Virus record (IMG/VR): IMGVR_UViG_3300012003_000003
Coordinates: 1 to 64,000 of that record
From: a virus
DNA length: 64,000 nt
Reading direction: 5' to 3' (one strand)
Positions 1 to 64,000 of this stretch are shown here, piece by piece. Each line of letters opens with the position of its first letter. Position 1 is the first letter of the stretch. Under the pieces are notes generated by a model. That model was not told where the DNA came from. It did no database searches and saw nothing but the letters and a program-made list of their open reading frames with translations. The position numbers were made by a program, and so were the translations under genes.

Positions 1-1417
1 GCAACTGCATAGGGGACACTACGCCCACGCCCTGACCCATATCAATATTGGACAACCCCAACATATCAATCGTAAAGCCATCCGGCGCTATCATAGCGAT
101 AATGCCCTGTGACTTGATGTGAATGTTCTGTATCAGGTCAATCAGCGGCATCATGGTTTCCACCAAAGACTTATTACGGCAATGGTGGTTATTGTGCATA
201 TGGATAGTGTACGGGCTGCGTATCTCTACCAAATTGTTATTCGGCTTCAGCATATCCTTTGCTAGCCCCCATTCCAATACGTATGCGCTATCAATTATCC
301 AAACACCATGATAGGCCACGTAATAGGGTTTTGACTTCTCCACCTTTGCGTTTGGTGGTAACTTATCGCCTGGCTTAATGTCGTATATCTTATCCCTGCC
401 AAAACCAACGGGCTGTGAGCGATAATTTAGGTTATACAGCGTCTTGTAATACAGGTCCACCAACTCCACGCTAACAGTATCATACGGCCTTGCAATAGCG
501 GTGTAAAACTCTGCCGACCAGTCACAAAACCAATCGTTTGTATTCCCGTATTTGCTACTGAAATCCCGAGCTAACTGCCATAGCTGCTCTTCTGTGATGA
601 TCGGCGAACCATCGGGTTTCTTTTGCCCATCGGTACGCAGCCGAACTTCGGCTATACTCAGGCTTCGGCGCTGGCCCTGCCATTGCCAATCCTCAAAATT
701 ATCAAGTTCACTGTAAGATGTTATAAAGTCGGCGGGTTTCACTACGGGTGTTTTTATCCATCCATTACCGTTTACTTCAGTTAAGGCAACACACCACCCG
801 GCACACATCGTATCCCAGATCAGGCGTTTTTTTATCACATCATCCCAATCGTTCTGCTCAAAAACAACGTTTTCGGATTTCTGCATGATAATTTCTTCAC
901 GCAGTAATTTGGTATTGAAGTGTACGTCAAGTTCGCGCTCTGATTTGGGGTCGTGATCAGAAAAATGTTCCAACTGTAGCCCCGATGCCTGCTGCAGTTC
1001 TTGTAGTTTCGGCCTGTAGTTCATCTTGAACCGGGCCTCATCCTTTTGTTTTTTCTTTTTATCGGTAGCGAGTTGCCCGGAAGCGCGGCATTTTATCTTC
1101 TCAATGCGTTCCAAATACCTATCCATTTTGGCATTTAGAAGCGGTGTAGCAATGGCCAGGGCGGAATAGTCAAGGTTTACAATTACCTTTTGTCCTTCAA
1201 TTTTTATTTGGTCACGGTATTGATCTTCGGGCTGCTGGCCCATTGCGTATAGGTAGGATTTTTCGTAACGGAGTAACCTATCAGCGTAGGTTTCGCCGCC
1301 ATACCCATTCTGCCATCTTGCGTAACATTGCTTGATTACCTTTAAACCATATTCATAGCTATCTTTCTGTACGTCGGGGGCTAACGGATTTTCGGTAAGT
1401 GGAGATACTGGGTACAT
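1..1417 (-). CDS. Portal protein (partial, cut by left edge)
   Basis: The frame is open for 472 codons from the ATG at 1417 to the window edge, so the C-terminus is missing. It starts MYPVSPLTENPL and is a charged, soluble, Trp/Tyr-rich protein without signal or membrane segment. It lies 36 nt downstream of the large terminase on the same strand, the normal place of the portal, which forms the dodecameric DNA entry ring at one capsid vertex. No catalytic motif is expected for a portal, so the call rests on length, position and overall character. Another large capsid-vertex protein is the main alternative. Confidence 0.68.
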   Translation of the reverse strand, partial: MYPVSPLTENPLAPDVQKDSYEYGLKVIKQCYARWQNGYGGETYADRLLRYEKSYLYAMGQQPEDQYRDQIKIEGQKVIVNLDYSALAIATPLLNAKMDRYLERIEKIKCRASGQLATDKKKKQKDEARFKMNYRPKLQELQQASGLQLEHFSDHDPKSERELDVHFNTKLLREEIIMQKSENVVFEQNDWDDVIKKRLIWDTMCAGWCVALTEVNGNGWIKTPVVKPADFITSYSELDNFEDWQWQGQRRSLSIAEVRLRTDGQKKPDGSPIITEEQLWQLARDFSSKYGNTNDWFCDWSAEFYTAIARPYDTVSVELVDLYYKTLYNLNYRSQPVGFGRDKIYDIKPGDKLPPNAKVEKSKPYYVAYHGVWIIDSAYVLEWGLAKDMLKPNNNLVEIRSPYTIHMHNNHHCRNKSLVETMMPLIDLIQNIHIKSQGIIAMIAPDGFTIDMLGLSNIDMGQGVGVVSPMQL

Positions 1418-1453
1418 CTATGGAAATTTTTATCAAATATATTATATTTTTAA

Positions 1454-3490
1454 TTATCCAATAGAATTTTTAAATGCCAGGCTAACGCCGCCTGAATTGA
1501 AGATGGGGAGTATTCGCAATGTCTGCCTGGTAGGCTTATTATCCTGCTTTCTATCCGTACCACCGATCAACGCCATAAAAAATGCTATGCAATCATCAAA
1601 GTCGGTACGGTTATCGGGGTCAAAGGCGATTAATTTAGCCACCAACTCAACAAAATATATCTTATGATACCGTATAACGATGTAATCATAGGCAATATCA
1701 TGCTGTCGTTGCAGAGCGTATGGGTCTTTTGACGGTGTTCCGTATTTATACGTAGCCCTCTTTCGGTTCGGGTCAATCGTATTTTTTGGTCGCATCATTA
1801 CATAGTTGACAAACCCCTCTTGTTCAAAAGTTTCGTAATAATCGTCAATATCACTTTCATAGTTAGCCTTGCACCCATAATATTCACAAAGCATCATAAT
1901 GTAGATGTGAAAGTCCCGCTTACGCTTGATAGATTTACGTGCAGGGGCATACCTTAATACCACCAATCCGCTATTTTCGGGGTCGTTTAAGTCGCCCTTG
2001 CGGTACACATAGGCAACTGCCTGGGAGTTTTCACTGCCCGTAGTAGTGGTTGCGCCAATAGGGTCAATACCAATCGCAAAACAGTCAGAATTATTGGGAG
2101 TACGTAAACCATTCTTTGCAATACCATTTTTATTACTCTCAACAGGTGGATTATTAAAATCCCATACCATTTGGCAGTCACCATTTTTGTCGTGACGTAC
2201 CTTTACCCCTTGTTCATCCCTGTAAAAAGTTACCCTTGTCACTAAATTTTCTGGGGCATTTTCATCTGCATGGCTATTGGTTCGTTCAAGGTAGTCAAGC
2301 TGGATTTGTAACAGGTCATTTCGGAAGCAGCCGCCGAAGTTTTTAGCCTGCCACATGTGCTTTTCAGATAGCGGGTCTTTCTGTTGCGCCCTTGATAGGT
2401 CATCACCCTCTAACCCCTCCCATAGTGACAATATGAAGTCTCGCGCGGCTTCACGATTAGAATATCCATGTTCATCAACAAACTTTACTCCGGTAATTGG
2501 ATGCTCACCCAAATAACCGTAGTCGGCTGGGATAAATAAATTGGTTAGGTAGCTTTCTGTACGACCTGTTTTGGGGTTTGTGGTTGCTATTCTACTCGCA
2601 TCCCATGTCTTTTTAAACCATTTACCGCCTTTTTTGTCCATGTCCTCAACAGTAGTAGTCCTAAAGGTTTTTCCGGTTATGGCTGCACCTTTTTGTAAGC
2701 AGAATCTATAAATATAATAACGGGTATCGGTATTTACCTCCTTTGTTTTGCCACATTCGTCATCATACATGGTATATAGCTCCTCTCCATCGTATGCTTC
2801 TTCAACAGATGAACGGTGGTCAATGGATGAGTTTAACGCTTCGCCATATATTTTTGTAGTATCTTTTCCGCCTCTTTTGCGTGGCTCTGAAAATTCTAAA
2901 ATGGTCGCTGGCCTGCTTTCGCCACTATCAATAGGTTTTAAAAATTCAGGTAACTGTGTCCATGACGATACAAGTTTTTTAAATATGGTTTTTACATCCT
3001 CGTTAGTCTTTGACTGCATACCACCACGCCTAAACTGTCCAGTTGTTGTTCGCTTATAAAGTATGCAGTTCCCAACGGTAGTTTTTCCAAATCGGCGGTT
3101 TGTAGCTAAATTAACCCCCGCCATGTTCTTCATTTTCTCTACCTGTTGCCAGTGTAAATAAACATCCCTTTGGGCATCAATAAATAGCATAGTCTTGCCT
3201 TTATCTTTCCAATAAGCAAGATGTAAATAATGGGTATCTGAAATATATTCGAGCCTGCCACCATTAAAAAACCAAAATCCACCATTAAGCCTTTCAGCTT
3301 CGCCGTGTAAAAATTCTTCGGTAATATTTTCGGGTACTTTGGGATATGGAAAAAACTGTTTGTGTTCAGGTAGGTTATAATTGGCTATATGGTTCCATTT
3401 TGGCGGTTCAGGTAAGAAAACCTGTATCTCACCAATGGTTCTTACACATTCAAATTTTTCAATAGCAAGTTTAGCCGACTCTCTTGTCAT
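1454..3490 (-). CDS. Terminase large subunit (TerL)
   Basis: This 678-residue protein is the packaging motor: an N-terminal ATPase drives DNA into the prohead and a C-terminal RNase H-fold nuclease cuts the concatemer. A Walker A-like segment TNRRFGKTTVG lies at residues 130-140, and an acidic Walker B-like segment YTMYDDECGK at about 239-248. The nuclease half has an acidic strand AIGIDPIG near 472-479, an acidic cluster YESDIDD near 544-550 and an Asp pair (FDDC) close to the C-terminus, fitting three metal-binding acidic residues. Length is normal for Bacteroidota phage TerL. The gene precedes the portal and ends in TAA. Confidence 0.9.
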   Translation of the reverse strand: MTRESAKLAIEKFECVRTIGEIQVFLPEPPKWNHIANYNLPEHKQFFPYPKVPENITEEFLHGEAERLNGGFWFFNGGRLEYISDTHYLHLAYWKDKGKTMLFIDAQRDVYLHWQQVEKMKNMAGVNLATNRRFGKTTVGNCILYKRTTTGQFRRGGMQSKTNEDVKTIFKKLVSSWTQLPEFLKPIDSGESRPATILEFSEPRKRGGKDTTKIYGEALNSSIDHRSSVEEAYDGEELYTMYDDECGKTKEVNTDTRYYIYRFCLQKGAAITGKTFRTTTVEDMDKKGGKWFKKTWDASRIATTNPKTGRTESYLTNLFIPADYGYLGEHPITGVKFVDEHGYSNREAARDFILSLWEGLEGDDLSRAQQKDPLSEKHMWQAKNFGGCFRNDLLQIQLDYLERTNSHADENAPENLVTRVTFYRDEQGVKVRHDKNGDCQMVWDFNNPPVESNKNGIAKNGLRTPNNSDCFAIGIDPIGATTTTGSENSQAVAYVYRKGDLNDPENSGLVVLRYAPARKSIKRKRDFHIYIMMLCEYYGCKANYESDIDDYYETFEQEGFVNYVMMRPKNTIDPNRKRATYKYGTPSKDPYALQRQHDIAYDYIVIRYHKIYFVELVAKLIAFDPDNRTDFDDCIAFFMALIGGTDRKQDNKPTRQTLRILPIFNSGGVSLAFKNSIG

Positions 3491-3504
3491 ATTACAAAGG
3501 TAGC

Positions 3505-3828
3505 CTATTTGCCTTTTAATACAATATCCTGCATTTTTAATGGCTTTGTAGGGGTAATAGTTTCATTTGGAGTTATTTCATCCATAACAGAGGATTTTAA
3601 TTTATCGGTCACCTTGCCACCACCATCAAAAATAGTAATTAGTTTTAATACTTGATTTAAAACTTTTTCGTCGTTCTTTGAAGATAATAGGGTAAATGTT
3701 TCTTTACTCTCACAAGCCTTATCGATGTCCTCAGCAAGCATCTTTTTAAAACGGTCAATAGAGGCGGCTAAACTTTGGGACCCATCTAAAACCTTCCGGT
3801 CGGCTGTTTCGGTATCAGGTTTCTTCAT
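3505..3828 (-). CDS. Small protein before TerL, possible small terminase
   Basis: This is a 107-residue hydrophilic protein with a helical centre (SLAASIDRFKKMLAEDIDKA) and a disordered Thr/Pro-rich end. It starts 14 nt inside the preceding gene and ends with TAG 14 nt before TerL. Its place fits a terminase small subunit or a packaging accessory, but no DNA-binding motif is visible, so the role is inferred from position alone. The TAG stop shows that amber is used as a normal stop in this genome. Confidence 0.55.
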   Translation of the reverse strand: MKKPDTETADRKVLDGSQSLAASIDRFKKMLAEDIDKACESKETFTLLSSKNDEKVLNQVLKLITIFDGGGKVTDKLKSSVMDEITPNETITPTKPLKMQDIVLKGK

Positions 3829-4438
3829 ATCTCTTAGTTAAAAATTCCTGTTCTACAAACACGCCCGAGTTAATGTTTCCGCTTGGGGGTAATCTACCAC
3901 CACCCTGTAATATCCTTCTTTCGGCATTAGTCAAGCGAACTTTTCTGAAATACATCCCATTCTCCATGTTAAACGTAAATATAGCGCCTTTTTTTAACTC
4001 CTCCATTTTAGTATCGTAAAAACGCTCATAGTCCGCTTCCAGGTCTTTGCCCCGCTGCGTAAGCACCCATCCATTACGCAATTTACTAGTGCTTTTACCA
4101 CTGACCTTTATGGGCACTACGTACTGTTGATCGATTAAAGATTGAAGCACGATTTTTACGCCGGATCCTCTTGTATAGTTTCGGGTGTATAGTTTAAAGT
4201 GGCTATATAAAAATACATCAATATAGCTAATAATTATCAGCAATTCCGCCTGCAATGCCGTTAGTCCGTTTTGTACGTACCATTGCCTGAATATCAGGAA
4301 GCCCGAAAAAGAGAAAAAGTAATCGGGTTTTTTATCAATAAAAACGTATTCATCTAACTTCGCCTCTGCCGCTGCCAGTTTACTCTCTAAAATGGCAACC
4401 TTTACTTTCAAACCTCTTACTTCGTAACCCTTTGCCAT
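3815..4438 (-). CDS. Hypothetical protein, possible winged-helix fold
   Basis: The 207-residue protein has a short N-terminal coiled coil (VAILESKLAAAEAKLDEYVF) and then an aromatic helical region. The middle (ALQAELLIIISYIDVF, then a basic segment and GWVLTQRGKDLEADY) resembles the winged-helix pattern of phage DNA-binding or small terminase proteins. It sits two genes before TerL in the late operon, so it may be the small terminase instead of its neighbour. I do not recognise the family. Confidence 0.55.
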   Translation of the reverse strand: MAKGYEVRGLKVKVAILESKLAAAEAKLDEYVFIDKKPDYFFSFSGFLIFRQWYVQNGLTALQAELLIIISYIDVFLYSHFKLYTRNYTRGSGVKIVLQSLIDQQYVVPIKVSGKSTSKLRNGWVLTQRGKDLEADYERFYDTKMEELKKGAIFTFNMENGMYFRKVRLTNAERRILQGGGRLPPSGNINSGVFVEQEFLTKRYEET

Positions 4439-4444
4439 TTTAAT

Positions 4445-5491
4445 TTACTTTTCGCCTATCACTCCCAAAATTAAGTCCATACTTAATATCCATTGTTTGT
4501 TCGACAACCGGCATCCGTAGTTTCGATGTATAAGCAACTTATCACCTACCGACACCTCATTATTGTTTGTCGCCACCACCAGGGCGTGTGCAAACTTAGG
4601 TTCGGGAACATCCATATAATCAGGATCAATCCCCTTAGTATAAGCTTCAGATATGTGAAGTCGGTTATGGTCTATATAGTCCCGCATACTCCTGCGCTTA
4701 TCGTTTTCAGCCACCGTGGCCAACAATTCGGCATCGGGCAGGTAGTCAACCAGTACACGGTTTCCCATAGGCGGGTAGCCTGTTTCTGTCTTTACGCCAA
4801 CAATTTCGCTTTCCTCTACCTTTAGATACTTTTTACCCTCGTAGTTTAGTTCATATTGAAACTGATCTACAGTTACTATAATATCACCAACACTAACCTT
4901 ACTATTTTCGGGTACGTGCGTAACCCTTACCAACACACCCTCTTTTTCTTCCAACTGCGGTGTAGTGTATATGCCGCTTTCCGTCATTGGCAGTTCACCA
5001 AAAACCTCCTCACCTAAATAAGTGCCCGGCATACACTGTATCGGGTCAATACCGAATAATATCATTTTGGCCGGCATAAGCGCATGATGTTCCCCATCAA
5101 TAAATGTAGCTACCTCAAATGCGCCGTAATGAACAAAGTATCTGCCTGGTGCCACAAGCGGGGTTGATTTCAATATTAAGTCACGCTCATATTCTGGATA
5201 GGTTTCCTTAATTGTATTCACCCAATAGTCATTACCCTGAATAACGGTTATTTTTTGAGGATTGATAAGTCGCCTATCGGTGGTTACCGCGTGTGCCGCA
5301 TCTGCATCTTCATCACCATCTTCAATAATAAATCGTTCAGGAACTACAAAACCATTACCCTGGTCAACCCATGTTGAGTTCCAGTCATAGTCGAATAGCA
5401 CAACCACCTTATTATTCATCGGAACACCGGCCATAAGTTCTTTCTCTTTGTCTGATGATCCTGAAATTAGTTTTAAATCGGTTATACTCAT
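4445..5491 (-). CDS. Protein with repeated GroES-like segments
   Basis: The start chosen is the ATG at 5491, which forms a 4-nt ATGA overlap with the glycosyltransferase stop; the in-frame upstream extension overlaps that gene. The 348-residue product shows repeated segments like the GroES beta-barrel C-terminus: KVSVGDIIVTVDQF then EGKKYLKVEESEIVGV in the middle, and EVSVGDKLLIHRNYG then ILSMDLILGVIGEK at the end. A weaker copy (APGRYFVHYGAF then ALMPAKMILF) lies in the N-terminal third. GroES forms the lid of the GroEL chamber, and phage versions such as T4 gp31 help fold the capsid protein. Chaperonin function here is inferred from pattern and from position before TerL and portal; a capsid-associated beta-barrel is the alternative. 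Confidence 0.55.
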   Translation of the reverse strand: MSITDLKLISGSSDKEKELMAGVPMNNKVVVLFDYDWNSTWVDQGNGFVVPERFIIEDGDEDADAAHAVTTDRRLINPQKITVIQGNDYWVNTIKETYPEYERDLILKSTPLVAPGRYFVHYGAFEVATFIDGEHHALMPAKMILFGIDPIQCMPGTYLGEEVFGELPMTESGIYTTPQLEEKEGVLVRVTHVPENSKVSVGDIIVTVDQFQYELNYEGKKYLKVEESEIVGVKTETGYPPMGNRVLVDYLPDAELLATVAENDKRRSMRDYIDHNRLHISEAYTKGIDPDYMDVPEPKFAHALVVATNNNEVSVGDKLLIHRNYGCRLSNKQWILSMDLILGVIGEK

Positions 5492-6447
5492 ATTTCTAAT
5501 AGTCTTTGTAATCTTAATTTGTTCACACTCGAAAGTAATAAATTGTCCTGAATATACATCCAACTTTCTTTGTGCATCTTCTCCAAAACATCAGGCATCT
5601 TCATAATATCCGGCATATCTTTCAATGGCATTATACCCGGTTTCTGAAATTCAGGAAACTCATTCATTCCAAAATAGGCACTCCCGGAGCTGACTGATTC
5701 TATAAAACTGCAATTACTCTTTGACCGGTTAAATAGGTTATCTGCTAACGGATAATAAAATATTGAGGCGTTGGTGTCGTGTATTAACATATAAAATTGC
5801 ACCGTAGATGCACCGGGATTGTGGTAGTAGTTATTCCACTTATGCCGATATTTTATATATTCATAATCCTGTCCGAACCAATACCACTTCCAAGATTTAT
5901 TTTTATTCATCATTTTTACTATCCATTCTACGGTACCAGGATAGTAAATATCTCCAACATGGCTTCCGCCGCCCCTAAATAGTGCGATTTTGTTATAGGT
6001 AAACTTTGGTGTATGCTTGAAAATAATGTCATTATAGGCGTTAGGTATGATATGAATATTTTTATTATACAGCCTAAATGACTTCTTTATACCCCCTGTT
6101 GCTACCCAAACCTCATCAGCCATTGCAAGGCACTTAATTGTCCTTTGTTTGCTTTCCTCGTAATGGCCGTACATCGGATTGGTATCGGGTAGGTGTAGTG
6201 CGTCATCGTCCCAATCAATTATCAACCGCTTACCCAAGTCTTTTGCCATCTTCATTAGGCTAAAATGAGCATCTGACGACGGGCGGAGTACAATTATTAT
6301 ATCGTAAAAATTTATAGTATGTGACCTTATTTCTCGATCGGTTGACCGGGTAATAGTAAAATCATTGTGCTTAATATAATCAAGCGGCATCGACCGATAA
6401 AATTCAGAGGCTTCGCTGTGCCAGTCAAAATATAAAATTTGCTTCAT
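5488..6447 (-). CDS. Glycosyltransferase, GT-B (GT4-like)
   Basis: The 319-residue protein has the features of a GT-B sugar transferase: an N-terminal Rossmann half with FYDIIIVLRPSS and LIIDWDDDALHLPDTN, a central ADEVWVATGGIKKSF strand-helix, the IHIIPNAYND segment typical of GT4 enzymes, and a C-terminal half with SFIESVSSGSAYFG where GT4 proteins bind the nucleotide sugar. It overlaps the genes on both sides by 4 nt. It is probably cytoplasmic. The sugar donor and acceptor cannot be read from the sequence; a virion protein is a plausible acceptor because the cassette lies in the late operon. Confidence 0.75.
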   Translation of the reverse strand: MKQILYFDWHSEASEFYRSMPLDYIKHNDFTITRSTDREIRSHTINFYDIIIVLRPSSDAHFSLMKMAKDLGKRLIIDWDDDALHLPDTNPMYGHYEESKQRTIKCLAMADEVWVATGGIKKSFRLYNKNIHIIPNAYNDIIFKHTPKFTYNKIALFRGGGSHVGDIYYPGTVEWIVKMMNKNKSWKWYWFGQDYEYIKYRHKWNNYYHNPGASTVQFYMLIHDTNASIFYYPLADNLFNRSKSNCSFIESVSSGSAYFGMNEFPEFQKPGIMPLKDMPDIMKMPDVLEKMHKESWMYIQDNLLLSSVNKLRLQRLLEI

Positions 6448-7136
6448 ACCCTTTTATAAACCGAAATGTGAACCACCGAAAAAATAAATTCCCATCCCTC
6501 GTCGGTTGAACCCATATACTTAATTTTTGCATTTGTAACATCATCTATGCCCTGAAAAAATCCAAATGGCATCGACATCTCATTATTACAGTCATCAATC
6601 ACTAAATATCCTCCCTGTTTTACCAATGGCGCATAATTTAAAAAGTCATTAGCTATAACCTCATAGGTGTGCCCGCCATCCAAATAAATCAAATCATAAT
6701 TCCTTTCTTGTGCGGCCCAAACAATTTCTTTATCCCCACTCAGCCCCTTGAATATAATGGGTTGATTAAGTTCAAAATCGTCGTGTATTTTTCTAACATC
6801 GGCCTCATAATCACTCTCCCAATGGCCATCTGTACTATCTAAAGGTGAAACACCAAAACATTTAGCATCGGGGCGTAATAATTTCCATAATGATATTGTT
6901 GCCCCCCTGAAAATTCCTACTTCCAACATTGTTGGGCTTTCGGGCAACTCCTCACATATCAATTTCCATAACCACCAAAAAGACCGTTCACCAAATCCCC
7001 AAATATTTTGCTCTACATAATCCCTATGCGCCTTTAGTATTTCGTTTGTATTCACTCGTTCAATAAATAATTCGTGAATATTTTTATGGTAGTCGGGTTC
7101 ATCCCGCCAGTCATTTTTAAAGTCGGTTAGGTTCAT
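6444..7136 (-). CDS. Class I SAM-dependent methyltransferase
   Basis: The 230-residue product has SAM-binding motif I (MLEVGIFRGATISLW), a later YDLIYLDGGHTYEVIANDF and QGGYLVIDDCNNE, the pattern of the Methyltransf_24 group linked to sugar and antibiotic modification. It lies between two glycosyltransferases with ATGA overlaps on both sides, so the likely substrate is a sugar or glycan made by the cassette. The DNA methyltransferase of this phage is a different gene (9470-10987). Confidence 0.75.
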   Translation of the reverse strand: MNLTDFKNDWRDEPDYHKNIHELFIERVNTNEILKAHRDYVEQNIWGFGERSFWWLWKLICEELPESPTMLEVGIFRGATISLWKLLRPDAKCFGVSPLDSTDGHWESDYEADVRKIHDDFELNQPIIFKGLSGDKEIVWAAQERNYDLIYLDGGHTYEVIANDFLNYAPLVKQGGYLVIDDCNNEMSMPFGFFQGIDDVTNAKIKYMGSTDEGWEFIFSVVHISVYKRV

Positions 7137-7762
7137 ATAAGCAAATTATTAAGATTTTCATCAACTGTTCGGGCGTTTGAGTGTATAAATATAGGATCGT
7201 TCCCTAATATTTGGATACGATTGTTTGAATAGCCATACTCATTGTCTGAAATAAAGGAGTGGCTATTAAAAATAGTCTGCCCATAGTCTAAATGAATATC
7301 ATCCTTCTCTAAGTTAAAGCAGACATTTACCCAAAACTGGTCGTCAATCTCGTAAAAAGGTTGGTATGTTTCAAATAAAGAAATAAAATAGGCCGACTTG
7401 GCGTAATAGCACCCGCTATTGGGGAAATTAAACCCGTGTTCATATTGGCAATACACACTTCTAAATGGTTGTAATATTGGCGGCCACAAACCCCTTTCTG
7501 CCGACACCAACATATTTACATCGGACAGCTTCTCTTTAAACTCTACCTCTCCGCCCAAAACAATCACATCAAAGGCATCACAAAAAACAAATTCAGTAAC
7601 TTCTGGATGCGCTTTCAAATATTTATATGTTTCGATAACTTTGGTGCCAAATCCCTTCCATTCAGTTTCTATAGCCACATAGTCCCATCCGTGTTTAACC
7701 AATGACCTAATTAGTGGTTGGGCATATTTTAAATCGTGACAAACAGTGAGTACCTTAATCAT
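7133..7762 (-). CDS. PLOD-type glycosyltransferase
   Basis: This 209-residue protein resembles the glycosyltransferase domain of procollagen lysyl hydroxylases (PLOD/LH3). Visible features are the metal-binding FVFCDAFDVIVLGG (Asp62 and Asp65), NMLVSAERGLWPP (residues 84-95), NFPNSGCYYAK (112-122) and an acidic DDQFW near residue 141. This family transfers glucose or galactose to hydroxylysine or other hydroxyl groups and also occurs in large viruses. Here it is a stand-alone domain one nucleotide downstream of the GT2 gene. The exact acceptor is unknown. Confidence 0.72.
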   Translation of the reverse strand: MIKVLTVCHDLKYAQPLIRSLVKHGWDYVAIETEWKGFGTKVIETYKYLKAHPEVTEFVFCDAFDVIVLGGEVEFKEKLSDVNMLVSAERGLWPPILQPFRSVYCQYEHGFNFPNSGCYYAKSAYFISLFETYQPFYEIDDQFWVNVCFNLEKDDIHLDYGQTIFNSHSFISDNEYGYSNNRIQILGNDPIFIHSNARTVDENLNNLLI

Positions 7763-7763
7763 T

Positions 7764-8483
7764 TTAATCTTCGTAATAATATGGTAATTCGCCTTTTCTT
7801 ATCAAGTCCATATACTGAGAGGCTTCCTGTAAATAAGTACCGGCTTCCCTACGCTTCCATTCGGTATAGGGCGTTTCCTTCAAATCAAGGTTCTCAATAC
7901 GGATATTCTTCATAAAAGCATTGCGAAACCCTGCCGCTTCTGACCTGACTGAAAAAATAGTGTCGTCAAATCCGTACCTAGGACTACATTGGCTCAAAAA
8001 TCCCACCTTGTCCAGCAACAATGGGTTATACATAGTACAGGTCCCAAATATATCGTGGCTCCAAAGCAAATTGCCCTGCGGCATAAACTCGCCGTAAACA
8101 TCATCCCTTTTCAATCCCAATATACCAATTTCAGGACGTTTTTTAATCTCATCTTCCATCTTTTCTACCCATCCAGGCGCATCCCAAGATAGGTCGTCGT
8201 CGCACTTAATACACGTTTCCCCGATGTTCCTTTGCCCAAGTGCGAGATTGATACCCCTTGCTGTTCCGATATTATACGATAGGTTCATAACGGTAATTAC
8301 GTCTTTTGTTGCCAGTTCACTCAGCCATAACTTACACTCTAATGTTGATTTTTGGTTGATAATTATCAACCGATGTTTGGTCAAATCAACCGTATCCATT
8401 AGCGATTTAATACACTTCTTGGCTATCTCAAATTTTTTATTTTCTTGTGTGGCATACACACACATTGCAATCATAGAACTCAT
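7764..8483 (-). CDS. Glycosyltransferase family 2
   Basis: The 239-residue protein has a GT-A fold pattern: HRLIIINQKST, the donor-binding NLSYNIGTARGIN (residues 67-79), the metal-binding triad KCDDDLSW (94-100), then GILGLKRDDVYG and a C-terminal PRYGFDDTIFSVRSEAAGF acceptor-side segment. No membrane helix is present, so it should be cytoplasmic. It overlaps the XRE gene by 4 nt and is the first enzyme of the glycan cassette. Confidence 0.8.
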   Translation of the reverse strand: MSSMIAMCVYATQENKKFEIAKKCIKSLMDTVDLTKHRLIIINQKSTLECKLWLSELATKDVITVMNLSYNIGTARGINLALGQRNIGETCIKCDDDLSWDAPGWVEKMEDEIKKRPEIGILGLKRDDVYGEFMPQGNLLWSHDIFGTCTMYNPLLLDKVGFLSQCSPRYGFDDTIFSVRSEAAGFRNAFMKNIRIENLDLKETPYTEWKRREAGTYLQEASQYMDLIRKGELPYYYED

Positions 8484-8698
8484 ATATCAAAAGTTATATT
8501 TAAAGCATATTGCAAGGCCCTGATCGTATGGGTAGAGGCATTATAGGCCACATTCTTCTCCAATTGGCTAATCGTAAACACTGACACCCGGCTACGCTCC
8601 CATAACTCCACCTGCGTCAATCCAGCCGCCGTCCTTGCCGCTTTCAGTTGGTCGCCTATGGTTAGTTTGACTTTAATATCTTTCATTCCCCCAAACAT
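8480..8698 (-). CDS. XRE-family DNA-binding regulator
   Basis: The 72-residue protein is a single helix-turn-helix domain: IGDQLKAARTAAGLTQ, then LWERSRVSVFTISQLEK as recognition region, and a helical end ALQYALNITFDI. An internal ATG at 8686 directly follows a GGGGGA purine run and may be the true start. It is the first gene of the glycosylation-packaging operon and lies divergent, 79 nt away, from the plus-strand gene at 8778. It may control both promoters. Confidence 0.8.
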   Translation of the reverse strand: MFGGMKDIKVKLTIGDQLKAARTAAGLTQVELWERSRVSVFTISQLEKNVAYNASTHTIRALQYALNITFDI

Positions 8699-8727
8699 AA
8701 ATAGAATAATCTACATAGCAAAATATA

Positions 8728-8760
8728 TTTACACTTTTCTATCAACGCCTCCTACCTTTA
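8728..8760 (+). promoter_or_regulatory. Predicted promoter for the 8778 gene
   Basis: TTTA (8728-8731) and TACCTTTA (8753-8760), separated by 21 nt, resemble the Bacteroidota TTTG/TAnnTTTG promoter. The start codon lies 17 nt after the -7 box. The same 79-nt gap must hold the divergent promoter of the XRE operon. Confidence 0.4.
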
Positions 8761-8777
8761 CCTAAAAACAAATCATC

Positions 8778-9083
8778 ATGGCATTAGCAGGAACTCAACA
8801 AGTACACTTAGCGGCAACACCATATGGCACCCTACCCGGAGTAGGTGGCTCACCGTTTCCGCCCTGCGGCGCAATTACCGCCGCTACACCCTTTCCACAA
8901 TCACCATCACCCGTATTTACTTTGTTAACGCAAAACATCGTAGGCGGCCCATATCCTTACACACCCGGAACGTACCTAAATGCGCTTACCGCCATAGACG
9001 TTGCTTACCAGGTTGGTCAGACCAAACAGCAAAGCACGATTTACGTGACCGAGGCGTATGCTACCGTGATTGCAGCGCTGTAA
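8778..9083 (+). CDS. Orphan plus-strand Pro/Gly/Ala-rich protein
   Basis: The 101-residue product is unlike its neighbours: rich in Pro, Gly, Ala and Thr, almost free of charged residues, with repeated PF/PFP motifs (SPFPPCGAI, TPFPQSPSPVF) and a C-terminal STIYVTEAYATVIAAL. It has no signal peptide or clear membrane helix. It stands alone on the plus strand between two minus-strand operons, with its own promoter and a strong terminator, which suggests independent and possibly high expression. I do not recognise it; a virion decoration protein or a small early effector are both possible. Confidence 0.65.
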   Translation: MALAGTQQVHLAATPYGTLPGVGGSPFPPCGAITAATPFPQSPSPVFTLLTQNIVGGPYPYTPGTYLNALTAIDVAYQVGQTKQQSTIYVTEAYATVIAAL

Positions 9084-9098
9084 GGAAGCTAACAAATG

Positions 9099-9130
9099 AA
9101 AGCCCCAGTCTGATCAATGGGGGCTTTTTT
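9099..9130. terminator. Bidirectional intrinsic terminator
   Basis: AAAGCCCC (9099-9106) pairs with GGGGCTTT (9120-9127), with T-runs on both sides. It separates the convergent genes 8778-9083 and 9129-9476 and can stop transcription from either side. It closes the replication operon. Confidence 0.85.
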
Positions 9131-9476
9131 ATTCTTCCCCGATTTCCTCAAACACCTTTTCTAAGTATTCAGCGTGTTCTTTCAGCACATCTAAGTCAAG
9201 TCTGCAAAGAACATCTAAAATCCGCCACAGTTGCCCAATATATTCTTCGGCGTGGTCATCTGTTTTAACCGCAATTAAAGACCTTAGGCGACTTTTTATT
9301 TCTTTGGTATCCGTTCCTACCCTTTTGACAAAATTATTGATTGTGGGGCAGGAAAATCGGGTGTCCGTCAAGTATTGTTGGTACTCATATATCATTAACT
9401 CTGAAAGCACCGCCATTTTTTTGAGCGAATACATCACTTCCTCTGTTTTCCGTTCTGAAATTTCGTGTTTTAGCAT
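9129..9476 (-). CDS. Hypothetical helical protein
   Basis: This 115-residue protein is acidic and predicted mostly helical (MYSLKKMAVLSELMIYEYQQY, then WRILDVLCRLDLDVLKEHAEYL). It overlaps the end of the DNA methyltransferase gene by 7 nt and is the last gene of the operon; its stop codon lies in the terminator T-run. I do not recognise the family. Coupling to the methyltransferase suggests a partner role, without direct evidence. Confidence 0.6.
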   Translation of the reverse strand: MLKHEISERKTEEVMYSLKKMAVLSELMIYEYQQYLTDTRFSCPTINNFVKRVGTDTKEIKSRLRSLIAVKTDDHAEEYIGQLWRILDVLCRLDLDVLKEHAEYLEKVFEEIGEE

Positions 9477-10987
9477 AATCTTTCAATTACTTGGTTAACC
9501 ATATTTTCAGATATGCCGTTTTTAAAACCATCAGCAGCTATCGGTTCAGGGTTAAATAATCCCAGTTCCTTTGCCATGCGACGTTCGGCGATTTTCAGAT
9601 ACTTTTCATTTTGTTCAAAGCCTATAAAGTCGCGGCCCAACTTGCTAGCTACGATTGCTGTGGTACCTGAACCCATAAACATATCAAGCACCACTGACTT
9701 TTTAACTCTGGTAATTAGATGCTTGCATGACGGTACCCATTCTTCACCAATCACTTCTTTATGCCAACCCGGTTTGTGACCATCTCGCATACGATTACTT
9801 CCCTGATCATTACCGTCGCTTTTTTCATCACGCTGATCATAGGCTGAATTATAGGATGCTTTAGCACCTGGCACTAATTCTGTAGCAATAACTCTGCGAT
9901 ATCCCTTTCCACATATCGGGCAGCAACCATATTCAGACGCGCCTGCCTTTATGCAATCAATAATTAATTTGGGTGGAAAGGTAGCAAAGTGTGCCTCTTT
10001 AAAACCAAATGTACCTACAGTCCACACAGATCTCTTATTTGCAAATCCAGTAGGTTCACTTTCTTTTCTGTCCAACCTATGTTGGACAGATGATTGACCA
10101 TATATGGGTTCGGTGTGTTTGTGGTGTTCTCGTTTGAAACTTTGTGATTTTGAAATAGCACCCTGTCCTTGTTCAGTAGCCCATCCGACGCAGCTGTGAT
10201 CGGCGCCGTCGGCCCAACCTTTTGGTTTTTTATATTTTGGCTTCAACATTCCGGTACCGCCAGACTGATTACCAACAAACCCTCGCTCCACCCGTATATC
10301 CGAATATTCATCATTTTTCACACGGCTATCATTTTTTGTGCTATCAGCAATAGGACTAGCAATAGCGTATTGATCAAAATAGTATCGGTTGCTTTTGCTA
10401 AGTAAAAAAATATACTCGTGATTTTTAGTGCACCGGTCGTTACAACTTTCTGGCATACAATTGGTTTTATGCCAAATAATATCCTGACGTAAGTACCAAC
10501 CATCTTCGCGCAAGGCAAACGCCAGCATCCAGGGGATACCCAACATATCTTTTGGTTTTATGCCATAAAATATCTTTGACGGCTGATCTTTACATGCTAT
10601 CTGCCCATTTTTTGATCCTTTTAAATTTGATTTACGGCATGCTTGTTCTGATGTACGTTTTTTACCTGTAGCAGAATAACTATCGCCAATATTAACCCAG
10701 CAAGTACCGTCATCGGTTAATGTTTCACGTACCAACCGGTAGATATAAACCATGTGCCCTATAAATTCCTGTGGCGTTTTTTCAAGTCCCAAACAAACCG
10801 CTTGCGCCTTAATTTTTATCTTAAAGCCAAATAATGAATATTCAACTGAAGGAAAGCTTGTCGGTTCAATGCCATAATCCCTGAGCGCGTAGTATGGCGG
10901 GGATGACACGCAAGTATTAACCGATTTTGGTTTCATTAATTTCAAACCATCAATACAGTTCATTAAGTGAATTTTGTTTATATCCAT
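9470..10987 (-). CDS. DNA (N4/N6) methyltransferase
   Basis: The 505-residue enzyme is a beta-class DNA methyltransferase. Motif IV SSPPYYALRDYG lies at residues 28-39, and the SAM-binding segment LDMFMGSGTTAIVASKLG with GFEQNEKYLKIAERR lies near the C-terminus. A CCPICGKGYRR zinc-like knuckle interrupts the C-terminal part. It methylates an exocyclic amine of adenine or cytosine in phage DNA, probably to protect it from host restriction. The SPPY version fits either N4-C or N6-A, and the site cannot be read. No restriction enzyme gene is adjacent. Confidence 0.88.
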   Translation of the reverse strand: MDINKIHLMNCIDGLKLMKPKSVNTCVSSPPYYALRDYGIEPTSFPSVEYSLFGFKIKIKAQAVCLGLEKTPQEFIGHMVYIYRLVRETLTDDGTCWVNIGDSYSATGKKRTSEQACRKSNLKGSKNGQIACKDQPSKIFYGIKPKDMLGIPWMLAFALREDGWYLRQDIIWHKTNCMPESCNDRCTKNHEYIFLLSKSNRYYFDQYAIASPIADSTKNDSRVKNDEYSDIRVERGFVGNQSGGTGMLKPKYKKPKGWADGADHSCVGWATEQGQGAISKSQSFKREHHKHTEPIYGQSSVQHRLDRKESEPTGFANKRSVWTVGTFGFKEAHFATFPPKLIIDCIKAGASEYGCCPICGKGYRRVIATELVPGAKASYNSAYDQRDEKSDGNDQGSNRMRDGHKPGWHKEVIGEEWVPSCKHLITRVKKSVVLDMFMGSGTTAIVASKLGRDFIGFEQNEKYLKIAERRMAKELGLFNPEPIAADGFKNGISENMVNQVIERLC

Positions 10988-10999
10988 AATTTTTAAAGG

Positions 11000-11066
11000 T
11001 TAAAAAGGTACATCGTCACTTTCATCGGGTTCAAATGGTAATACATTAAACCCAAGTGATGCCTGT
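11000..11066 (-). other. Out-of-frame SSB-like acidic tail
   Basis: Directly after the stop of the coiled-coil gene, the +1 frame encodes about 22 residues, EQASLGFNVLPF then EPDESDDVPF, and ends TAA at 11000-11002. An acidic tail ending DDVPF is the signature of the single-stranded DNA-binding protein C-terminus that docks replication partners. No start codon begins it in this frame and an in-frame stop lies just upstream. It therefore makes sense only as an extension of the upstream gene by a +1 shift or by loss of one T in the T5 run. Confidence 0.6.
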
Positions 11067-11471
11067 TCAAAAAGTTTCGGCTTTAATTACATTTTCGATT
11101 TGGCTTTTAAGTTCTTCATTTTCAATTTTTAATAATTTCATACTAGCATTAAGTTCTCTATTTGCCAATTGTAGTGTGTTTATGTCACCAGTAAGCGTGT
11201 TTAAAGACATAACACACAGATATAGTTCTTTAAGCCTTTTAGCTGATTTAAGAGCCTTATCTGAATTACCCTTAGATTTTATGTGATCAGCCAACTCAAT
11301 CTGCATCTGTAAAACGATTTGAACAGCCTGCATACTTTTTACAGCCGGTGTTAAACTATCAATAAGTTCGTTAGCCATCATATCCAGTTCGATATCGTAA
11401 AACTTCATCAAGTTTTCAACGGCTAATTTACCAGGCGATGTAAACTGTTGGTTATTTTTAAAGTTACCCAT
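11067..11471 (-). CDS. Coiled-coil replication-operon protein
   Basis: The 134-residue protein is almost wholly helical, with a long C-terminal coiled coil (LQLANRELNASMKLLKIEN, then EELKSQIENVIKAETF). It lies between the helicase and the DNA methyltransferase. The zero frame ends ACT TTT TGA, and the +1 frame continues into an SSB-like tail (11000-11066). With the tail it would be a 157-residue protein able to dock on SSB partners. It has no OB-fold, so it is not itself an SSB. Function unknown. Confidence 0.65.
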   Translation of the reverse strand: MGNFKNNQQFTSPGKLAVENLMKFYDIELDMMANELIDSLTPAVKSMQAVQIVLQMQIELADHIKSKGNSDKALKSAKRLKELYLCVMSLNTLTGDINTLQLANRELNASMKLLKIENEELKSQIENVIKAETF

Positions 11472-11473
11472 GG

Positions 11474-12505
11474 TTAAAATTCAAATTCTCTTTCTTCTGG
11501 TTCATATCTTACTTGTGCCATAAATGCCTGATGGTTAATAGTTCCATCGGCTATTTTTTGTTGGTTTTCTGGTTTACAATGTTCAAAAGCGTAAAAATTA
11601 TTATCACCTATCTTTTCATAATACCTATTGGTTTTCCAATCGAAATAAAGATGAGCACTGCCTTTTCTACCAGATCCCTTCGGCTTAGATTTCAAACTTA
11701 ATATCAACGCCTCGTTATTACAGAATGGTATTCCGCGCTTGGGGTCAATAGCGCCTTCCTCTGCCCTCCAAATACCCAACACATTAAATCCACGTCTACT
11801 CCATACCTGTCCACCTGCAAAGCTTTGTAGTGTGGGAATTGCGGTACAGGTTATTTTACCACCATCTACGCTTTTAAGTTCCATCGGGGGCATTTCCTTA
11901 GCATGGGTAACCACAAAGTTGTGTCGCTTATTTTTCTTAGCATCCTGCCTTACTCGTTTAAGCGCCCATGCTAAATATTTATCTTCCCTGCCACCAAAAT
12001 CTGATAGGTTTTCTGTAAGATCGTTCCACGGATCAATAGATGTTGTGTTTAGCCTAATTCTGTGATCCTTCTCCAACTTCTCACAATCTTCAAAGAATGT
12101 GTTTATATCATAATCTTGCTCATCATTATCCATTGGGTAGAATGATTGTGATAGGTCGGCAATGGCATTATAAATTTCCATTTCTGTTGGGGCGAAAGGA
12201 TTGCTTGCAAAGAAAGGCCGTCTAAGGTGTTTAGATACTAATTCTGCAATAACATCTTCTATACCCCCGATCTCCGGTGATAGGATGGCATGTTTCCATC
12301 CAGATCCAACGGTAGTATTAAAAAGTATTTCAAGGTGAAGTTCTGTTTTACCGGCCCCAGGGAAACCAAGTATATAGGTTGAGTATCCAGTCTTTAGACT
12401 AAAAATATCATCAAGGCATTTAAATCCGACAGGTATTCCCTTTTCGGTTCCAGTTTGGTGGTGTTTAATAACCTGTTCTGAATAGTCGGTAAGTTTTTTT
12501 ATCAT
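11474..12505 (-). CDS. DnaB-like replicative helicase (RecA-fold ATPase)
   Basis: The 343-residue protein has a RecA-type core: ILGFPGAGKTELHLEIL (Walker A about 47-54), HAILSPEIGG after it, and IRLNTTSIDPWNDL with NFVVTHAKEMPPM as later core strands. The start GIPVGFKCLDDIFSLKTG is the usual lead-in of DnaB/KaiC-like helicases. It lacks the N-terminal primase-binding domain of full DnaB. It would unwind DNA at the phage fork. It follows the DnaD-like gene by 2 nt, a common loader-helicase pair. A RepA-like ATPase is the alternative. Confidence 0.78.
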   Translation of the reverse strand: MIKKLTDYSEQVIKHHQTGTEKGIPVGFKCLDDIFSLKTGYSTYILGFPGAGKTELHLEILFNTTVGSGWKHAILSPEIGGIEDVIAELVSKHLRRPFFASNPFAPTEMEIYNAIADLSQSFYPMDNDEQDYDINTFFEDCEKLEKDHRIRLNTTSIDPWNDLTENLSDFGGREDKYLAWALKRVRQDAKKNKRHNFVVTHAKEMPPMELKSVDGGKITCTAIPTLQSFAGGQVWSRRGFNVLGIWRAEEGAIDPKRGIPFCNNEALILSLKSKPKGSGRKGSAHLYFDWKTNRYYEKIGDNNFYAFEHCKPENQQKIADGTINHQAFMAQVRYEPEEREFEF

Positions 12506-12507
12506 GG

Positions 12508-13209
12508 TTAGTACAGGTTTTGATTTTGGCTTTGGTCAATAGCGTGTTTACCGTTTACAATGGTTTTAGTAACCGTTATCTCATCATTCCACCTTTCCTG
12601 ATTTAAAAATGTCATGGGGAATGGTTGATATTGAATGTCCGAAAATTGATCTTTCCATATTGGTAATACCTCTATTATTTTTTCTCTGGTCTTATCTGAC
12701 AACTTGTGCCATTTTTTTGTACAGGCATTTCTATCACCTTTTTTCTTACCATACAAATTCCAAAAAATTTCAAAATCGACATTAATTATATTATTACTTA
12801 CTTCTTTTATTATACTATCATTGCTTTGTACCGTGCCTATGCAGTGCTTTGTCAAATTTTGATAAGGCATTATACACGTTTCGTCAAGTGCCATATCAAG
12901 TGCTTTGTCAAATTTTGATAGGGCAATTATACACGCGGTGTATTGGTTTTTACTTTCGGTTATTAGTGATATAAATTCAAGTTCAACCAATTCTGTAAAT
13001 ATTTTTTTATAGGTATTATAAGATTTAAGACCAATGGCCGCCATTGTTTGGGAAGCCGGAGATGCGAACTTTTCACTCCAACCCATCCTGTTATTCAACT
13101 CTACAAACCACAAATACATTGCGGTATGTCCGGGTGAAATAAGGTCGGGATTTTCAAAAGCGAAATCAAACCAAATTTTTTGATAGTAATAACCGTTTTC
13201 CTTAGCCAT
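12508..13209 (-). CDS. DnaD-like replication initiator or helicase loader
   Basis: The 233-residue protein begins GYYYQKIWFDFAFENPDLISP and has a winged-helix-like N-terminal half (TMAAIGLKSYNTYKKIFTEL). A linker follows, then a C-terminal domain starting IFWNLYGKKKGDRNACTKKW, the NLYgKK pattern of phage replication proteins that load the helicase. It sits directly before the helicase. It is expected to bind the origin or forked DNA. The function is inferred from pattern and neighbour. Confidence 0.68.
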   Translation of the reverse strand: MAKENGYYYQKIWFDFAFENPDLISPGHTAMYLWFVELNNRMGWSEKFASPASQTMAAIGLKSYNTYKKIFTELVELEFISLITESKNQYTACIIALSKFDKALDMALDETCIMPYQNLTKHCIGTVQSNDSIIKEVSNNIINVDFEIFWNLYGKKKGDRNACTKKWHKLSDKTREKIIEVLPIWKDQFSDIQYQPFPMTFLNQERWNDEITVTKTIVNGKHAIDQSQNQNLY

Positions 13210-13262
13210 TGATAGAGTAAATATTGAAGTTTAAAACAGATTTAAGCCAAAAAAATAGGCTA

Positions 13263-13409
13263 CTATGCTACCTTAACAAATTTTACTTTATCAATCTCAA
13301 CAATCTTAATTGTTCCTTTTTTAGCCAACTCGTAAACGTGGGTGGTACTCTTTCTAATCTGATCGGCATAGGTCTTTACGCGGATTAGGTCTGTTCTTAT
13401 TTCGTTCAT
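13263..13409 (-). CDS. Small excisionase-like HTH protein
   Basis: This 48-residue ORF starts MNEIRTDLIRVKTYADQ and continues IRKSTTHVYELAKKG then TIKIVEIDKVKFVKV, the MerR/excisionase-type DNA-binding pattern (helix, turn, VY recognition helix, then a beta wing). It ends in TAG. It is preceded by a good promoter and lies upstream of the DnaD-like gene, so it may regulate replication genes. With no integrase seen, a role in excision is unlikely. Confidence 0.65.
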   Translation of the reverse strand: MNEIRTDLIRVKTYADQIRKSTTHVYELAKKGTIKIVEIDKVKFVKVA

Positions 13410-13413
13410 GGTG

Positions 13414-13443
13414 TAAATATATTTATTACTTTCAAACTTCAAA
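13414..13443 (-). promoter_or_regulatory. Predicted promoter, possibly leaderless
   Basis: On the minus strand TTTG (13443-13440) and TATATTTA (13421-13414) are 18 nt apart, matching the Bacteroidota consensus. The ATG at 13409 follows the -7 box after only four bases (CACC), so transcription may start at or next to the start codon. Confidence 0.5.
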
Positions 13444-13452
13444 ATTTTATTT

Positions 13453-13487
13453 TAAAAAAATGTGCATGGGTACCAAGCCATGCACAT
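13453..13487 (-). terminator. Intrinsic terminator, minus strand
   Basis: A perfect 10-bp inverted repeat (ATGTGCATGG at 13460-13469 and CCATGCACAT at 13478-13487) is followed on the minus strand by seven T. It ends the transcript of the genes at 13.6-16.0 kb and separates it from the promoter at 13.44 kb. Confidence 0.85.
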
Positions 13488-13555
13488 AAAGCGCCAAATA
13501 CAACAACATTAACCTTTGACATTCATTGTAGATGGAACAAATATAGTTATTCTTT

Positions 13556-14269
13556 TTATTCCTGCAAATCCTCATCATCAGGGAACGCGGTCTCATCTGC
13601 CGGTTCAAGGCGCATACCGTGCATAGGGTGTAAATTATCCTTCGGCGTTGGTTTCTCTTTTGTCTTACCAACCTTCTTATCAATGATTATATTGTCAACC
13701 GGGTCGAACAAATTGTCTTTTAATGAGCGTGGCTTAATATCGGTTAAGTTTCCATCAGCATCCCGATACATACCGTTCTCATCAGGTTGCTGCTCCGCGT
13801 ACTCGCCAACGGCGTTGTTCGTTTCAATCTGCTGATGGCGGGCAATATCTTCCATGCGCAACCTTTCTTCTTCAGCATCAAAGTCTAACTTCTTTTGGAA
13901 GTCAGATGGATGAAAACTTTCATCCTTTAGGTAGTCACCAGTCTGCTTATCGAAGTAAACCCGGCGCTGCTTATCGAAGTCCCGGTAAAGCACCGTGGCC
14001 TTGTCAATGTAGGTAAAGCCATGGTTGATATTCGATGCGTGTAGGTTAATCTCACCCTATAGGGTATCGATCTTGTTTTTAAAGACCGACATGGCCACTT
14101 TTTTGTTGTTTTCCTCCTGCTGCTTGTCGCTTACGCATTGGGCCAGCATATCAGCCTCTTGTTTTAGTTCAGCCTCGTTAAACTCGTGCTTAACGTTAAG
14201 GATAACCATGTCGGCCATCTTATCGAGGTTGTCATGATCCCCGATGTTCGTGTACTTTTGTTCTGTCAT
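13556..14269 (-). CDS. Conserved phage coiled-coil protein interrupted by in-frame TAG
   Basis: One continuous frame runs from the ATG at 14269 to the stop at 13556, broken only by TAG at 14059-14057. The first part (70 residues) ends VFKNKIDTL; the second begins GEINLHASNINHGFTYID, then VLYRDFDKQRRVYFDKQTGD. The joined pattern (coiled coil, a glycine turn, a short beta part ending DKQTGDYLK) resembles one phage protein family as I remember it. Changing TAG to AAG (Lys) by one base would restore it. No ATG lies near the start of the second part; a GTG at 13993 could serve poorly. Readthrough, a recent amber mutation or a sequencing error are all possible. Function unknown. Confidence 0.65.
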
Positions 14270-14280
14270 GTTGTTTTTAT

Positions 14281-14745
14281 TTATTTGGTTTTAAAATTTA
14301 ATTCAGTGTAATCGCCAGGCAGTGGTAATATCATGTTTAAAAAATCTAATGCCCATTGCCTAATTTCTTCTGTAAACGCCATCATTTCAACGGTGGATAG
14401 TTCTGTAGTGCTTTTATATCGCTTCAAAACTTCACCAGACGACTTGTCAGCCATTATCTCCCCGTTCCTGTCCAATATATCCTCCGACAAGAATTTATGC
14501 CTAAGCACCTCCTTTACGTCATCAGCACCCATTCCAGTTTCATCAGCAATAGCATTTATATACCAGTGTAATACAGCATTTTGTTTCAATGACCTCGGTT
14601 TGCGCCGGGTAGCAACTGTTACGGTTACCTTAGCGCCGTCGCTAAACATCGCTTTAAGGTCACGGTAGCAGTATGCCTCATTGTTAAAATTAATGGTAGC
14701 ATCGGCTCCGATGTGGACTATTTGGGCATCGTACTTGACTATCAT
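14281..14745 (-). CDS. ninB: NinB-like recombination protein
   Basis: The 154-residue protein carries the NinB/Orf signature: RKPRSLKQNAVLHWYINAIAD (residues about 48-68), GADDVKEVLRHKFLSED, KSTTELSTVEMMAFTE and WALDFLNMILPLPGDY. Lambda Orf/NinB binds single-stranded DNA and helps RecA-type recombination by loading on SSB-coated DNA. Length fits the family. It lies in the replication operon, and the phage also has a Sak4-like ATPase and a RecB-like exonuclease on the other strand. Confidence 0.8.
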   Translation of the reverse strand: MIVKYDAQIVHIGADATINFNNEAYCYRDLKAMFSDGAKVTVTVATRRKPRSLKQNAVLHWYINAIADETGMGADDVKEVLRHKFLSEDILDRNGEIMADKSSGEVLKRYKSTTELSTVEMMAFTEEIRQWALDFLNMILPLPGDYTELNFKTK

Positions 14746-14777
14746 TTTTTACTTCTTTTCCATTTTTGATATTCTTC

Positions 14778-14909
14778 CTAGGTCATTACCTTTACTGTGC
14801 CGGTGGAGATTAACCGTAAAGTGTTTTCAGACACTTTAAACCCGTTTAGTTTGTTTACCCTATAGTTGATTATATGTGAAAATTCTTCGTCATTAAGGGT
14901 TACCTCCAT
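14778..14909 (-). CDS. Small hypothetical protein (43 aa)
   Basis: The ORF starts MEVTLNDEEFSHIINYRVNK and ends in TAG. It is spaced 7 nt from the stop of the gene before it and 32 nt from the NinB-like gene. No motif is visible; the support is its tight fit in the operon. Confidence 0.45.
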   Translation of the reverse strand: MEVTLNDEEFSHIINYRVNKLNGFKVSENTLRLISTGTVKVMT

Positions 14910-14916
14910 CTTACAC

Positions 14917-15162
14917 CTACTCTGCTTCAATGCCTAAAACGGATAGGAGGGTTAAAAGCCTACCGTAGTGAGTATATTTGTCATTAATAAATAACTTCCT
15001 ACAAGTTTTATCTTTTATAAATTCAGCGTACAAATGACATTCGTTTAGATAATTATCGTGATACAGTTTTACTTCATCCTTATGGGCCAGCACCCAAGCC
15101 CATTGTTGCTCAGGGGTAGTTAGCGAGTTATACTCCGCTTCCAGTTTTTCGTATTTAGTCAT
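14917..15162 (-). CDS. Small hypothetical protein (81 aa)
   Basis: The start at 15162 gives MTKYEKLEAEYNSLTTPEQQ and makes a 4-nt ATGA overlap with the preceding gene; an upstream GTG/TTG extension is less likely. The product is helical and acidic, with QWAWVLAHKDEVKLYHDN in the middle. Function not recognised. Confidence 0.65.
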   Translation of the reverse strand: MTKYEKLEAEYNSLTTPEQQWAWVLAHKDEVKLYHDNYLNECHLYAEFIKDKTCRKLFINDKYTHYGRLLTLLSVLGIEAE

Positions 15163-15359
15163 GCCGACATCTCCTCTTTGGTTGAAAAGCAAAATTTTTC
15201 ATTGACGGCTTCTGAACATCCTGAAATATTGTACCTGATTTGAATATCACTATCATTAAAAACAAATACTTGAAGGTTAATAATTTCACCACTTACCGGC
15301 CCATCATACTTCATAATCCAAACGGCATCGCCTATATTAAATTTAGTTTCTACTTTCAT
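15159..15359 (-). CDS. Small beta-barrel-like protein (66 aa)
   Basis: The sequence MKVETKFNIGDAVWIMKYDG, then GEIINLQVFVFN, suggests a small KOW/SH3-like barrel. It has the same order of features as the 73-residue protein at 62046-62267 (NIGDxxxxxK, then an ISxKxxxM end), so the two look like distant paralogues. It is coupled to the next gene by an ATGA overlap. Function unknown. Confidence 0.6.
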   Translation of the reverse strand: MKVETKFNIGDAVWIMKYDGPVSGEIINLQVFVFNDSDIQIRYNISGCSEAVNEKFCFSTKEEMSA

Positions 15360-15425
15360 CTTTTGGTTTTTTATTTAGCGTTTTAGTTGTTTAAAATATC
15401 AAATTATTTATGTCGGGATTGGGAA

Positions 15426-15509
15426 TCACCCTATTGGTCCTCCGTTGTAAAAAAGCTCGCTGATAATTTTATTCCGCGCTTCAATGTACGCTATCATGTA
15501 TGTACTCAT
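15426..15509 (-). CDS. Micro-ORF (27 aa)
   Basis: MSTYMIAYIEARNKIISELF is followed by a Gly-Pro tail and a TGA stop at 15426. Its ATG overlaps the stop of the 165-residue gene as ATGA, the coupling used throughout this phage. There is no other evidence, so it is tentative. Confidence 0.35.
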   Translation of the reverse strand: MSTYMIAYIEARNKIISELFYNGGPIG

Positions 15510-16003
15510 GGTTTTGTTTTTGGTGGATCCCACCGTAATTTATCTTTAAATTTATTTATTCTGCTGCCCTTAAAGAAGAAGTGTGGATTGATCCATAATA
15601 AGTCGGTTATTAATCCATGCTTTGAAACATAACCACCAGTTGCCAGGTGCCCTATGGCATCTTTAAACGTATTAATTGCGGTTATACACATGGTATCCAT
15701 ATATTTAACCCTGTCTATCCAAATCCAGTCCTTGCCGGATACTATATTATGCAATATGTGTAGGTAAAGCTCTTTGCTCCTAATAGGCAATTTATCTACC
15801 GGTGTGGCCCTTTCGGGAAGCGGTGCATCATATAATTTTGTAAAAGGTGTCTTTTCTAAAATGGTTTCAAGAACATCCTGATTACCGAATTTATTTATAA
15901 TATGCTTGTGCTTCTTATTTATCCAAACTTCTAAATTCTGCTCAAATGGATTAGGCCCAAGTTTATCTTCCTCAATAACTGGTATTACCCTCGTTCTTCC
16001 CAT
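15506..16003 (-). CDS. First gene of replication operon, hypothetical
   Basis: The 165-residue protein begins MGRTRVIPVIEEDKLGPNPF and ends in a basic region (FKGSRINKFKDKLRWDPP). A middle helix (YMDTMCITAINTFKDAIGHL) is visible. It is the first gene leftward of the control region, behind a promoter and a cluster of repeated operators, so it is probably early and may be regulatory or replicative. No family recognised. Confidence 0.65.
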   Translation of the reverse strand: MGRTRVIPVIEEDKLGPNPFEQNLEVWINKKHKHIINKFGNQDVLETILEKTPFTKLYDAPLPERATPVDKLPIRSKELYLHILHNIVSGKDWIWIDRVKYMDTMCITAINTFKDAIGHLATGGYVSKHGLITDLLWINPHFFFKGSRINKFKDKLRWDPPKTKP

Positions 16004-16007
16004 AAAT

Positions 16008-16039
16008 CAAATATAAGTAATATATTTTATATCGTCAAC
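16008..16039 (-). promoter_or_regulatory. Promoter of the leftward operon
   Basis: On the minus strand GTTG (16039-16036) and a perfect TATATTTG (16015-16008) are 20 nt apart. ATG at 16003 follows the -7 box after four bases (ATTT), the same spacing as at 13409, so a leaderless start is likely. Confidence 0.55.
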
Positions 16040-16102
16040 ACAATGACGATAATTATTGTTTTTATCTGTCACCATTTTGACGATATAGGTGTTTTACCGT
16101 CA
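16030..16102. promoter_or_regulatory. TGACGATA operator cluster
   Basis: The 8-mer TGACGATA occurs at 16044-16051 and 16078-16085. Its reverse complement TATCGTCA is at 16030-16037, and a one-mismatch copy TACCGTCA at 16095-16102. Four copies in 73 bp, two in each direction, overlap the leftward promoter, as expected for a repressor or initiator binding region. Confidence 0.5.
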
Positions 16103-16522
16103 TTCCATTGATTCTCAAAAGTGTTATAACTTACTTATTAACAATAACTTATAACATAATTAATTTTGACAGTATATAATAACAAGTTTAAAAAACCATT
16201 TAAGGTAATAAACCATACCAATATCCCACATCCACAACTACCCATTAATTTAACCAGGGAATAAAAAAAATAATTTAAAATTTTATACCCCATTAAATAA
16301 GTATCGGGTTTATAACCAATAAAAAAGTTTTATACCCCTATAAATTAGGTATTACCCCCTGTGTTCCCACTTACCCCGCCCCCCGCAATGGATTAAAACC
16401 AGGCAGACCGGGGTACCCTCATAAACATTTTGTAAATCTTTAAACACTGCTAAAACCATCGCTGGTCAACAATCATCACCATATCCTTGCTTCGCCGTTA
16501 CGCCGCTAACGGATATTAAGAG

Positions 16523-16557
16523 GTTAACAAGCATCGTTCATTGCTTGACTTGTTAAC
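16523..16557. repeat. Inverted repeat GTTAACAAG/CTTGTTAAC
   Basis: GTTAACAAG (16523-16531) is perfectly repeated in reverse as CTTGTTAAC (16549-16557). An alternative inner stem AAGCA/TGCTT shares its bases. No T-run follows, so it looks more like a protein-binding or origin structure than a terminator. Confidence 0.5.
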
Positions 16558-16622
16558 GCAAATGGATAGTAGAGTAGCAGGTAGGTAACAAGCCAATAAA
16601 ACCATATGCTTAGTGTACTGAA

Positions 16623-16644
16623 TATGCCAAATGGCATACTTTTG
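16623..16644 (+). promoter_or_regulatory. Promoter overlapped by a 16-bp palindrome
   Basis: The perfect palindrome TATGCCA-AA-TGGCATA (16623-16638) overlaps the first two bases of TACTTTTG (16637-16644), an exact TAnnTTTG -7 box. A dimeric repressor bound there would block the promoter. No good -33 box is visible. Confidence 0.45.
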
Positions 16645-16731
16645 TAGAGGTTTAAATGTGTGGTAATTACCCTGTATACGACGATAAAAACCGCAAACAA
16701 TTATAAAATAGATAACAGGATTTGAGTAGTT

Positions 16732-16793
16732 TATAACAAAAAGTGGTAGTGTCTTAGTTTGAAATATAATTAGTATAACAAAAAGTAATAGTG
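16732..16793. repeat. 20-bp direct repeat, 42-bp spacing
   Basis: TATAACAAAAAGT-RR-TAGTG occurs at 16732-16751 (GG) and 16774-16793 (AA). The 42-bp period is four helical turns, so both copies face the same side of the DNA, as iterons do. Confidence 0.5.
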
Positions 16794-16861
16794 ATGGATG
16801 GTAGTTTATACTTGATACTTATTAATAAAGTTATAGTGTGATATATGTGATATATGTGTTG

Positions 16862-16869
16862 TATGTTTG
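16862..16869 (+). promoter_or_regulatory. Candidate -7 box TATGTTTG
   Basis: TATGTTTG matches TAnnTTTG and lies 40 nt before the start of the first rightward gene. No clear -33 box is present. Confidence 0.3.
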
Positions 16870-16909
16870 TATTGTCAATCAGGGAGGTTGACGCGCTAAA
16901 TGTACCAAC

Positions 16910-17047
16910 ATGAAAAAACTACAATCTAATCTTCAGAACGGCAATGTTAAAACTCAAAACATTGTATTTATTGTCGGCTTTATTGCTTTGATAATAATAG
17001 TATCAGCGTTACAATTAACCGGGTTTATACACATTAAATTTAACTAA
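16910..17047 (+). CDS. Single-span membrane miniprotein (45 aa)
   Basis: MKKLQSNLQNGNVKTQ is followed by the hydrophobic helix NIVFIVGFIALIIIVSAL and a short tail. It is the first gene rightward of the control region and is 4 nt from the next gene. It is an inner membrane peptide of unknown role, expected early. Confidence 0.5.
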   Translation: MKKLQSNLQNGNVKTQNIVFIVGFIALIIIVSALQLTGFIHIKFN

Positions 17048-17051
17048 GGCC

Positions 17052-17273
17052 ATGAAAATATCAACAAAAGAAGTTTTTGAGTCTGATAATTGGATCATAG
17101 CTAAAATATCACAAGGATTGCGAAATAATGTTAGGATAGATGCAAAAAGAAGGTATCCGGTAGCAGATCAAAGTAGCTTTTACAGCGAATGGGTAAGCCT
17201 AAAGTATGCTAACAAATTATCTACTGATAATTACGGTAAAAAAGTAAACGAATTTAATTGTTATCAATATTAA
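17052..17273 (+). CDS. Small hypothetical protein (73 aa)
   Basis: A basic protein starting MKISTKEVFESDNWIIAK, without membrane segment or known motif. It lies between two membrane miniproteins in the rightward operon. Confidence 0.55.
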   Translation: MKISTKEVFESDNWIIAKISQGLRNNVRIDAKRRYPVADQSSFYSEWVSLKYANKLSTDNYGKKVNEFNCYQY

Positions 17274-17277
17274 GACA

Positions 17278-17346
17278 ATGAAAAGCATGTTAATCATTTA
17301 CGGGGTTGTTATCGCAACCCTTATAGCGATAATATTTTTATTTTAA
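17278..17346 (+). CDS. Membrane micropeptide (22 aa)
   Basis: MKSMLIIYGVVIATLIAII plus three residues is one hydrophobic helix. The ATG is 4 nt after the previous stop, matching the local gene spacing. Real translation is uncertain at this length. Confidence 0.35.
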   Translation: MKSMLIIYGVVIATLIAIIFLF

Positions 17347-17369
17347 AACATACATTAAAATCTCAAATC

Positions 17370-17537
17370 ATGGAAACGATAATCAAATCAATCACGACCC
17401 AAACTAAGAAAGTAAGACTTTTATTTAATGGTTTTCACTTCGTAACCGAAGTGTTGGTTTATGATGAAATTAATAATTTTAAATTGGACTATTCAATCGA
17501 CGGCAACGATTATGAGCAACAAATTTTTCAACTGTAA
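17370..17537 (+). CDS. Small hypothetical protein (55 aa)
   Basis: METIIKSITTQTKKVRLLF and FVTEVLVYDEINNFKLDYSI suggest a small beta-rich protein. The spacing to both neighbours is regular. Function unknown. Confidence 0.45.
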   Translation: METIIKSITTQTKKVRLLFNGFHFVTEVLVYDEINNFKLDYSIDGNDYEQQIFQL

Positions 17538-17586
17538 ACATACCGAAAACCAACTAAATTTCACACACAAACAAAACTCTGACAAC

Positions 17587-18174
17587 ATGAAAACAATAGA
17601 AATTCAACTTTATCAATTCGAGGAATTGAGCCAAGATGCTAAAGCCAATGCAATCAGTAACTACCGTGCAAACCAATGGGCTAACGGTGATAACCTTTCT
17701 TTCTTTTCTGAAAACTGTACAGAGGTTTTAAAGGATATGGGATTTACTAACCCTAACGTGCAATGCTCTTTATCATATTCACAGGGTGACGGCCTTAGCT
17801 TTTCGGCTGATAGCTATACAGGATTAAGAGATATTGTTATAGGCGTAATTGGTGCCCACCATCCAAAGATTGCCGACTTTATAACCGATAACTTAACCGT
17901 TAAAATATCAGGTAACACAGGGCGGTATTGCTATGCCTCTAAAAGCGATATTGATATTTATTTAGATGTTTACGCAGCTTGCAATGAAACGCCATTAATC
18001 AACGATGTTATAGAAAAGGTGCAAGCAGGTTTAACAAGCGTTTACATGGAAATTTGCGAACAATTAGAGAAAGATGGATATTCTGAAATTGAGTATGAAG
18101 ATAGCGACAAATTTATATCCGAAAGTCTTATATCAAATGAATATAATTTTACAGAGGACGGAGAACTATACTAA
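17587..18174 (+). CDS. Conserved phage protein, LSQDAKANAI family
   Basis: The start at 17587 gives MKTIEIQLYQFEELSQDAKA then NAISNYR; the longer in-frame version overlaps the gene before it. This N-terminal pattern (short strand, then a helix with DAKxxAI) is common in small phage proteins of unknown function. The 195-residue product is acidic at the end (IEYEDSDKFISES). Its stop overlaps the next start as TAATG. Confidence 0.65.
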   Translation: MKTIEIQLYQFEELSQDAKANAISNYRANQWANGDNLSFFSENCTEVLKDMGFTNPNVQCSLSYSQGDGLSFSADSYTGLRDIVIGVIGAHHPKIADFITDNLTVKISGNTGRYCYASKSDIDIYLDVYAACNETPLINDVIEKVQAGLTSVYMEICEQLEKDGYSEIEYEDSDKFISESLISNEYNFTEDGELY

Positions 18175-18590
18175 TGAGCAATTATACACCCAACGCAACC
18201 CCGGAAAACATCCGCTTAAACATCCTGCACGAAGCAGGTAACTATTGGATCAGCAATGAGGGGACGAAAAAAGCGGCCGCCTTTCATGTATGGGAAATTG
18301 GCATAACTCATAGCACTTGTGACAGCGCATACAACGATATGAGTTTAGCCGTAGCAAGGTGCAACTATTTAGCAGAAAGAAAAGAAAGTAAAATGCTATA
18401 CAACGGTAAAACACTTGAATACATAGCCGGTAATTTTCCTGCTAACATGCCCGAAATACACAGGGAGCAATATTTAGCTAACTGCAAAGAAGTGATAAAG
18501 AACGAAAGCGAGGGTTTTAACCTGGACTATTGCCAACTTGTAAGGAATAGTAATTTTAGATTAATTGAATTTTACCTAACAAATAACTAA
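18174..18590 (+). CDS. Hypothetical protein (138 aa)
   Basis: The protein begins MSNYTPNATPENIRLNILHE and has a second half with PEIHREQYLANCKEVIKNES. The centre has short aromatic strands (YWISNE, AFHVWEIGITHS). It is coupled by TAATG to the gene before it. Not recognised. Confidence 0.6.
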   Translation: MSNYTPNATPENIRLNILHEAGNYWISNEGTKKAAAFHVWEIGITHSTCDSAYNDMSLAVARCNYLAERKESKMLYNGKTLEYIAGNFPANMPEIHREQYLANCKEVIKNESEGFNLDYCQLVRNSNFRLIEFYLTNN

Positions 18591-18607
18591 CATTAAAACA
18601 CAGTCAC

Positions 18608-18733
18608 ATGAAAACCAAAGATTACACCCTTTACATATTAGCCGGCTTGCTAATAATAGCGATGTTCACCTCTTGCAGCGACAAACTTTGCCCTGCCTAC
18701 GCATCCACCCGCACACATAATACACGTAGATAA
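18608..18733 (+). CDS. Mini-lipoprotein A (41 aa)
   Basis: MKTKDYTLYILAGLLIIAMF leads to the lipobox FTSC, so Cys23 should be lipidated after cleavage by signal peptidase II. The mature part CSDKLCPAYASTRTHNTRR is only 19 residues. An almost identical mature part is encoded at 19594-19713. It would sit in the cell envelope; a role such as receptor masking or superinfection exclusion is possible but unproven. Confidence 0.6.
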   Translation: MKTKDYTLYILAGLLIIAMFTSCSDKLCPAYASTRTHNTRR

Positions 18734-18737
18734 TAAG

Positions 18738-18911
18738 ATGAAAACAGTAAATATTTGGACTGTAATTTACACTCCCACACAGGTAATAATAGGTAGTTAT
18801 TCAAATCAGGTAGACGCTGATATATTTTTATCCAAGCAAGTAGATAAGGATAATTACAAGGCAATAGCTAATAAATTAAGCTATTCAAATGCAGATTTAA
18901 ACAGTAATTAA
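18738..18911 (+). CDS. Small hypothetical protein (57 aa)
   Basis: MKTVNIWTVIYTPTQVIIGS then NQVDADIFLSKQVDKD. It starts 4 nt after the mini-lipoprotein stop. No motif recognised. Confidence 0.45.
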   Translation: MKTVNIWTVIYTPTQVIIGSYSNQVDADIFLSKQVDKDNYKAIANKLSYSNADLNSN

Positions 18912-18945
18912 CCAATTTATAAATTATTAATCAGTCACAAACATC

Positions 18946-19251
18946 ATGAGAACTACAGAAACACAAATCAGCCAATTAATCAAAGAAGTATGCGATTTAA
19001 CAGGCTTAAAAAACAACAAACAAGCTGCAATAGCAGGCGGTCAAAAAGCCTATTTAACCTATGAGAATGCAGCCGTATATGGCGGTTATCGCTTGATAAT
19101 GGTACAAGTTGCCACCGGTGCGCATTATGGTGCCTTTCAATGGGGTTCAACTGAACCACGTGTTAAGGCTGCAATATTTGCAGACAGGCTAAACGGTTTA
19201 ATTGCCGGATTGCAATACGACAAGAAACAGTTTGACCAAATGGCTAAATAA
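18946..19251 (+). CDS. Conserved phage protein (101 aa)
   Basis: The segment AYLTYENAAVYGGYRLIMVQ followed by GAHYGAFQWGSTEPRVKAAI is a pattern common in small phage accessory proteins of unknown function. The first 30 residues form a helix. It is followed by a 184-nt gap. Confidence 0.6.
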   Translation: MRTTETQISQLIKEVCDLTGLKNNKQAAIAGGQKAYLTYENAAVYGGYRLIMVQVATGAHYGAFQWGSTEPRVKAAIFADRLNGLIAGLQYDKKQFDQMAK

Positions 19252-19285
19252 AATACTCCGTAATGCCGTGACTGTCGTTGCGGAT

Positions 19286-19320
19286 CCCCCGCCCCGCCTC
19301 CTTAATTGGTTGCGGGGTTT
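19286..19320 (+). terminator. Possible weak terminator
   Basis: CCCCGC and GCGGGG flank a loop of about 19 nt followed by TTTC in the gap before 19436. The long loop and short T-run make it weak. Confidence 0.3.
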
Positions 19321-19435
19321 CAGGGTGCCTGGATGTTCCGGCCTTAACCATTTTACACGGCCAACTCTTTAACATTTTCGGGAGGACGTAAACATAACAT
19401 ACCTAAATATTTATAGACTTATTAAATAATTAATC

Positions 19436-19591
19436 ATGTCAAATTCAGAGAAACAGCAAAAGCAGATCCACCTCGATTACGAGGTAGTAAAGGAGTTAAC
19501 CCACCAGGCTATTGAGGCCGGAACCAACTTCAAAAACTATGTCGAGTTTATTTTAACAGAACAAGCCGGGATAACACCCGTAAACAAATAG
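19436..19591 (+). CDS. Small ribbon-helix-helix-like protein (51 aa)
   Basis: The sequence QIHLDYEVVKELTHQAIEAG then TNFKNYVEFILTEQ has the strand-helix-helix arrangement of small RHH DNA-binding proteins. It ends TAG 2 nt before the next ATG. It could regulate the PcfK/PcfJ genes that follow; the fold is inferred from pattern only. Confidence 0.5.
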   Translation: MSNSEKQQKQIHLDYEVVKELTHQAIEAGTNFKNYVEFILTEQAGITPVNK

Positions 19592-19593
19592 CC

Positions 19594-19713
19594 ATGACAA
19601 CAAAAGACATTATTTTACTAATTAGCATCATAGTGGTGCTACTTGCATCAAGCTGTTCAGACAAGCTATGCCCAGCCTATTCATCCACTATTACACACCA
19701 CACAAAAAGATAA
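19594..19713 (+). CDS. Mini-lipoprotein B (39 aa)
   Basis: MTTKDIILLISIIVVLLASS precedes the lipobox Cys, and the mature part CSDKLCPAYSSTITHHTKR matches the product of 18608-18733 in 14 of 19 residues. The signal parts differ. Two copies 0.9 kb apart point to duplication and selection on the mature part. Same envelope location expected. Confidence 0.6.
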   Translation: MTTKDIILLISIIVVLLASSCSDKLCPAYSSTITHHTKR

Positions 19714-19717
19714 GATC

Positions 19718-20143
19718 ATGCCAACAGCATCAAACGCATTTCATACCGCCCTTAAAAACCACCTGCAGGGACTGGCGGACAATGATGAACTATTTGCAGT
19801 GACCTATGCCAAGCCAAATAAAAATATTGTTGACTGTGCCACCTACATCATGAACGAGGTGCAGAAGTCCGGCCAGTGCGGACTGGCAGACGAAGAAGTG
19901 TACGCAATGGCCGTACATTATTACGACGAGGACACAATCGACGTCGGGAAGCCGAATAACGGCAAGGTAGTGGTAAACACTCATATTGATGCACCTAAGC
20001 CTGTGGAGTTAACCGCAGAGGAAAAGGAGGACGCCCGTAAGCAAGCCATTGAAAGGCAGATTGAAGCGCAGCAAGCACTGATCATGAAGAAGCCAGTTAA
20101 GAAAGCAGCACCCGCAGCAGATAGTCAACCATCATTATTTTAA
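19718..20143 (+). CDS. pcfK: PcfK-like protein
   Basis: The start at 19718 gives MPTASNAFHTALKNHLQGLA, the typical PcfK start; the longer frame runs back into the lipoprotein gene. The 141-residue product has IVDCATYIMNEVQKSG, DEEVYAMAVHYYDED and a disordered Lys/Ala-rich tail ending PSLF. PcfK was named from plasmid pCF10 and is found with PcfJ in many Bacteroidota mobile elements and phages. Its function is not established. It is 8 nt from pcfJ. Confidence 0.8.
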   Translation: MPTASNAFHTALKNHLQGLADNDELFAVTYAKPNKNIVDCATYIMNEVQKSGQCGLADEEVYAMAVHYYDEDTIDVGKPNNGKVVVNTHIDAPKPVELTAEEKEDARKQAIERQIEAQQALIMKKPVKKAAPAADSQPSLF

Positions 20144-20150
20144 CAGCCAA

Positions 20151-21452
20151 ATGAAGCCACGTACCAAATCCCAAATAAAGATATACGCCTTAGCCGAAGC
20201 GTTACCAAAAATCACCGATAAGCAAAAGACCTGGGCATTTGCACATTGCCTTAAACATATCGGCTACCGCAATAAGTCGGGCAGGATCTCCTGCCTTGAC
20301 TGTGGCCACCAATGGGCCGGCATCAAAGAGGTGGCCACCTGTAAATGCCCATCCTGCAAGACTACGCTTGCCGTAGAGGACACGCAAAACCGCAATACAG
20401 CGCAGAGTGTATTCTTCTGCACACTTAGCGTAGTGGACGGCTATCAGGTCATCCGCTATTGGGAGATAAGATCAACACATAAATCTGGCGAAAAAGCTAA
20501 AATAAATCAATGGGAAGTGGTAGTTCAGTTTGCCGATGCTGAGGGCAAGATTAAAGAGGTGGTTGCCCGTAATCGTGGTGGCATGGGTTGGTACCAAGAT
20601 AGTTTTAGCGGTTATCTTGAAATAAAAAACTGGAATAGGAATAAATTTGACATTTGGCCTGATGCTATTTACCCTAAAATGCAAGTGTTACCAATCTTCA
20701 CCCGTAATGGCTTTACTGGCGAGCATGGATGGTGTACACCGCTTGATCTATTCCACGGCATAGTATCTAACCCAAAATGCGAAACGTTGCTTAAAGCGAA
20801 GCAATGGGGCTTATTGGCCGCATTGACAGGGGACAGGGCGAGCGCAGTGCGTGGCCACTGGAATAGCATCAAAATTTGTATGCGCAATGGCTACGTGGTG
20901 GACGATGCAATTACATGGTTAGATTATCTTGAATTGCTTACCTACTTCCAAAAAGACCTGTACAGCCCCAAATATATCTGCATTCCCGATGTTAAGGCCG
21001 AGCACGACCGAATGGTAGCCCGTAAACGTATAATTGAAGACGAGCGCAGGAGATTGCGAACCATTGAAGAAGAACGACAACGTGCGCTTAAAGATAAGCA
21101 ACTGGAAGCCGAGTTTTTAAAGGCCAAGCAAGCGTTCTTTGGTATGGCATTCGGCAATGAGAAGATAACCATTAAGGTATTGGAGAGCATAGCCGAATTT
21201 ATTGAAGAGGGCAAAATCCTGCACCATTGCGTAGGCAACAGCAACTATTGGGGCAACCATGATAGTTTAGTAATGTCAGCGAGGATTGAGGGTAAGCCAG
21301 TTGAAACTATTGAGTTGAGCCTAAAGAGCATGAAGATCATTCAAAGCCGGGGTTTGCAAAATGTAGCTACCGAGCATCACGGCGAGGTGTTGAAGCTGAT
21401 GCGGCTGAATATGCACTTGATCAAAGCGAAGAAACGGGAGATTGCAGCATGA
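20151..21452 (+). CDS. pcfJ: PcfJ-like protein
   Basis: The 433-residue protein has an N-terminal zinc ribbon (CLDCGHQW then CKCPSCKTTL), a helical middle with a charged coiled coil (DERRRLRTIEEERQRALKDK) and the C-terminal PcfJ signature ILHHCVGNSNYWGNHDSLV followed by VETIELSLKSMKIIQSRG. PcfJ is found next to PcfK; its role in plasmids and phages is unknown, and zinc and nucleic-acid binding are inferred. It overlaps the next gene as ATGA. Confidence 0.82.
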   Translation: MKPRTKSQIKIYALAEALPKITDKQKTWAFAHCLKHIGYRNKSGRISCLDCGHQWAGIKEVATCKCPSCKTTLAVEDTQNRNTAQSVFFCTLSVVDGYQVIRYWEIRSTHKSGEKAKINQWEVVVQFADAEGKIKEVVARNRGGMGWYQDSFSGYLEIKNWNRNKFDIWPDAIYPKMQVLPIFTRNGFTGEHGWCTPLDLFHGIVSNPKCETLLKAKQWGLLAALTGDRASAVRGHWNSIKICMRNGYVVDDAITWLDYLELLTYFQKDLYSPKYICIPDVKAEHDRMVARKRIIEDERRRLRTIEEERQRALKDKQLEAEFLKAKQAFFGMAFGNEKITIKVLESIAEFIEEGKILHHCVGNSNYWGNHDSLVMSARIEGKPVETIELSLKSMKIIQSRGLQNVATEHHGEVLKLMRLNMHLIKAKKREIAA

Positions 21453-21808
21453 GTAAAGACAAGATTTACCAATTCAACTGTAACGATATTTGCATCAACC
21501 CTGATACCGAAGTGCTATACGATAAGGACAAGTGTTATGTTGAATTTACCTTCGCCCGGGTTCTGAGTGGTTGGGTGTACGGCACTGAATTTTGGATGAC
21601 CCTGAATACCGTTGAGTGCTATGGTGTACACGGTGATGGGTGTTATTATTACTCCGAGCCAATGTACACCAATGACGACTGCAGAAAGGCAGCTATAAAA
21701 GAAGCCATTGAATTTTTTGAAGAAGGTGGGCGCAAGATAAGATGCGCTAAAGTACTACAGTTTTTAAACAACTCATTAACCAAATACGACCATGAAAAAG
21801 CTATTTAA
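21449..21808 (+). CDS. Hypothetical protein (119 aa)
   Basis: The protein is Cys- and aromatic-rich at the start (YQFNCNDICINPD, GVHGDGCYYYSEPMY) and helical at the end. It overlaps pcfJ by 4 nt and the next gene by 17 nt. Not recognised. Confidence 0.6.
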   Translation: MSKDKIYQFNCNDICINPDTEVLYDKDKCYVEFTFARVLSGWVYGTEFWMTLNTVECYGVHGDGCYYYSEPMYTNDDCRKAAIKEAIEFFEEGGRKIRCAKVLQFLNNSLTKYDHEKAI

Positions 21809-22034
21809 AATCAACTACGAGTTTTTAGGGTTGCCAAGAACCTTTGAAACAGAACACCTTTCGGAAGCGACTACCGAACTGGAAAGGCTTGACGCTTGCC
21901 ACGAAGTGCCTAACAGCACGATTGAGATCCACACCGTCAATTTACACGTTCCAATGGAAAGTGAGCTTAAAACGGCTGAAAATACAATTAAACAGGCTGC
22001 ATACCTTTCCGAAAAGCAGGGAATAAAACCATGA
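21792..22034 (+). CDS. Hypothetical protein (80 aa)
   Basis: MKKLFKINYEFLGLPRTFET then HLSEATTELERLDACHEV. It is a small alpha-beta protein coupled by overlaps to the genes on both sides, directly before the RNase H gene. Function unknown. Confidence 0.55.
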   Translation: MKKLFKINYEFLGLPRTFETEHLSEATTELERLDACHEVPNSTIEIHTVNLHVPMESELKTAENTIKQAAYLSEKQGIKP

Positions 22035-22519
22035 AGCTATCAATATTCACCGATGCCTCATTTATAACAGGCTCACCAGCTGGTTATGCTTTTTATATTG
22101 GCTGTACCAAGGGTATGATCAAGAAAGCCGGTATATTTAAATACCCCGCCAAAAGCCCGATGGTTGCCGAACTGCACTGCCTTGCCAACGCCATACATAC
22201 ACTTAAGCACTGCAAGTTCAGGCCAATCACCAGTGTGTTTGTTTATTGTGACGTTATCGACGTTGTAAACGCGATAAATGGTGAACGTAACAACTTTAAG
22301 GATAAAGATCTGCGGGACATTGTGGATGAAATTAACTTCCTGATGTTGGAGATATGTATTCAGGCAGGTGTAAATATCCGCAACGTCCGCAAGTTTTTCA
22401 CATTTACCCATGTTAAGGCACACACCAAGCAAAAGGATAAGTTTAGCCTTATAAATAACTGGTGCGACAGAGAGGCCGTAAAATATCGTAAACAAGCATC
22501 TAAAAATAAAAAGCCATGA
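22031..22519 (+). CDS. RNase H-like nuclease
   Basis: The 162-residue protein has the four acidic positions of RNase HI in order: IFTDASFIT (Asp), SPMVAELHCLANAIH (Glu), VFVYCDVIDVVNAI (Asp) and NNWCDREAVKYRK (Asp). A basic HVKAHTKQKDK segment precedes the last motif, like the His-containing loop of RNase HI. It would cleave RNA in RNA-DNA hybrids, for example replication primers. It overlaps both neighbours as ATGA. Confidence 0.75.
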   Translation: MKLSIFTDASFITGSPAGYAFYIGCTKGMIKKAGIFKYPAKSPMVAELHCLANAIHTLKHCKFRPITSVFVYCDVIDVVNAINGERNNFKDKDLRDIVDEINFLMLEICIQAGVNIRNVRKFFTFTHVKAHTKQKDKFSLINNWCDREAVKYRKQASKNKKP

Positions 22520-22614
22520 CATATACCTATTTTCTTTGCGACGATGGGGGCGAAGTTGTCACTAAATTTTCAGAGATTACGCAGGTCACCTGCGAACGAA
22601 TTAAAATAAATTAA
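22516..22614 (+). CDS. Micro-ORF (32 aa)
   Basis: MTYTYFLCDDGGEVVTKF plus 14 residues. Its start overlaps the RNase H stop as ATGA. It closes this operon; an 85-nt promoter gap follows. Only context supports it. Confidence 0.4.
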   Translation: MTYTYFLCDDGGEVVTKFSEITQVTCERIKIN

Positions 22615-22630
22615 TAAATAGTAAATTTAA

Positions 22631-22663
22631 TTTGTATTTACACAAACAAAATTAATATATTCG
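22631..22663 (+). promoter_or_regulatory. Predicted promoter, TATATTCG type
   Basis: TTTG (22631-22634) and TATATTCG (22656-22663) are 21 nt apart. The -7 box with flank, ATATTCGCAT, is repeated exactly at the other TATATTCG promoter (46343-46350). Confidence 0.55.
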
Positions 22664-22699
22664 CATTATAATTTATAACAAACGCCAAATACCACCACC

Positions 22700-22912
22700 A
22701 TGACACTAAATCCATTAAACACCAATCCTATCCTACAGGCGCACTTCGCCCTGCGAATGGATAATTCGGGGCAACTACTCGTTAATGAAGATGTTGCCCA
22801 CCTGTTACAAAACAGTTCACAGGCCATGTCTGAATGCTGCCGTCAGGAAACCTACCAAATGGACGGTAAGACCATGTGCGGGTATTGCTACAATCAATGT
22901 AGCGCCTACTAA
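22700..22912 (+). CDS. Small Cys-rich protein (70 aa)
   Basis: The end contains SECCRQETYQMDGKTMCGYC then YNQC, two Cys pairs that could bind zinc. It is the first gene behind the promoter at 22.63-22.66 kb. Role unknown. Confidence 0.5.
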   Translation: MTLNPLNTNPILQAHFALRMDNSGQLLVNEDVAHLLQNSSQAMSECCRQETYQMDGKTMCGYCYNQCSAY

Positions 22913-22913
22913 G

Positions 22914-23096
22914 ATGAACCGCCCAACAGAACAGGAAAAAGCCGCCATGCGGGCCCGTTATGCCCCACCAACAAAGGCGAAAGCCCAGGATTTCAAGGTT
23001 AGGCATTGTGGCCAAGTGGTGTTTATCGGCCCCGTAGCCCTGTGCCAGTGGTTTATCAATAAAAACGGCCTTAAAGCTAAGCCGACTATCAAATAA
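22914..23096 (+). CDS. Small hypothetical protein (60 aa)
   Basis: The start at 22914, one base after the previous stop, gives MNRPTEQEKAAMRARYAPPT; an upstream alternative start overlaps the gene before it. The product is basic, with VRHCGQVVFIGPVALCQWF as its only ordered-looking part. Not recognised. Confidence 0.5.
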   Translation: MNRPTEQEKAAMRARYAPPTKAKAQDFKVRHCGQVVFIGPVALCQWFINKNGLKAKPTIK

Positions 23097-23127
23097 TTAA
23101 ATTTCAATAAAAAGCCAAAACAATAAT

Positions 23128-23430
23128 ATGAAAAAATCAGAAAAATTCTCGATTGTGAGAACCCATTCAGCCGGAGTATGGTTCGGCCAAATTAAATCAC
23201 TTACCGGCTCAATAGCCGTTATAACCAACGCCCGTCGCTTATGGTACTGGTCTGGTGCTGCATCTTTAAGTCAGTTGGCGGTAGAAGGTGCAAAACGACC
23301 GAACGATTGCAAATTCGCAATGACCATTACCGACGAGGACGGTGTATATCTTCCGCAGGTGATTGAGGTATTGCCGTGTACCAAAGAAGCCGTTGAAAAC
23401 ATTAATACTGTAAAAGTATGGAAGATCTAA
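23128..23430 (+). CDS. DUF6948-like protein
   Basis: The 100-residue protein has the conserved run IVRTHSAGVWFGQI then ITNARRLWYWSGAASLSQLA and RPNDCKFAMTITDED, the pattern I associate with DUF6948. Its function is unknown. In Bacteroidota phages it is often next to a Gly-rich repeat protein, as here, where the two genes overlap by 13 nt. Confidence 0.68.
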   Translation: MKKSEKFSIVRTHSAGVWFGQIKSLTGSIAVITNARRLWYWSGAASLSQLAVEGAKRPNDCKFAMTITDEDGVYLPQVIEVLPCTKEAVENINTVKVWKI

Positions 23431-24278
23431 TTAAAGCATTCATGCAAATTGCGCCAGCAATTTCAGGTGACGGTTACGGTTACGGTTACGGTTACGGTGA
23501 CGGTGACGGTTCAGGTTACGGTGACGGTTACGGTTACGGTTACGGTGACGGTGACGGTTCAGGTTACGGTGACGGTGACGGTTCAGGTGACGGTTACGGT
23601 TCAGGTTACGGTTACGGTTCAGGTGACGGTGACGGTTACGGTTCAGGTTACGGTTCAGGTGACGGTTACGGTTACGGTTACGGTTACGGTGACGGTTACG
23701 GTTCAGGTTCAGGTGACGGTGACGGTTCAGGTGACGGTTACGGTTCAGGTTACGGTTACGGTGACATTAAACCACCCGTTTTTACCGAATATAAAAAAGG
23801 CTTTCTAACTAAAGAAATACATGGTTTTAAAACCTTTAATAAACAGCCAGTTTACTACATTGATAATATTCCTTGCATTTTTTTATCAATAGTCAATAAT
23901 GTTGCAAAGGTAAATGTTATTAACGACGATATGAGCGTCAAAACAATGTACATAGCCAAGTCGGGAAACCTTTTTGCCCACGGGGATAACAAGGAACACG
24001 CCGTTAGATCGGTGACTGATAAGTTTTTCGCGTCGCTGTCGTTTGAGCAAAAAAAAACAGAATTTGTGTCTAAGTTCAAAAAAGAAATAGAATATAGTAA
24101 CAGGCTGTTTTTCGCTTGGCATCATCACCTAACCGGGAGTTGCGAAAGTGGACGGATGCTGTTTGTTAAGTCACATGGTATTGATTTAGATGGTAAAATG
24201 ACAACGTTAAACTTTCTTAATCTTACTAAAAACGAGTATAATGGTTCAGCAATAACAGAAATTTTAAATAGTATTTAA
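23418..24278 (+). CDS. Gly-Tyr-Asp-Ser dipeptide-repeat protein
   Basis: The 286-residue protein has a short helix (MEDLIKAFMQIAPAI), then about 100 residues made only of GY, GD and GS dipeptides, then a 170-residue folded domain starting PPVFTEYKKGFLTKE. Every repeat unit is GGT plus TAC, GAC or TCA, so length changes by whole units keep the frame. The flexible, Tyr-rich arm resembles sequences that form condensates or bind surfaces, but no function is shown. The C-terminal domain (IDNIPCIFLSIVNNVAKVNV, FAWHHHLTGSCESGR) is not recognised. Confidence 0.65.
   Translation: MEDLIKAFMQIAPAISGDGYGYGYGYGDGDGSGYGDGYGYGYGDGDGSGYGDGDGSGDGYGSGYGYGSGDGDGYGSGYGSGDGYGYGYGYGDGYGSGSGDGDGSGDGYGSGYGYGDIKPPVFTEYKKGFLTKEIHGFKTFNKQPVYYIDNIPCIFLSIVNNVAKVNVINDDMSVKTMYIAKSGNLFAHGDNKEHAVRSVTDKFFASLSFEQKKTEFVSKFKKEIEYSNRLFFAWHHHLTGSCESGRMLFVKSHGIDLDGKMTTLNFLNLTKNEYNGSAITEILNSI
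23463..23764 (+). repeat. Hexanucleotide repeat tract GGTNNN
   Basis: About 50 copies of GGTTAC, GGTGAC or GGTTCA follow each other. Codon choice is almost fixed (Gly GGT, Tyr TAC, Asp GAC, Ser TCA), which points to expansion by slippage or recombination rather than slow selection. The tract is coding in 23418-24278; the open frame on top of it (VTVTVQ repeats) is a shadow. Confidence 0.9.
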
Positions 24279-24292
24279 TATAATAAAACGCC

Positions 24293-24673
24293 ATGACAAC
24301 AATCACCAAAACCATTAACGGCAATGCCGTTACCGTAGACAAGCAGCTTGAAGATTTTGAGTTGCTAAAGAAAGCCAGTACCAACGTTGACTATTTCGGT
24401 ATCCGCAGGGAAACCAGTCATCTATTTATGCAGTTCAGTAACGGCAAGTGCTTTATGTACGCCCAGGTTCCACCCGAAGTATTGGAGGAAGCCAAGAATG
24501 CCGAAAGCATAGGCAAATTCTTCCACGCAAAAATCAGGGATAGGTACACGTACGAGGCATTATCCTCTAACCTAATCGCTGATGCGCCAGAATTTGACTC
24601 TGATATTTTAGGTACGGGCATTGTGGATGATGATGATGATGACGATTTGTTTATAAACGACGACCTGTATTAA
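24293..24673 (+). CDS. KTSC-domain protein
   Basis: The 126-residue protein fits the KTSC pattern: FGIRRETSHLFMQFSNGKCF then MYAQVPPEVLEEAKNAES and IGKFFHAKIRDRY. KTSC domains are small folds found in phage and lysyl-tRNA synthetase-like contexts with unclear function. The C-terminus is a strongly acidic tail (VDDDDDDDLFINDDLY). Confidence 0.7.
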   Translation: MTTITKTINGNAVTVDKQLEDFELLKKASTNVDYFGIRRETSHLFMQFSNGKCFMYAQVPPEVLEEAKNAESIGKFFHAKIRDRYTYEALSSNLIADAPEFDSDILGTGIVDDDDDDDLFINDDLY

Positions 24674-24884
24674 GTGTTCAGATGAAAGATGGCTGCACTC
24701 GCTACGCCTCGCCTCGCCTAACACGCGGGGATTTGGCGGTACAAGGCACTAACAATTAGCAAAGGAGGGTATCATTAAATAACTAAACACAAGACGGATA
24801 AACCTGCTAAACTTATCCCGACAGATAAAACAGCCACGGGCGATCCATTGAGATCGCCTTTGGTAGTACTAAATAATATTAAAA
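24674..24884 (+). other. Intergenic stretch with short hairpins
   Basis: No convincing ORF is present in these 211 bp. A hairpin near the end is listed separately as a weak terminator. A short purine-rich AAAGGAGGG at about 24761 precedes no start codon. Confidence 0.35.
24839..24861 (+). terminator. Weak intrinsic terminator
   Basis: GGCGATC (24839-24845) pairs with GATCGCC (24852-24858) and is followed by only three T. It lies 24 nt before the next start codon and may act as an attenuator. Confidence 0.4.
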
Positions 24885-25313
24885 ATGAAAGCGTTTAAAC
24901 AACTTTGCGTAGGTGATAAACTCTATAGAGCGGTTATTGAATTGGGTAAATCAGAAGATCATGTAATTACCGAGATAACGGTAAAAGATATAGGCCGTAG
25001 CGAAAAAGGTAACCTTAAGATCAATATGAAATATGATAGTTATTACCGAGAAGAAACGTATGATTTTTTAATTCATTTCAATGAGGCTGATGTTGATACC
25101 ATTTCAGGCGTTATAGACTTTCCCGGATTTTGGTTTACCGATATTGACAAAGCAAATGAATATATCCGGCAGTTGGTAGTGGCAAGAATTGAAAGCCATT
25201 ATGCGGCTATAAAAAAGGCAGAGCGTGATCACCTTTACACCATTGAGCAATTTAGGATTAGGTTTCACGAATTACTTAATCCAACACACCATCAAAATTT
25301 CATCATTAAATAA
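24885..25313 (+). CDS. Hypothetical protein (142 aa)
   Basis: The protein starts MKAFKQLCVGDKLYRAVIE, a small-barrel-like N-terminus, and has a helical C-terminal half with AIKKAERDHLYTIEQFRIR. It is 12 nt before the Sak4-like gene. Not recognised. Confidence 0.6.
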   Translation: MKAFKQLCVGDKLYRAVIELGKSEDHVITEITVKDIGRSEKGNLKINMKYDSYYREETYDFLIHFNEADVDTISGVIDFPGFWFTDIDKANEYIRQLVVARIESHYAAIKKAERDHLYTIEQFRIRFHELLNPTHHQNFIIK

Positions 25314-25325
25314 TCTATACATATC

Positions 25326-26450
25326 ATGCCACTAATAAAACAAAGCCAGTCGCTTCCAAAGCGCAATGTAATTATCCTAATCCACGGCGAGCCTGGGTTA
25401 GGCAAAACCAGCCTATTCAATACCTGTAACGGGTTACTTATTGACTTTGAGGACGGTGTAGGTCGCTCACACGGTCGTAAAGACACATTACTTGTTGATA
25501 GGTCTAAAGGATGGAAAGATGTTCTTGACGAAGAAGCCGCTGGCTCTTTTGCCGGGTATAAAACCATAGGTATAGATACACCCAAGGCCATGTTGGATGA
25601 CTTCCAGATGGCTTATGTAAAAGACCAGGACTTCGCGCTTCGTAAAAACACGCTTAAGGCTTATGGCGCTATGGGCGAAGAAGCAAAGCAATTTTATAAT
25701 CGTATTCGTGCTATGGGTGCCGATATTGTAAATATGGTTCACTCGGCAACCGAAAAGGATGGTGATAAAACCATTAAGGTGCCGGATGTTACCGGGCAAT
25801 CACTACAGTTACTTAAACGCTTCTCTGATCAGATAGGGTACATGTACTCTGAAAATGGGCAGCGGGTTATTGACTTCCGTATTCAGGACGGTGTGGTGAC
25901 TAAAGATACAGCTGATCTGGGTAAATTAATAATCCCACCAATTACCCACCCGTCTTATGAGGGATGGCTGTTGCGTGAGGTTATTGACAAGGTTAAGGAA
26001 CGGATTGAAAAAATGGATGAGGCTCAACTAGAAGCATTGGGTGTTATTTCCGAATGGCGAGCATCTATTGACACCCTCACTGGCGCTGACGATGTGATGT
26101 TAGGAAAAGAAATAATGGAAAGGTATAAATCCTTAATCAAACTTGCGCCAGAGCATATCAAAAAGCAGGTACAGGCATACTTTATGGCGCACATGGCTAA
26201 GATTGGTTGGAAGTGGGAAGGTGGCACCATTAAGGCCTTTGTAAACACCAATCCAAAGCCCGTACATGCCGAACAGCCAACGGGACAACCAGTTACTCCG
26301 CCAGTGGAAGAAAAGAAGGAAGAAACGCCGCCAGCTATTCCACCTGCAGAAAGTAACCCCAATGCGTTAATTAACCCGGCACCGAGCACACCATCCATTA
26401 ATGCGGATGCCGCGCCTGCCGGTGATATGTTTGACCCTGAAAAAGTATAG
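25326..26450 (+). CDS. Sak4-like recombination ATPase
   Basis: The 374-residue protein is a RecA-fold ATPase of the phage Sak4/AAA_24 type: NVIILIHGEPGLGKTSLFNT (Walker A 21-29), LLIDFEDGVGRSH, and Walker B KTIGIDTPKAMLDD (Asp84). The core is followed by a helical part and a disordered Pro-rich tail (PPVEEKKEETPPAIPPAES). Sak4 proteins act in single-strand annealing recombination with SSB and exonuclease. A RecB-like exonuclease lies 1.4 kb downstream. It ends TAG, 2 nt before the next ATG. Confidence 0.78.
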   Translation: MPLIKQSQSLPKRNVIILIHGEPGLGKTSLFNTCNGLLIDFEDGVGRSHGRKDTLLVDRSKGWKDVLDEEAAGSFAGYKTIGIDTPKAMLDDFQMAYVKDQDFALRKNTLKAYGAMGEEAKQFYNRIRAMGADIVNMVHSATEKDGDKTIKVPDVTGQSLQLLKRFSDQIGYMYSENGQRVIDFRIQDGVVTKDTADLGKLIIPPITHPSYEGWLLREVIDKVKERIEKMDEAQLEALGVISEWRASIDTLTGADDVMLGKEIMERYKSLIKLAPEHIKKQVQAYFMAHMAKIGWKWEGGTIKAFVNTNPKPVHAEQPTGQPVTPPVEEKKEETPPAIPPAESNPNALINPAPSTPSINADAAPAGDMFDPEKV

Positions 26451-26452
26451 CC

Positions 26453-27316
26453 ATGGGTAAAGAAACTGGAATAAGTTGGACGGACGCCACCTGGAACGTA
26501 GCGAGGGGCTGTACTAAGGTGGATGCAGACTGTAAATATTGCTATATGTACCGTCAAAGCCTTAATGACACACGGTATAAGGCCGACCAAGTGTTAAAGA
26601 CAAAATCGGTATTTACACTGCCACTTCATTACAAAGAAACCGTTTCGGGTTGTTGGGGCGGCAATCCGTTAATCTTTACCTCGTCACTCACCGACTTTTT
26701 TCACGAGGATATAGATGCGTTCAGGGACGAGTGTTGGGATATTATACGCAAATGTCCGCACCTGACATTTCAGATATTAACCAAACGGCCAGAGCGCATT
26801 AAAGATCACCTGCCCGCCGATTGGGGTGATGGATGGGATAATGTATGGTTGGGCACATCCATAGGCAGCAATGCAGGGTTGGAGCGCCTATTTAATCTTC
26901 ATGCTGTTATTGCCAAAACAAAATTCCTGTCATTAGAACCGCTTTATGAATGTTTGGATTTAATGTATCCAGAGTGTGTGTTTCCTAACGGGCCGGAAAG
27001 GTGTTGTGATGGATATATGTGTGGGTGCATGGGGTTGCCAGTTGACCAACCAATACTTCATGGTATTCAATGGGTTATAGTTGGCGGGGAAAGTGGTAAT
27101 GATAACGGAAAATATAAATACCGTGAATGTAAGCTTGAATGGATTGAACAAATCGTATCGGATTGTAAAATCCTCCATATACCTGTATTTGTTAAACAGG
27201 TTGGTACATACCTTGCAAAAGAATTGGGTATGAGCGAGCGCCACGGAGGTAATTTTGACGAGTTTCCTCCGTCTATTCAATTCAGAGAGTTTCCAAACAT
27301 AAAATACAGATCTTAA
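26453..27316 (+). CDS. DUF5131 (phage Gp37/Gp68) protein
   Basis: The 287-residue protein begins GISWTDATWNVARGCTKVD and has Cys20, Cys27 and Cys30 (C-x6-C-x2-C), the three-Cys site of DUF5131, thought to bind a radical-SAM-like iron-sulfur cluster. Further family marks are LTFQILTKRPERI, NVWLGTSIGSN, FLSLEPLYE and IQWVIVGGESG. An extra Cys-rich stretch at about 175-192 (five Cys) is unusual. The biochemical reaction is not known. It lies between the recombination ATPase and a cupin-like gene. Confidence 0.82.
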   Translation: MGKETGISWTDATWNVARGCTKVDADCKYCYMYRQSLNDTRYKADQVLKTKSVFTLPLHYKETVSGCWGGNPLIFTSSLTDFFHEDIDAFRDECWDIIRKCPHLTFQILTKRPERIKDHLPADWGDGWDNVWLGTSIGSNAGLERLFNLHAVIAKTKFLSLEPLYECLDLMYPECVFPNGPERCCDGYMCGCMGLPVDQPILHGIQWVIVGGESGNDNGKYKYRECKLEWIEQIVSDCKILHIPVFVKQVGTYLAKELGMSERHGGNFDEFPPSIQFREFPNIKYRS

Positions 27317-27327
27317 ATTTTATAACG

Positions 27328-27771
27328 ATGAAATTCTATAAGAAAAAAACAATTACCCGAAGCGAAGGTATTCCGTACCTGATACGCTACAGCCTATTCT
27401 CCTGCCGGTTATTTGCCGTAAAGGTTCACCATATCTTAATGAGCGATGATGCGTGCCTCCACAGCCATCCCTGGCCCTTCATAAGCATTATTTTGCGTGG
27501 GGGATATACCGAACAGCGCTTTGTTAATACGCCGCCTAAACAGTACAATGCGTGGCTATCTAACCGCCGGAGAAAGACCCACACATGGTATAGGGCAGGA
27601 AGTTTCCTTTGGCGGCCTAAAGATAGTGTGCACAGATTGGTTTTGCCTAAAGGCAAGACAGCCTGGACACTGGTGATCACCTTTAAAAAGGTACAGGATT
27701 GGGGATTCTTCACGCCTAAAGGCTTTGTCAACTGGAAAGAGTATCACGAGGATGGAGGGTGTGAGGCATGA
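27328..27771 (+). CDS. Cupin-like protein
   Basis: The 147-residue protein looks like a single cupin barrel: HHILMSDDACLHSHPWPFIS then ILRGGYTEQRF, and later TWYRAGSFLWRPKDSVHRL. The LHSHPW and VHRL histidines are the likely metal ligands. Small-molecule dioxygenase or sugar-binding roles are possible. Next to DUF5131, but no functional link is known. Confidence 0.62.
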   Translation: MKFYKKKTITRSEGIPYLIRYSLFSCRLFAVKVHHILMSDDACLHSHPWPFISIILRGGYTEQRFVNTPPKQYNAWLSNRRRKTHTWYRAGSFLWRPKDSVHRLVLPKGKTAWTLVITFKKVQDWGFFTPKGFVNWKEYHEDGGCEA

Positions 27772-27802
27772 GCCGTAAACGGGTTTATAAACATATTTCA
27801 TA

Positions 27803-28534
27803 ATGGGAAGGCAAATACTTACATGTAGAGTTACCGTCATTGAGTCTTTTAGACAATGGATAGAATCTTCTGACCAAGAAGATAAACCATGGATAAACGA
27901 AAATTCGGTTTTGTCAAATATTAAGGGAATTGAAACATTCAATATTAAGGCAAAATTCGGTTCGGCCGGACACAGTATCATTGAGGAAGCGCCAAGGTAT
28001 GCTACCATAGGTGGGTATGCAGTGGATGGTTTTACATTTACCGAGCACCAGGCTAAACCGATGATCAAGTTTCGTAATGACCATCCACTAATGACCCGCG
28101 AGCTGGCGCTGAGCAAGCTGTACCATACGCCATACTTTGACATTATCATTACGGGAACTACGGACCATTTAGAGGGAAATATACTCCGAGATACAAAATT
28201 CAAATTTAGTACTTATGATGTTTCTGATTTTATCAGCAGCTTTCAATGGAGATGTTATTTAGACATGATAGGGCTAGATATTTTTTGGTATGATTTTTTC
28301 AAAGTTTCTGGTTTTAACACAATTGAAGATTGTCCAAGCGCCAGGATATCGGATTGCGAAAGCATGATGGTAAAGCGATATCCCAGTATGGATGCTGATA
28401 TACAGGAAACCATTAATGAGTTTGCTCAGTTTATCAATTTTAAAGGATTAGAGCAACACTTAAAAATTACACCTGAAAAATATAAAAGAATATTAAGAGG
28501 CGACAGTAGTTTAAAAAAAATCATATCTTTATGA
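27803..28534 (+). CDS. RecB-like PD-(D/E)XK exonuclease
   Basis: The 243-residue protein has the RecB-type pattern: FGSAGHSIIEE (His57 and Glu61), FDIIITGTTDHLEGN with Asp121, and ILRDTKFKF with Asp130 and Lys132, then a Gln-Trp-Arg segment (SSFQWRCYLDMIGLD) like motif QxxxY. It should be a DNA exonuclease that prepares ends for Sak4. Its last 22 residues (ITPEKYKRILRGDSSLKKII and two more) are echoed after the HNH gene, suggesting the 3-prime end was replaced when the HNH element entered. Its TGA overlaps an in-frame ATG of the HNH frame. Confidence 0.78.
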   Translation: MGRQILTCRVTVIESFRQWIESSDQEDKPWINENSVLSNIKGIETFNIKAKFGSAGHSIIEEAPRYATIGGYAVDGFTFTEHQAKPMIKFRNDHPLMTRELALSKLYHTPYFDIIITGTTDHLEGNILRDTKFKFSTYDVSDFISSFQWRCYLDMIGLDIFWYDFFKVSGFNTIEDCPSARISDCESMMVKRYPSMDADIQETINEFAQFINFKGLEQHLKITPEKYKRILRGDSSLKKIISL

Positions 28535-28535
28535 C

Positions 28536-28659
28536 GCTTTACAACTCAATACAAAATGACAGCAGATCATTAACGTTTAAAAATATAATCAGCGGGCCGG
28601 TGAATCCTTCCTCTTTTGGATTGGGTTGTAAAGCACACCGCCCCCTGGTTTCTTTTTTT
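28536..28659 (+). ncRNA. Pseudoknotted leader before the HNH gene
   Basis: Helix A is 28536-28547 with 28623-28634 (12 bp, one GU). Helix B is 28594-28602 with 28636-28643 (8 bp, one bulge). Hairpin H is AATCC/GGATT (28603-28607 and 28618-28622). The order A-B-H-A'-B' is a pseudoknot. A T-rich run (28649-28659) leads straight to the ATG at 28660. It could act as an attenuator or translation switch for the HNH gene. An ORF frame crosses it, but that 43-residue extension is not HNH-like. Confidence 0.55.
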
Positions 28660-29214
28660 ATGCAAACAGAAATAAATTTTGATGTTGAGGTTTGGAAAGA
28701 TGTTCCAGGTTATGAAGGCTTATATCAAGTAAGTTCTTTGGGAAAATTTAGATCATACGACTCATTAAAGATTGCTTTTGGCAAAGGATATTATACTCAA
28801 AAGGGTAGAATATTAAAACAATCAAAAGAAAAAAACGGGTATTTAAGAATTGCTCTTTTTAAGGATTTGGTTAATATAAAATACAGGGCCCATAGAATAG
28901 TAGCAGAGGTTTTTGTTCCCAATCCTGAACACAAAGATCAAGTAAACCACATCAACGGTATAAAGACCGATAACAGAGCCGTGAATGTAGAATGGGTTAC
29001 CGCTTCTGAAAATCAAATACACGCTGTAACAACGGGCCTTCGACCAATAGGTGAAGATATTTATTGCGCAAAGGTAACAGAGAATCAGGTTTTAATATTT
29101 AGGGAGGAATATGCCTCCGGATTATCTGTTCCTGAAATATTTAGAAAGCATAATGTTTCGAGACACTTAGTAAACAGAATAGTTAAAAATAAAAGCTGGA
29201 AACATTTATTATAA
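28660..29214 (+). CDS. NUMOD4-HNH homing endonuclease
   Basis: The 184-residue product has NUMOD4 (EVWKDVPGYEGLYQVSSLGK) and the HNH core (RAHRIVAEVFVPNPEHKDQV then NHINGIKTDNRAVNVEWVT), followed by a DNA-binding repeat with SVPEIFRKHNVSRHLVNRI. Such enzymes cut intron-less or intron-bearing target sites and spread by homing. I start at 28660 because the NUMOD4 homology begins there; an earlier in-frame ATG at 28531 would add 43 unrelated residues. The gene is AT-rich relative to its neighbours and sits inside the 3-prime end of the exonuclease gene. Confidence 0.85.
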   Translation: MQTEINFDVEVWKDVPGYEGLYQVSSLGKFRSYDSLKIAFGKGYYTQKGRILKQSKEKNGYLRIALFKDLVNIKYRAHRIVAEVFVPNPEHKDQVNHINGIKTDNRAVNVEWVTASENQIHAVTTGLRPIGEDIYCAKVTENQVLIFREEYASGLSVPEIFRKHNVSRHLVNRIVKNKSWKHLL

Positions 29215-29217
29215 ACC

Positions 29218-29280
29218 ATCACAGATGCTAAGCGTAAGCGCATTGCAAGAGGGGATAGTAAACTTTTAAAATTGATATAA
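29218..29280 (+). pseudogene. Displaced exonuclease C-terminus
   Basis: Four bases after the HNH stop, the frame reads ITDAKRKRIARGDSKLLKLI and ends TAA. It matches the exonuclease end in 12 of 20 positions, including the RGDS motif. It has no start codon, so it looks like the original gene end, cut off when the HNH element brought a new end. Its GC content is visibly higher than that of the copy before the HNH gene. Confidence 0.65.
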
Positions 29281-29284
29281 CATT

Positions 29285-29745
29285 ATGAAAATTCAAACAA
29301 AATATTTTATCTTTGGTCATTGTCGGAACATGCTTCGCAGGCTGATCCCTCACTCGTCTAAAGATATTTCATTTCTTGGCTGTACGGTGTGTACAGATTC
29401 CGGTGAAAGCCGTAAGCCCTGCGAAGCACTGTATAACAACCGTCAGCCAAGAAATGATAATTTTCATGAGCCATCGAACATAGCCACAGCACCCATAAGC
29501 GGTGTAGTGGTCATTAACACCTTAAAAGGACCGTTCCCCGACGAGGGTAGTGGTAAGTTATCCTTATTGGTTAGGGATAATATGAATAAACAGGGTGGGG
29601 CAACTTCTTCCCTGAAACTAAGCGATACGACAAGTGACCGACTGCGGAGTTTGAATAAGGGTTTGCTCTCTAACGGGGGTAGGGGGCAAACTTCTTTTCT
29701 TTCGCTCCTCAACTTCGTTCACTCTTGCGGTTGAACAATTAAAAA
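29285..29745 (+). ncRNA. Candidate long structured RNA
   Basis: The 460-bp stretch holds a large pseudoknot: helix A 29331-29343 with 29415-29428 (13 bp, one bulge) and helix B 29370-29388 with 29439-29456 (18 bp, one bulge), in order A-B-A'-B'. Between B and A' is a hairpin at 29401-29412 with a GAAA tetraloop, a hallmark of folded RNA. More hairpins follow at 29558-29580, 29591-29614 and 29661-29691 (11 bp with GU pairs). An ATG-started frame crosses the region, but its product is Ser-rich and unlike any family. I recognise no known RNA class. Confidence 0.5.
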
Positions 29746-29754
29746 GTTAATAAA

Positions 29755-30306
29755 ATGAAAGTTATCTGTCCAGTTTGTAAAAAAGAGTTTGACGCCTTTC
29801 GAGGCGAAATAAACAGGGCTTTGAAAAATGGGTATGACGTAAGATGTAGTCAAGCATGTTCAGGACTTGCAAGGCGTAAAAACATAACCCCCGAACAGTT
29901 TAAAGCCAATAAAGCGGCGTATGATAAAAAGCGGAGAGAAGAAAAGTATTTAACCCATATAAAACCACAAAAACAAGCCTATGACAAAACCGAAGCAGGC
30001 AGGGAAGCCCAAAAACGAAGGCGACAAACAAGGATGCCAAAACACGTTGAATATTGCAGACAGCCACACTATAAAGTTAAAAAAGTTGAGTACGATAAAC
30101 GGCATAGATCCGAAAAGAATTATGGTGAATTTGCCGAAGTCTTTTTATTAACCGAACAAATTTTTACCCACATAGATAATAGAATAGTTAAATATCATCA
30201 CGGATTAACAAATAAATCACAAATTAGAAAACGAAAATGGAAAACGCAACTAAACAGCCAAAACTTACCGCAGATGCCCTCAAAAGCGCTCTTTGGGAAA
30301 CATTAA
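29755..30306 (+). CDS. Zinc-ribbon basic phage protein
   Basis: The 183-residue protein begins MKVICPVCKKEFDAFRGEIN and has a second Cys pair (DVRCSQACSGLARRK), a treble-clef-like zinc site, then a very basic helical part (EAQKRRRQTRMPKH) and VKKVEYDKRHRSEKNYGEFA. It is probably nucleic-acid binding. Similar small zinc proteins occur in many phages without known role. Its last 69 nt overlap the next gene, more than usual here. Confidence 0.6.
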   Translation: MKVICPVCKKEFDAFRGEINRALKNGYDVRCSQACSGLARRKNITPEQFKANKAAYDKKRREEKYLTHIKPQKQAYDKTEAGREAQKRRRQTRMPKHVEYCRQPHYKVKKVEYDKRHRSEKNYGEFAEVFLLTEQIFTHIDNRIVKYHHGLTNKSQIRKRKWKTQLNSQNLPQMPSKALFGKH

Positions 30307-30464
30307 ACGATTTACGCACCGACAAGTGCGAACCGGGTAAGGCCGATAGTATCGCTACTCAGGCGAGAGAGATACTAAGAACTGTAAACACCCAATTAAA
30401 GGTAGCCTCGGTAACCGGGCGCAAGGTATCGGTAGATGTTACCGACTTTGCGGAGAATAACTAA
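30237..30464 (+). CDS. Small helical protein (75 aa)
   Basis: MENATKQPKLTADALKSALW then DLRTDKCEPGKADSIATQAR describes a helical protein ending in an acidic VDVTDFAENN. It starts inside the previous gene and ends 27 nt before the tRNA. Resembles small phage regulators of unknown role. Confidence 0.6.
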   Translation: MENATKQPKLTADALKSALWETLNDLRTDKCEPGKADSIATQAREILRTVNTQLKVASVTGRKVSVDVTDFAENN

Positions 30465-30491
30465 CTTAAAATCCGCAGAAATGCGGATAAT

Positions 30492-30562
30492 GCACCTATC
30501 GTTCAATGGTAGGACTACGCTTTTGTAATGCGTGTATTGGGGTTCGAATCCTCATAGGTGCT
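30492..30562 (+). tRNA. tRNA-Thr (anticodon TGT)
   Basis: The acceptor stem GCACCTA pairs with TAGGTGC, the D-arm is GTTC/GGAC, and the anticodon loop TTTGTAA gives TGT for Thr (ACA codons). The T-arm holds GGTTCGAATCC. The discriminator is T, and no CCA is encoded. Length is 71 nt. The top pair of the anticodon stem is a T-T mismatch. Confidence 0.9.
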
Positions 30563-30619
30563 CAAAAATATACTCTATATGGTATATAATGTTAAAATAT
30601 ACACTGATTAGCATATAAT

Positions 30620-30877
30620 ATGGAACAGATAAAAGCACCGTTTACGGACGAACAGGTTAAGGGATTAAATGAATATCAAAACTCGGGCGTATTCCACGAA
30701 TTTACCTGTGGTAATTCTAAACATCCTGCAGATAAGGGGCGAACATTGGTAGCCTATAACGAGGGTTGGAAGTGCCCAAATTGCGATTATACCCAAAATT
30801 GGGCGTTTGCAAGCATGACAGACGGCAAGATGATTGAGGCGGGTAAAAAGTGGCTGTCCGATAAGATAAAAACATAA
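30620..30877 (+). CDS. Small zinc-ribbon-like protein (85 aa)
   Basis: The sequence contains FHEFTCGNSKHP and EGWKCPNCDYTQNW. The CPNC pair with the upstream Cys and His suggests a zinc site. The C-terminus is a basic helix. Role unknown. Confidence 0.6.
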   Translation: MEQIKAPFTDEQVKGLNEYQNSGVFHEFTCGNSKHPADKGRTLVAYNEGWKCPNCDYTQNWAFASMTDGKMIEAGKKWLSDKIKT

Positions 30878-30951
30878 TTCTGGCTTATACTTAAACAGGT
30901 TCAAACTTTGTAAGAAAAATAACAAGTATTTATAACAAAAACGCCAATACG

Positions 30952-32055
30952 ATGCAAAACGAAACCATTGACCCTTATTATGAAGCCGAAGCCGCACAGG
31001 CATCCGACTACGCCGAGTATTTGGAAGAAGCCAGTAAGCCCCGCAAGGGAACTATTCATTATGGCTTTGGCGCTGAATACCTTCCTAAATGGGGCATCAA
31101 AGAAGCCCTGAGAGAGATTTATCAAAACTTCCTTGATTATGGCTATTATGAGGAAGAATATCAGATTAAGGATGGCATAGTAAGCGTTAAACTAACAAAT
31201 GCGTGGGCACCAGATAACCTCGAATACCTACGTATCGGAAATACCGGTAAAACCAATGGCAATTCTATTGGCCACCACGGCGAAGGTTTAAAAATGGCAT
31301 TTCTGATTTTACACCGCAGCGGGTTTACCAGCATGATCTTTACCAACCGGTATGCTGTTTACCCCGAATGGTATAGCGACACCGAGATTGGCGATTGCTT
31401 TTGCTTTAATTACGAGATACACGAAATTCACGAATCACCCTATACGCTGGTGTTCGACTGCCCTGCCGAAGATTGGCAGGCGTTTAAGGATAACCTGGTT
31501 AAACCTTCAGATGTGATTTACGCCCATCCCCAATATGGAGATCTATTAAGCAAGCCAGCTGGCAATATATACTCAGGTGGATTGTTTGTGGCGTGTTTAA
31601 AGGGAATAAGCAGATCTTACAACATCAAACCATCCTTTATGCCGCTTGACAGGGATAGGTGCGTACCGCAAGCCTTTGACGTTGAATATTACAGCGCACA
31701 GATACTGGAAGCCTCCGCGGTTCTTACCGTAAAAGATTTGGGATATAGCGACACAAAGTATATCCGAAAGCTGCCCGCTAAAATGTATGATGATGTTAAA
31801 CCGCGAAAGGTGGGTAACAGTATTGAGTTTACCATAAAGAATGAAGCCGGTAAGGACCAGCTCATAACCAACGATGGTTTAAAGGAGCATCTTAAATCAC
31901 ACAGCCTATTCGCCAAGGCGATTGCCAGGCTAAAAAAGATGTTGGTTAAACATTTAGGGGTGTATGAGCTGCTGATTGCCTTTCGGGATAAGCACGTCAG
32001 GGGAACCGAAGCCCTGCAAGATTTTGAAATAATTTTAAACAAAATAGATAAATAA
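30952..32055 (+). CDS. GHKL-type ATPase
   Basis: The 367-residue protein has a histidine-kinase-like (GHKL) ATP-binding fold: the N-box helix GIKEALREIYQNFLDYG (48-64), a G1-like strand LRIGNTGKTNG (93-103) and G2 SIGHHGEGLKMAFLIL (105-120). No sensor or DHp domain is present, so it is not a histidine kinase. It is closer to MORC or Hsp90-like ATPases. The C-terminal half is unassigned. Phage partners are unknown; the next gene is 4 nt downstream. Confidence 0.68.
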   Translation: MQNETIDPYYEAEAAQASDYAEYLEEASKPRKGTIHYGFGAEYLPKWGIKEALREIYQNFLDYGYYEEEYQIKDGIVSVKLTNAWAPDNLEYLRIGNTGKTNGNSIGHHGEGLKMAFLILHRSGFTSMIFTNRYAVYPEWYSDTEIGDCFCFNYEIHEIHESPYTLVFDCPAEDWQAFKDNLVKPSDVIYAHPQYGDLLSKPAGNIYSGGLFVACLKGISRSYNIKPSFMPLDRDRCVPQAFDVEYYSAQILEASAVLTVKDLGYSDTKYIRKLPAKMYDDVKPRKVGNSIEFTIKNEAGKDQLITNDGLKEHLKSHSLFAKAIARLKKMLVKHLGVYELLIAFRDKHVRGTEALQDFEIILNKIDK

Positions 32056-32059
32056 CGCC

Positions 32060-33103
32060 ATGCCAATTACCAAAGAACAAGCCGTACCAGGCACCACCGT
32101 TATGTACGGTGAACACAAATGCACCATACTACAAGGTGGATATGAAGATGCAGAATTAGGATTTATGGTTAAAACCTCCCGTTTCCCCGGCGGAATGCCA
32201 CTTGACAAATATTCATTGTCTAATACTCAACAGTTAACCATAGTTGACAACGAACCACAAACGCAGACCATTGTGTTTAAAGGCAAAATTGTCGGCGAAT
32301 TAGAGGAAACTATCTTTACACCCGAATTAATTGCCGAAAGGTCAAAGCCATTATTAGCACTAAAGATAAAAGGTGTCTTTGATAGTAAAGGCGCCGAGGA
32401 AGTAAAAAAAGCCATTAATAAGGCGGTAAAGATGAGAACAGCTGTCGAAGGCATTGAAGAACCCATAATTAAAAACATCAATAGCCAAGCTAAAAAGGCG
32501 GTTGCGGCAGTCAGGGAAGTATCTAAGCCAATATATGAAGCCTGCTACGCCACGCAAAATACCTTACAGGCAACTTATGATGCGTGGGTGTTAGAAGTGC
32601 AGAAAGCCGAGAAAAAGGCGGCCGAAGAAGAATTGGCAAAGACGGTTGAAAGAGAAAATAAAATGTACGAGTTGGGTATGACTTTTAACGGGCAGGCATT
32701 CGTTGGGTACGGTAAGGCTATTACCAAAAACTCACTGTACAGCCTGGATGATGATAGCTTCAAGGGTATTGTAACAGAAATTGAAGGGTTGAATATTGAG
32801 CAGGATGTTACCGGGGAAGTGAAAGAAGCGCCAATTCCACCAATGTCTGTTGCGTCAATGACCGACGAACAACACCGTAATTTCATTAATAATGGTGGAT
32901 ATGCAAAATCGACACAGTTGCCACCTTCAACGCCCATACCGCAGCCAAAGCGCTTTGAGAACCAGGTTTACACCTGTAGTGCCGGTGACTATTCTTTTCA
33001 TCTAACTAAGGGAGTTGTTAATTCTGTTACCAATCAGGTGATCATTAACGAACGGGTTATGGAATCTGCAATATATGTGCAGGTAGTTTATAACGGAATT
33101 TAA
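32060..33103 (+). CDS. Coiled-coil protein, DUF1351-like middle
   Basis: The 347-residue protein has a small N-terminal barrel (PGTTVMYGEHKCTILQGGY) and a long helical hairpin (KKAINKAVKMRTAVEGIEEP to LQATYDAWVLEVQKAEKKA). That hairpin resembles DUF1351 proteins found near phage recombinases. A C-terminal beta part ends VMESAIYVQVVYNGI. It follows the GHKL ATPase closely and may be its partner. Confidence 0.55.
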   Translation: MPITKEQAVPGTTVMYGEHKCTILQGGYEDAELGFMVKTSRFPGGMPLDKYSLSNTQQLTIVDNEPQTQTIVFKGKIVGELEETIFTPELIAERSKPLLALKIKGVFDSKGAEEVKKAINKAVKMRTAVEGIEEPIIKNINSQAKKAVAAVREVSKPIYEACYATQNTLQATYDAWVLEVQKAEKKAAEEELAKTVERENKMYELGMTFNGQAFVGYGKAITKNSLYSLDDDSFKGIVTEIEGLNIEQDVTGEVKEAPIPPMSVASMTDEQHRNFINNGGYAKSTQLPPSTPIPQPKRFENQVYTCSAGDYSFHLTKGVVNSVTNQVIINERVMESAIYVQVVYNGI

Positions 33104-33106
33104 GAT

Positions 33107-33406
33107 ATGAACGAGGTAAAATTTAAACAATGGGAATGCACTGTTACTAAGGCCATGTATCAAAGCGGTAACATTGCTTTAAGGCTTATTGGCAAAGATC
33201 TTCCTGTTTATGATAATCTTGTAGCTACGGGAACGGTTAATTTACCGGGACTTGCAGATAATGAGATAGCCATTAAAGATTGGAGTGAAAACGAAGGCAT
33301 GTACATTGCCCTATTGGGTGCTGATATTATCACCACTGCCCACCGATACGAAAAATCAGGATGGATAGAAGCAATCCCAGTTTGTTATTTAAAAGACGAG
33401 ATATGA
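33107..33406 (+). CDS. Hypothetical protein (99 aa)
   Basis: MNEVKFKQWECTVTKAMYQS then DNEIAIKDWSENEGMYIALL. Small beta-rich protein, coupled by ATGA to the next gene. Not recognised. Confidence 0.6.
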   Translation: MNEVKFKQWECTVTKAMYQSGNIALRLIGKDLPVYDNLVATGTVNLPGLADNEIAIKDWSENEGMYIALLGADIITTAHRYEKSGWIEAIPVCYLKDEI

Positions 33407-33711
33407 ACAGATCAGTAGCAAAGGAGTTATCTTATACGGTAACGGGCGAACAGATTGAGGCAATGTTGTTAAATGCTAAAAACAGCATTACAGACTGGAC
33501 TAAAGCATCGCCATTAAATAAAGGCTTGTCTTTAGGTAAGTCATATAATATATTTAGTGCTATTGACTGGAAGGGTGAAAAACATTGGCTGATTAAAAGG
33601 AATGCCTTATGCACCTTCGGTGATTATTTACCTGGCTATGTTAAAGAAGTTAAAACTAAAAAAGTTATTCCAGTTTATCACGAAAAACCAAATTTTAAAA
33701 ATCATGGATAA
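33403..33711 (+). CDS. Hypothetical protein (102 aa)
   Basis: The ATG at 33403 overlaps the preceding stop as ATGA and gives MNRSVAKELSYTVTGEQIEA; a longer frame starts inside the gene before. The product has a helix and a short strand region (LGKSYNIFSAIDWKGEKHWL). Not recognised. Confidence 0.6.
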   Translation: MNRSVAKELSYTVTGEQIEAMLLNAKNSITDWTKASPLNKGLSLGKSYNIFSAIDWKGEKHWLIKRNALCTFGDYLPGYVKEVKTKKVIPVYHEKPNFKNHG

Positions 33712-33877
33712 ATCAAATGAACAATTAGAATATGAAGATCAACAACGACTTCGTAGGCTTTATGACCAACAAGAATCCTATGACTATTCACTGGATGAAG
33801 ATGGCATAAGAGAACGTTGTGACGATTGCGGCAGGTTTATTAATTCACATGGGCATTGTCCCAATTGCGATTACTAA
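33704..33877 (+). CDS. Small zinc-ribbon protein (57 aa)
   Basis: The start at 33704 gives MDKSNEQLEYEDQQRLRRLY. The C-terminus holds ERCDDCGRFINSHGHCPNCDY, a clear four-Cys zinc ribbon. It overlaps the gene before by 8 nt and lies just upstream of the cloverleaf RNA. Confidence 0.6.
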   Translation: MDKSNEQLEYEDQQRLRRLYDQQESYDYSLDEDGIRERCDDCGRFINSHGHCPNCDY

Positions 33878-33883
33878 GATAAT

Positions 33884-33977
33884 GGTTGGTATGGGTGCCG
33901 TTGTTGGCAGAATTGATAAGGACCATCAATTGCAGAGCGAATCTGCCCCATACCCCAACCTATGTGCTAATAGGTTT
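33884..33977 (+). ncRNA. Cloverleaf-like structured RNA
   Basis: A closing stem of 12 bp (33884-33895 with 33947-33960, CC bulge at 33954-33955) holds three hairpins with one spare base. They are TGCC/GGCA (33896-33909, 6-nt loop), AATTGAT/ATCAATT (33911-33931, 7-nt loop AAGGACC) and GCAGA/TCTGC (33932-33946, loop GCGAA). Just after, AACCTAT/ATAGGTT (33957-33977) forms a perfect 7-bp hairpin that shares AACC with the closing stem, so the two exclude each other. The shape is tRNA-like, but stem lengths and loops are wrong for tRNA. Confidence 0.6.
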
Positions 33978-33991
33978 TAATAATTGGTTAG

Positions 33992-34030
33992 AACCGGGTG
34001 AAAAGCGCAAGGTGTAAGCCCGGTTTTTTT
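33992..34030 (+). terminator. Intrinsic terminator after the cloverleaf RNA
   Basis: AACCGGG (33992-33998) pairs with CCCGGTT (34019-34025), followed by five more T. It lies 20 nt before the XRE start and defines the end of the upstream transcript. Confidence 0.8.
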
Positions 34031-34050
34031 AAAAATGTAAAAAGTTAATT

Positions 34051-34383
34051 ATGGACATACAATATATAATAAAAAACTTCGGCGCTATCTTAAAGAAGAT
34101 ACGCCTTGAAAGGGGTTTAAAGCAGGGAGAGGTTGCCGGCGGCGCCGGAATGCACAAAAGTTCATACTGCCTTTTAGAGCAGGGTACCAGGTATCTAAAT
34201 TTACACGATATGACAAAGTTGGCATCGTTTTACAATATGAACCTTTCCCAGCTAGGAGAGCGCCTGCAGCAATCGCCAGCAGAACTTAACGAGATAGAGA
34301 AGCTGCGCATGGAGTTGGAAACTGCGCTTAAACAAAACGCCTGGTTAAAACAGGAATTGCAAACATTAAAGGAGGGTGTATAA
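34051..34383 (+). CDS. XRE-family regulator with coiled-coil tail
   Basis: The 110-residue protein has an HTH domain (FGAILKKIRLERGLKQGEVA then GGAGMHKSSYCLLEQGTRYL) and a leucine-rich helical tail (EIEKLRMELETALKQNAWLK) suited for dimer formation. It is the first gene after the cloverleaf and terminator, so readthrough may control it. Its stop overlaps the next start as TAATG. Confidence 0.8.
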   Translation: MDIQYIIKNFGAILKKIRLERGLKQGEVAGGAGMHKSSYCLLEQGTRYLNLHDMTKLASFYNMNLSQLGERLQQSPAELNEIEKLRMELETALKQNAWLKQELQTLKEGV

Positions 34384-34973
34384 TGGCAAAAAATACAAGG
34401 TGGAGCTCTGATGACTTCCGTAAACAGGGATTAATAGAAACACCTAATGGCTTTATAAAGGCTGCTAAATTGGTTAATACCGGTAAGGTGGATAAGATAA
34501 AACTGCCCCCCGAATTTGTGTCGGTTAAAAATATTAATGCCCTATATCCGGATGGTAGGGTTGAGCCCGTTTTGCCAAAGGCTAACCGTAAAATTAAGAA
34601 CGCTGTTAAATCAGAGGTTGACGGTGTTAAGTTTGATTCAAACCTCGAAAAATACATGTACGGGCTTTTAAAAGGCGCAGGGATAACGTTTGAGTTTCAG
34701 GTCGAGTATTTACTACAGGAAAAATTTCGTTATGGCAAAGAGGCTATAAGGGCCATTACATTAACCGTGGATTTTTGGTTGCCAACCCGAAACATGATAA
34801 TTGATACTAAAGGGTATGCAAATGACCGAGCGCCTATGAAGTATAAAATGCTTAAATGGTATTTATTTCAGGAGGTTAAACGGGCCGGTGGCGATTTACC
34901 AATAATTGAAACCCCGTCAAATAAAAAAGAGTGTGACTTACTGTTAAACAAAATTTTATACTGTAAATTATGA
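34383..34973 (+). CDS. DUF1064-like PD-(D/E)XK nuclease
   Basis: The 196-residue protein has the DUF1064 pattern: GVKFDSNLEKYMYGLLKGAG (Glu of the first helix), FEFQVEYLLQEKF, ITLTVDFWLPTRNMIIDTKG (Asp then Asp-x-Lys) and APMKYKMLKWYL. This family is related to phage Holliday-junction and tail-end nucleases. It would cut branched or structured DNA during replication or packaging. Coupled to XRE and the next gene by overlaps. Confidence 0.72.
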   Translation: MAKNTRWSSDDFRKQGLIETPNGFIKAAKLVNTGKVDKIKLPPEFVSVKNINALYPDGRVEPVLPKANRKIKNAVKSEVDGVKFDSNLEKYMYGLLKGAGITFEFQVEYLLQEKFRYGKEAIRAITLTVDFWLPTRNMIIDTKGYANDRAPMKYKMLKWYLFQEVKRAGGDLPIIETPSNKKECDLLLNKILYCKL

Positions 34974-35209
34974 TAATGGATATAGGCGGAATATACGCAT
35001 CGGGCTTATTGGACGAATTGAAAAACTATTCTTGCGGTCAATCGATGCGTAACAACAGAATTTTAAGGCTATATAACAGATTAATGAGAACTGGGCACCC
35101 ATTTATAGCCCAACGTCTGGCTGATAAGTACCCTAATGCTATTCACATAAAGTCGGATGCTGTTATGGCTTTTGCTATGTCGCTGATGGCACAAGAAAAT
35201 AATAAATAA
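34970..35209 (+). CDS. Hypothetical protein (79 aa)
   Basis: The product is basic and helical: MRNNRILRLYNRLMRTGHPF then IAQRLADKYPN. The chosen ATG overlaps the previous stop as ATGA; a second ATG six bases later is also possible. Role unknown. Confidence 0.6.
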   Translation: MIMDIGGIYASGLLDELKNYSCGQSMRNNRILRLYNRLMRTGHPFIAQRLADKYPNAIHIKSDAVMAFAMSLMAQENNK

Positions 35210-35212
35210 ACC

Positions 35213-35428
35213 ATGCTAAAAACACACTATAAAACCCTGCTAAATAAAAACATAATGTATAAAGATATTCTTTGCAAAATAGTTAAAGTGCCAGATCCGC
35301 CTGTTTATAACGCACTGCTTATTTACCCCGGCCGCTGTGATCAAAATATCGGCAACGGCAATGGAAGGAGCGTTGAGTTGTCGCCGTTAGAATTTGAGGT
35401 TGAAGTTTTTCAAACCGTAACACTATGA
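35213..35428 (+). CDS. Hypothetical protein (71 aa)
   Basis: MLKTHYKTLLNKNIMYKDIL then VYNALLIYPGRCDQNI. A second ATG at the MYKDIL position may be the true start. It ends with a 4-nt ATGA overlap into the next gene. Confidence 0.5.
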   Translation: MLKTHYKTLLNKNIMYKDILCKIVKVPDPPVYNALLIYPGRCDQNIGNGNGRSVELSPLEFEVEVFQTVTL

Positions 35429-35799
35429 GGGGAATACTATTCATCCAAAAACCAAAGCCAACATATTCGCTGGCCAAACTGCAGGAAGTGCTTGAAAACA
35501 GGAAGTATCATAAGATTAAATTTATAAAGGATAACTGGAACACCATGAGAGCAGAAGATATTGCGGTAAAGCTTAATATTAGCCTACGTCATGTGTTTAA
35601 ACTAACAAAGGGACAAATGCCACAGAAAAAACATATCGTTGTTAAGCCGAGGGAATATGAAACAACGTTGGTCATCGACCTTGAAACAGGTATTTATTAT
35701 GGAACAATAGCCAGGGCGGCATCTGCGTATAATATGCCAGCATCCACATTGAGGGATTTAATGTCATTTAACCGTACCAATAGATTTAAAAGAGCATGA
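35425..35799 (+). CDS. HTH protein with NUMOD1-like end
   Basis: The 124-residue product has a basic HTH-like middle (RAEDIAVKLNISLRHVFKLT) and a C-terminus TGIYYGTIARAASAYNMPAS then TLRDLM that resembles NUMOD1 DNA-binding repeats found with homing nucleases. No nuclease domain is present. It may be a regulator or a remnant of a homing protein. Confidence 0.58.
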   Translation: MRGILFIQKPKPTYSLAKLQEVLENRKYHKIKFIKDNWNTMRAEDIAVKLNISLRHVFKLTKGQMPQKKHIVVKPREYETTLVIDLETGIYYGTIARAASAYNMPASTLRDLMSFNRTNRFKRA

Positions 35800-35927
35800 G
35801 AAAAGATGATCAGTTATTACCGCACCAAGATGGTGTAAAAGCCGGGCGCCGGATCAGGCTTGCAGTTGTCAGGGCAAAAATAATGTGGCTGGCTCCGGTG
35901 GGCTGGTTTAAAAGTAAAACAATTTAA
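35796..35927 (+). CDS. Small basic protein (43 aa)
   Basis: MRKDDQLLPHQDGVKAGRRI then RLAVVRAKIMWL. Its start overlaps the previous stop as ATGA. Only context supports it. Confidence 0.4.
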   Translation: MRKDDQLLPHQDGVKAGRRIRLAVVRAKIMWLAPVGWFKSKTI

Positions 35928-35939
35928 ACGTTATATAAA

Positions 35940-36146
35940 ATGATGATTACCGGTGACCAACTTTTCATTCCTACCGAAACCAGATGCAAATGTGGTATGA
36001 GTTTTTTAGAGCAATATAGGAGTTTATTGACCTGTCCAAGTTGCGGATATTATCTAATTGCCAATCCCCCCCCCATATCAAAAAATGAAAATGAGGTATA
36101 TTTGGATGAGCAGACTGGAAAATTTACTTTTAATAAACCAATATAA
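35940..36146 (+). CDS. Zinc-ribbon protein (68 aa)
   Basis: Two Cys pairs, TRCKCGMSF and LTCPSCGYYL, form a zinc ribbon, followed by an acidic linker ending LDEQTGKFTFNKPI. Role unknown. Confidence 0.58.
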   Translation: MMITGDQLFIPTETRCKCGMSFLEQYRSLLTCPSCGYYLIANPPPISKNENEVYLDEQTGKFTFNKPI

Positions 36147-36168
36147 CCGTAATTAAATATGAGAAGCC

Positions 36169-36270
36169 ATGGAAGCATTTATCATTTTTTTTGTATTAGC
36201 CGATGGGTTGGCTATTTACTGCAATTATTTAGCTAACAAAAGTCTTAACCAGTATTTTAAAAAGGATTGA
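36169..36270 (+). CDS. Membrane miniprotein (33 aa)
   Basis: MEAFIIFFVLADGLAIYCNY is one hydrophobic helix with a basic tail. The stop is one base before the next ATG. Supported by spacing and composition. Confidence 0.45.
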   Translation: MEAFIIFFVLADGLAIYCNYLANKSLNQYFKKD

Positions 36271-36271
36271 A

Positions 36272-37024
36272 ATGAAAGTTTTAAGCGACGATACAGGGTT
36301 GGTCGGAAGAGAAATTAACCCTTATTTTGAATTCGGCGGAGTTGATGCTCAACAAAACCCATTTCTAAATGAAGAATATTTAGAATTTGAAAAAAACAAT
36401 AAGCCATTCCATTTTACCGCACCCCAACAACCAAACACAGTTATAGAGTGTGAGTTGGTATGGCAGATTTTTAATGAAAGAAACAATTTGTGGCATATAA
36501 ATTGGGATCCCGGATTTAAAACATTTAAAGAATTTTCGGCCTATTGGGCAAGCGGTAACTTTACTGCAAAATCCCGCCAAGCCTTCGAACCAAAGGATAC
36601 CCTAAAACAAGGCATTATTAATGAAGACACGGTTTGCCCAACGTGCAACAAAGAGAAAAATTTCAAGTTTTGCTCAAATGCTTTTCATATCATACCAGAA
36701 TTAAAAGATGAAACAGTTGGAAGTGGCTTAAATTTATCACAACTTGAAAAAGATGTTGATATATTTATTTCCAATATAACCGATAAAGATTTTAATGAAT
36801 TTTTAGATAAAAGAGAACATACCGTTGAGCAACTGGCCGAAATGTATGCAGACAGAAAACCCGCATTATTTATAGACTTAAACGATGCCTTTAAATCGGG
36901 CTATTACAAAGGACACCAGGCAACTATTGATAAAGTATTGCGCATAATTGAAGATGCTCCAATACCAAACGATTGGGGTCAACAAACAGATTTAATTAAC
37001 CAAATCAAAGAACTTAAAGCGTAA
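36272..37024 (+). CDS. Hypothetical protein (250 aa)
   Basis: The protein has an N-terminal variable part and a mid-region with ECELVWQIFNERNNLWHINW, then a CPTCNKEKNFKFCSN zinc-like pair and an acidic helical end (KREHTVEQLAEMYADRKPAL in outline). No enzyme motif is seen. It stands between two membrane miniproteins. Confidence 0.6.
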   Translation: MKVLSDDTGLVGREINPYFEFGGVDAQQNPFLNEEYLEFEKNNKPFHFTAPQQPNTVIECELVWQIFNERNNLWHINWDPGFKTFKEFSAYWASGNFTAKSRQAFEPKDTLKQGIINEDTVCPTCNKEKNFKFCSNAFHIIPELKDETVGSGLNLSQLEKDVDIFISNITDKDFNEFLDKREHTVEQLAEMYADRKPALFIDLNDAFKSGYYKGHQATIDKVLRIIEDAPIPNDWGQQTDLINQIKELKA

Positions 37025-37031
37025 AGATAAA

Positions 37032-37121
37032 ATGCTAAATCACATTCAAAAACACTTCTGGTGGGCAGTATGGGTAGCCCTAATAACCCTAATTTTAATT
37101 GTAAATTACTTTAAACACTAA
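37032..37121 (+). CDS. Membrane miniprotein (29 aa)
   Basis: MLNHIQKHFWWAVWVALITL then ILIVNYFKH is a single hydrophobic helix. It fits the spacing between its neighbours. Tentative. Confidence 0.4.
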   Translation: MLNHIQKHFWWAVWVALITLILIVNYFKH

Positions 37122-37125
37122 TAAC

Positions 37126-37485
37126 ATGAAAAAAATATTAACTCCTGAAATACTAGAAATATTAAACAAACCGGAAAACACTTCAGTTGAAAATGCGTTT
37201 TTTGCCGGTGCTGAATATAACAAGGATCAATCTTTCCCCCCTATTTTAGCAGCATTATTCACACTATTTGCGACGTTTCTTGTTTTTGTACTTCTTAACT
37301 TATTCTTTAACGTTGAGTTTTCCGGGGATTATAAAGATGAAGCCACGCGCGATACATATTACAAAAGTGTCGCTATGAAAGACAGCGCTATGGCGCATGT
37401 AAACGATGCTAAAAATTATAACAGATACTTAGATAGTGCCAATAAATACTACGAAATTCAAAATTATATCATTAACCATAAATAA
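37126..37485 (+). CDS. Single-span membrane protein (119 aa)
   Basis: A soluble N-terminus (ILNKPENTSVENAFFAGAEY) is followed by the helix PILAALFTLFATFLVFVLLN near residues 39-58, then a charged, helical outer part. Signal-like processing is not obvious. Role unknown; a lysis or envelope role is possible from its place before the late genes. Confidence 0.55.
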   Translation: MKKILTPEILEILNKPENTSVENAFFAGAEYNKDQSFPPILAALFTLFATFLVFVLLNLFFNVEFSGDYKDEATRDTYYKSVAMKDSAMAHVNDAKNYNRYLDSANKYYEIQNYIINHK

Positions 37486-37487
37486 TC

Positions 37488-37883
37488 ATGCAACAAAAAA
37501 CAATCGCAATCATCGTAGCTTTCATCCTGGGGATGGGACTACTAAGCGCAAATGCGCAAAACAAAAAAGTTTATCAGGCAGATGCCACCACAAAACTATC
37601 CGTCCAGGTTAACGTCACCTCCGGCCAACTGCAAACTTACCTGTTCGTTTTACAGAAGGGTGGCCCGCAAGCATTGTCCCAGAGTAAGGATATGTCAGCG
37701 TATGACGTTACTCAAACAATAGCCGTTTACCAAATAGTGACAGATAGCGTAAATTTGTCCGGTTTCCGCGCCTATAATCAATTTTATAAGGTTGGTGAGG
37801 CCAAGTGGGCGGCTGATACATTAAAAGCCTTTAAACAGGCCAAAATTGATCCCATTAAACCGGTTACACCAATTAAACATTAA
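37488..37883 (+). CDS. Exported protein (131 aa)
   Basis: A clear Sec signal peptide (MQQKTIAIIVAFILGMGLLS then ANAQ) with a cleavage site after AQ near residue 24 precedes a 107-residue mature part with KLSVQVNVTSGQLQTYLFVL. No lipobox. The mature protein should be periplasmic; function unknown. Confidence 0.6.
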   Translation: MQQKTIAIIVAFILGMGLLSANAQNKKVYQADATTKLSVQVNVTSGQLQTYLFVLQKGGPQALSQSKDMSAYDVTQTIAVYQIVTDSVNLSGFRAYNQFYKVGEAKWAADTLKAFKQAKIDPIKPVTPIKH

Positions 37884-37888
37884 TACCT

Positions 37889-38107
37889 ATGCCGCCAAAT
37901 CTTATCAAGGGAAACTGTTTTATCTTTTCTGTTTTATTTATAGTAAAACATCCATCGGCTCAGTTATTGATGCGCTGGAATAAACAAAGTAAGACGGTTT
38001 CCTTTCAGGTGGCTTATGGTGGTAAGATATACAGATACCGGCGCAAAGATCGCCTTCAAAGTAAATACTGGTTTAACGGCCACGTAGTAACAAGTAAATT
38101 AACTTAG
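37889..38107 (+). CDS. Small basic protein (72 aa)
   Basis: The C-terminal half is basic and aromatic (VSFQVAYGGKIYRYRRKDRL). The first 27 residues look hydrophobic and an internal ATG at 37970 may be the real start. Role unknown. Confidence 0.45.
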   Translation: MPPNLIKGNCFIFSVLFIVKHPSAQLLMRWNKQSKTVSFQVAYGGKIYRYRRKDRLQSKYWFNGHVVTSKLT

Positions 38108-38143
38108 AACCTTAATGGTGTATAGGCAACCATACCAATCAAA

Positions 38144-38317
38144 ATGACAAAATTTGAAGCAATCAAATCACACGTATCAACCCTAGATGACGATGCAAAA
38201 AAGTTTTATGAAAACGGCAATAAAGCAGCCGGGACCAGGTTACGAAATGGACTGCAGAAATTAAAAACACTTGCACAGGAAGCACGTATCGACGTTACAC
38301 AGGCTAAAAAAGCCTAA
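38144..38317 (+). CDS. Histone H1-like (Hc1-type) protein
   Basis: The 57-residue protein matches the small Bacteroidota Hc1-like proteins: KFEAIKSHVSTLDDDAKKFY then ENGNKAAGTRLRNGLQKLK and TLAQEARIDV. The GNKAAGTRxR core is the family mark. These proteins bind DNA non-specifically and compact it. In a phage it may condense phage or host DNA. It is one of the last rightward genes. Confidence 0.7.
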   Translation: MTKFEAIKSHVSTLDDDAKKFYENGNKAAGTRLRNGLQKLKTLAQEARIDVTQAKKA

Positions 38318-38377
38318 CTTTAACCAGGCAAAGAGCCTAACAGTTTATTTATCAACTTCTATTAAACAATTAAAATC

Positions 38378-39031
38378 ATGTTTTTTCTCACTAAAATTTT
38401 AGAAAGTATCCTGCCATTCCTTTTCTCAGCTTTAAAACGCTCATGGGACAATCTTAACGAAAACCAGCAACAGGCTTTAGTTAACTCAGGCGTAATTGGC
38501 CAGTATATTAAAAACAATCTTACTGCATTAAGCGGGGACCTTGTGACAGCGATATCTACAAGTACGGGACTTCCATCGGATGTTATTGAACCCACCCTAA
38601 TAACCATTGCAGGAGAACTGGGGTTAAAAACTACCAGCGTTGATGATGCTGTAAAACATATACAGTCATTGCTAACAGTCGCAAAGGGATCAACACTTTG
38701 GAATGGCATCCTGCAAACAGCATTAAGCGTAGGTGCCACCGCGTTATCTGGAGGTACTTTAAATTGGGTACATATTGGATTAGGGTTGGGTGAATATGTT
38801 TATCAAACGTTTATTGCGCCAAAAGAACTACCGGCTATTGCAGCCATTGTAACCCCTATTGTTAACCAGATAACATCTTCTATAGATAAAGCAGCACCAG
38901 CCTTGCAAGCAAGCAATGTTCCGGGCGGTGTGTTATCACAATCGGCAAATCAATACGTGGCTCCTATGCAAGATAATGCGATTTCGGTAGGTGATACAAC
39001 AACTATTACCGATACAACACCGGGCAGCTGA
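38378..39031 (+). CDS. Hypothetical protein (217 aa)
   Basis: The N-terminus (MFFLTKILESILPFLFSALK) is amphipathic, followed by a helical region and a Gly/Ala-rich stretch (ILQTALSVGATALSGGTLN) near the middle. The tail is disordered and Thr-rich. No signal peptide. It ends before the main convergent terminator and is the last rightward gene. A membrane-active role is possible but unproven. Confidence 0.55.
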   Translation: MFFLTKILESILPFLFSALKRSWDNLNENQQQALVNSGVIGQYIKNNLTALSGDLVTAISTSTGLPSDVIEPTLITIAGELGLKTTSVDDAVKHIQSLLTVAKGSTLWNGILQTALSVGATALSGGTLNWVHIGLGLGEYVYQTFIAPKELPAIAAIVTPIVNQITSSIDKAAPALQASNVPGGVLSQSANQYVAPMQDNAISVGDTTTITDTTPGS

Positions 39032-39102
39032 CTGCCACGGTGGGTTAAAACCCTACCTGCCCGTTTATGGGCGGCTTGGGAAAGGGTAAATTCTGCGTAA
39101 TT

Positions 39103-39135
39103 AAAAAGCCCCGGTGATCAAGTCGGGGCTTTTTT
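39103..39135. terminator. Bidirectional intrinsic terminator
   Basis: AAAAAGCCCCG (39103-39113) pairs with CGGGGCTTTTT (39124-39134), with a 10-nt loop. It lies between the convergent rightward and leftward blocks. Two smaller hairpins (GTGGGTT/AACCCTAC and GCCC/GGGC) lie upstream at 39040-39075. The rest of the gap to 39281 shows no gene. Confidence 0.88.
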
Positions 39136-39281
39136 GTGATTAAAATACCGTGGTAAGGTGCTGCACAGGTTCTTATGTTGTACTGCCAGCCTCGCTCTCT
39201 TTAGCTACGCTCTGAATTTAAATTTATTCATTGTGACGGTTGCAATTGCTTATATAAGTATATATGCTTTCAGGTTACACC

Positions 39282-39578
39282 TTACTTTATAGCATCTACC
39301 TTAACATCCAAACTATCAGTACTGATCACCTTTTCGGTAACAGTACCGTCAGCGGTTGTTGTGGTTACTTCGGTTGGGGTTCCAGGACTTAGAAAGTTCT
39401 TAACCAGATATGCAATAAACCCGGCTATCGCGGCCATACTTATTGACTTCCAATTAAAGGTAAGCGATCCGTTATGTGCTGTTTGTTGAATAAGGAATAC
39501 TACCGGAGTTAAAATAGCCATAACAGCGCCTTTGATGGCATCGTTCCAGTTTAGTGAGAATAAGGGTGATTGTTTCAT
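39282..39578 (-). CDS. Holin
   Basis: The 98-residue protein has two hydrophobic helices (DAIKGAVMAILTPVVFLIQQ, then SISMAAIAGFIAYLVKNFL) and a charged C-terminus (VISTDSLDVKVDAIK). It overlaps the lysozyme gene by 4 nt. Holins open the inner membrane at the end of infection so the lysozyme reaches the wall. Last gene of the late operon. Confidence 0.7.
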   Translation of the reverse strand: MKQSPLFSLNWNDAIKGAVMAILTPVVFLIQQTAHNGSLTFNWKSISMAAIAGFIAYLVKNFLSPGTPTEVTTTTADGTVTEKVISTDSLDVKVDAIK

Positions 39579-40246
39579 GATAAAATGTTTGCTAGTTGAT
39601 TTAATTGTTCTTGGGTGCCGGTGAAAAAGTCACCATCCAGATCAGTGTTTTGATACCGGTAAGTATTTTGCCAAAATTCTGGTTGTTTACCAGTATCATA
39701 TCTTACCGGGCAGCTAGCCTGTAGTGATGATAACCATAAATAATTATCAGGGAAACCGTGGCCATGGAAATACTCTTTTGGAAAGTTATTGTAAGTATAT
39801 ATCACACACTTTTTACCTGTTTGTGCCTGAATATAATTAATACAGTCAGTTAGTCGTTGCACCACCATCTGCCAATTGGCTGCAACCCATTGATTAGCCT
39901 GATCAGTCAAAGCCTTATTTATTTTTCCATCCTGAAATACAACCAAATCTTCAACATCAATAGTCGGAGGTAATACACCAGGCAACGAAAAGTCAAAACC
40001 TTGTGAAAGATAAAACCTAGCCTGAGCCACACCATCAAACCTGCCATCAAAAAATAAATAAGCTCCAACACTAAAATTAGGCCCCCTAAGCGGCTTTGCA
40101 GCCTGCCAGTACTTTTGGAACATTGAATCCAGTAATGTTAACCCCTGCGTTGCTTTTATCCATACAAAACCAAGTCCCTGACCCGGTAATGAAGCTACAT
40201 TAATAGATGGACTATTATTATGGCTGATGTCGATTCCTTTTATCAT
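39575..40246 (-). CDS. GH25 lysozyme (endolysin)
   Basis: The 223-residue protein has the GH25 motifs: MIKGIDISHNNS, GLGFVWIKATQG, VGAYLFFDGRFD, PTIDVEDL (catalytic acids) and a late DLDGDFFTGTQEQL. It cuts the sugar backbone of peptidoglycan. No signal peptide is seen, so release depends on the holin. It has no separate wall-binding domain. Confidence 0.88.
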   Translation of the reverse strand: MIKGIDISHNNSPSINVASLPGQGLGFVWIKATQGLTLLDSMFQKYWQAAKPLRGPNFSVGAYLFFDGRFDGVAQARFYLSQGFDFSLPGVLPPTIDVEDLVVFQDGKINKALTDQANQWVAANWQMVVQRLTDCINYIQAQTGKKCVIYTYNNFPKEYFHGHGFPDNYLWLSSLQASCPVRYDTGKQPEFWQNTYRYQNTDLDGDFFTGTQEQLNQLANILS

Positions 40247-40263
40247 GGTTTTATTGTTTATAA

Positions 40264-40749
40264 TTATGGTTTTTGTTTAAAAGTAGGATCATCACCAGGT
40301 TTATTCCTATGCTCAATTACCCATGAACCCCCATACTGCAGTTTATCGAATTTATTATTTATAGCCCTTAACGAAAAATCGTGAGTATCTAAACGGCGGT
40401 TAATATTAATAAAGTCGTTTTTGTCTATCACCTGGTTGATTAATTGCCTGTGGCTGATATTATTTATGCTATCTGATTGAACTTTAAGTATAATATCAAT
40501 ATGCTTTCGTAGTTCGATCACATCATTATGGTTATTAGCCCCGTCTGTATTGGTTTTGAATACAAACATGGCCAGATACCAAATAATAGCACCGATGCTA
40601 AGTAAGCCGCCAAAAATTGACATTACAAATAGTACATTATCTTTAAATTTTTTGAAATCACTATCCCTGAAACTGTCAAAAGCGTCCCGTACCTCTTTAA
40701 TGTGTGTAGTATTTTCCTGTGTTTTTGAAACTATTTCGTCATGTCCCAT
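40264..40749 (-). CDS. Membrane protein of the lysis cluster (161 aa)
   Basis: I use the ATG at 40749 (MGHDEIVSKTQENTTHIKEV); a TTG two codons upstream is less likely. An N-terminal coiled coil is followed by a membrane helix (VLFVMSIFGGLLSIGAIIWY) and a long outer coiled part ending with GGSWVIEHRNKPGDD. It resembles hemolysin XhlA-like or spanin-type lysis helpers. It is adjacent to the lysozyme. Confidence 0.55.
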   Translation of the reverse strand: MGHDEIVSKTQENTTHIKEVRDAFDSFRDSDFKKFKDNVLFVMSIFGGLLSIGAIIWYLAMFVFKTNTDGANNHNDVIELRKHIDIILKVQSDSINNISHRQLINQVIDKNDFININRRLDTHDFSLRAINNKFDKLQYGGSWVIEHRNKPGDDPTFKQKP

Positions 40750-40751
40750 TT

Positions 40752-40907
40752 TCAATAATGTGTTATAATTTTTTCTTCCCTTAGTTTACTCTTTTGCTCA
40801 TCTTCACTTTCCCTTAAATATTTTAAGTACTGCTCATATTGGGCAAGTTCCGTTTTAAGTTCCCTGATTTTGTTGTCAAGGTCCGTAATTAGGTCTTGCT
40901 TGTCCAT
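40752..40907 (-). CDS. Short coiled-coil protein (51 aa)
   Basis: MDKQDLITDLDNKIRELKTE then LAQYEQYLKYLRESEDEQ is one continuous coiled coil. Its stop is 2 nt before the ATG of the next lysis-cluster gene. Its size and place suggest a lysis accessory. Confidence 0.5.
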   Translation of the reverse strand: MDKQDLITDLDNKIRELKTELAQYEQYLKYLRESEDEQKSKLREEKIITHY

Positions 40908-40912
40908 GCTAT

Positions 40913-40996
40913 TTAGCTATATATAAAGGCTAAAACCATAGCCAAAATAAAGTAAATGGCTATGACGATTGGAAATAAAAAGATTAGTTTTTTCAT
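40913..40996 (-). CDS. Membrane micropeptide (27 aa)
   Basis: MKKLIFLFPIVIAIYFILAM then VLAFIYS is a single hydrophobic helix. Its ATG overlaps the stop of the tail fibre gene as TAATG, and it ends 5 nt before the next gene. This tight coupling supports it. It may be a small spanin or holin-type lysis helper. Confidence 0.5.
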   Translation of the reverse strand: MKKLIFLFPIVIAIYFILAMVLAFIYS

Positions 40997-43900
40997 TATG
41001 GTGTTATGTTGTAGTCAAAATTAATAGTACCTGTCAAAGCCGATATAAAAGTAACCGTAAACGTGGTTGTTGTTTTCGCGCTTATGTAATAATTAACCGC
41101 TGTTAAAACGTCTTGTGGAGATATATCTACGAAGTAATTAGTATTAGCTAGCGTACTACCTATCGTCACTGTTACCGCCGTTGTTGCTGCCCCTGTAGTC
41201 GTTGAATTACCGTGTATGGTGGTGGCCAATAACCCTCCATTAGCAGGAAGATACGTTGCAACGCTGCTTGTTAATGTCGGAGGGTTTATATGATCTAAAA
41301 ACCCTGAATTTGAAAATACTATAGTATTACCGAAATACGCATTTTGAGAATTATCCAGCGTAAGCGCGGATGTTGAATTGGTGCTAAATTGAAGTCCCGA
41401 TGTTGTAGAACCTGTTATAGCAGGATTAGCACCACCGTATACACCGTTAAAACTGATTGCGTTACCATTAGCAACAATTAAGTTGCCGAAATAGGCATTG
41501 TAACCACTGTGTAAATCGCCAGTTAATGTCCCGCCTGTTAAAGCTAAATAATTAGCCCCATTTGCAGGTGTATACCCATATAGGGCATTTATTCTGGCAG
41601 TCGTTTCATCACCTGTGTTTGTTCCTGATAAGTTTGAGGCTGATAGAGTTCCTGTAAAAGTTCCAGTTCCATTAAAATAACTATTACCATTAACGGCAAA
41701 TAGGTTACCAGATGTTGGGTCGGCTGTGTAACCGATACCAACAAAACCACTGCTGCTTATACGCATACGTTCCCCGCTAGTGCTACCTGCGGGATAAAAT
41801 AATATCCCATTAGCTCCACCTGAAATAGCTGGAATACCTGCTCCATACACACCCCCCCATGTGAGGTTATAGCCAGTTGTAAGATTAATACTACCATTAA
41901 CGTCTAAGGCCACTACTGGACTTACTCCTATACCAAGATTACCGCTTAATGTGCCTCCTGTTAATGGTAAATAAGCAGTTGAAGTGAAAGCATTAGAGCC
42001 TAAACCTAAGAATGATTGTATTTGGGTATTACTAGCATAATGCCAATTACCATCAGTTGCCGAAAAGGTCATTAAAAATTCAGGCACGTTTGAACCTAAC
42101 GCACCCGCATAAAGGTTACTACTCCATGCCGTAGAATTATCAGCTAACCCATGTAAACCTAAATACCTTGTATCAAACCCTGTATAAGAACCCGTTAAAT
42201 ATCCCGCATCATTTGTGAATGTGCTAACATTAGTTGGCGCACCCGTCAACTTTGAATAAGCTAATGAGGTAAGCCATGTAGGATCGGAATAACTGCCAGT
42301 AGTATAAACCCCGTTACTTACCGTTGCTGCATTCCCGCTGATATTAATACCCGCTATACCCGCACTTATGTTAGCTGCTGTCAAAGCTGTCAAGCCACTA
42401 CCAACACCTGTAGGGGTTAAATAATCAGTCCCCGCTGTCAAAGGTGTCTGCAAAGCAATATTTCCAGACCCCAACAACGAAGCGGAATTAATCGTTTTGA
42501 TATTTGTACCACTAACCAACAGGGGTTGATAAGTTGAATTATCATAAGTTAATGTTGTGCCTGTAACTTTAACAAATCCAGTTCCATTTATAGGATTAAT
42601 ATCTGCTGTACCATTAAACGCAACTCCTTGAATATTACGAGAGGTGGTTAAAGAAGAAGCACTCCCTGTAGTATTTTGATTTAGAGTTGGAACATCAGTA
42701 GGTACTAAAGATCTAAAAGATGGAGCTCCTGTTATTGTGGCTGGGGATGCAAACACCTGCCCTGCTACTTGATTATTTAGTGTAAATCCTATACTAGCAT
42801 TTGGAGCACTTGAAATACCAGTTGAGAAAAATCCTGCGATACCAGTACCGCTAAAACTTTGTACTACTGTTTTGTAGGTTTGATCTCCAAACAATGCTGT
42901 TGTAGATGATGCAGTTCCTGTACCTAATTTAGCTGTTGGAACAGTATTATTATAAGAAGTAGTATTTCCAACACTTGTTATATCTCCTGTAAGATTAGCA
43001 TTAGTAGTAACAGTTGCAGCATTACCCCCTATTGATAGAGAAGCTGCTGTTCCAGTTAATCCCGTTCCTGCACCAGAAAATGCTGTTGCGGTTACATTAG
43101 CAAATGTAGGTGAATTTGTTGTACTCAAACGCTGATTTTCTAAGGGTTGATAGGTTGTTGACAACCCCAAAAAAGTACCTAAAGTAGCCGCTGTTAATTT
43201 ACGCTGATAAGCAATCCCCGCTGATAAATCATAACCATAAATACCGCTAGGTGTTGTACTATAAGGGATAAATCCATTATCTGAAATTGGATTGGTAGCA
43301 TTAGATACATCAATTCCATAACCGCCCATTGATAAATAACCAGCATTTACCCTGGCACCTACAGTTATTGAGCCAGTTAGATTAAGATTAGTAGGTACTT
43401 GTACAGTACCGCCTCCATTTGCGCCTATAGTAACGTCACCAACACCATTATTTATGCCGGGTGCCGCAATCTGATTGGGGGTGGTTAGAGTACCTGAAAA
43501 TACTGAATTAACACCTGTTATGGTAAGAGATGCCGAAGCCCCTGCATTTGCAGAAATCATTAATTTTGATTGTGTGTATATTACACCGTCACCAGAACTT
43601 GACCCATTTATCCAATTATCTGTACTTGTTGATTGACCAAAAGCAGTTTTATCTACTCCCGAAGTTTGTAAAGTAAGAGCATTTGTAAATACTGAATTAA
43701 TATGTATTGGATATGTCGTTGTAATATAATTAGTCCAAGTATTTGCATTATTTAAGTTTAAACCAATTGTCTGTGCCGCTGCCCCATAATAACTACCCGA
43801 AAAAGTTAATGTAGAATTTGTAGCTGTTAAACTGGCAAGATTATTACCTAAAGCAATCCCACTTATAGTTGAGTTATTTAGTGCTGAATTAGGAATAGCA

Positions 43901-44694
43901 CTCAATCCACTACCAATTCCTGTTATAATTCCACCAAAATTTGCATCACCATTTCCAAACAAAGTTGTTTTAAGAACGCTTGACGTATTATATATTGTTA
44001 AGGCACTTGCATCAGCCTTAATTGTTACACCGTTGCCTGTACCTGCCGCTGTGTTGTAAAAACTTCCGGCATAATTACCGCTATAGCTACCCCCTATATT
44101 TAAACTACCGCCATAATAGCCGTTAACTCCGATATTAAGGTCAGTATTTTCATTGCTGCCGTCAAGTTTTAGGTAGGTGGATGCGGCGGTAGTTACTGCA
44201 AGTTTGCTATCTATCTGTGTTTGGGTAGATGTGCCTGTATTTGCATTGAAATAGGTCGCTGTTATACCATCTGTAATACCGTATCCTGATAGGGTAGTTG
44301 GTGTACCTGTAATCTTACTCCAGACTAAACCGGTAAGCCATGCAGGATTAGAATAGCTTCCTAAAAGCGATACACCATTTAAATTACTCAGTGACGTACT
44401 TGCATTAGATACATCTGAAAGGTTATTGGCCCTTAATAAGGCAGCTCCCAATGGGATTGAATTATGGGTAAAATAATAGGGTGTAATGTAGTAGGCGCTG
44501 TCAGCCCTATTTAAAGGCCACACCCATCCATAGGTAGCGCCACGGTAAACAGGAAACCGATGTGTAGACGGTTCATAATATACCGTATTTGTTGTTACCG
44601 GACCTACAGGGCTAACGGGGGTCTGCGCCAATGTGGCCTCGCAACCACCAGCCAAGCAACTTAAAAATAAAATAATGTTTTTTATCTGTTTCAT
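40996..44694 (-). CDS. Tail fibre or adhesin with signal-like N-terminus
   Basis: The 1232-residue protein is low in charge and rich in Gly, Thr, Ser, Asn and Ala. It has many tail-fibre repeats of the type NAATV, SGNLxxG, YxxLTGGTLxG and GxGLTGTAASLSIGGN. The first 25 residues (MKQIKNIILFLSCLAGGCEA then TLAQ) look exactly like a Sec signal peptide, which is odd for a virion protein. The C-terminus has no S74-type chaperone domain. It overlaps the next and previous genes. Receptor binding is inferred. Confidence 0.7.
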   Translation of the reverse strand: MKQIKNIILFLSCLAGGCEATLAQTPVSPVGPVTTNTVYYEPSTHRFPVYRGATYGWVWPLNRADSAYYITPYYFTHNSIPLGAALLRANNLSDVSNASTSLSNLNGVSLLGSYSNPAWLTGLVWSKITGTPTTLSGYGITDGITATYFNANTGTSTQTQIDSKLAVTTAASTYLKLDGSNENTDLNIGVNGYYGGSLNIGGSYSGNYAGSFYNTAAGTGNGVTIKADASALTIYNTSSVLKTTLFGNGDANFGGIITGIGSGLSAIPNSALNNSTISGIALGNNLASLTATNSTLTFSGSYYGAAAQTIGLNLNNANTWTNYITTTYPIHINSVFTNALTLQTSGVDKTAFGQSTSTDNWINGSSSGDGVIYTQSKLMISANAGASASLTITGVNSVFSGTLTTPNQIAAPGINNGVGDVTIGANGGGTVQVPTNLNLTGSITVGARVNAGYLSMGGYGIDVSNATNPISDNGFIPYSTTPSGIYGYDLSAGIAYQRKLTAATLGTFLGLSTTYQPLENQRLSTTNSPTFANVTATAFSGAGTGLTGTAASLSIGGNAATVTTNANLTGDITSVGNTTSYNNTVPTAKLGTGTASSTTALFGDQTYKTVVQSFSGTGIAGFFSTGISSAPNASIGFTLNNQVAGQVFASPATITGAPSFRSLVPTDVPTLNQNTTGSASSLTTSRNIQGVAFNGTADINPINGTGFVKVTGTTLTYDNSTYQPLLVSGTNIKTINSASLLGSGNIALQTPLTAGTDYLTPTGVGSGLTALTAANISAGIAGINISGNAATVSNGVYTTGSYSDPTWLTSLAYSKLTGAPTNVSTFTNDAGYLTGSYTGFDTRYLGLHGLADNSTAWSSNLYAGALGSNVPEFLMTFSATDGNWHYASNTQIQSFLGLGSNAFTSTAYLPLTGGTLSGNLGIGVSPVVALDVNGSINLTTGYNLTWGGVYGAGIPAISGGANGILFYPAGSTSGERMRISSSGFVGIGYTADPTSGNLFAVNGNSYFNGTGTFTGTLSASNLSGTNTGDETTARINALYGYTPANGANYLALTGGTLTGDLHSGYNAYFGNLIVANGNAISFNGVYGGANPAITGSTTSGLQFSTNSTSALTLDNSQNAYFGNTIVFSNSGFLDHINPPTLTSSVATYLPANGGLLATTIHGNSTTTGAATTAVTVTIGSTLANTNYFVDISPQDVLTAVNYYISAKTTTTFTVTFISALTGTINFDYNITP

Positions 44695-45272
44695 GAGTTT
44701 TGTACTCCGCTAAGTAAAATAAATCCGGTTGTTGGTATTGCATAAGTCCACGTTATTGATACGATACCACTTGACGGTACACCCGATGTAACATACACAT
44801 AATCTGGCGACGTAGTATAATCCGGCGTAAACCCACCCATCCCGTCAGAAACATATATTTGACATACCAATGGCGTTTTACCGTAAGTTGGCGCGTATAC
44901 TGTATTATAATTAGATAATATTACGGTGGTTGCATTAACAAATGTTATAATAGTGGTATTTACCATACTCCCAGATACCGTAATGTTGATTTGCCCTATA
45001 GCGCCACCCTGTGCGAAAGGGTTTATAGCGCCGATACCCAAAGTACCAACCAACTGCAAAAGCTTGTCATACGCCTTTATAAACGGTACTGACACATAAT
45101 CTGCAAGGTTATATTGGCGCTGAACACAATTGATAGCCCGTTGCATGTAGTTGATATATCCCCATTGTACGCTAAGCGCCCCGCCGGTGAGTGAAGTATA
45201 GTTAACCAATACTAAATTAGCCACCTTTAACGAGGCAGCTAATAACGTGTTTTGAACCTGTGCCTGTGTCAT
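44691..45272 (-). CDS. Tail protein, adhesin-module (193 aa)
   Basis: The protein begins with a helical part (MTQAQVQNTLLAASLKVANL) and has a beta-rich C-terminal domain (TIITFVNATTVILSNYN to WTYAIPTTGFILLSG). It is coupled by overlaps to the fibre gene and to the preceding tail gene. It probably joins the fibre to the tail. No family recognised. Confidence 0.6.
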   Translation of the reverse strand: MTQAQVQNTLLAASLKVANLVLVNYTSLTGGALSVQWGYINYMQRAINCVQRQYNLADYVSVPFIKAYDKLLQLVGTLGIGAINPFAQGGAIGQINITVSGSMVNTTIITFVNATTVILSNYNTVYAPTYGKTPLVCQIYVSDGMGGFTPDYTTSPDYVYVTSGVPSSGIVSITWTYAIPTTGFILLSGVQNS

Positions 45273-45721
45273 TACTGTTCAAGGTTGATATATATATTAG
45301 CGGCAATTATACAGTTGTTGGCGGCCACAAAATTACTTGCCAGGTTAAACCTTATAGCGGCATTATAAAAATTCTCCGCTTTCTCCATGTTGCAATTGCT
45401 GATAGGCAATATAGAACCGCCGGTAAAGGCATTTAAATAAGCGGAAGTGTAAAAACCCGCAGCAATGAAATCAACCGTGGATGTGAAGGTGCCCGTGTTA
45501 TCAACCACAACGCATATAAATTGGTAAAACCCGTCTGCAGTGATATTGTAGGTGTACGTTGTTGCCGTTCCAAGAGATACTGTCTGCAATACAACTCCGT
45601 TACAATCGTATATGGTAAGATTACGGGAAACCATTGTCCCATAAGACCCGGTATCGGTCCACAGCAATTGTGACCCGATAAGGTTTGCTTGTACTACGAC
45701 GGCTGATGCGGTGCTTGGCAT
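45272..45721 (-). CDS. Tail protein, adhesin-module (149 aa)
   Basis: The N-terminal half resembles a fibronectin-like beta-sandwich (SRNLTIYDCNGVVLQTVSLG then YTYNITADGFYQFICVV) and the C-terminal half is helical (KAENFYNAAIRFNLASNFVA). Its stop and the next start overlap as TAATG. Part of the adhesion complex by position. Confidence 0.58.
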   Translation of the reverse strand: MPSTASAVVVQANLIGSQLLWTDTGSYGTMVSRNLTIYDCNGVVLQTVSLGTATTYTYNITADGFYQFICVVVDNTGTFTSTVDFIAAGFYTSAYLNAFTGGSILPISNCNMEKAENFYNAAIRFNLASNFVAANNCIIAANIYINLEQ

Positions 45722-45724
45722 GGC

Positions 45725-46300
45725 TTAGTGATAATAAATTGCGTAAACAGAACTTCCCGTTTCGGGGGCCGTATTCATAGTAATCGTATTCCCCGAAACC
45801 GTAAAGTCATTACCATATTGTAAAAGTTGTGATGGGTCGGCAGTAGGCACATACGCCAATGTTATGGCCCCAACTATCGGCGTATTAGCCAATGTAAATG
45901 TTTTATTTACCCCGTCTATCGTTCCTGTTACCGCTTCTCCGCTAACCAATGTCCCCGGCGTTCCCGCCGAAGCACTTGCCTGCTTTTGTTGCAGGGATAG
46001 TATGGATTGATTTTGTGGTATATCCAAAAGCAGATTCAGCGTATCCGATCCCGCAGCACCCGCAGGAAGCCGCGTAAACAGGTAAATAAATATCGGCAAC
46101 CCGTTTGATCTAAACCAGGCAAATTGATTTTGGCTTGACAGCGGGGTTATGTAACCATTCGCCGTAATATCATAACATTTCCTGATTGAACTAAAGTCAA
46201 TTGGAAAATTGTTTATGCCAGCGATCGTAATAGTTTTGCTTGTGGTGTTGAATGATACACTATAAATGTCGTTCGATGTCGAGTTTAATAAAATTTCCAA
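45725..46300 (-). CDS. Tail protein, adhesin-module (191 aa)
   Basis: The protein has beta-rich N- and C-terminal parts (VSFNTTSKTITIAGINNFPI, and FTLANTPIVGAITLAYVP then NDFTVSGNTITM). The second resembles the beta-sandwich found at the end of phage fibres. It is the first of four adhesion genes. Upstream lies the plus-strand HNH insertion, so the operon promoter must lie before it or within 46301-46450. Confidence 0.58.
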   Translation of the reverse strand: MEILLNSTSNDIYSVSFNTTSKTITIAGINNFPIDFSSIRKCYDITANGYITPLSSQNQFAWFRSNGLPIFIYLFTRLPAGAAGSDTLNLLLDIPQNQSILSLQQKQASASAGTPGTLVSGEAVTGTIDGVNKTFTLANTPIVGAITLAYVPTADPSQLLQYGNDFTVSGNTITMNTAPETGSSVYAIYYH

Positions 46301-46342
46301 AATAACCTCCTTTAAATTTTAGATAAAGATAATTATTTTTCG

Positions 46343-46350
46343 TATATTCG
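46343..46350 (+). promoter_or_regulatory. Predicted -7 box TATATTCG
   Basis: TATATTCG is followed by CATATAAA and shares ATATTCGCAT with the promoter at 22656-22663. A start about 7 nt downstream would be near 46357, just before the leader hairpin at 46361. No clear -33 TTTG is visible, so the promoter is tentative. Confidence 0.45.
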
Positions 46351-46360
46351 CATATAAAAA

Positions 46361-46447
46361 TACAACATTGCGGGTTGTAGTAAGAAATTTAATTATCCCA
46401 TTTGGGGGAGAGTGCCGCAATCGCTTGAACCCTGATGGGATTTTTTG
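46361..46447 (+). ncRNA. Kissing-loop leader and terminator before HNH
   Basis: Hairpin 1 is TACAAC (46361-46366) / GTTGTA (46374-46379) with loop ATTGCGG. Hairpin 2 is ATCCCAT (46395-46401) / ATGGGAT (46435-46441) with a T-run from 46441, as in an intrinsic terminator. The loop of hairpin 2 contains CCGCAAT (46415-46421), a perfect 7-bp complement of loop 1. The RNA could be a small independent RNA or an attenuator of the HNH gene whose ATG is at 46454. Confidence 0.55.
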
Positions 46448-46453
46448 TTTTAT

Positions 46454-47137
46454 ATGACACTAAAAGAACGATTTGAAAGCAAGTTTAAAATAAACGAAGA
46501 AACTGGTTGTTGGGAGTGGACAGGATCTGTTAGTAAATTTGGATATGGTAGAATATCGGTTAATAACAAACCCCTTTTAGCACATAGGATTTCCTATTCG
46601 CTATATAAAGCTGACTTAATGGACACCCGTTTAGTTTGCCACACTTGTGATAACCCGCCGTGCGTAAATCCAAATCATTTGTTTTTGGGAACCCACAAAG
46701 ACAACGCATTAGATGCAAGTAAAAAAGGGCGAATGGATAAAAACACTCACGAAATGGGGTGGTATAGTCGCGGGTGTAGGTGTGATGGTTGTAAGAAAAT
46801 ACAATCTGAAAAAGCAAGAATAAGTGCATTAAAGCATCCCGAAACAAAGAAGCGACACTCTAAAAAAATGGCTGAAAATCCCGAAATTAGACGTGTTTAC
46901 TATCTTAAAAATCAAGAAAAGATGAAAGCAAAACAACGGCTTTATAATAAAACACACAGCGAGGAAATTTGTAGGAAGAAAAGAGAAAGATACGACCCTA
47001 TATTAGAAAGAGGGAAAAGGCAAAAAGATTGGGATAAAAAAAAGGCGGCTATTTATAAATGGGTTGAGAAGAATAGGGATGAAATTAATAGGAAACGCAG
47101 AGAAACCAATAAAAATAAAAAGGTCGGCTTAAATTAA
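46454..47137 (+). CDS. HNH endonuclease, inserted on opposite strand
   Basis: The 227-residue product starts [20 protein letters not shown] and has the HNH core: [12 protein letters not shown], then [19 protein letters not shown] and [15 protein letters not shown] zinc-like [13 protein letters not shown] follows, then a very basic Lys/Arg-rich tail. The ATG at 46454 is used because an upstream TTG adds only three residues. It lies alone on the plus strand between minus-strand tail genes, with a structured leader. A homing endonuclease, probably mobile. Confidence 0.85.
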
Positions 47138-47142
47138 TTTTT

Positions 47143-48408
47143 CTAAAAAATAGCACCGAGTTTTTTGCCTTTTTCAATCTCTTTTTCCATATCAGAGATT
47201 ACCGCACAGGAAACTGTAACCCGGTGCCCTTTAATTTGGGAAGCGTATTTGTTTATTTTTTCGGCACAATCCTCTAATGACTTTCCTATCGATACAACAC
47301 ATCCAATACAATCATCCTTATCAATAAGGTTGGGGATTATATAATATACCCCATCAACTACGGTGTAGTTTCTTAGTTTAACGTTTTTTGCTATCTCTTT
47401 TGGGAATAGAATACATTGACCGTTTTCCCTTGACCAATCGGAGGTTATGGTTAAAGTCATACCGTATTCGGCGGCATATATTGGCTCTATAAATTCATTA
47501 TTGCCACCGTGCCAAATTATTTCTGAAAAATTAGAAATCAATTCGTAATAAACCTCACTAACCGGGCTTGGGAATCTCATGCAAAAATCTGTAAGGTAGC
47601 AACCTGTTTTATCGCACCTCATTTCAGTTGACATAAAATTGGCATACCCATTTAATTTTAAGGTAGGCGATATTTTATCCATTAGTTCGATTACTGGCTT
47701 GAATATTTTGCCGACAGGTTTTACGTGCCCTATCCAGCCGCAATCTTTTATTTCAATGCCGTAGACTACGTTTGACGGATATTTTCCAGCCACAGAATAC
47801 CCATCGAAGCCAACTTCAATTCCAGTTATAGGTGTAAAAACAGAAAACTCCATTTCATCCTTTACAAAACTAAGTTCGGCTTCGAGTTTATCAAGAACGG
47901 GAACTATTAAATCATAATTGAGGCTATGGAACGTTTCAAAAGACCCTCTAAAAACGTTCGTCTTTACATAAACATCCTCGTGCGCTTTCAGGTATTTACG
48001 CAAATTAGTCAAGCCCCTTACCTCAGTGTACTTCGGCACTTCAAGCCCCAATTCTTTCAGGTACTCCAACGTTTCAGTACGTTCAAGTTCCAACTGATCC
48101 GCCTTACCCGAAGCCCACACCCGCTTACCAATTGATTTGAGGTAATCCGACCAGTCAGCAAATCCGCAATCGGGAAATACAAATAAGTCAATTTCATCAA
48201 TGTAGTCCCAAAAGTTGTTGATCTTGGTTACCCCCTCTGTTTCAAGCAATCCCTCGCCAATTGCGTTATCGGTAAATTTAGGAAATGTGGTACGGTAAAA
48301 TGGGTTATGATAATAAACGGTTTTAAAATCACGGGCAAGCCTTTCGCATATAGCCATGTACATACCTGGACTTACTACACACACCACTTTCGTTGCTAAA
48401 TACTCCAT
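47143..48408 (-). CDS. ATP-grasp (PurD-like) enzyme
   Basis: The start at 48408 gives MEYLATKVVCVVSPGMYMAI; the longer frame overlaps the acidic ORF. The 421-residue protein looks like an ATP-grasp ligase of the PurD type: a Rossmann-like start, IDLFVFPDCGFADWSDYLKS, a lid part (FVKDEMEFSVFTPITGIEVG), then YANFMSTEMRC and YLTDFCMRFPSPVSEVYYEL as the metal-binding part. Such enzymes form amide or similar bonds using ATP. The substrate is unknown. It lies among virion genes, so virion-protein modification is possible. Confidence 0.62.
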   Translation of the reverse strand: MEYLATKVVCVVSPGMYMAICERLARDFKTVYYHNPFYRTTFPKFTDNAIGEGLLETEGVTKINNFWDYIDEIDLFVFPDCGFADWSDYLKSIGKRVWASGKADQLELERTETLEYLKELGLEVPKYTEVRGLTNLRKYLKAHEDVYVKTNVFRGSFETFHSLNYDLIVPVLDKLEAELSFVKDEMEFSVFTPITGIEVGFDGYSVAGKYPSNVVYGIEIKDCGWIGHVKPVGKIFKPVIELMDKISPTLKLNGYANFMSTEMRCDKTGCYLTDFCMRFPSPVSEVYYELISNFSEIIWHGGNNEFIEPIYAAEYGMTLTITSDWSRENGQCILFPKEIAKNVKLRNYTVVDGVYYIIPNLIDKDDCIGCVVSIGKSLEDCAEKINKYASQIKGHRVTVSCAVISDMEKEIEKGKKLGAIF

Positions 48409-48412
48409 TATC

Positions 48413-48529
48413 TTATTTATAAAATTCAGTTTGAGGCTCATCATCAAACGCCTCGTCATCATCTTCTAAAGGTTCCGTGTCAACCAATATCTCCCCATCC
48501 CTTTCGGCATCATAATCTTCGGGATCCAT
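48413..48529 (-). CDS. Very acidic miniprotein (38 aa)
   Basis: MDPEDYDAERDGEILVDTEP then LEDDDEAFDDEPQ contains about 18 Asp/Glu in 38 residues. It lies 1 nt after the giant internal virion gene and 4 nt before the ATP-grasp gene. It could be a DNA mimic or a scaffold-like partner. Confidence 0.5.
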   Translation of the reverse strand: MDPEDYDAERDGEILVDTEPLEDDDEAFDDEPQTEFYK

Positions 48530-48530
48530 A

Positions 48531-51500
48531 TCAATGCTTTTTAGGTACGTTTTTCCTTAATCCAGGTACTCCGCTTTCCAACATCTGACCTACATACTTC
48601 ATAAACCCATGGCGTTTTAGTTTCGGGGCACGTTTCTGTTGGGTATGATCAGAAAATGCCAATCCCGGAATTGTGGTTTTAGCCCCCTCCTTAACATCTG
48701 TTATCTCTGCCAACTGTTGTAAAGCAGCGGGTTCAATTTCACCCTTTACTGTTTCTGCACCAAATTTCGTTAACTTTTTCATTACCCCGCTACCACCTGT
48801 TGTTAAATCAACTAACCTTTTTATTTCATTGGCCTGTGGCACTTCATACCCCAACCCCGATATTGTTCCCCACGCAGCAGCCGGTATCCTGCCGTCTACA
48901 TGTCGGTATTTATCCAATAACTGCCTGAAATTGGCCCCTACCTGTGCCGCAATAAATACAGGGTGCTCAACAAGGAACGCCGGTATATTAACCCCATCTA
49001 CTTTGATACGACCCGGAGCTACCTTCTCCTTTTTACCCGGTTGATAAAACCCGCCAAACATTTTAGGGTTAAAGAAACCAAGTGCCAACGCCGCGCCGCC
49101 TATGCTGCCCTTTTTCAAGTGTTCAAGTATTATATCTGCTTCTTCTGGTGACAGGTTATCCATTCCCTTACTCATAGCGCGTCCCAACCTGGCTAAACCT
49201 GATACACTACCAAACGAATATTTAGCGCCCTCCAACACGATATTTGACGGCACCTTAACGAAGGGAAGTAAAATACGGAAAGCAGCCCCCGCCGTCCTGC
49301 TTATGGATGACTGGCTTTTTTCAAGCGAGCCAACATTATTTTCGTAAATCTTAGATAGGGTATTATCACCCATAAAAATAGCCTTTTCAGCATCCTTATA
49401 GGCGTTTAACCTGTTTTGAGCATCATTAACGGGGTCAAGAGGATCAAGTCCGGCATCAATCATTTTAGCGGTTCTTTTTGCATAGGATAGTTCCCATGCA
49501 AAGCGTTTAACAGGCGCTTTAATGGCTGAGTGTATGTGACCAAAAAATTCTTTTGCTTCTGAAGGTAGCGTAGCACCCCTTTCTTTGTACAGGTTAGTTA
49601 GGTTGCTTCCCGCACCGGTAAGTTCCTGGTAAGCATCTTTCATGCCGATGGTAAACGCGCGGGAATATGCTTCGGATATTGATTTTACCGCCGCGCCGTC
49701 AGTTAGCCTATTTGCTTCACGCATAGCACTACGGCTTACACTACCCTCAATAGATGATTTAGCCGAAACTTTGGGTAGTATAGCCGAATATCCTTTCCCT
49801 AATCCCTCCTGTATGGGCTTAATACCCATTGTAGCCAACCCCGTTGAAGCAAGTTTACCTAATACAGTTACAGAGGCCAACTTAGCCTGTCTGCCGTATT
49901 TAACGGCTATATCAACAGCTTTCCTATTCCATGACTTTTTAGAGTTTTCAATATCGGCAATCTTTTTATTCACCTTTTGCTGTTCCCTGTTTATCTCTGC
50001 CCTTATATTCAGGTAATCATTATCAACCAATATTTTAGCGTACGTCTTTTGCTCAAACGTTCCCGATTTAAGTTTTTCAAGTTTTGTAGCCTGTAACTTC
50101 TTTGCCCTGCCTAATCGTAACTCATTTTGTTCGGTAAGGTACTTATCAAAGTTTTCCTTAACTATACTTGCAATATCTTCTTTATCTAATCCGTCAATGT
50201 GGTCTTTCAGGTCGTTGTAAAGTTTATCAACTACGGAAGCCAATGACGTAGCGCCATCCAATACATAGTTCCTGGCCAGTTTAGTTAACGGCACGATCAT
50301 GTCAACGGGTATCTTGTTAGCACCCGCATTGCTACGTGCTTTTTTAGCCAATAGATGCAAGTCAGCCAATAGCCCCTCACGTTCTTTACGCAGGGACGCT
50401 TTAGTTACTTCCCGTTTCGCCTGCCGTTCCTCGTGATTAGCGGTACGGTTCACCTTGTCCACCAAACTATTTTCAGACTGTTTTTTTAGCTTTTCAACAA
50501 GGTCGTCCCTTTGATTTTCGAGTTCTTCAATACGCTTTGTTCGCTTTTCAAGTTCTGCCTTATCACTCGGGTCAAGTTCTTCCCCGCCGTTAGCTACTTT
50601 AGCCCTACCAATAATCGTTTCGGTAGAGTAGTCCTCGTTCATTAGTTGCGTACGATAACCCAAACCTGAACCGAGCTCACTACCGCCAATATCCGTAGCC
50701 TTTTGATTTAAAGCTATCTCGTCGGTTATCTTAGCGATTTTAATTTCGTTATCCGAAGCATTTTCGGGATCGGTATCTTTTAATATTTTTCTACGCTGGT
50801 TTTTTAATTGGGTTTTACGGTATTCTAAGGCCGCCTGTTCCACATCAGTAGCGGGGCGCTCTTTATCAATAATATCATTAGCGGTACGGTTGGCGTAATC
50901 AGGATCATCGTCAACCAATTCTTTCCCTTTAGCATCAATGGTTTCCCTACGCCTGTCTTTTTTAGCCACATCGGATTTGGTACCGGCTTCTTCACGTTCC
51001 TTTTCGGTATCAGCATGGCGTATGCCCGTTTTTTCGGGTTTATCCTCATCGGTTATCCCGGCATCTTTAAGGTCTTTAGTGATGGCACTACGTATCTTAT
51101 CCCTATCCTTTTCTTCCGAGTTGGCAAGTATATGCTTAACTGCGGCATCAATGGCATCGATCAGTTTACCACCGTTTTCAATCACGGTAGCCGCCGTTTC
51201 AAGGGCACCATCATAAATTGCCACCCCTACGCCCTGTAAGCCACCGTGTAGCGAGTTTTTATCAGATTTGAGGCTACGTATCTTATCGGCTAAAGTCTTT
51301 GCCTGTTCGCTTATTTTGACAGGCGGTTTCTTAAACGTTGTTTTGCCTGTGCTGCTTTTTGGTCTTTCAGCTTTTTCGCCTGGTCTATTTTCTCCATCAT
51401 TTCCAGTGCCGTCATTTTTGGGTTGTTGTGCGCCTTTCTCATCATTTTGGTCAGCAACTTTCGGTACGCCGACTGTTTCATCTGCCGGTTGTTCAGCAGG

Positions 51501-53408
51501 TATCTCCGTATTTGGTTTGGTTTGTTCATGTATAGGTTTTTTAGCTTCTCGTTCTGTAGTTTCCAAATCATATCGACTTGGCGTAATTTCTTCCATCTTG
51601 CCACCAATGGTTTTAAAAAACTTCCCCTCTTCGTTATTTATAGCCAACCCTTTTGAATAGGTTGGTTTTTGGTCTTTAACCAAACCCATAAGTTTATCAT
51701 TTGCCTGTTCTATCTTATCAGTCAAATATTGTTCCTTAGCTGATGGCATCTCGGCATAGACAGGATCAAGGTTTTTACGTTCACCTGCCGACTTATCTAA
51801 TTCAGTCTGCAATTCGTTCCTATCCAAAATAAGCCCTACTGCTTTGGTTTTATTCTTAACAGTTGCAGGTAATGATTTTACTGCTTGGGATATTTTATCA
51901 ATATGGTCGTGCGTAGCTTTTATCTCGTCGCTGTTCCATCCATTTTCATGGCCGTGCTGTTCTATGTTATACTTAATATTATCAATATTAGCTTGCGATG
52001 GGTTATTAATAACAGCCTTGGTTATCTCGTTCTCATAACCTGAATTTGGAAGCAATTTAGAGGCAGCATCCAAAGCGCCAATGCTACCGAATAATGGGAC
52101 CTGTTTAGTAAGACTATTACTTTCGTTTTCTGCAAGGTTGCCCAGGTTCTCGTTAAATACTGGTTTGTCGCCTTGTGAAGTTTGCAAGGCATCTACCGCC
52201 TTATGAACAGCATAATTACCAACATTTAATTTAGTAAACGTTTTTGCAGCATCGGTATAGTGTTTTAGTATCTCGCTTGGTGAACGATCTAATTTTTCAA
52301 CAAACGACTGTGTTTTACCTGTTAATAGGTTTTTATAGCCATCTTCGGATAACCCTTTTTCTGCTGCCTCTTTTAAAGCATCAGTAGCTATTCCCTGAAC
52401 AACTTTATCTTTTACAGCACTTGATACACCCTTACCAAAAATCTTGCCTCCAAAATCAGCTAATGCCATATTAACGACACCACCGCCCTGTATTAGTGCT
52501 TCTTTTGCCAATGGGTTCAGATCGGGCATCTTATCGGCCATTTCTTTAGCCTGTCCTAATCCCTGTAAGTATAATAGCGTTTTTGGTAATCCTGCCGCTT
52601 CACCAGCCGCAATAGATGGAGCAAAGTTAGCCATTTGACCTACGGCGGCCACTCCGGCTCCAACGCCTACTCTATGTCCGTTAACGGTGGGTACGGACAT
52701 ATTTTCTATTGTCGCCTTATCGTTATCTGTTAATCCATAATCGGCAAATTTATCTGCTTCCTTAAATGCTTCATCAGTAGGCTCAATACCCATCATAGAA
52801 CCTGCTGGGTTATTAGCCATATTGGCTACATGGGCAAGTCCCTTGGCGATTTGTATGGTTCCGTGGGTAGCCTCACTGCCTATATACTTTGCAGCCCCGA
52901 TAAGTTTACCAGCAGGCGTTTGCATATAGTTATAGTGATCTATATTTTCTTTAGAAGGCACACCCAACTGATCGGGGTGTGAATTACTACCCATTTCTAA
53001 AGCCTTGTCAAATCCTTTTTGCGCCTCTTTTGGCAACTCAGAACGTAACTGTTTAAAATGGTCGGTAACGGCTTGTTGTTTTGCCAGTTGATCTTTTTTA
53101 TACGCCTCCCGGTGTTCGGGTAGTATGGGCGTTAAATCACCGCTTTGGGGGATATTTAGGAAAGGATCTGAGCTGGGCGATTGTGGCTCTGATCCACCGC
53201 CCAATTTGGTAAATGAACTCTCCAAATCTGCCATAGCCCGCTTTTGATGTATATCTTCGGCAGTAGGCCGATAATCGTTCGTAGGAAATGGTGAAGGTGT
53301 AGTACCATCTTTTTTTTTTACGGGCATATCAGGAAGCTCATTAGATGGTGCTTTTTTTGCCTTTGGCATATCGGGTAGTTGGTCAGTAAGGGTTTCTTGT
53401 CCGTCCAT
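48531..53408 (-). CDS. Giant internal virion protein (gp16-like position)
   Basis: The 1625-residue protein starts MDGQETLTDQLPDMPKAKKA and is mostly helical and charged. It has several Gly/Ala-rich, mildly hydrophobic stretches (VGVGAGVAAVGQMANFAPSI, KLASVTVLGKLASTGLATMG), suited to ejection across membranes. A Pro/Glu-rich disordered part lies near residues 600-700. No lytic transglycosylase motif was seen. In T7-like phages the largest internal virion protein is ejected first to make a channel; the role here follows from size and order. Confidence 0.6.
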   Translation of the reverse strand: MDGQETLTDQLPDMPKAKKAPSNELPDMPVKKKDGTTPSPFPTNDYRPTAEDIHQKRAMADLESSFTKLGGGSEPQSPSSDPFLNIPQSGDLTPILPEHREAYKKDQLAKQQAVTDHFKQLRSELPKEAQKGFDKALEMGSNSHPDQLGVPSKENIDHYNYMQTPAGKLIGAAKYIGSEATHGTIQIAKGLAHVANMANNPAGSMMGIEPTDEAFKEADKFADYGLTDNDKATIENMSVPTVNGHRVGVGAGVAAVGQMANFAPSIAAGEAAGLPKTLLYLQGLGQAKEMADKMPDLNPLAKEALIQGGGVVNMALADFGGKIFGKGVSSAVKDKVVQGIATDALKEAAEKGLSEDGYKNLLTGKTQSFVEKLDRSPSEILKHYTDAAKTFTKLNVGNYAVHKAVDALQTSQGDKPVFNENLGNLAENESNSLTKQVPLFGSIGALDAASKLLPNSGYENEITKAVINNPSQANIDNIKYNIEQHGHENGWNSDEIKATHDHIDKISQAVKSLPATVKNKTKAVGLILDRNELQTELDKSAGERKNLDPVYAEMPSAKEQYLTDKIEQANDKLMGLVKDQKPTYSKGLAINNEEGKFFKTIGGKMEEITPSRYDLETTEREAKKPIHEQTKPNTEIPAEQPADETVGVPKVADQNDEKGAQQPKNDGTGNDGENRPGEKAERPKSSTGKTTFKKPPVKISEQAKTLADKIRSLKSDKNSLHGGLQGVGVAIYDGALETAATVIENGGKLIDAIDAAVKHILANSEEKDRDKIRSAITKDLKDAGITDEDKPEKTGIRHADTEKEREEAGTKSDVAKKDRRRETIDAKGKELVDDDPDYANRTANDIIDKERPATDVEQAALEYRKTQLKNQRRKILKDTDPENASDNEIKIAKITDEIALNQKATDIGGSELGSGLGYRTQLMNEDYSTETIIGRAKVANGGEELDPSDKAELEKRTKRIEELENQRDDLVEKLKKQSENSLVDKVNRTANHEERQAKREVTKASLRKEREGLLADLHLLAKKARSNAGANKIPVDMIVPLTKLARNYVLDGATSLASVVDKLYNDLKDHIDGLDKEDIASIVKENFDKYLTEQNELRLGRAKKLQATKLEKLKSGTFEQKTYAKILVDNDYLNIRAEINREQQKVNKKIADIENSKKSWNRKAVDIAVKYGRQAKLASVTVLGKLASTGLATMGIKPIQEGLGKGYSAILPKVSAKSSIEGSVSRSAMREANRLTDGAAVKSISEAYSRAFTIGMKDAYQELTGAGSNLTNLYKERGATLPSEAKEFFGHIHSAIKAPVKRFAWELSYAKRTAKMIDAGLDPLDPVNDAQNRLNAYKDAEKAIFMGDNTLSKIYENNVGSLEKSQSSISRTAGAAFRILLPFVKVPSNIVLEGAKYSFGSVSGLARLGRAMSKGMDNLSPEEADIILEHLKKGSIGGAALALGFFNPKMFGGFYQPGKKEKVAPGRIKVDGVNIPAFLVEHPVFIAAQVGANFRQLLDKYRHVDGRIPAAAWGTISGLGYEVPQANEIKRLVDLTTGGSGVMKKLTKFGAETVKGEIEPAALQQLAEITDVKEGAKTTIPGLAFSDHTQQKRAPKLKRHGFMKYVGQMLESGVPGLRKNVPKKH

Positions 53409-53410
53409 AA

Positions 53411-54919
53411 CTATTGCTTATTTAACCAGTTTATATATTCCTGATCGCTCACACCCGCTTTAACGGCTTTTTCATGTATAGCACTTGACGGATGAGTACC
53501 CTTAAAATTGCCTGTTGTTACAGTATAGGATTTAGGCTGTTGCTTATCGGGTTGTTTAATTTGTGCCTGCGGTAACTGCCCGTGGCCACCCTTTACACCC
53601 TCAATCTGGTTAAGTTGACTAAGATTAACATTTTGTTCCTTTGCCATCTGAGCAAAATCAGCCAAATAAGTAGGTGAAGCAGGATTTAGGGGATAATCCT
53701 TTTTAGGCTTTATTTCTTCCTGTTTTAACTTATAATCCTTGTCTGTGGGGTCAAATGGTTCGCCAGGATTTTCCTTGGCCCATTTAGCCTTTTGTTCCTT
53801 ATTAAATTCAACAGCCTTTTGATCTATTTGGGGCGGGAATTGAATTGTCTGAACGCCGTTTGAAGGGTCTATGTTAACATGGGGTTTTGCACCACCATAT
53901 TGGCCCTTTGGTAGTAAACTGAAGAACTTGTCGCCGCCCGCAGCGTCTCCACGTGCCATTGCTTGTGCAAGGAACTGAGCAGGTGTTGGCTGATTTGAAG
54001 CTTCTGTACCTGGCCGTGGATGTGCCAACTCATATTGATAGTGGGCATAGAATAATTTATCGGGTGCTTCCGGCTTGTATGATTCATGAAACACGGGTTT
54101 AGTCTGGTCATAAAAACCAACACTATCCCCCATATCAGCCATATACTGCTTAACCCGCAACCCTAACTCCTTTTGCGGGTTAGGGTCTTGTATGTTGGGG
54201 TAACGGTCAGCCAATGATTTTTGTACGTCTGGCTGTGATGTAGCCCAGTGCATGGTACTTTCAAGGGCACCATTGTCACCATCCATGGGAATACCACGGC
54301 TTTGAACTACGTAAGCACCCTTTTTACCCGCAACGGTAGCAGGTGTTTGTGTCCCGTTATCATATTGCAGGTTCTTTGTCAATAAGTCTTTATGGGCCTG
54401 ATATAGCTTATCCACCTTGTCGGGGTCAACCCTGCGTTGTTGCGTAGTGAAATCCTGTATGGTGTCTGGGCTATTTACCTCACTGTCCTTACTTTTACGG
54501 TACGCATCAAGGGCTTTATCATCCCAGTTATTAGGGTTTTGCTGATAGGCGGTAGCCCATGCATGCTCCTGTAGTCCCTGTTTCTTGCTCTTTTCAGCAT
54601 AGGTGCCCAAATCATTTAACGACTGCCTCACCTGTGCGAGTGCCATAGCCTTTTTCATCGGGTCTTTCTCATTCTCGCTGTCTATAGCTGTTTGCTTTAT
54701 CGTGGCATATTGTTTCAGGTAAGACTGCCTGTCGGCGTCATTACGTAACCCGGACGGGTCATACCCCTTGGCCAGTGTATCAGCAAGGTACTTGTTATCG
54801 GCGTCCTGCTTGGTTTTACGCTGCGCCAGCATTTGCCCATACATCTGTATGGCAGGGGACGGATTAAACGCCTTGGCATCGCCAATTCCTTCGCCAATAT
54901 CTAAATGACCAACTCCCAT
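53411..54919 (-). CDS. Internal virion protein (gp15-like position)
   Basis: The ATG at 54919 overlaps the previous stop as TAATG and gives MGVGHLDIGEGIGDAKAFNP. The 502-residue product is hydrophilic, Gln/Lys-rich and helical, with GQMLAQRKTKQDADNKYLAD near the start and a disordered PQAQIKQPDKQQPKSYTV part near the end. Position between gp14-like and gp16-like genes supports an ejected or internal virion role. Confidence 0.58.
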   Translation of the reverse strand: MGVGHLDIGEGIGDAKAFNPSPAIQMYGQMLAQRKTKQDADNKYLADTLAKGYDPSGLRNDADRQSYLKQYATIKQTAIDSENEKDPMKKAMALAQVRQSLNDLGTYAEKSKKQGLQEHAWATAYQQNPNNWDDKALDAYRKSKDSEVNSPDTIQDFTTQQRRVDPDKVDKLYQAHKDLLTKNLQYDNGTQTPATVAGKKGAYVVQSRGIPMDGDNGALESTMHWATSQPDVQKSLADRYPNIQDPNPQKELGLRVKQYMADMGDSVGFYDQTKPVFHESYKPEAPDKLFYAHYQYELAHPRPGTEASNQPTPAQFLAQAMARGDAAGGDKFFSLLPKGQYGGAKPHVNIDPSNGVQTIQFPPQIDQKAVEFNKEQKAKWAKENPGEPFDPTDKDYKLKQEEIKPKKDYPLNPASPTYLADFAQMAKEQNVNLSQLNQIEGVKGGHGQLPQAQIKQPDKQQPKSYTVTTGNFKGTHPSSAIHEKAVKAGVSDQEYINWLNKQ

Positions 54920-55746
54920 TATTGCCCCCAATTATAAGGTAAGCCCGGATAAGGTTGTTGACCCCGATATGGGTTTTGGCGTTGGTAAGGTACGCCCGAT
55001 GGTAACCCCGTGCCTGAAAATTGTGGTGTCTGAAAATTAGCGCCCATTACACCGTTATTGTTTTGTTGTGACTGTCCCGCCAAATAGCTATTAAAACCAC
55101 TTGCTGTATTGTTCATCTGATTTTGGGTTGCCGAAATATCTGCCTGTGCTGCGCCATTTGTCGCTGCTACATTACCAACGGGGGAAGTGTTTGGGTTGTT
55201 TGAAGCATAGTTTAACGCCGTCATACCTAATTGACCTGCACCAGAAATAGTGTTGTTCATACCCGTTTCTGCCGCACCCTTATAAGCCTGCATCTGGTTA
55301 AAATCACGGGTATATTTATCAAAAACATCTGACTGCTGTTTAGCCAGTTCCTGATTACCCAACTGCCCGTTTTGACCTATAAAATATCGTTCATTAGCCT
55401 GCCGTGCCTGCGCATCTTCGGCGGTTAGGCTATTCATGGCATTATCCGACTGCCGGGTAACAGCGGCTACGCCCGAGCCTGGGTTTGCTGATCTGCTTAA
55501 TGTAGCCAGACCCGCAGCGTTATTTTGGTTGATACCATTTACGGCGTTATTATATTGCTGCTGTGGCAAGCCAAGCGTAGCCATTTGACGGGCTATCTCC
55601 CGGTTTTGGTAAAATTCGCCTGGTATATGATATACCGGGTCTTTCAGGTTTTTCTGAATGGCATTTGCCTTTGCACTGTTGCGCTCGGATTTATAGGCTC
55701 CGTAAGCCAAACCTGCACCGGCTATTACTAATCCTCCGAGGGGCAT
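54919..55746 (-). CDS. Internal virion protein (gp14-like position)
   Basis: The 275-residue protein has a hydrophobic Gly/Ala N-terminus (MPLGGLVIAGAGLAYGAYKS), a helical Asn/Gln-rich centre (AKQQSDVFDKYTRDFNQMQA) and a disordered Asn/Pro/Gln tail ending PYPGLPYNWGQ. This matches T7 gp14-like ejection proteins in build, but not in clear sequence. It would be ejected into the cell envelope with its neighbours. Confidence 0.58.
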   Translation of the reverse strand: MPLGGLVIAGAGLAYGAYKSERNSAKANAIQKNLKDPVYHIPGEFYQNREIARQMATLGLPQQQYNNAVNGINQNNAAGLATLSRSANPGSGVAAVTRQSDNAMNSLTAEDAQARQANERYFIGQNGQLGNQELAKQQSDVFDKYTRDFNQMQAYKGAAETGMNNTISGAGQLGMTALNYASNNPNTSPVGNVAATNGAAQADISATQNQMNNTASGFNSYLAGQSQQNNNGVMGANFQTPQFSGTGLPSGVPYQRQNPYRGQQPYPGLPYNWGQ

Positions 55747-55757
55747 CGTCTTAGGTT

Positions 55758-56147
55758 TTAAATTGTTAACACTATTAACTGTTCTTTTACTTGCATTCCC
55801 TGCCTGATAAGATGTTTAATAGCCCGGCTATTTTTACCATGCAAGACACATTCAAATGTAGGTAAAATATTTTTTATTGAAAGGAACCAATTTTTCAGTG
55901 TTTTTTTATCGCGGTGACCAACATTTATACCAAAGCTATAAAGCAACCCATCCGACAAAACAGTAAACCCAAAGTCTCCAACACGGTAACAAGTTAACGG
56001 CATTATTTCAGCTGTCTTGCATATCTCATTATACGTATGATTAGCATAATCGGTATCTGAAATATGGTAAACGGGTAAATCAGTATCACCCTCAAAGGCA
56101 ATCTGTATAAAGGGCAATAGTTCGGTGATTGATATTTCTTCTATCAT
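55758..56147 (-). CDS. gp13-like protein (GNAT-type fold)
   Basis: The 129-residue product has LPVYHISDTDYANHTYNEIC, GDFGFTVLSDGLLYSFGINV and KKTLKNWFLSIKNILP, a layout like T7 gp13 family proteins with a GNAT-type fold. T7 gp13 helps assembly of the internal core and is not in the mature virion. It is coupled by ATGA to the gene before it and is next to the gp14-like gene. Confidence 0.5.
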   Translation of the reverse strand: MIEEISITELLPFIQIAFEGDTDLPVYHISDTDYANHTYNEICKTAEIMPLTCYRVGDFGFTVLSDGLLYSFGINVGHRDKKTLKNWFLSIKNILPTFECVLHGKNSRAIKHLIRQGMQVKEQLIVLTI

Positions 56148-57058
56148 GGTCTTGCGCCCGTAAATACCACTTTTGTGCGTACTGCAATACTAAATATCTG
56201 TAATGGGGTTGACGCATCAACCGTTACTAATTCCACAATTAGCCAGTTACCACGCATACCAGCACCGTTTACAATATTTTCATCGTTCTCATCACCCAAT
56301 ATGGAGGCTGAATAAACATTATCAACCTGATAGTTGGTAACACTTAGTCCGTTAGCCGCCAATTTCTGCTTTATAAAATCGGTATCGATCAGCGTTGATA
56401 CCTGCCCGTTTGATGATTGTATCCCATCTATAGCGGTTATCAGCAGCATATTGGCCTGATAATTCAACACCTCGTAGTCCTTTACAATGCCAGGGTTCTT
56501 GGCTGACACAATCTTAATCTTAGATTGAAACTGCTGCCCAAAGAAATTATTGGTTGAATTGGTGGCCCCGTTTTGTGCTGAATAAAGCGACCCCTGATAA
56601 CCTACAATGGTTTTCTCATCTATGGACCACCCAAAATCAGGATACATATTTCTGAAATCACCCCACTTTTTATTTATGGCCGACCAGATAATTGTTGTTC
56701 CTATGTTATTGGTGATATTCCTAACATTAAACCCGGTGATCACGCAGTTGGCATTGGAGTAAAATTTAACAAAGCCGTTGCCTGTAGGTGACAGCGTTTC
56801 AACATAAATATTGGGCGTTGTTTCCATGGCCCCATTTGAGCCGGGTGTCTGGGATTGTACGTACCCACCCGATATACTCAAAACAGAATAAGACACCTGG
56901 TAGGTTTGGCCTGCCGTAACGGGGTAATTGGTTAACGTACACAACCCGCTGTTACAGGCCACGTGCGTAGCATCAACACCGTCTACCGACCAACCAGTGT
57001 CATTGCATGCGGTTAACAGGTTTACTACAATTGCCGTATTTTGGATTGCTGAGTACAT
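56144..57058 (-). CDS. Tail-associated beta-rich protein (304 aa)
   Basis: The protein starts with a carbohydrate-binding-like beta region (TLTNYPVTAGQTYQVSYSVL then GFVKFYSNANCVITGFNVRN), followed by a second part KNPGIVKDYEVLNYQANMLL to the C-terminus. It is 2 nt downstream of the nozzle-like protein gene. The beta domain may bind sugars on the host surface. Not recognised. Confidence 0.58.
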   Translation of the reverse strand: MYSAIQNTAIVVNLLTACNDTGWSVDGVDATHVACNSGLCTLTNYPVTAGQTYQVSYSVLSISGGYVQSQTPGSNGAMETTPNIYVETLSPTGNGFVKFYSNANCVITGFNVRNITNNIGTTIIWSAINKKWGDFRNMYPDFGWSIDEKTIVGYQGSLYSAQNGATNSTNNFFGQQFQSKIKIVSAKNPGIVKDYEVLNYQANMLLITAIDGIQSSNGQVSTLIDTDFIKQKLAANGLSVTNYQVDNVYSASILGDENDENIVNGAGMRGNWLIVELVTVDASTPLQIFSIAVRTKVVFTGARP

Positions 57059-57060
57059 GG

Positions 57061-60000
57061 CTAATAGGTTGTTGTTGTTATAGAATCAGGTGTTATGCCT
57101 ACTGCAAAAGTATAGATAATATCAAGTACTGGCGAACCTACGCCTGTGCCAACTGTTCCATCAGCACCGGATGTAATATGACTTGATACACCCACTGGCG
57201 TTGTCGTTCCTGCCGATACTGCCGGTATCCTTGCTCCTGTAGTACCGTTAAGTTCAAGATAACCTTGGGTAATAGGCCTTGCACCGTAGCTAAAGTTACA
57301 TACACCGCCAACCGTATCACGGCCCTGTATCCTTAATGTAACCGATAATAATGAGGTGCCACCGTATTTAGCTGTAAAATAAGCAGTATTGATACCGAAA
57401 CGCCAGCCTGGTGCGGTTGTACCCAATTTATCAGATGATAGTAAGAAACAGTTTGACGGATCGGTTCCATTATTTGGCTGTAAAAGTGGGCCGCTTGGAC
57501 TTTCTATGGTTCCCGTAACAATTTGCCCTGTTTCAGACAATCCTGCTGTTTGTACGAAGCAACATAAATCAGCATTTACATCGGTCAGATAATCCACCAG
57601 AACTGTAGATATTGTAGCATCAATCAGGCAGGTTCCCGCTGCATTCGCTTCCGACTGTGCTGCAGCCTGCGCCTGACTGTCTGCATCTGCCTGACTAATA
57701 ATACTGGTGTATGCGCCCGCCGGTATACTCACATAAACAAAAGTACCTGATTGACCGCTTGGGCACCCCATTTTTCTGTAATTGGCATTTATAGCCACAT
57801 TTTGATAAAGCGCCGTGGTTACATCAAATGTACCACTCTGATTAAGTATGGTTAAGGTACAACTGGTTAACGCATCCCCAGAAGCCGAGCTCATAACCTG
57901 AACCTTTACCGTATCGCCAATACTAACGGTACCTGGCAATGAAGTATAAGCGCCGCCGTTAACAGAATAATTACCACCTGTAATACTGATGGCAACTGGC
58001 GTAGCCGAAACACCAGAAACGGTATTAGTATTTGATATTATTTCAGTAGAGAACGCCACTCCTGTTTGAGGTGTAAAGCTAAAGGCATCTACATATTGTG
58101 TCGTTACATTAAAGGTTGATGATTGCATGTCTACGGTTAATGTTGAGCTGGTTAATGTATCATACGACGCCGAGCTCTCTGTTTTTACCGTTACGATATC
58201 CCCTGCGTTAACAGTCCCCGGCGAAGTGGTATATGAGCCCCCATTTTTGGAATAACTGCCGCCGGTAATACTGATAGATGCTGGTAGTGTATTTCCGACA
58301 ACGGTTATAGAATTAGAAATAACATTGGTATTTAACAATTGCCCGGTAAGTGGGTTTAACGTAAATGGATTAACCGCGGTAGTACCAGTCGTAATGTCGA
58401 AAATAGCCGTTGTCGGCGGCGTTCCGATAGATAATGTCGCGCCTGTTTCGGTATCGTTGGCCGCCGAACTTGTCTGCTGTACCTGCACAGCATCGTATTG
58501 ATTAACGATGCCAGGTGATGAAGTAAACGCCCCGCCGTTAATAGAATATTCTCCCCCTACGATACTTATAGCAACGGGCACGTTATTGCCAAATACACCA
58601 ATTACATTTGAGGGTATACTTGTGCTTTTTGGCACATTTATTTGTGGTGCAAAAGAAAATTCACTAACTGCAGTTACACCCGCTGTCCAATTCAGGCAGT
58701 TATTCTTTGTCACAGCGCCTGTCCCCGGATTAAAGGTAAATATCGCGCTATCCCCACCCACATAGTTTAATGTCGGCGTATAGGTTACCAAACCTGTTGT
58801 TGCATCATACGACGCGGTACAGTTAGCACCGTTTGCCGTTGCCGATACATCGGAAGGCACAATAGTATAGCCATCGTTAGGATTCCAGTTATCAGGTGAG
58901 AATGGGAATAAAATCAATATCCCAGCAGGCGTTTGGATACACACCAAAACCTCCTCGTAAAAGTCATTATAAAACTGGTATAGCTTTTTACCCAACTGGT
59001 AAGCAGCATTCAGCGTTGACTTAAAGTATTTAGATCGTTTTCCGGATATGCTATCAATTCCAGATAATGTCAATTCGTACGGTTCTGATTTAAACGGGTC
59101 AATAAACCCGGCCCTGTTATAGCGCCTCCAAAAGCTTTCCTTAGCTGTGCCTATGCCAATATTTTCAGTCGCATACCGCCCATTGTTTAATAGCTTTTCT
59201 GATATACTTTGCCCGGTTAACTGGTCATTTAATATAGTGTAGGCCATATTAACGGGTATATAAAAGGTATTCAGTTCCTGGATGCAAACCAATACATCAC
59301 CACGTTGCCACATAATCTGTATAGCGCCCTGTGACGACGATATCTGCCCGTCACCATCCCCATATATGTTTGCGGGGTAAAACCTGTTTAACCCGTTGTT
59401 TTTGCTTCCCTCTATGTAATTTTGAGAGGTAATTATATTAGCCCTTCGCTCTGTCTGTTCCAACACATCATAGTAGGTTCTTGCCCTGCCAAATGAATAG
59501 TATTGTGACGGGTAAAAATCACTGTAATTTAAGTCGGTAGCCAATACCTGAACCGGCGTGTTATGGTATGGTAATTTACCATCTGCATACTGCCTTGTTT
59601 TATAATAAGCGCCGCCATCAAACAGATCAATGGTAGTGGACTCAAGTAACCCGTTGTTGATCAATATCTGATCACCTATTTCAAACCACTCTGTCGTGCT
59701 TTGCACCGCCGATGTTGCCTGATTAGCCTGTGTTGGTGAGTATAGCCTGAAAAATATGTTTCTTGCATTGATCTGTTGCCCATTATAAAATAGGTTTCCA
59801 CCCGAATACGTTAAGGCATTTGATTTTTCTACCTTAACAATATATGTCCCGGGGTCATACCCTAAAACGGCAAGGTTAATACACGGATTATTAAAATAGT
59901 GAATATTACCGGTGTCGTCAATCCAGTAATGGAAGGTACACCTATCCCCAACGGCGTAGTCGTATGCCAATATGGTATTAACACCCTCCTGCGCATAGTC

Positions 60001-62046
60001 GGTATTAAACAGGAACAGTGTATTTAGAGACAGGCATAAAACGGCATTACCTGCTATGTCGGCAAATGTTTTTTGTAATACGGCATAGGTTTGCCCAAAA
60101 CCCACACTTGAACTACCGCCAACATTGGTTACGTAATCTCCTGTATTATAGGTGGCGAAATTTCCAAGATTTGTATATCCGGATACATCCTGTGTTGGGC
60201 TATCGGGTGTGGTGATCTGATAGGTGTCGCCAATATCGCCAGAATTTATAGCCAGGCCTGGGGTATTGCTACGGGCATCCCATGTCCCTTTATATGCCAA
60301 TACAATACCCAATACATCAAGAACCTTTATAACGGGTGGTTTAGTTATAACTACCTGGCAATACACGGCCCCTGCCGGAACTATGGCGCTGGGTATAGTT
60401 AGGGTTATTTTAATGGCCTGTCCCTGTACCTGTGCATACGATGGGGTATTAACAATGTAATTATTGTTGGTATCCAATGGGAATGGCCTAATCTTACCGT
60501 CAAACCATTCTATAGCGAGTTGATACGATGTATTGTCAAGTACCGTTGGTATTGAGTTAGCAACCGATGCACCTGCAAAATATAGTTCAACCGAAAATGT
60601 TTGCAGTTCATAATAGGGTTGCCCAATAAATTTGATACCATATAATCCGCTTCCATAACTTTGTATGCTTGCACTTGGCAATGTCTGTGCTATGGATTGA
60701 ACCACAGCCAGTAAATTACCAGCCTGACCAGACGGAACAACATAGGTATAGTTATTGGTTACCGAGGCATTACGCAAATCGTAGGTAATTAACACAATGG
60801 TATCTCCTGTATTGGGACTTCCGCTTAAAAATACCTGTATTATCCTTTTATGGTTTCCGGCCCCACTACCGCTTGAGCCCGGTAAATTACCCCTGTCTGT
60901 TAACGGATTGGAATATGTTCCCGATGGGATAGCGATATTGGGATTATAGCCAACCGCTACGGCTGATACCTGTGTTGATGGGCGCGCATAAAGTAATTTC
61001 CAGTCGCCCAATCCTATAATATTGCCATTAATTTTTTCTGCGGCATTGGCAGGCCAGATATCATCATAAAGCAAATCTGTCTCATTCGGGTCAATGGGTA
61101 TTGGTATCTCGTTGCCGTAAGAAACATAATAGTAAATGTTCGTAGTTGGATTATAAGCCTCAAAAATAAGGGTTGAGACGTTAACTGCCGTGTTTGGTAG
61201 CGCTATAATATATGACCGGTCTACTGATTTTATAATTGAAAAGTCAGTTTGTCCCCCAATGTTTCTGCCTATGTTTACTGTTGTAGCCCTTATTGAGCCA
61301 ATATTAACGCCGATGATAATATAGTTGTTCTGCCCTACATCGTTTCCTAACGTTGGGGTGTTTTCCTGATATGGCACAATACGTTTACTGCGGGTACTCC
61401 ACGCTGAATGGTTGTAATCAGCGTTTACGTACTGTACAATGAACTGTGGCATATTACCATACCAATAGTTAGCCGGTTGCCCGGGGTCGCTTCCGTACGT
61501 TCCTGTGGGTGGATAGGGGCACTGTGGCTTTAAGAGGGATAGGTCCTCTGGCAATACCGTACCGTATCCACCAGAAGCAAGGGTATTCAGGTTGCAATAA
61601 CCCACTTCAAGGTCTTTGGCCCACCACACGGCGTATGTTTTATTGATTAGGATTGCAAGTACGGTATTTTGTGGATTAAGCGGTAAAATGGGGATCCCGT
61701 TACTGTCTGTTATGTCGGTAAAAATAACTTTATATGTATTAGTAACCGAGTTGTATAGCAATATCTGGTTGTTACCGGCGCTATTGTATCTAAAAGCTAA
61801 AACACTGCTTATATCATCAAACTTTCCGCCACCTATAATATCGTTTATACCGGGCAATAATGAACCCGATAACAGGGTTAAGCTTTCAATATTGGTGTTG
61901 TATCCGAGATCCTGGCCTTGTGAGCCTGTATTGCGCAGATTCCAGGATTCTAAAAAATCTCCTTCAGCGTCAACGTCCTCATAGGCATCGTCACCGTTGC
62001 TACCTGAGCCCTTACCATACCGTTTTAGTTCATCATCCTGTGCCAT
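57061..62046 (-). CDS. Large tail nozzle-like protein with Ig-like repeats
   Basis: The 1661-residue protein starts MAQDDELKRYGKGSGSNGDD. Its first 1100 residues resemble phage tail-tube nozzle (gp12-like) or crAss stabilization proteins in layout (NIESLTLLSGSLLPG, LAFRYNSAGNNQILLY). Residues about 1130-1415 hold three Ig-like repeats of about 95 residues with the mark ISITGGxYSxNGGxYTSxPG. A DUF5977-like segment follows (GCPSGQSGTFVYVSIPAGAY, then SIISQADADSQAQ). The last part is beta-rich and would be exposed. It starts as TAATG on the previous stop. Confidence 0.6.
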   Translation of the reverse strand: MAQDDELKRYGKGSGSNGDDAYEDVDAEGDFLESWNLRNTGSQGQDLGYNTNIESLTLLSGSLLPGINDIIGGGKFDDISSVLAFRYNSAGNNQILLYNSVTNTYKVIFTDITDSNGIPILPLNPQNTVLAILINKTYAVWWAKDLEVGYCNLNTLASGGYGTVLPEDLSLLKPQCPYPPTGTYGSDPGQPANYWYGNMPQFIVQYVNADYNHSAWSTRSKRIVPYQENTPTLGNDVGQNNYIIIGVNIGSIRATTVNIGRNIGGQTDFSIIKSVDRSYIIALPNTAVNVSTLIFEAYNPTTNIYYYVSYGNEIPIPIDPNETDLLYDDIWPANAAEKINGNIIGLGDWKLLYARPSTQVSAVAVGYNPNIAIPSGTYSNPLTDRGNLPGSSGSGAGNHKRIIQVFLSGSPNTGDTIVLITYDLRNASVTNNYTYVVPSGQAGNLLAVVQSIAQTLPSASIQSYGSGLYGIKFIGQPYYELQTFSVELYFAGASVANSIPTVLDNTSYQLAIEWFDGKIRPFPLDTNNNYIVNTPSYAQVQGQAIKITLTIPSAIVPAGAVYCQVVITKPPVIKVLDVLGIVLAYKGTWDARSNTPGLAINSGDIGDTYQITTPDSPTQDVSGYTNLGNFATYNTGDYVTNVGGSSSVGFGQTYAVLQKTFADIAGNAVLCLSLNTLFLFNTDYAQEGVNTILAYDYAVGDRCTFHYWIDDTGNIHYFNNPCINLAVLGYDPGTYIVKVEKSNALTYSGGNLFYNGQQINARNIFFRLYSPTQANQATSAVQSTTEWFEIGDQILINNGLLESTTIDLFDGGAYYKTRQYADGKLPYHNTPVQVLATDLNYSDFYPSQYYSFGRARTYYDVLEQTERRANIITSQNYIEGSKNNGLNRFYPANIYGDGDGQISSSQGAIQIMWQRGDVLVCIQELNTFYIPVNMAYTILNDQLTGQSISEKLLNNGRYATENIGIGTAKESFWRRYNRAGFIDPFKSEPYELTLSGIDSISGKRSKYFKSTLNAAYQLGKKLYQFYNDFYEEVLVCIQTPAGILILFPFSPDNWNPNDGYTIVPSDVSATANGANCTASYDATTGLVTYTPTLNYVGGDSAIFTFNPGTGAVTKNNCLNWTAGVTAVSEFSFAPQINVPKSTSIPSNVIGVFGNNVPVAISIVGGEYSINGGAFTSSPGIVNQYDAVQVQQTSSAANDTETGATLSIGTPPTTAIFDITTGTTAVNPFTLNPLTGQLLNTNVISNSITVVGNTLPASISITGGSYSKNGGSYTTSPGTVNAGDIVTVKTESSASYDTLTSSTLTVDMQSSTFNVTTQYVDAFSFTPQTGVAFSTEIISNTNTVSGVSATPVAISITGGNYSVNGGAYTSLPGTVSIGDTVKVQVMSSASGDALTSCTLTILNQSGTFDVTTALYQNVAINANYRKMGCPSGQSGTFVYVSIPAGAYTSIISQADADSQAQAAAQSEANAAGTCLIDATISTVLVDYLTDVNADLCCFVQTAGLSETGQIVTGTIESPSGPLLQPNNGTDPSNCFLLSSDKLGTTAPGWRFGINTAYFTAKYGGTSLLSVTLRIQGRDTVGGVCNFSYGARPITQGYLELNGTTGARIPAVSAGTTTPVGVSSHITSGADGTVGTGVGSPVLDIIYTFAVGITPDSITTTTY

Positions 62047-62267
62047 TATAAACGTTGTATATCCGATGAAATATTTAATTCTTTCATTAAGTCTTTCTTA
62101 GATGAAATTTCAAAATCATAATGGTCACTTGACGCTGAACCACATGCTAAACTATACAAAATATCTCCCTTTGTTATTGTTATTTTGTGGCAAATCCTTT
62201 CAAGTTGTTCGGGATCTGTTTTTAAAAACAAAATATCACCAATGTTATATAGATTGTTTATATTCAT
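62046..62267 (-). CDS. Small barrel-like protein (73 aa)
   Basis: MNINNLYNIGDILFLKTDPE then ILYSLACGSASSDHYDFEIS and SKKDLM. The order NIGDxxFLK, CGxASxxHY and ISSKxDLM is shared in outline with the 66-residue protein at 15159-15359. It is coupled by TAATG to the nozzle-like gene. Role unknown. Confidence 0.58.
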   Translation of the reverse strand: MNINNLYNIGDILFLKTDPEQLERICHKITITKGDILYSLACGSASSDHYDFEISSKKDLMKELNISSDIQRL

Positions 62268-63040
62268 TACGCCCTCGCAGTTAACTTTATATGACGGCGA
62301 TATTCCAATTCCATTTCAGATATACGTACGGGGTTCAAACGCATTTTTGCCATTTTCTTTTCTGCCGCCCAGTCCAATTTTAATCCCCGTATAGTGGCTT
62401 GACTAACACCTTTCTTGTCAATATTATCTTTCCACCGCAACCATGCCATAAAAGCATCGGCGGCAAACGTATGTATCATGTAGTTATTGCACTCGCAATC
62501 GAAGCCGTTAGTAAGGTACTCCACCAATATAGTGTCATACGGAAATGATGGATTTATAAGGAAGCACCTTGCATTATCATCTACACTAAATTCACCTACC
62601 GTAGCCGGGCCGCCACCAACGCCGTACAAATGAAAGTACTCGCTACCGTTTTGATAGTTCAACCAAAAGAACGGGCCCCCAGGTACGCCAAACTGTTGTA
62701 CGGTGTTTGGTAATGTGGGTACGCCAACTACTGCGTTTTGGCTTGCTAAAAAGGCTTGTTTTATGGGTACAATATCTTCGTTGTGTTTTAGTGGTACGCC
62801 CTCTCCGCAACTGTTTACAACGCCAATCATAGAATAATCCAAATAATCTTCGGGGAATGGTACGGTGTGGTTTGGGGCGATTGAGAGTAATTGTGTGCGG
62901 AAAGTGCCCGTTACATCCATCTGAAATTTACGCATACCCTGCAAAGTGGCGATGCGGTATAACCGCCTGAATTTATCATCTCCCTCATCTTTTGAGTTCA
63001 AATATTCCAAACACAACTGTTTAATGCTTATTTTACTCAT
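62267..63040 (-). CDS. Head-tail adaptor, gp11/tail-tube A-like
   Basis: The 257-residue protein has a helical start (SIKQLCLEYLNSKDEGDDKF), NHTVPFPEDYLDYSMIGVVN and a C-terminal helical region (HTFAADAFMAWLRWKDN, then MRLNPVRISEMELEYRRHIK). This layout is like adaptor proteins that join portal and tail, including crAss-like and P22 gp4-type proteins. It lies directly before the nozzle-like gene. The call is based on pattern and order. Confidence 0.5.
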   Translation of the reverse strand: MSKISIKQLCLEYLNSKDEGDDKFRRLYRIATLQGMRKFQMDVTGTFRTQLLSIAPNHTVPFPEDYLDYSMIGVVNSCGEGVPLKHNEDIVPIKQAFLASQNAVVGVPTLPNTVQQFGVPGGPFFWLNYQNGSEYFHLYGVGGGPATVGEFSVDDNARCFLINPSFPYDTILVEYLTNGFDCECNNYMIHTFAADAFMAWLRWKDNIDKKGVSQATIRGLKLDWAAEKKMAKMRLNPVRISEMELEYRRHIKLTARA

Positions 63041-63675
63041 GACGGTTCACCTGTTGAAATAGTTTGCGGTTGTATTCGATAATCCTGCGCTAATTCATTC
63101 AAAATTACAGTAAAAATTTCATCTTCAACATCTTTTGGAATTTGAAGTACGGAATCTAACAGCGTAGTTCCTGGTGGTACTGCGCCGACAAGTTTTAAAT
63201 TAACGGTAGAATTTATAATAGCGGGTAAATCTCTGAATACCACATTGCCATTTTCAATTTTAAACAACTGTATGCCACTTTGTGTCGGGAACGGCGGTAA
63301 ACCACTCTCTACAAAATCAGACCTGTTTTGCATCTGCACACACCAAACATTTGGGAACCCTGAAAAAGACACCTGCGCTATTTCTCTTCCATTGGGTAAT
63401 CCCGCAGGTGTTGCTGGCATCACTACATATTTATCTTTGGTATCAATATCGGTTAATAATGGACAATTCTTAAATACACTTATGAACTGATCATTGGCAT
63501 ACGTTGCTTCGGCGAGGTTAGAATTACCAAAAGCTGATTTAACGGCCGCCCTTGCTACCAACATGGCTATTCTTTCAGCCACAAAGCGTTCCGTTATGCC
63601 AACTTCGGGTACTGGCACACCGTTGTAGTGTGCGTCAATTATCTCCTGACTAAGTTTCCGATATGTGGTTTGCAT
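63037..63675 (-). CDS. Head-tail connector-like protein (212 aa)
   Basis: The product has a helical start (YRKLSQEIIDAHYNGVPVPE), a beta middle (YVVMPATPAGLPNGREIAQV) and PKDVEDEIFTVILNELAQDY at the end. It is coupled by ATGA to the adaptor-like gene. A connector or minor capsid role is inferred from order. Confidence 0.52.
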   Translation of the reverse strand: MQTTYRKLSQEIIDAHYNGVPVPEVGITERFVAERIAMLVARAAVKSAFGNSNLAEATYANDQFISVFKNCPLLTDIDTKDKYVVMPATPAGLPNGREIAQVSFSGFPNVWCVQMQNRSDFVESGLPPFPTQSGIQLFKIENGNVVFRDLPAIINSTVNLKLVGAVPPGTTLLDSVLQIPKDVEDEIFTVILNELAQDYRIQPQTISTGEPS

Positions 63676-64000
63676 TATTGTAATGTTTTAGAAGCGTTAT
63701 TGGCAAATGAAGCAAGTTCTTTATCTCTACTTGCGATGCTTGCATCGGCAAGGGCCAAATCAACAATTGTTGAAATATCATCATCATTCCATAATGGCTG
63801 AATTGACGTTATGGGGTTATATATCGGCCTTATAGAACCGGGGACAAGGCTTGACACGGTTATGCTAAACCCGCTACCACTTCCACCCACATTTAAATTA
63901 CTTGCCGATAGTATATCGCCATTAAGGTAAACTTTTCCAGGATTTGTTAAAACCACAGAGGTTACAATGTTTCCAAATACGGTTATAGTGGCTAAAGCCG
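63675..64000 (-). CDS. Structural protein (partial, cut by right edge)
   Basis: The frame is open to the window edge; only the last 108 codons are present. It reads ITVFGNITSVVLTNPGKVYL then NGDILSASNLNVGGSGSGFS, a beta-rich part, and ends with a helical segment (DLALADASIASRDKELASFA). A GTG at 63956 is an internal codon, not the start. A capsid-associated or fibre-type structural protein by position. Confidence 0.5.
   Translation of the reverse strand, partial: ALATITVFGNIVTSVVLTNPGKVYLNGDILSASNLNVGGSGSGFSITVSSLVPGSIRPIYNPITSIQPLWNDDDISTIVDLALADASIASRDKELASFANNASKTLQ

Follow-up and report, generated by a model that had tools for sequence, protein, structure and literature searches.

A candidate transcription attenuator with a four-way RNA junction upstream of a repressor gene, known from one phage genome

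Introduction

Several phage RNAs that couple transcription termination to the control of downstream genes have been described. At the IsrK locus of the Salmonella prophage Gifsy-1, a phage small RNA with a terminator can adopt alternative structures, and some transcripts continue past the terminator into a short ORF and a phage regulator, while the short RNA acts in trans on the translation of orf45/anrP (PMC4825925). In phage P4, the CI RNA and seqA control a gene block via premature termination and alternating complementary segments, with an antisense RNA derived from the phage's own leader (PMC4825925). The put RNA of HK022 (~70 nt, two stem-loops) acts in cis on termination in the early operon and modifies RNA polymerase (PMC9378689). 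Little has been described of RNA-based timing switches in Bacteroidota phages, and none appeared among the titles and abstracts listed in literature searches.

Here, a structured element in a 64,000-nt stretch of a virus record (the window; the full record is 71,671 bases) was analysed. An earlier note had pointed to a cloverleaf-like RNA, a following hairpin and a terminator at this position. The element is probably a new form of transcription attenuator, known from one genome so far, to which we assign a probability of about 0.5.

Results

Genetic context of the element

The terminase and portal proteins of the phage match phage families, and as distant relatives of the terminase are found in Flavobacterium and Cellulophaga phages, the host is likely to belong to Bacteroidota. 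The element (33884-34030) is located within a rightward block of + strand ORFs that extends over ~16.9-39.0 kb and meets leftward genes near 39104. It lies between a small gene ending at 33877 and a gene for an XRE regulator, which the earlier note had also placed after the terminator. The two genes that follow it are:

34051-34383, + strand: XRE/HTH_3 regulator of 110 aa, similar to phage repressors such as RstR
34383-34973, + strand: DUF1064, Holliday-junction-resolvase-like endonuclease, directly after the XRE gene and the first annotated distal gene

Other features were found in the same block. An HNH endonuclease gene (28531-29214, + strand; phrog_59), possibly encoding a homing endonuclease, lies within it, and a tRNA-Thr (UGU) gene (30492-30563, + strand; 53.6 bits) is present 3.3 kb upstream of the element. 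A 367-aa protein of family phrog_6077 is encoded at 30952-32055 (+ strand), and its relatives from phages of Vibrio, Pseudomonas and Klebsiella carry the labels HATPase, sacsin-like or RIIA. A bidirectional intrinsic terminator is located at 39104-39135, where the rightward and leftward blocks converge.

The XRE gene starts 20 nt past the end of the terminator, a gap too small for a separate promoter, so that its transcription may require read-through, on which the rest of the distal block (34051-39031, including the XRE gene) probably relies as well. Upstream of the element, the only sigma-70-like promoter match (33856-33883) was at chance level, and no match to a Bacteroidota-type promoter was found near the element.

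Predicted cloverleaf, hairpin and terminator

The following structures were predicted in the first part of the element and at its end:

33884-33960, + strand: near-perfect four-way cloverleaf with arms P1 to P4
33884-33887 with 33957-33960 and 33888-33895 with 33947-33954, + strand: closing stem P1, 12 bp, with a 2-nt bulge at 33955-33956
33896-33909, + strand: P2, 4 Watson-Crick pairs and one G-U pair
33911-33931, + strand: P3, 7 bp with a 7-nt loop
33932-33946, + strand: P4, 5 bp with a 5-nt loop
33957-33976, + strand: hairpin H (AACCTAT/ATAGGTT), a perfect 7-bp stem of -6.6 kcal/mol
33990-34030, + strand: intrinsic terminator, stem 33990-33999 with 34018-34027 (10 bp), an 18-nt loop and 7 T at 34024-34030

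G33910 is the only unpaired base at the junction. The closing stem with its 2-nt bulge, the single unpaired junction base and the three hairpins of 4, 7 and 5 pairs had all been described in the earlier note and were recovered at the same positions, the G-U pair in P2 being additional. The 7-bp hairpin that it had placed after the cloverleaf was also found; H reuses the AACC (33957-33960) of P1 and so excludes the base of that stem. The terminator, which the note had called strong, is the only strong intrinsic terminator within the rightward block before 39104-39135.

The comparison with shuffled controls that the earlier note had proposed favoured the fold. The 33884-33957 segment folds at -29.8 kcal/mol (z -3.7) and the longer 33880-33980 segment has z -4.1, and none of 200 dinucleotide shuffles was as good in either case.

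An antiterminator between the cloverleaf and the terminator

A further structure, absent from the earlier note, was predicted between the cloverleaf and the terminator:

33958-34013, + strand: predicted antiterminator of two helices, -18.8 kcal/mol
33958-33961 with 34010-34013 and 33963-33968 with 34004-34009, + strand: outer helix, with its 3' side in the terminator loop
33973-33981 with 33987-33995, + strand: inner helix, 9 bp, -8.2 kcal/mol

Because the antiterminator takes up the GGTT of H and the terminator's 5' arm, neither H nor the terminator can coexist with it, whereas H and the terminator are compatible. The alternative folds and their mutual exclusion were computed here, as were their strength against controls and their position in the gene block.

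The inner antiterminator hairpin has z -4.2 (0/200 shuffles as good) and the full antiterminator z -3.3. When the terminator arm was held fixed and either the upstream sequence or the upstream sequence and the loop were shuffled, the antiterminator energy had P 0.002-0.003, and the joint P for the inner hairpin and H was 0.0024. Terminator-like sites in this phage and in its relatives G002 and G003 were also compared using mononucleotide-shuffle z-scores (a third relative, G001, repeats the sites of the same virus). The antiterminator scored -5.0 at this site, and the 17 other sites scored -2.2 or weaker. Two features expected of an attenuator are thus present, namely an intrinsic terminator (10 bp and 7 T) upstream of the gene to be regulated and an exclusive antiterminator stronger than chance, which strengthens the earlier suggestion of a leader switch controlling the regulator.

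In folding of nested transcripts, the base of P1 had a probability of 0.95 at 33970 and was replaced by H (1.0) at 33976, after which the antiterminator (1.0 at 34010-34018) gave way to the terminator (1.0 at 34027). The full-length read-through (ON) and terminated (OFF) states are ~2-4 kcal/mol apart across two energy models at 20 and 37 C. As the terminator state is the more stable, the switch would be kinetic. In the model, the base of P1 shifts the ON/OFF balance by only ~1.6 kcal/mol, and the link between the cloverleaf and the switch is therefore weak.

Proposed mechanism

The element may be an attenuator inside an operon, gating the distal genes along with the XRE repressor gene and using the cloverleaf as a sensor or timing device, a model at even odds by our estimate. 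RNA polymerase arriving from the upstream rightward genes would transcribe the cloverleaf and then the bases that have two alternative folds. In the OFF state, H would form with AACC (33957-33960) and take up GGTT (33973-33976), and the terminator would stop the transcript before the XRE gene. In the ON state, GGTT and 33958-33968 would instead pair with the terminator's loop and 5' arm, which would block the terminator, and polymerase would carry on through the repressor gene into the distal block. If GGTT (33884-33887) and AACC (33957-33960) were held together at the base of the cloverleaf, H could not form and the outcome would shift to ON. Any factor clamping the cloverleaf would therefore favour read-through, as forming P1 in full is costlier for the OFF than for the ON state, a modest effect.

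We infer that these folds form in the cell, that control runs in this direction and that an effector exists. The cloverleaf could receive its input from a protein, an RNA, a ligand or a ribosome. The junction has almost no unpaired bases for a ligand pocket, which counts against an attenuator, and its single unpaired base suggests that a small ligand is less likely as the input than a protein, another RNA or a ribosome.

It is also conceivable, but unlikely, that the element represents a phage switch of a new class, built around a compact four-way-junction RNA that decides read-through into a repressor gene and the more distal part of an early operon. Such a junction RNA could possibly sense a phage or host protein, or the translation of its own embedded short frame.

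A terminated small RNA as an alternative

Terminated transcripts would be structured RNAs of roughly 150 nt, and the best of the alternatives, itself rather unlikely, is that this RNA is the product: a free phage small RNA, or an RNA from the 3' UTR of the upstream genes, set free by ordinary termination and with incidental antiterminator pairing. The cloverleaf would then serve as a stable core, shielding the transcript or providing a binding site for a host protein or RNA. The size, the stable fold, the strong terminator and the lack of a match to any known cis-regulator are consistent with this, but the antiterminator is an outlier against both shuffles and other terminators, and no separate upstream promoter was recognised beyond the chance-level match mentioned above.

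The short frame within the element

A short frame covers much of the element:

33882-33980, + strand: ORF32 (MVGMGAVVGRIDKDHQLQSESAPYPNLCANRF), 32 residues, spanning the cloverleaf and hairpin H

ORF32 starts 4 nt past the preceding stop codon. Its codon score was 0.247, compared with an in-frame mean of 0.265, and 3.2% of out-of-frame pieces scored higher. It is thus a coding-like frame over a strongly structured RNA, with a possible dual role in coding and as RNA. These properties, and a stop codon (33978-33980) that sits exactly between H and the antiterminator, would fit a switch set by translation, in which a ribosome at the stop covers the arms of H and the antiterminator and the terminator forms, and the cloverleaf and antiterminator are able to form when the frame is not translated. 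This account is distinctly unlikely. No homologue of the protein was found in phage records or viral contigs (a search of low power at 32 residues), and ORF32 lacks the run of a single codon, or of regulatory codons, typical of classic leader peptides. Only 4 of 1000 synonymous recodings fold as stably, the native fold being stronger than the other 996, indicating that the RNA structure exceeds the demands of the peptide.

Distribution in related phages

No homologue of the element was found at the DNA level in phages or plasmids (word size 11), which weighs against the attenuator more than any other result. Scans of viral contigs using the XRE protein, DUF1064 alone, the protein encoded at 30952, ORF32 or the P1 pattern as queries recovered no useful relatives, and a scan of genome contigs with the XRE protein gave only a distant 37-residue HTH match. 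Terminase scans identified G001, G002 and G003, with 75-100% terminase identity to this phage, and one 15-kb contig. G001 is the same virus, and the region of the element falls outside its coverage. The tRNA-Thr gene was not found in any of these three genomes.

G002, the nearest full-length relative and equal in length, retains the DUF1064 gene at about 50% identity, but neither the XRE gene nor the cloverleaf element is present upstream of it, which counts against the attenuator and makes the element a variable insertion in this group of phages. A frame in G002 (L013:5-400, + strand) opens with many SQLYSQLD repeats and appears to be repetitive DNA read as protein.

Alignment of DUF1064 led to 80 viral loci. 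A covariance model (R1) built from the single sequence was run on these and on the terminase relatives, and none of the 80 DUF1064-centred loci was found to carry the element. The sole weak match (L018:7619-7685, E 0.24) lacks one arm and was treated as chance.

As the element is a singleton that was found by a window scan, it could be no more than a good operon-end terminator preceded by an unrelated, fortuitously stable sequence. The cloverleaf is the most stable three-branched fold on either strand of the whole 64-kb window, and none of similar energy occurs in the real sequence of G002 or G003. Two three-branched folds at or below -28 kcal/mol were found in six dinucleotide-shuffled 64-kb strands, approximately one per three strands, both with looser junctions than that of the cloverleaf. 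After a scan of 128 kb of strand, the cloverleaf alone is therefore unusual and moderately rare, and suggestive rather than decisive; its combination with the terminator and the strong antiterminator is better evidence. A chance origin is quite improbable, as several independent features occur together: the cloverleaf has a z of about -4, the antiterminator has a P of about 0.002, and the block's only terminator lies directly ahead of a repressor gene.

Comparison with known RNA families

No credible Rfam match was found in the element at gathering or relaxed thresholds, including riboswitch and leader families. The earlier statement that it is not a normal tRNA holds, as ARAGORN was negative and RF00005 gave no covariance-model match even at E up to 10; the sole RF00005 match in the window is the true tRNA-Thr at 30492. 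The element has no acceptor-D linker, a first loop of 4 nt that lacks GG, an A instead of U at position 33 and a third loop of 5 rather than 7 nt. YrlA or another Ro60-associated RNA was rejected, as there was no Rfam match and the phage encodes no TROVE (Ro60) protein, and identity with HK022 put RNA was rejected on its four-way junction in place of two stem-loops.

A decayed or disguised tRNA, or inverted repeats acting as DNA (a cruciform, XRE operators or a recombination site), would account for the cloverleaf shape, the CCA after P1 (33955-33957), the CGAAT in the third loop and a complementary strand that folds equally well, but is highly improbable given the negative tRNA searches, the P3 and H repeats without operator-like copies elsewhere in the window and a P1-P2 stretch without a further copy.

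Discussion

If the attenuator proposed here is real, a switch at this place, immediately ahead of the repressor gene, would act as a decision point on the extent of early-operon expression. Beyond an attractive fold, the element supplies a concrete antiterminator that can be scored. Its wider importance is unproven while only one example is known.

Leaders with a terminator and antiterminator, including transcriptional riboswitches, resemble the element in having an exclusive antiterminator and an intrinsic terminator before a coding gene, and in a structured domain with a closing stem that overlaps the switch. The element differs from this general class in having no Rfam match, in its near-closed four-way junction without an obvious pocket and in its position within a phage operon.

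The P4 CI RNA and seqA, as described, share the logic of premature termination (PMC4825925), but no complementary antisense copy was found here. IsrK is similar in logic, combining a terminator, partial read-through to a regulator and alternative structures (PMC4825925). Unlike IsrK, to which no sequence relation was seen, the element has its short ORF before, not after, the terminator. Put RNA is also a structured, cis-acting phage RNA at a terminator (PMC9378689), whereas the element combines a four-way junction with antiterminator base-pairing of its own.
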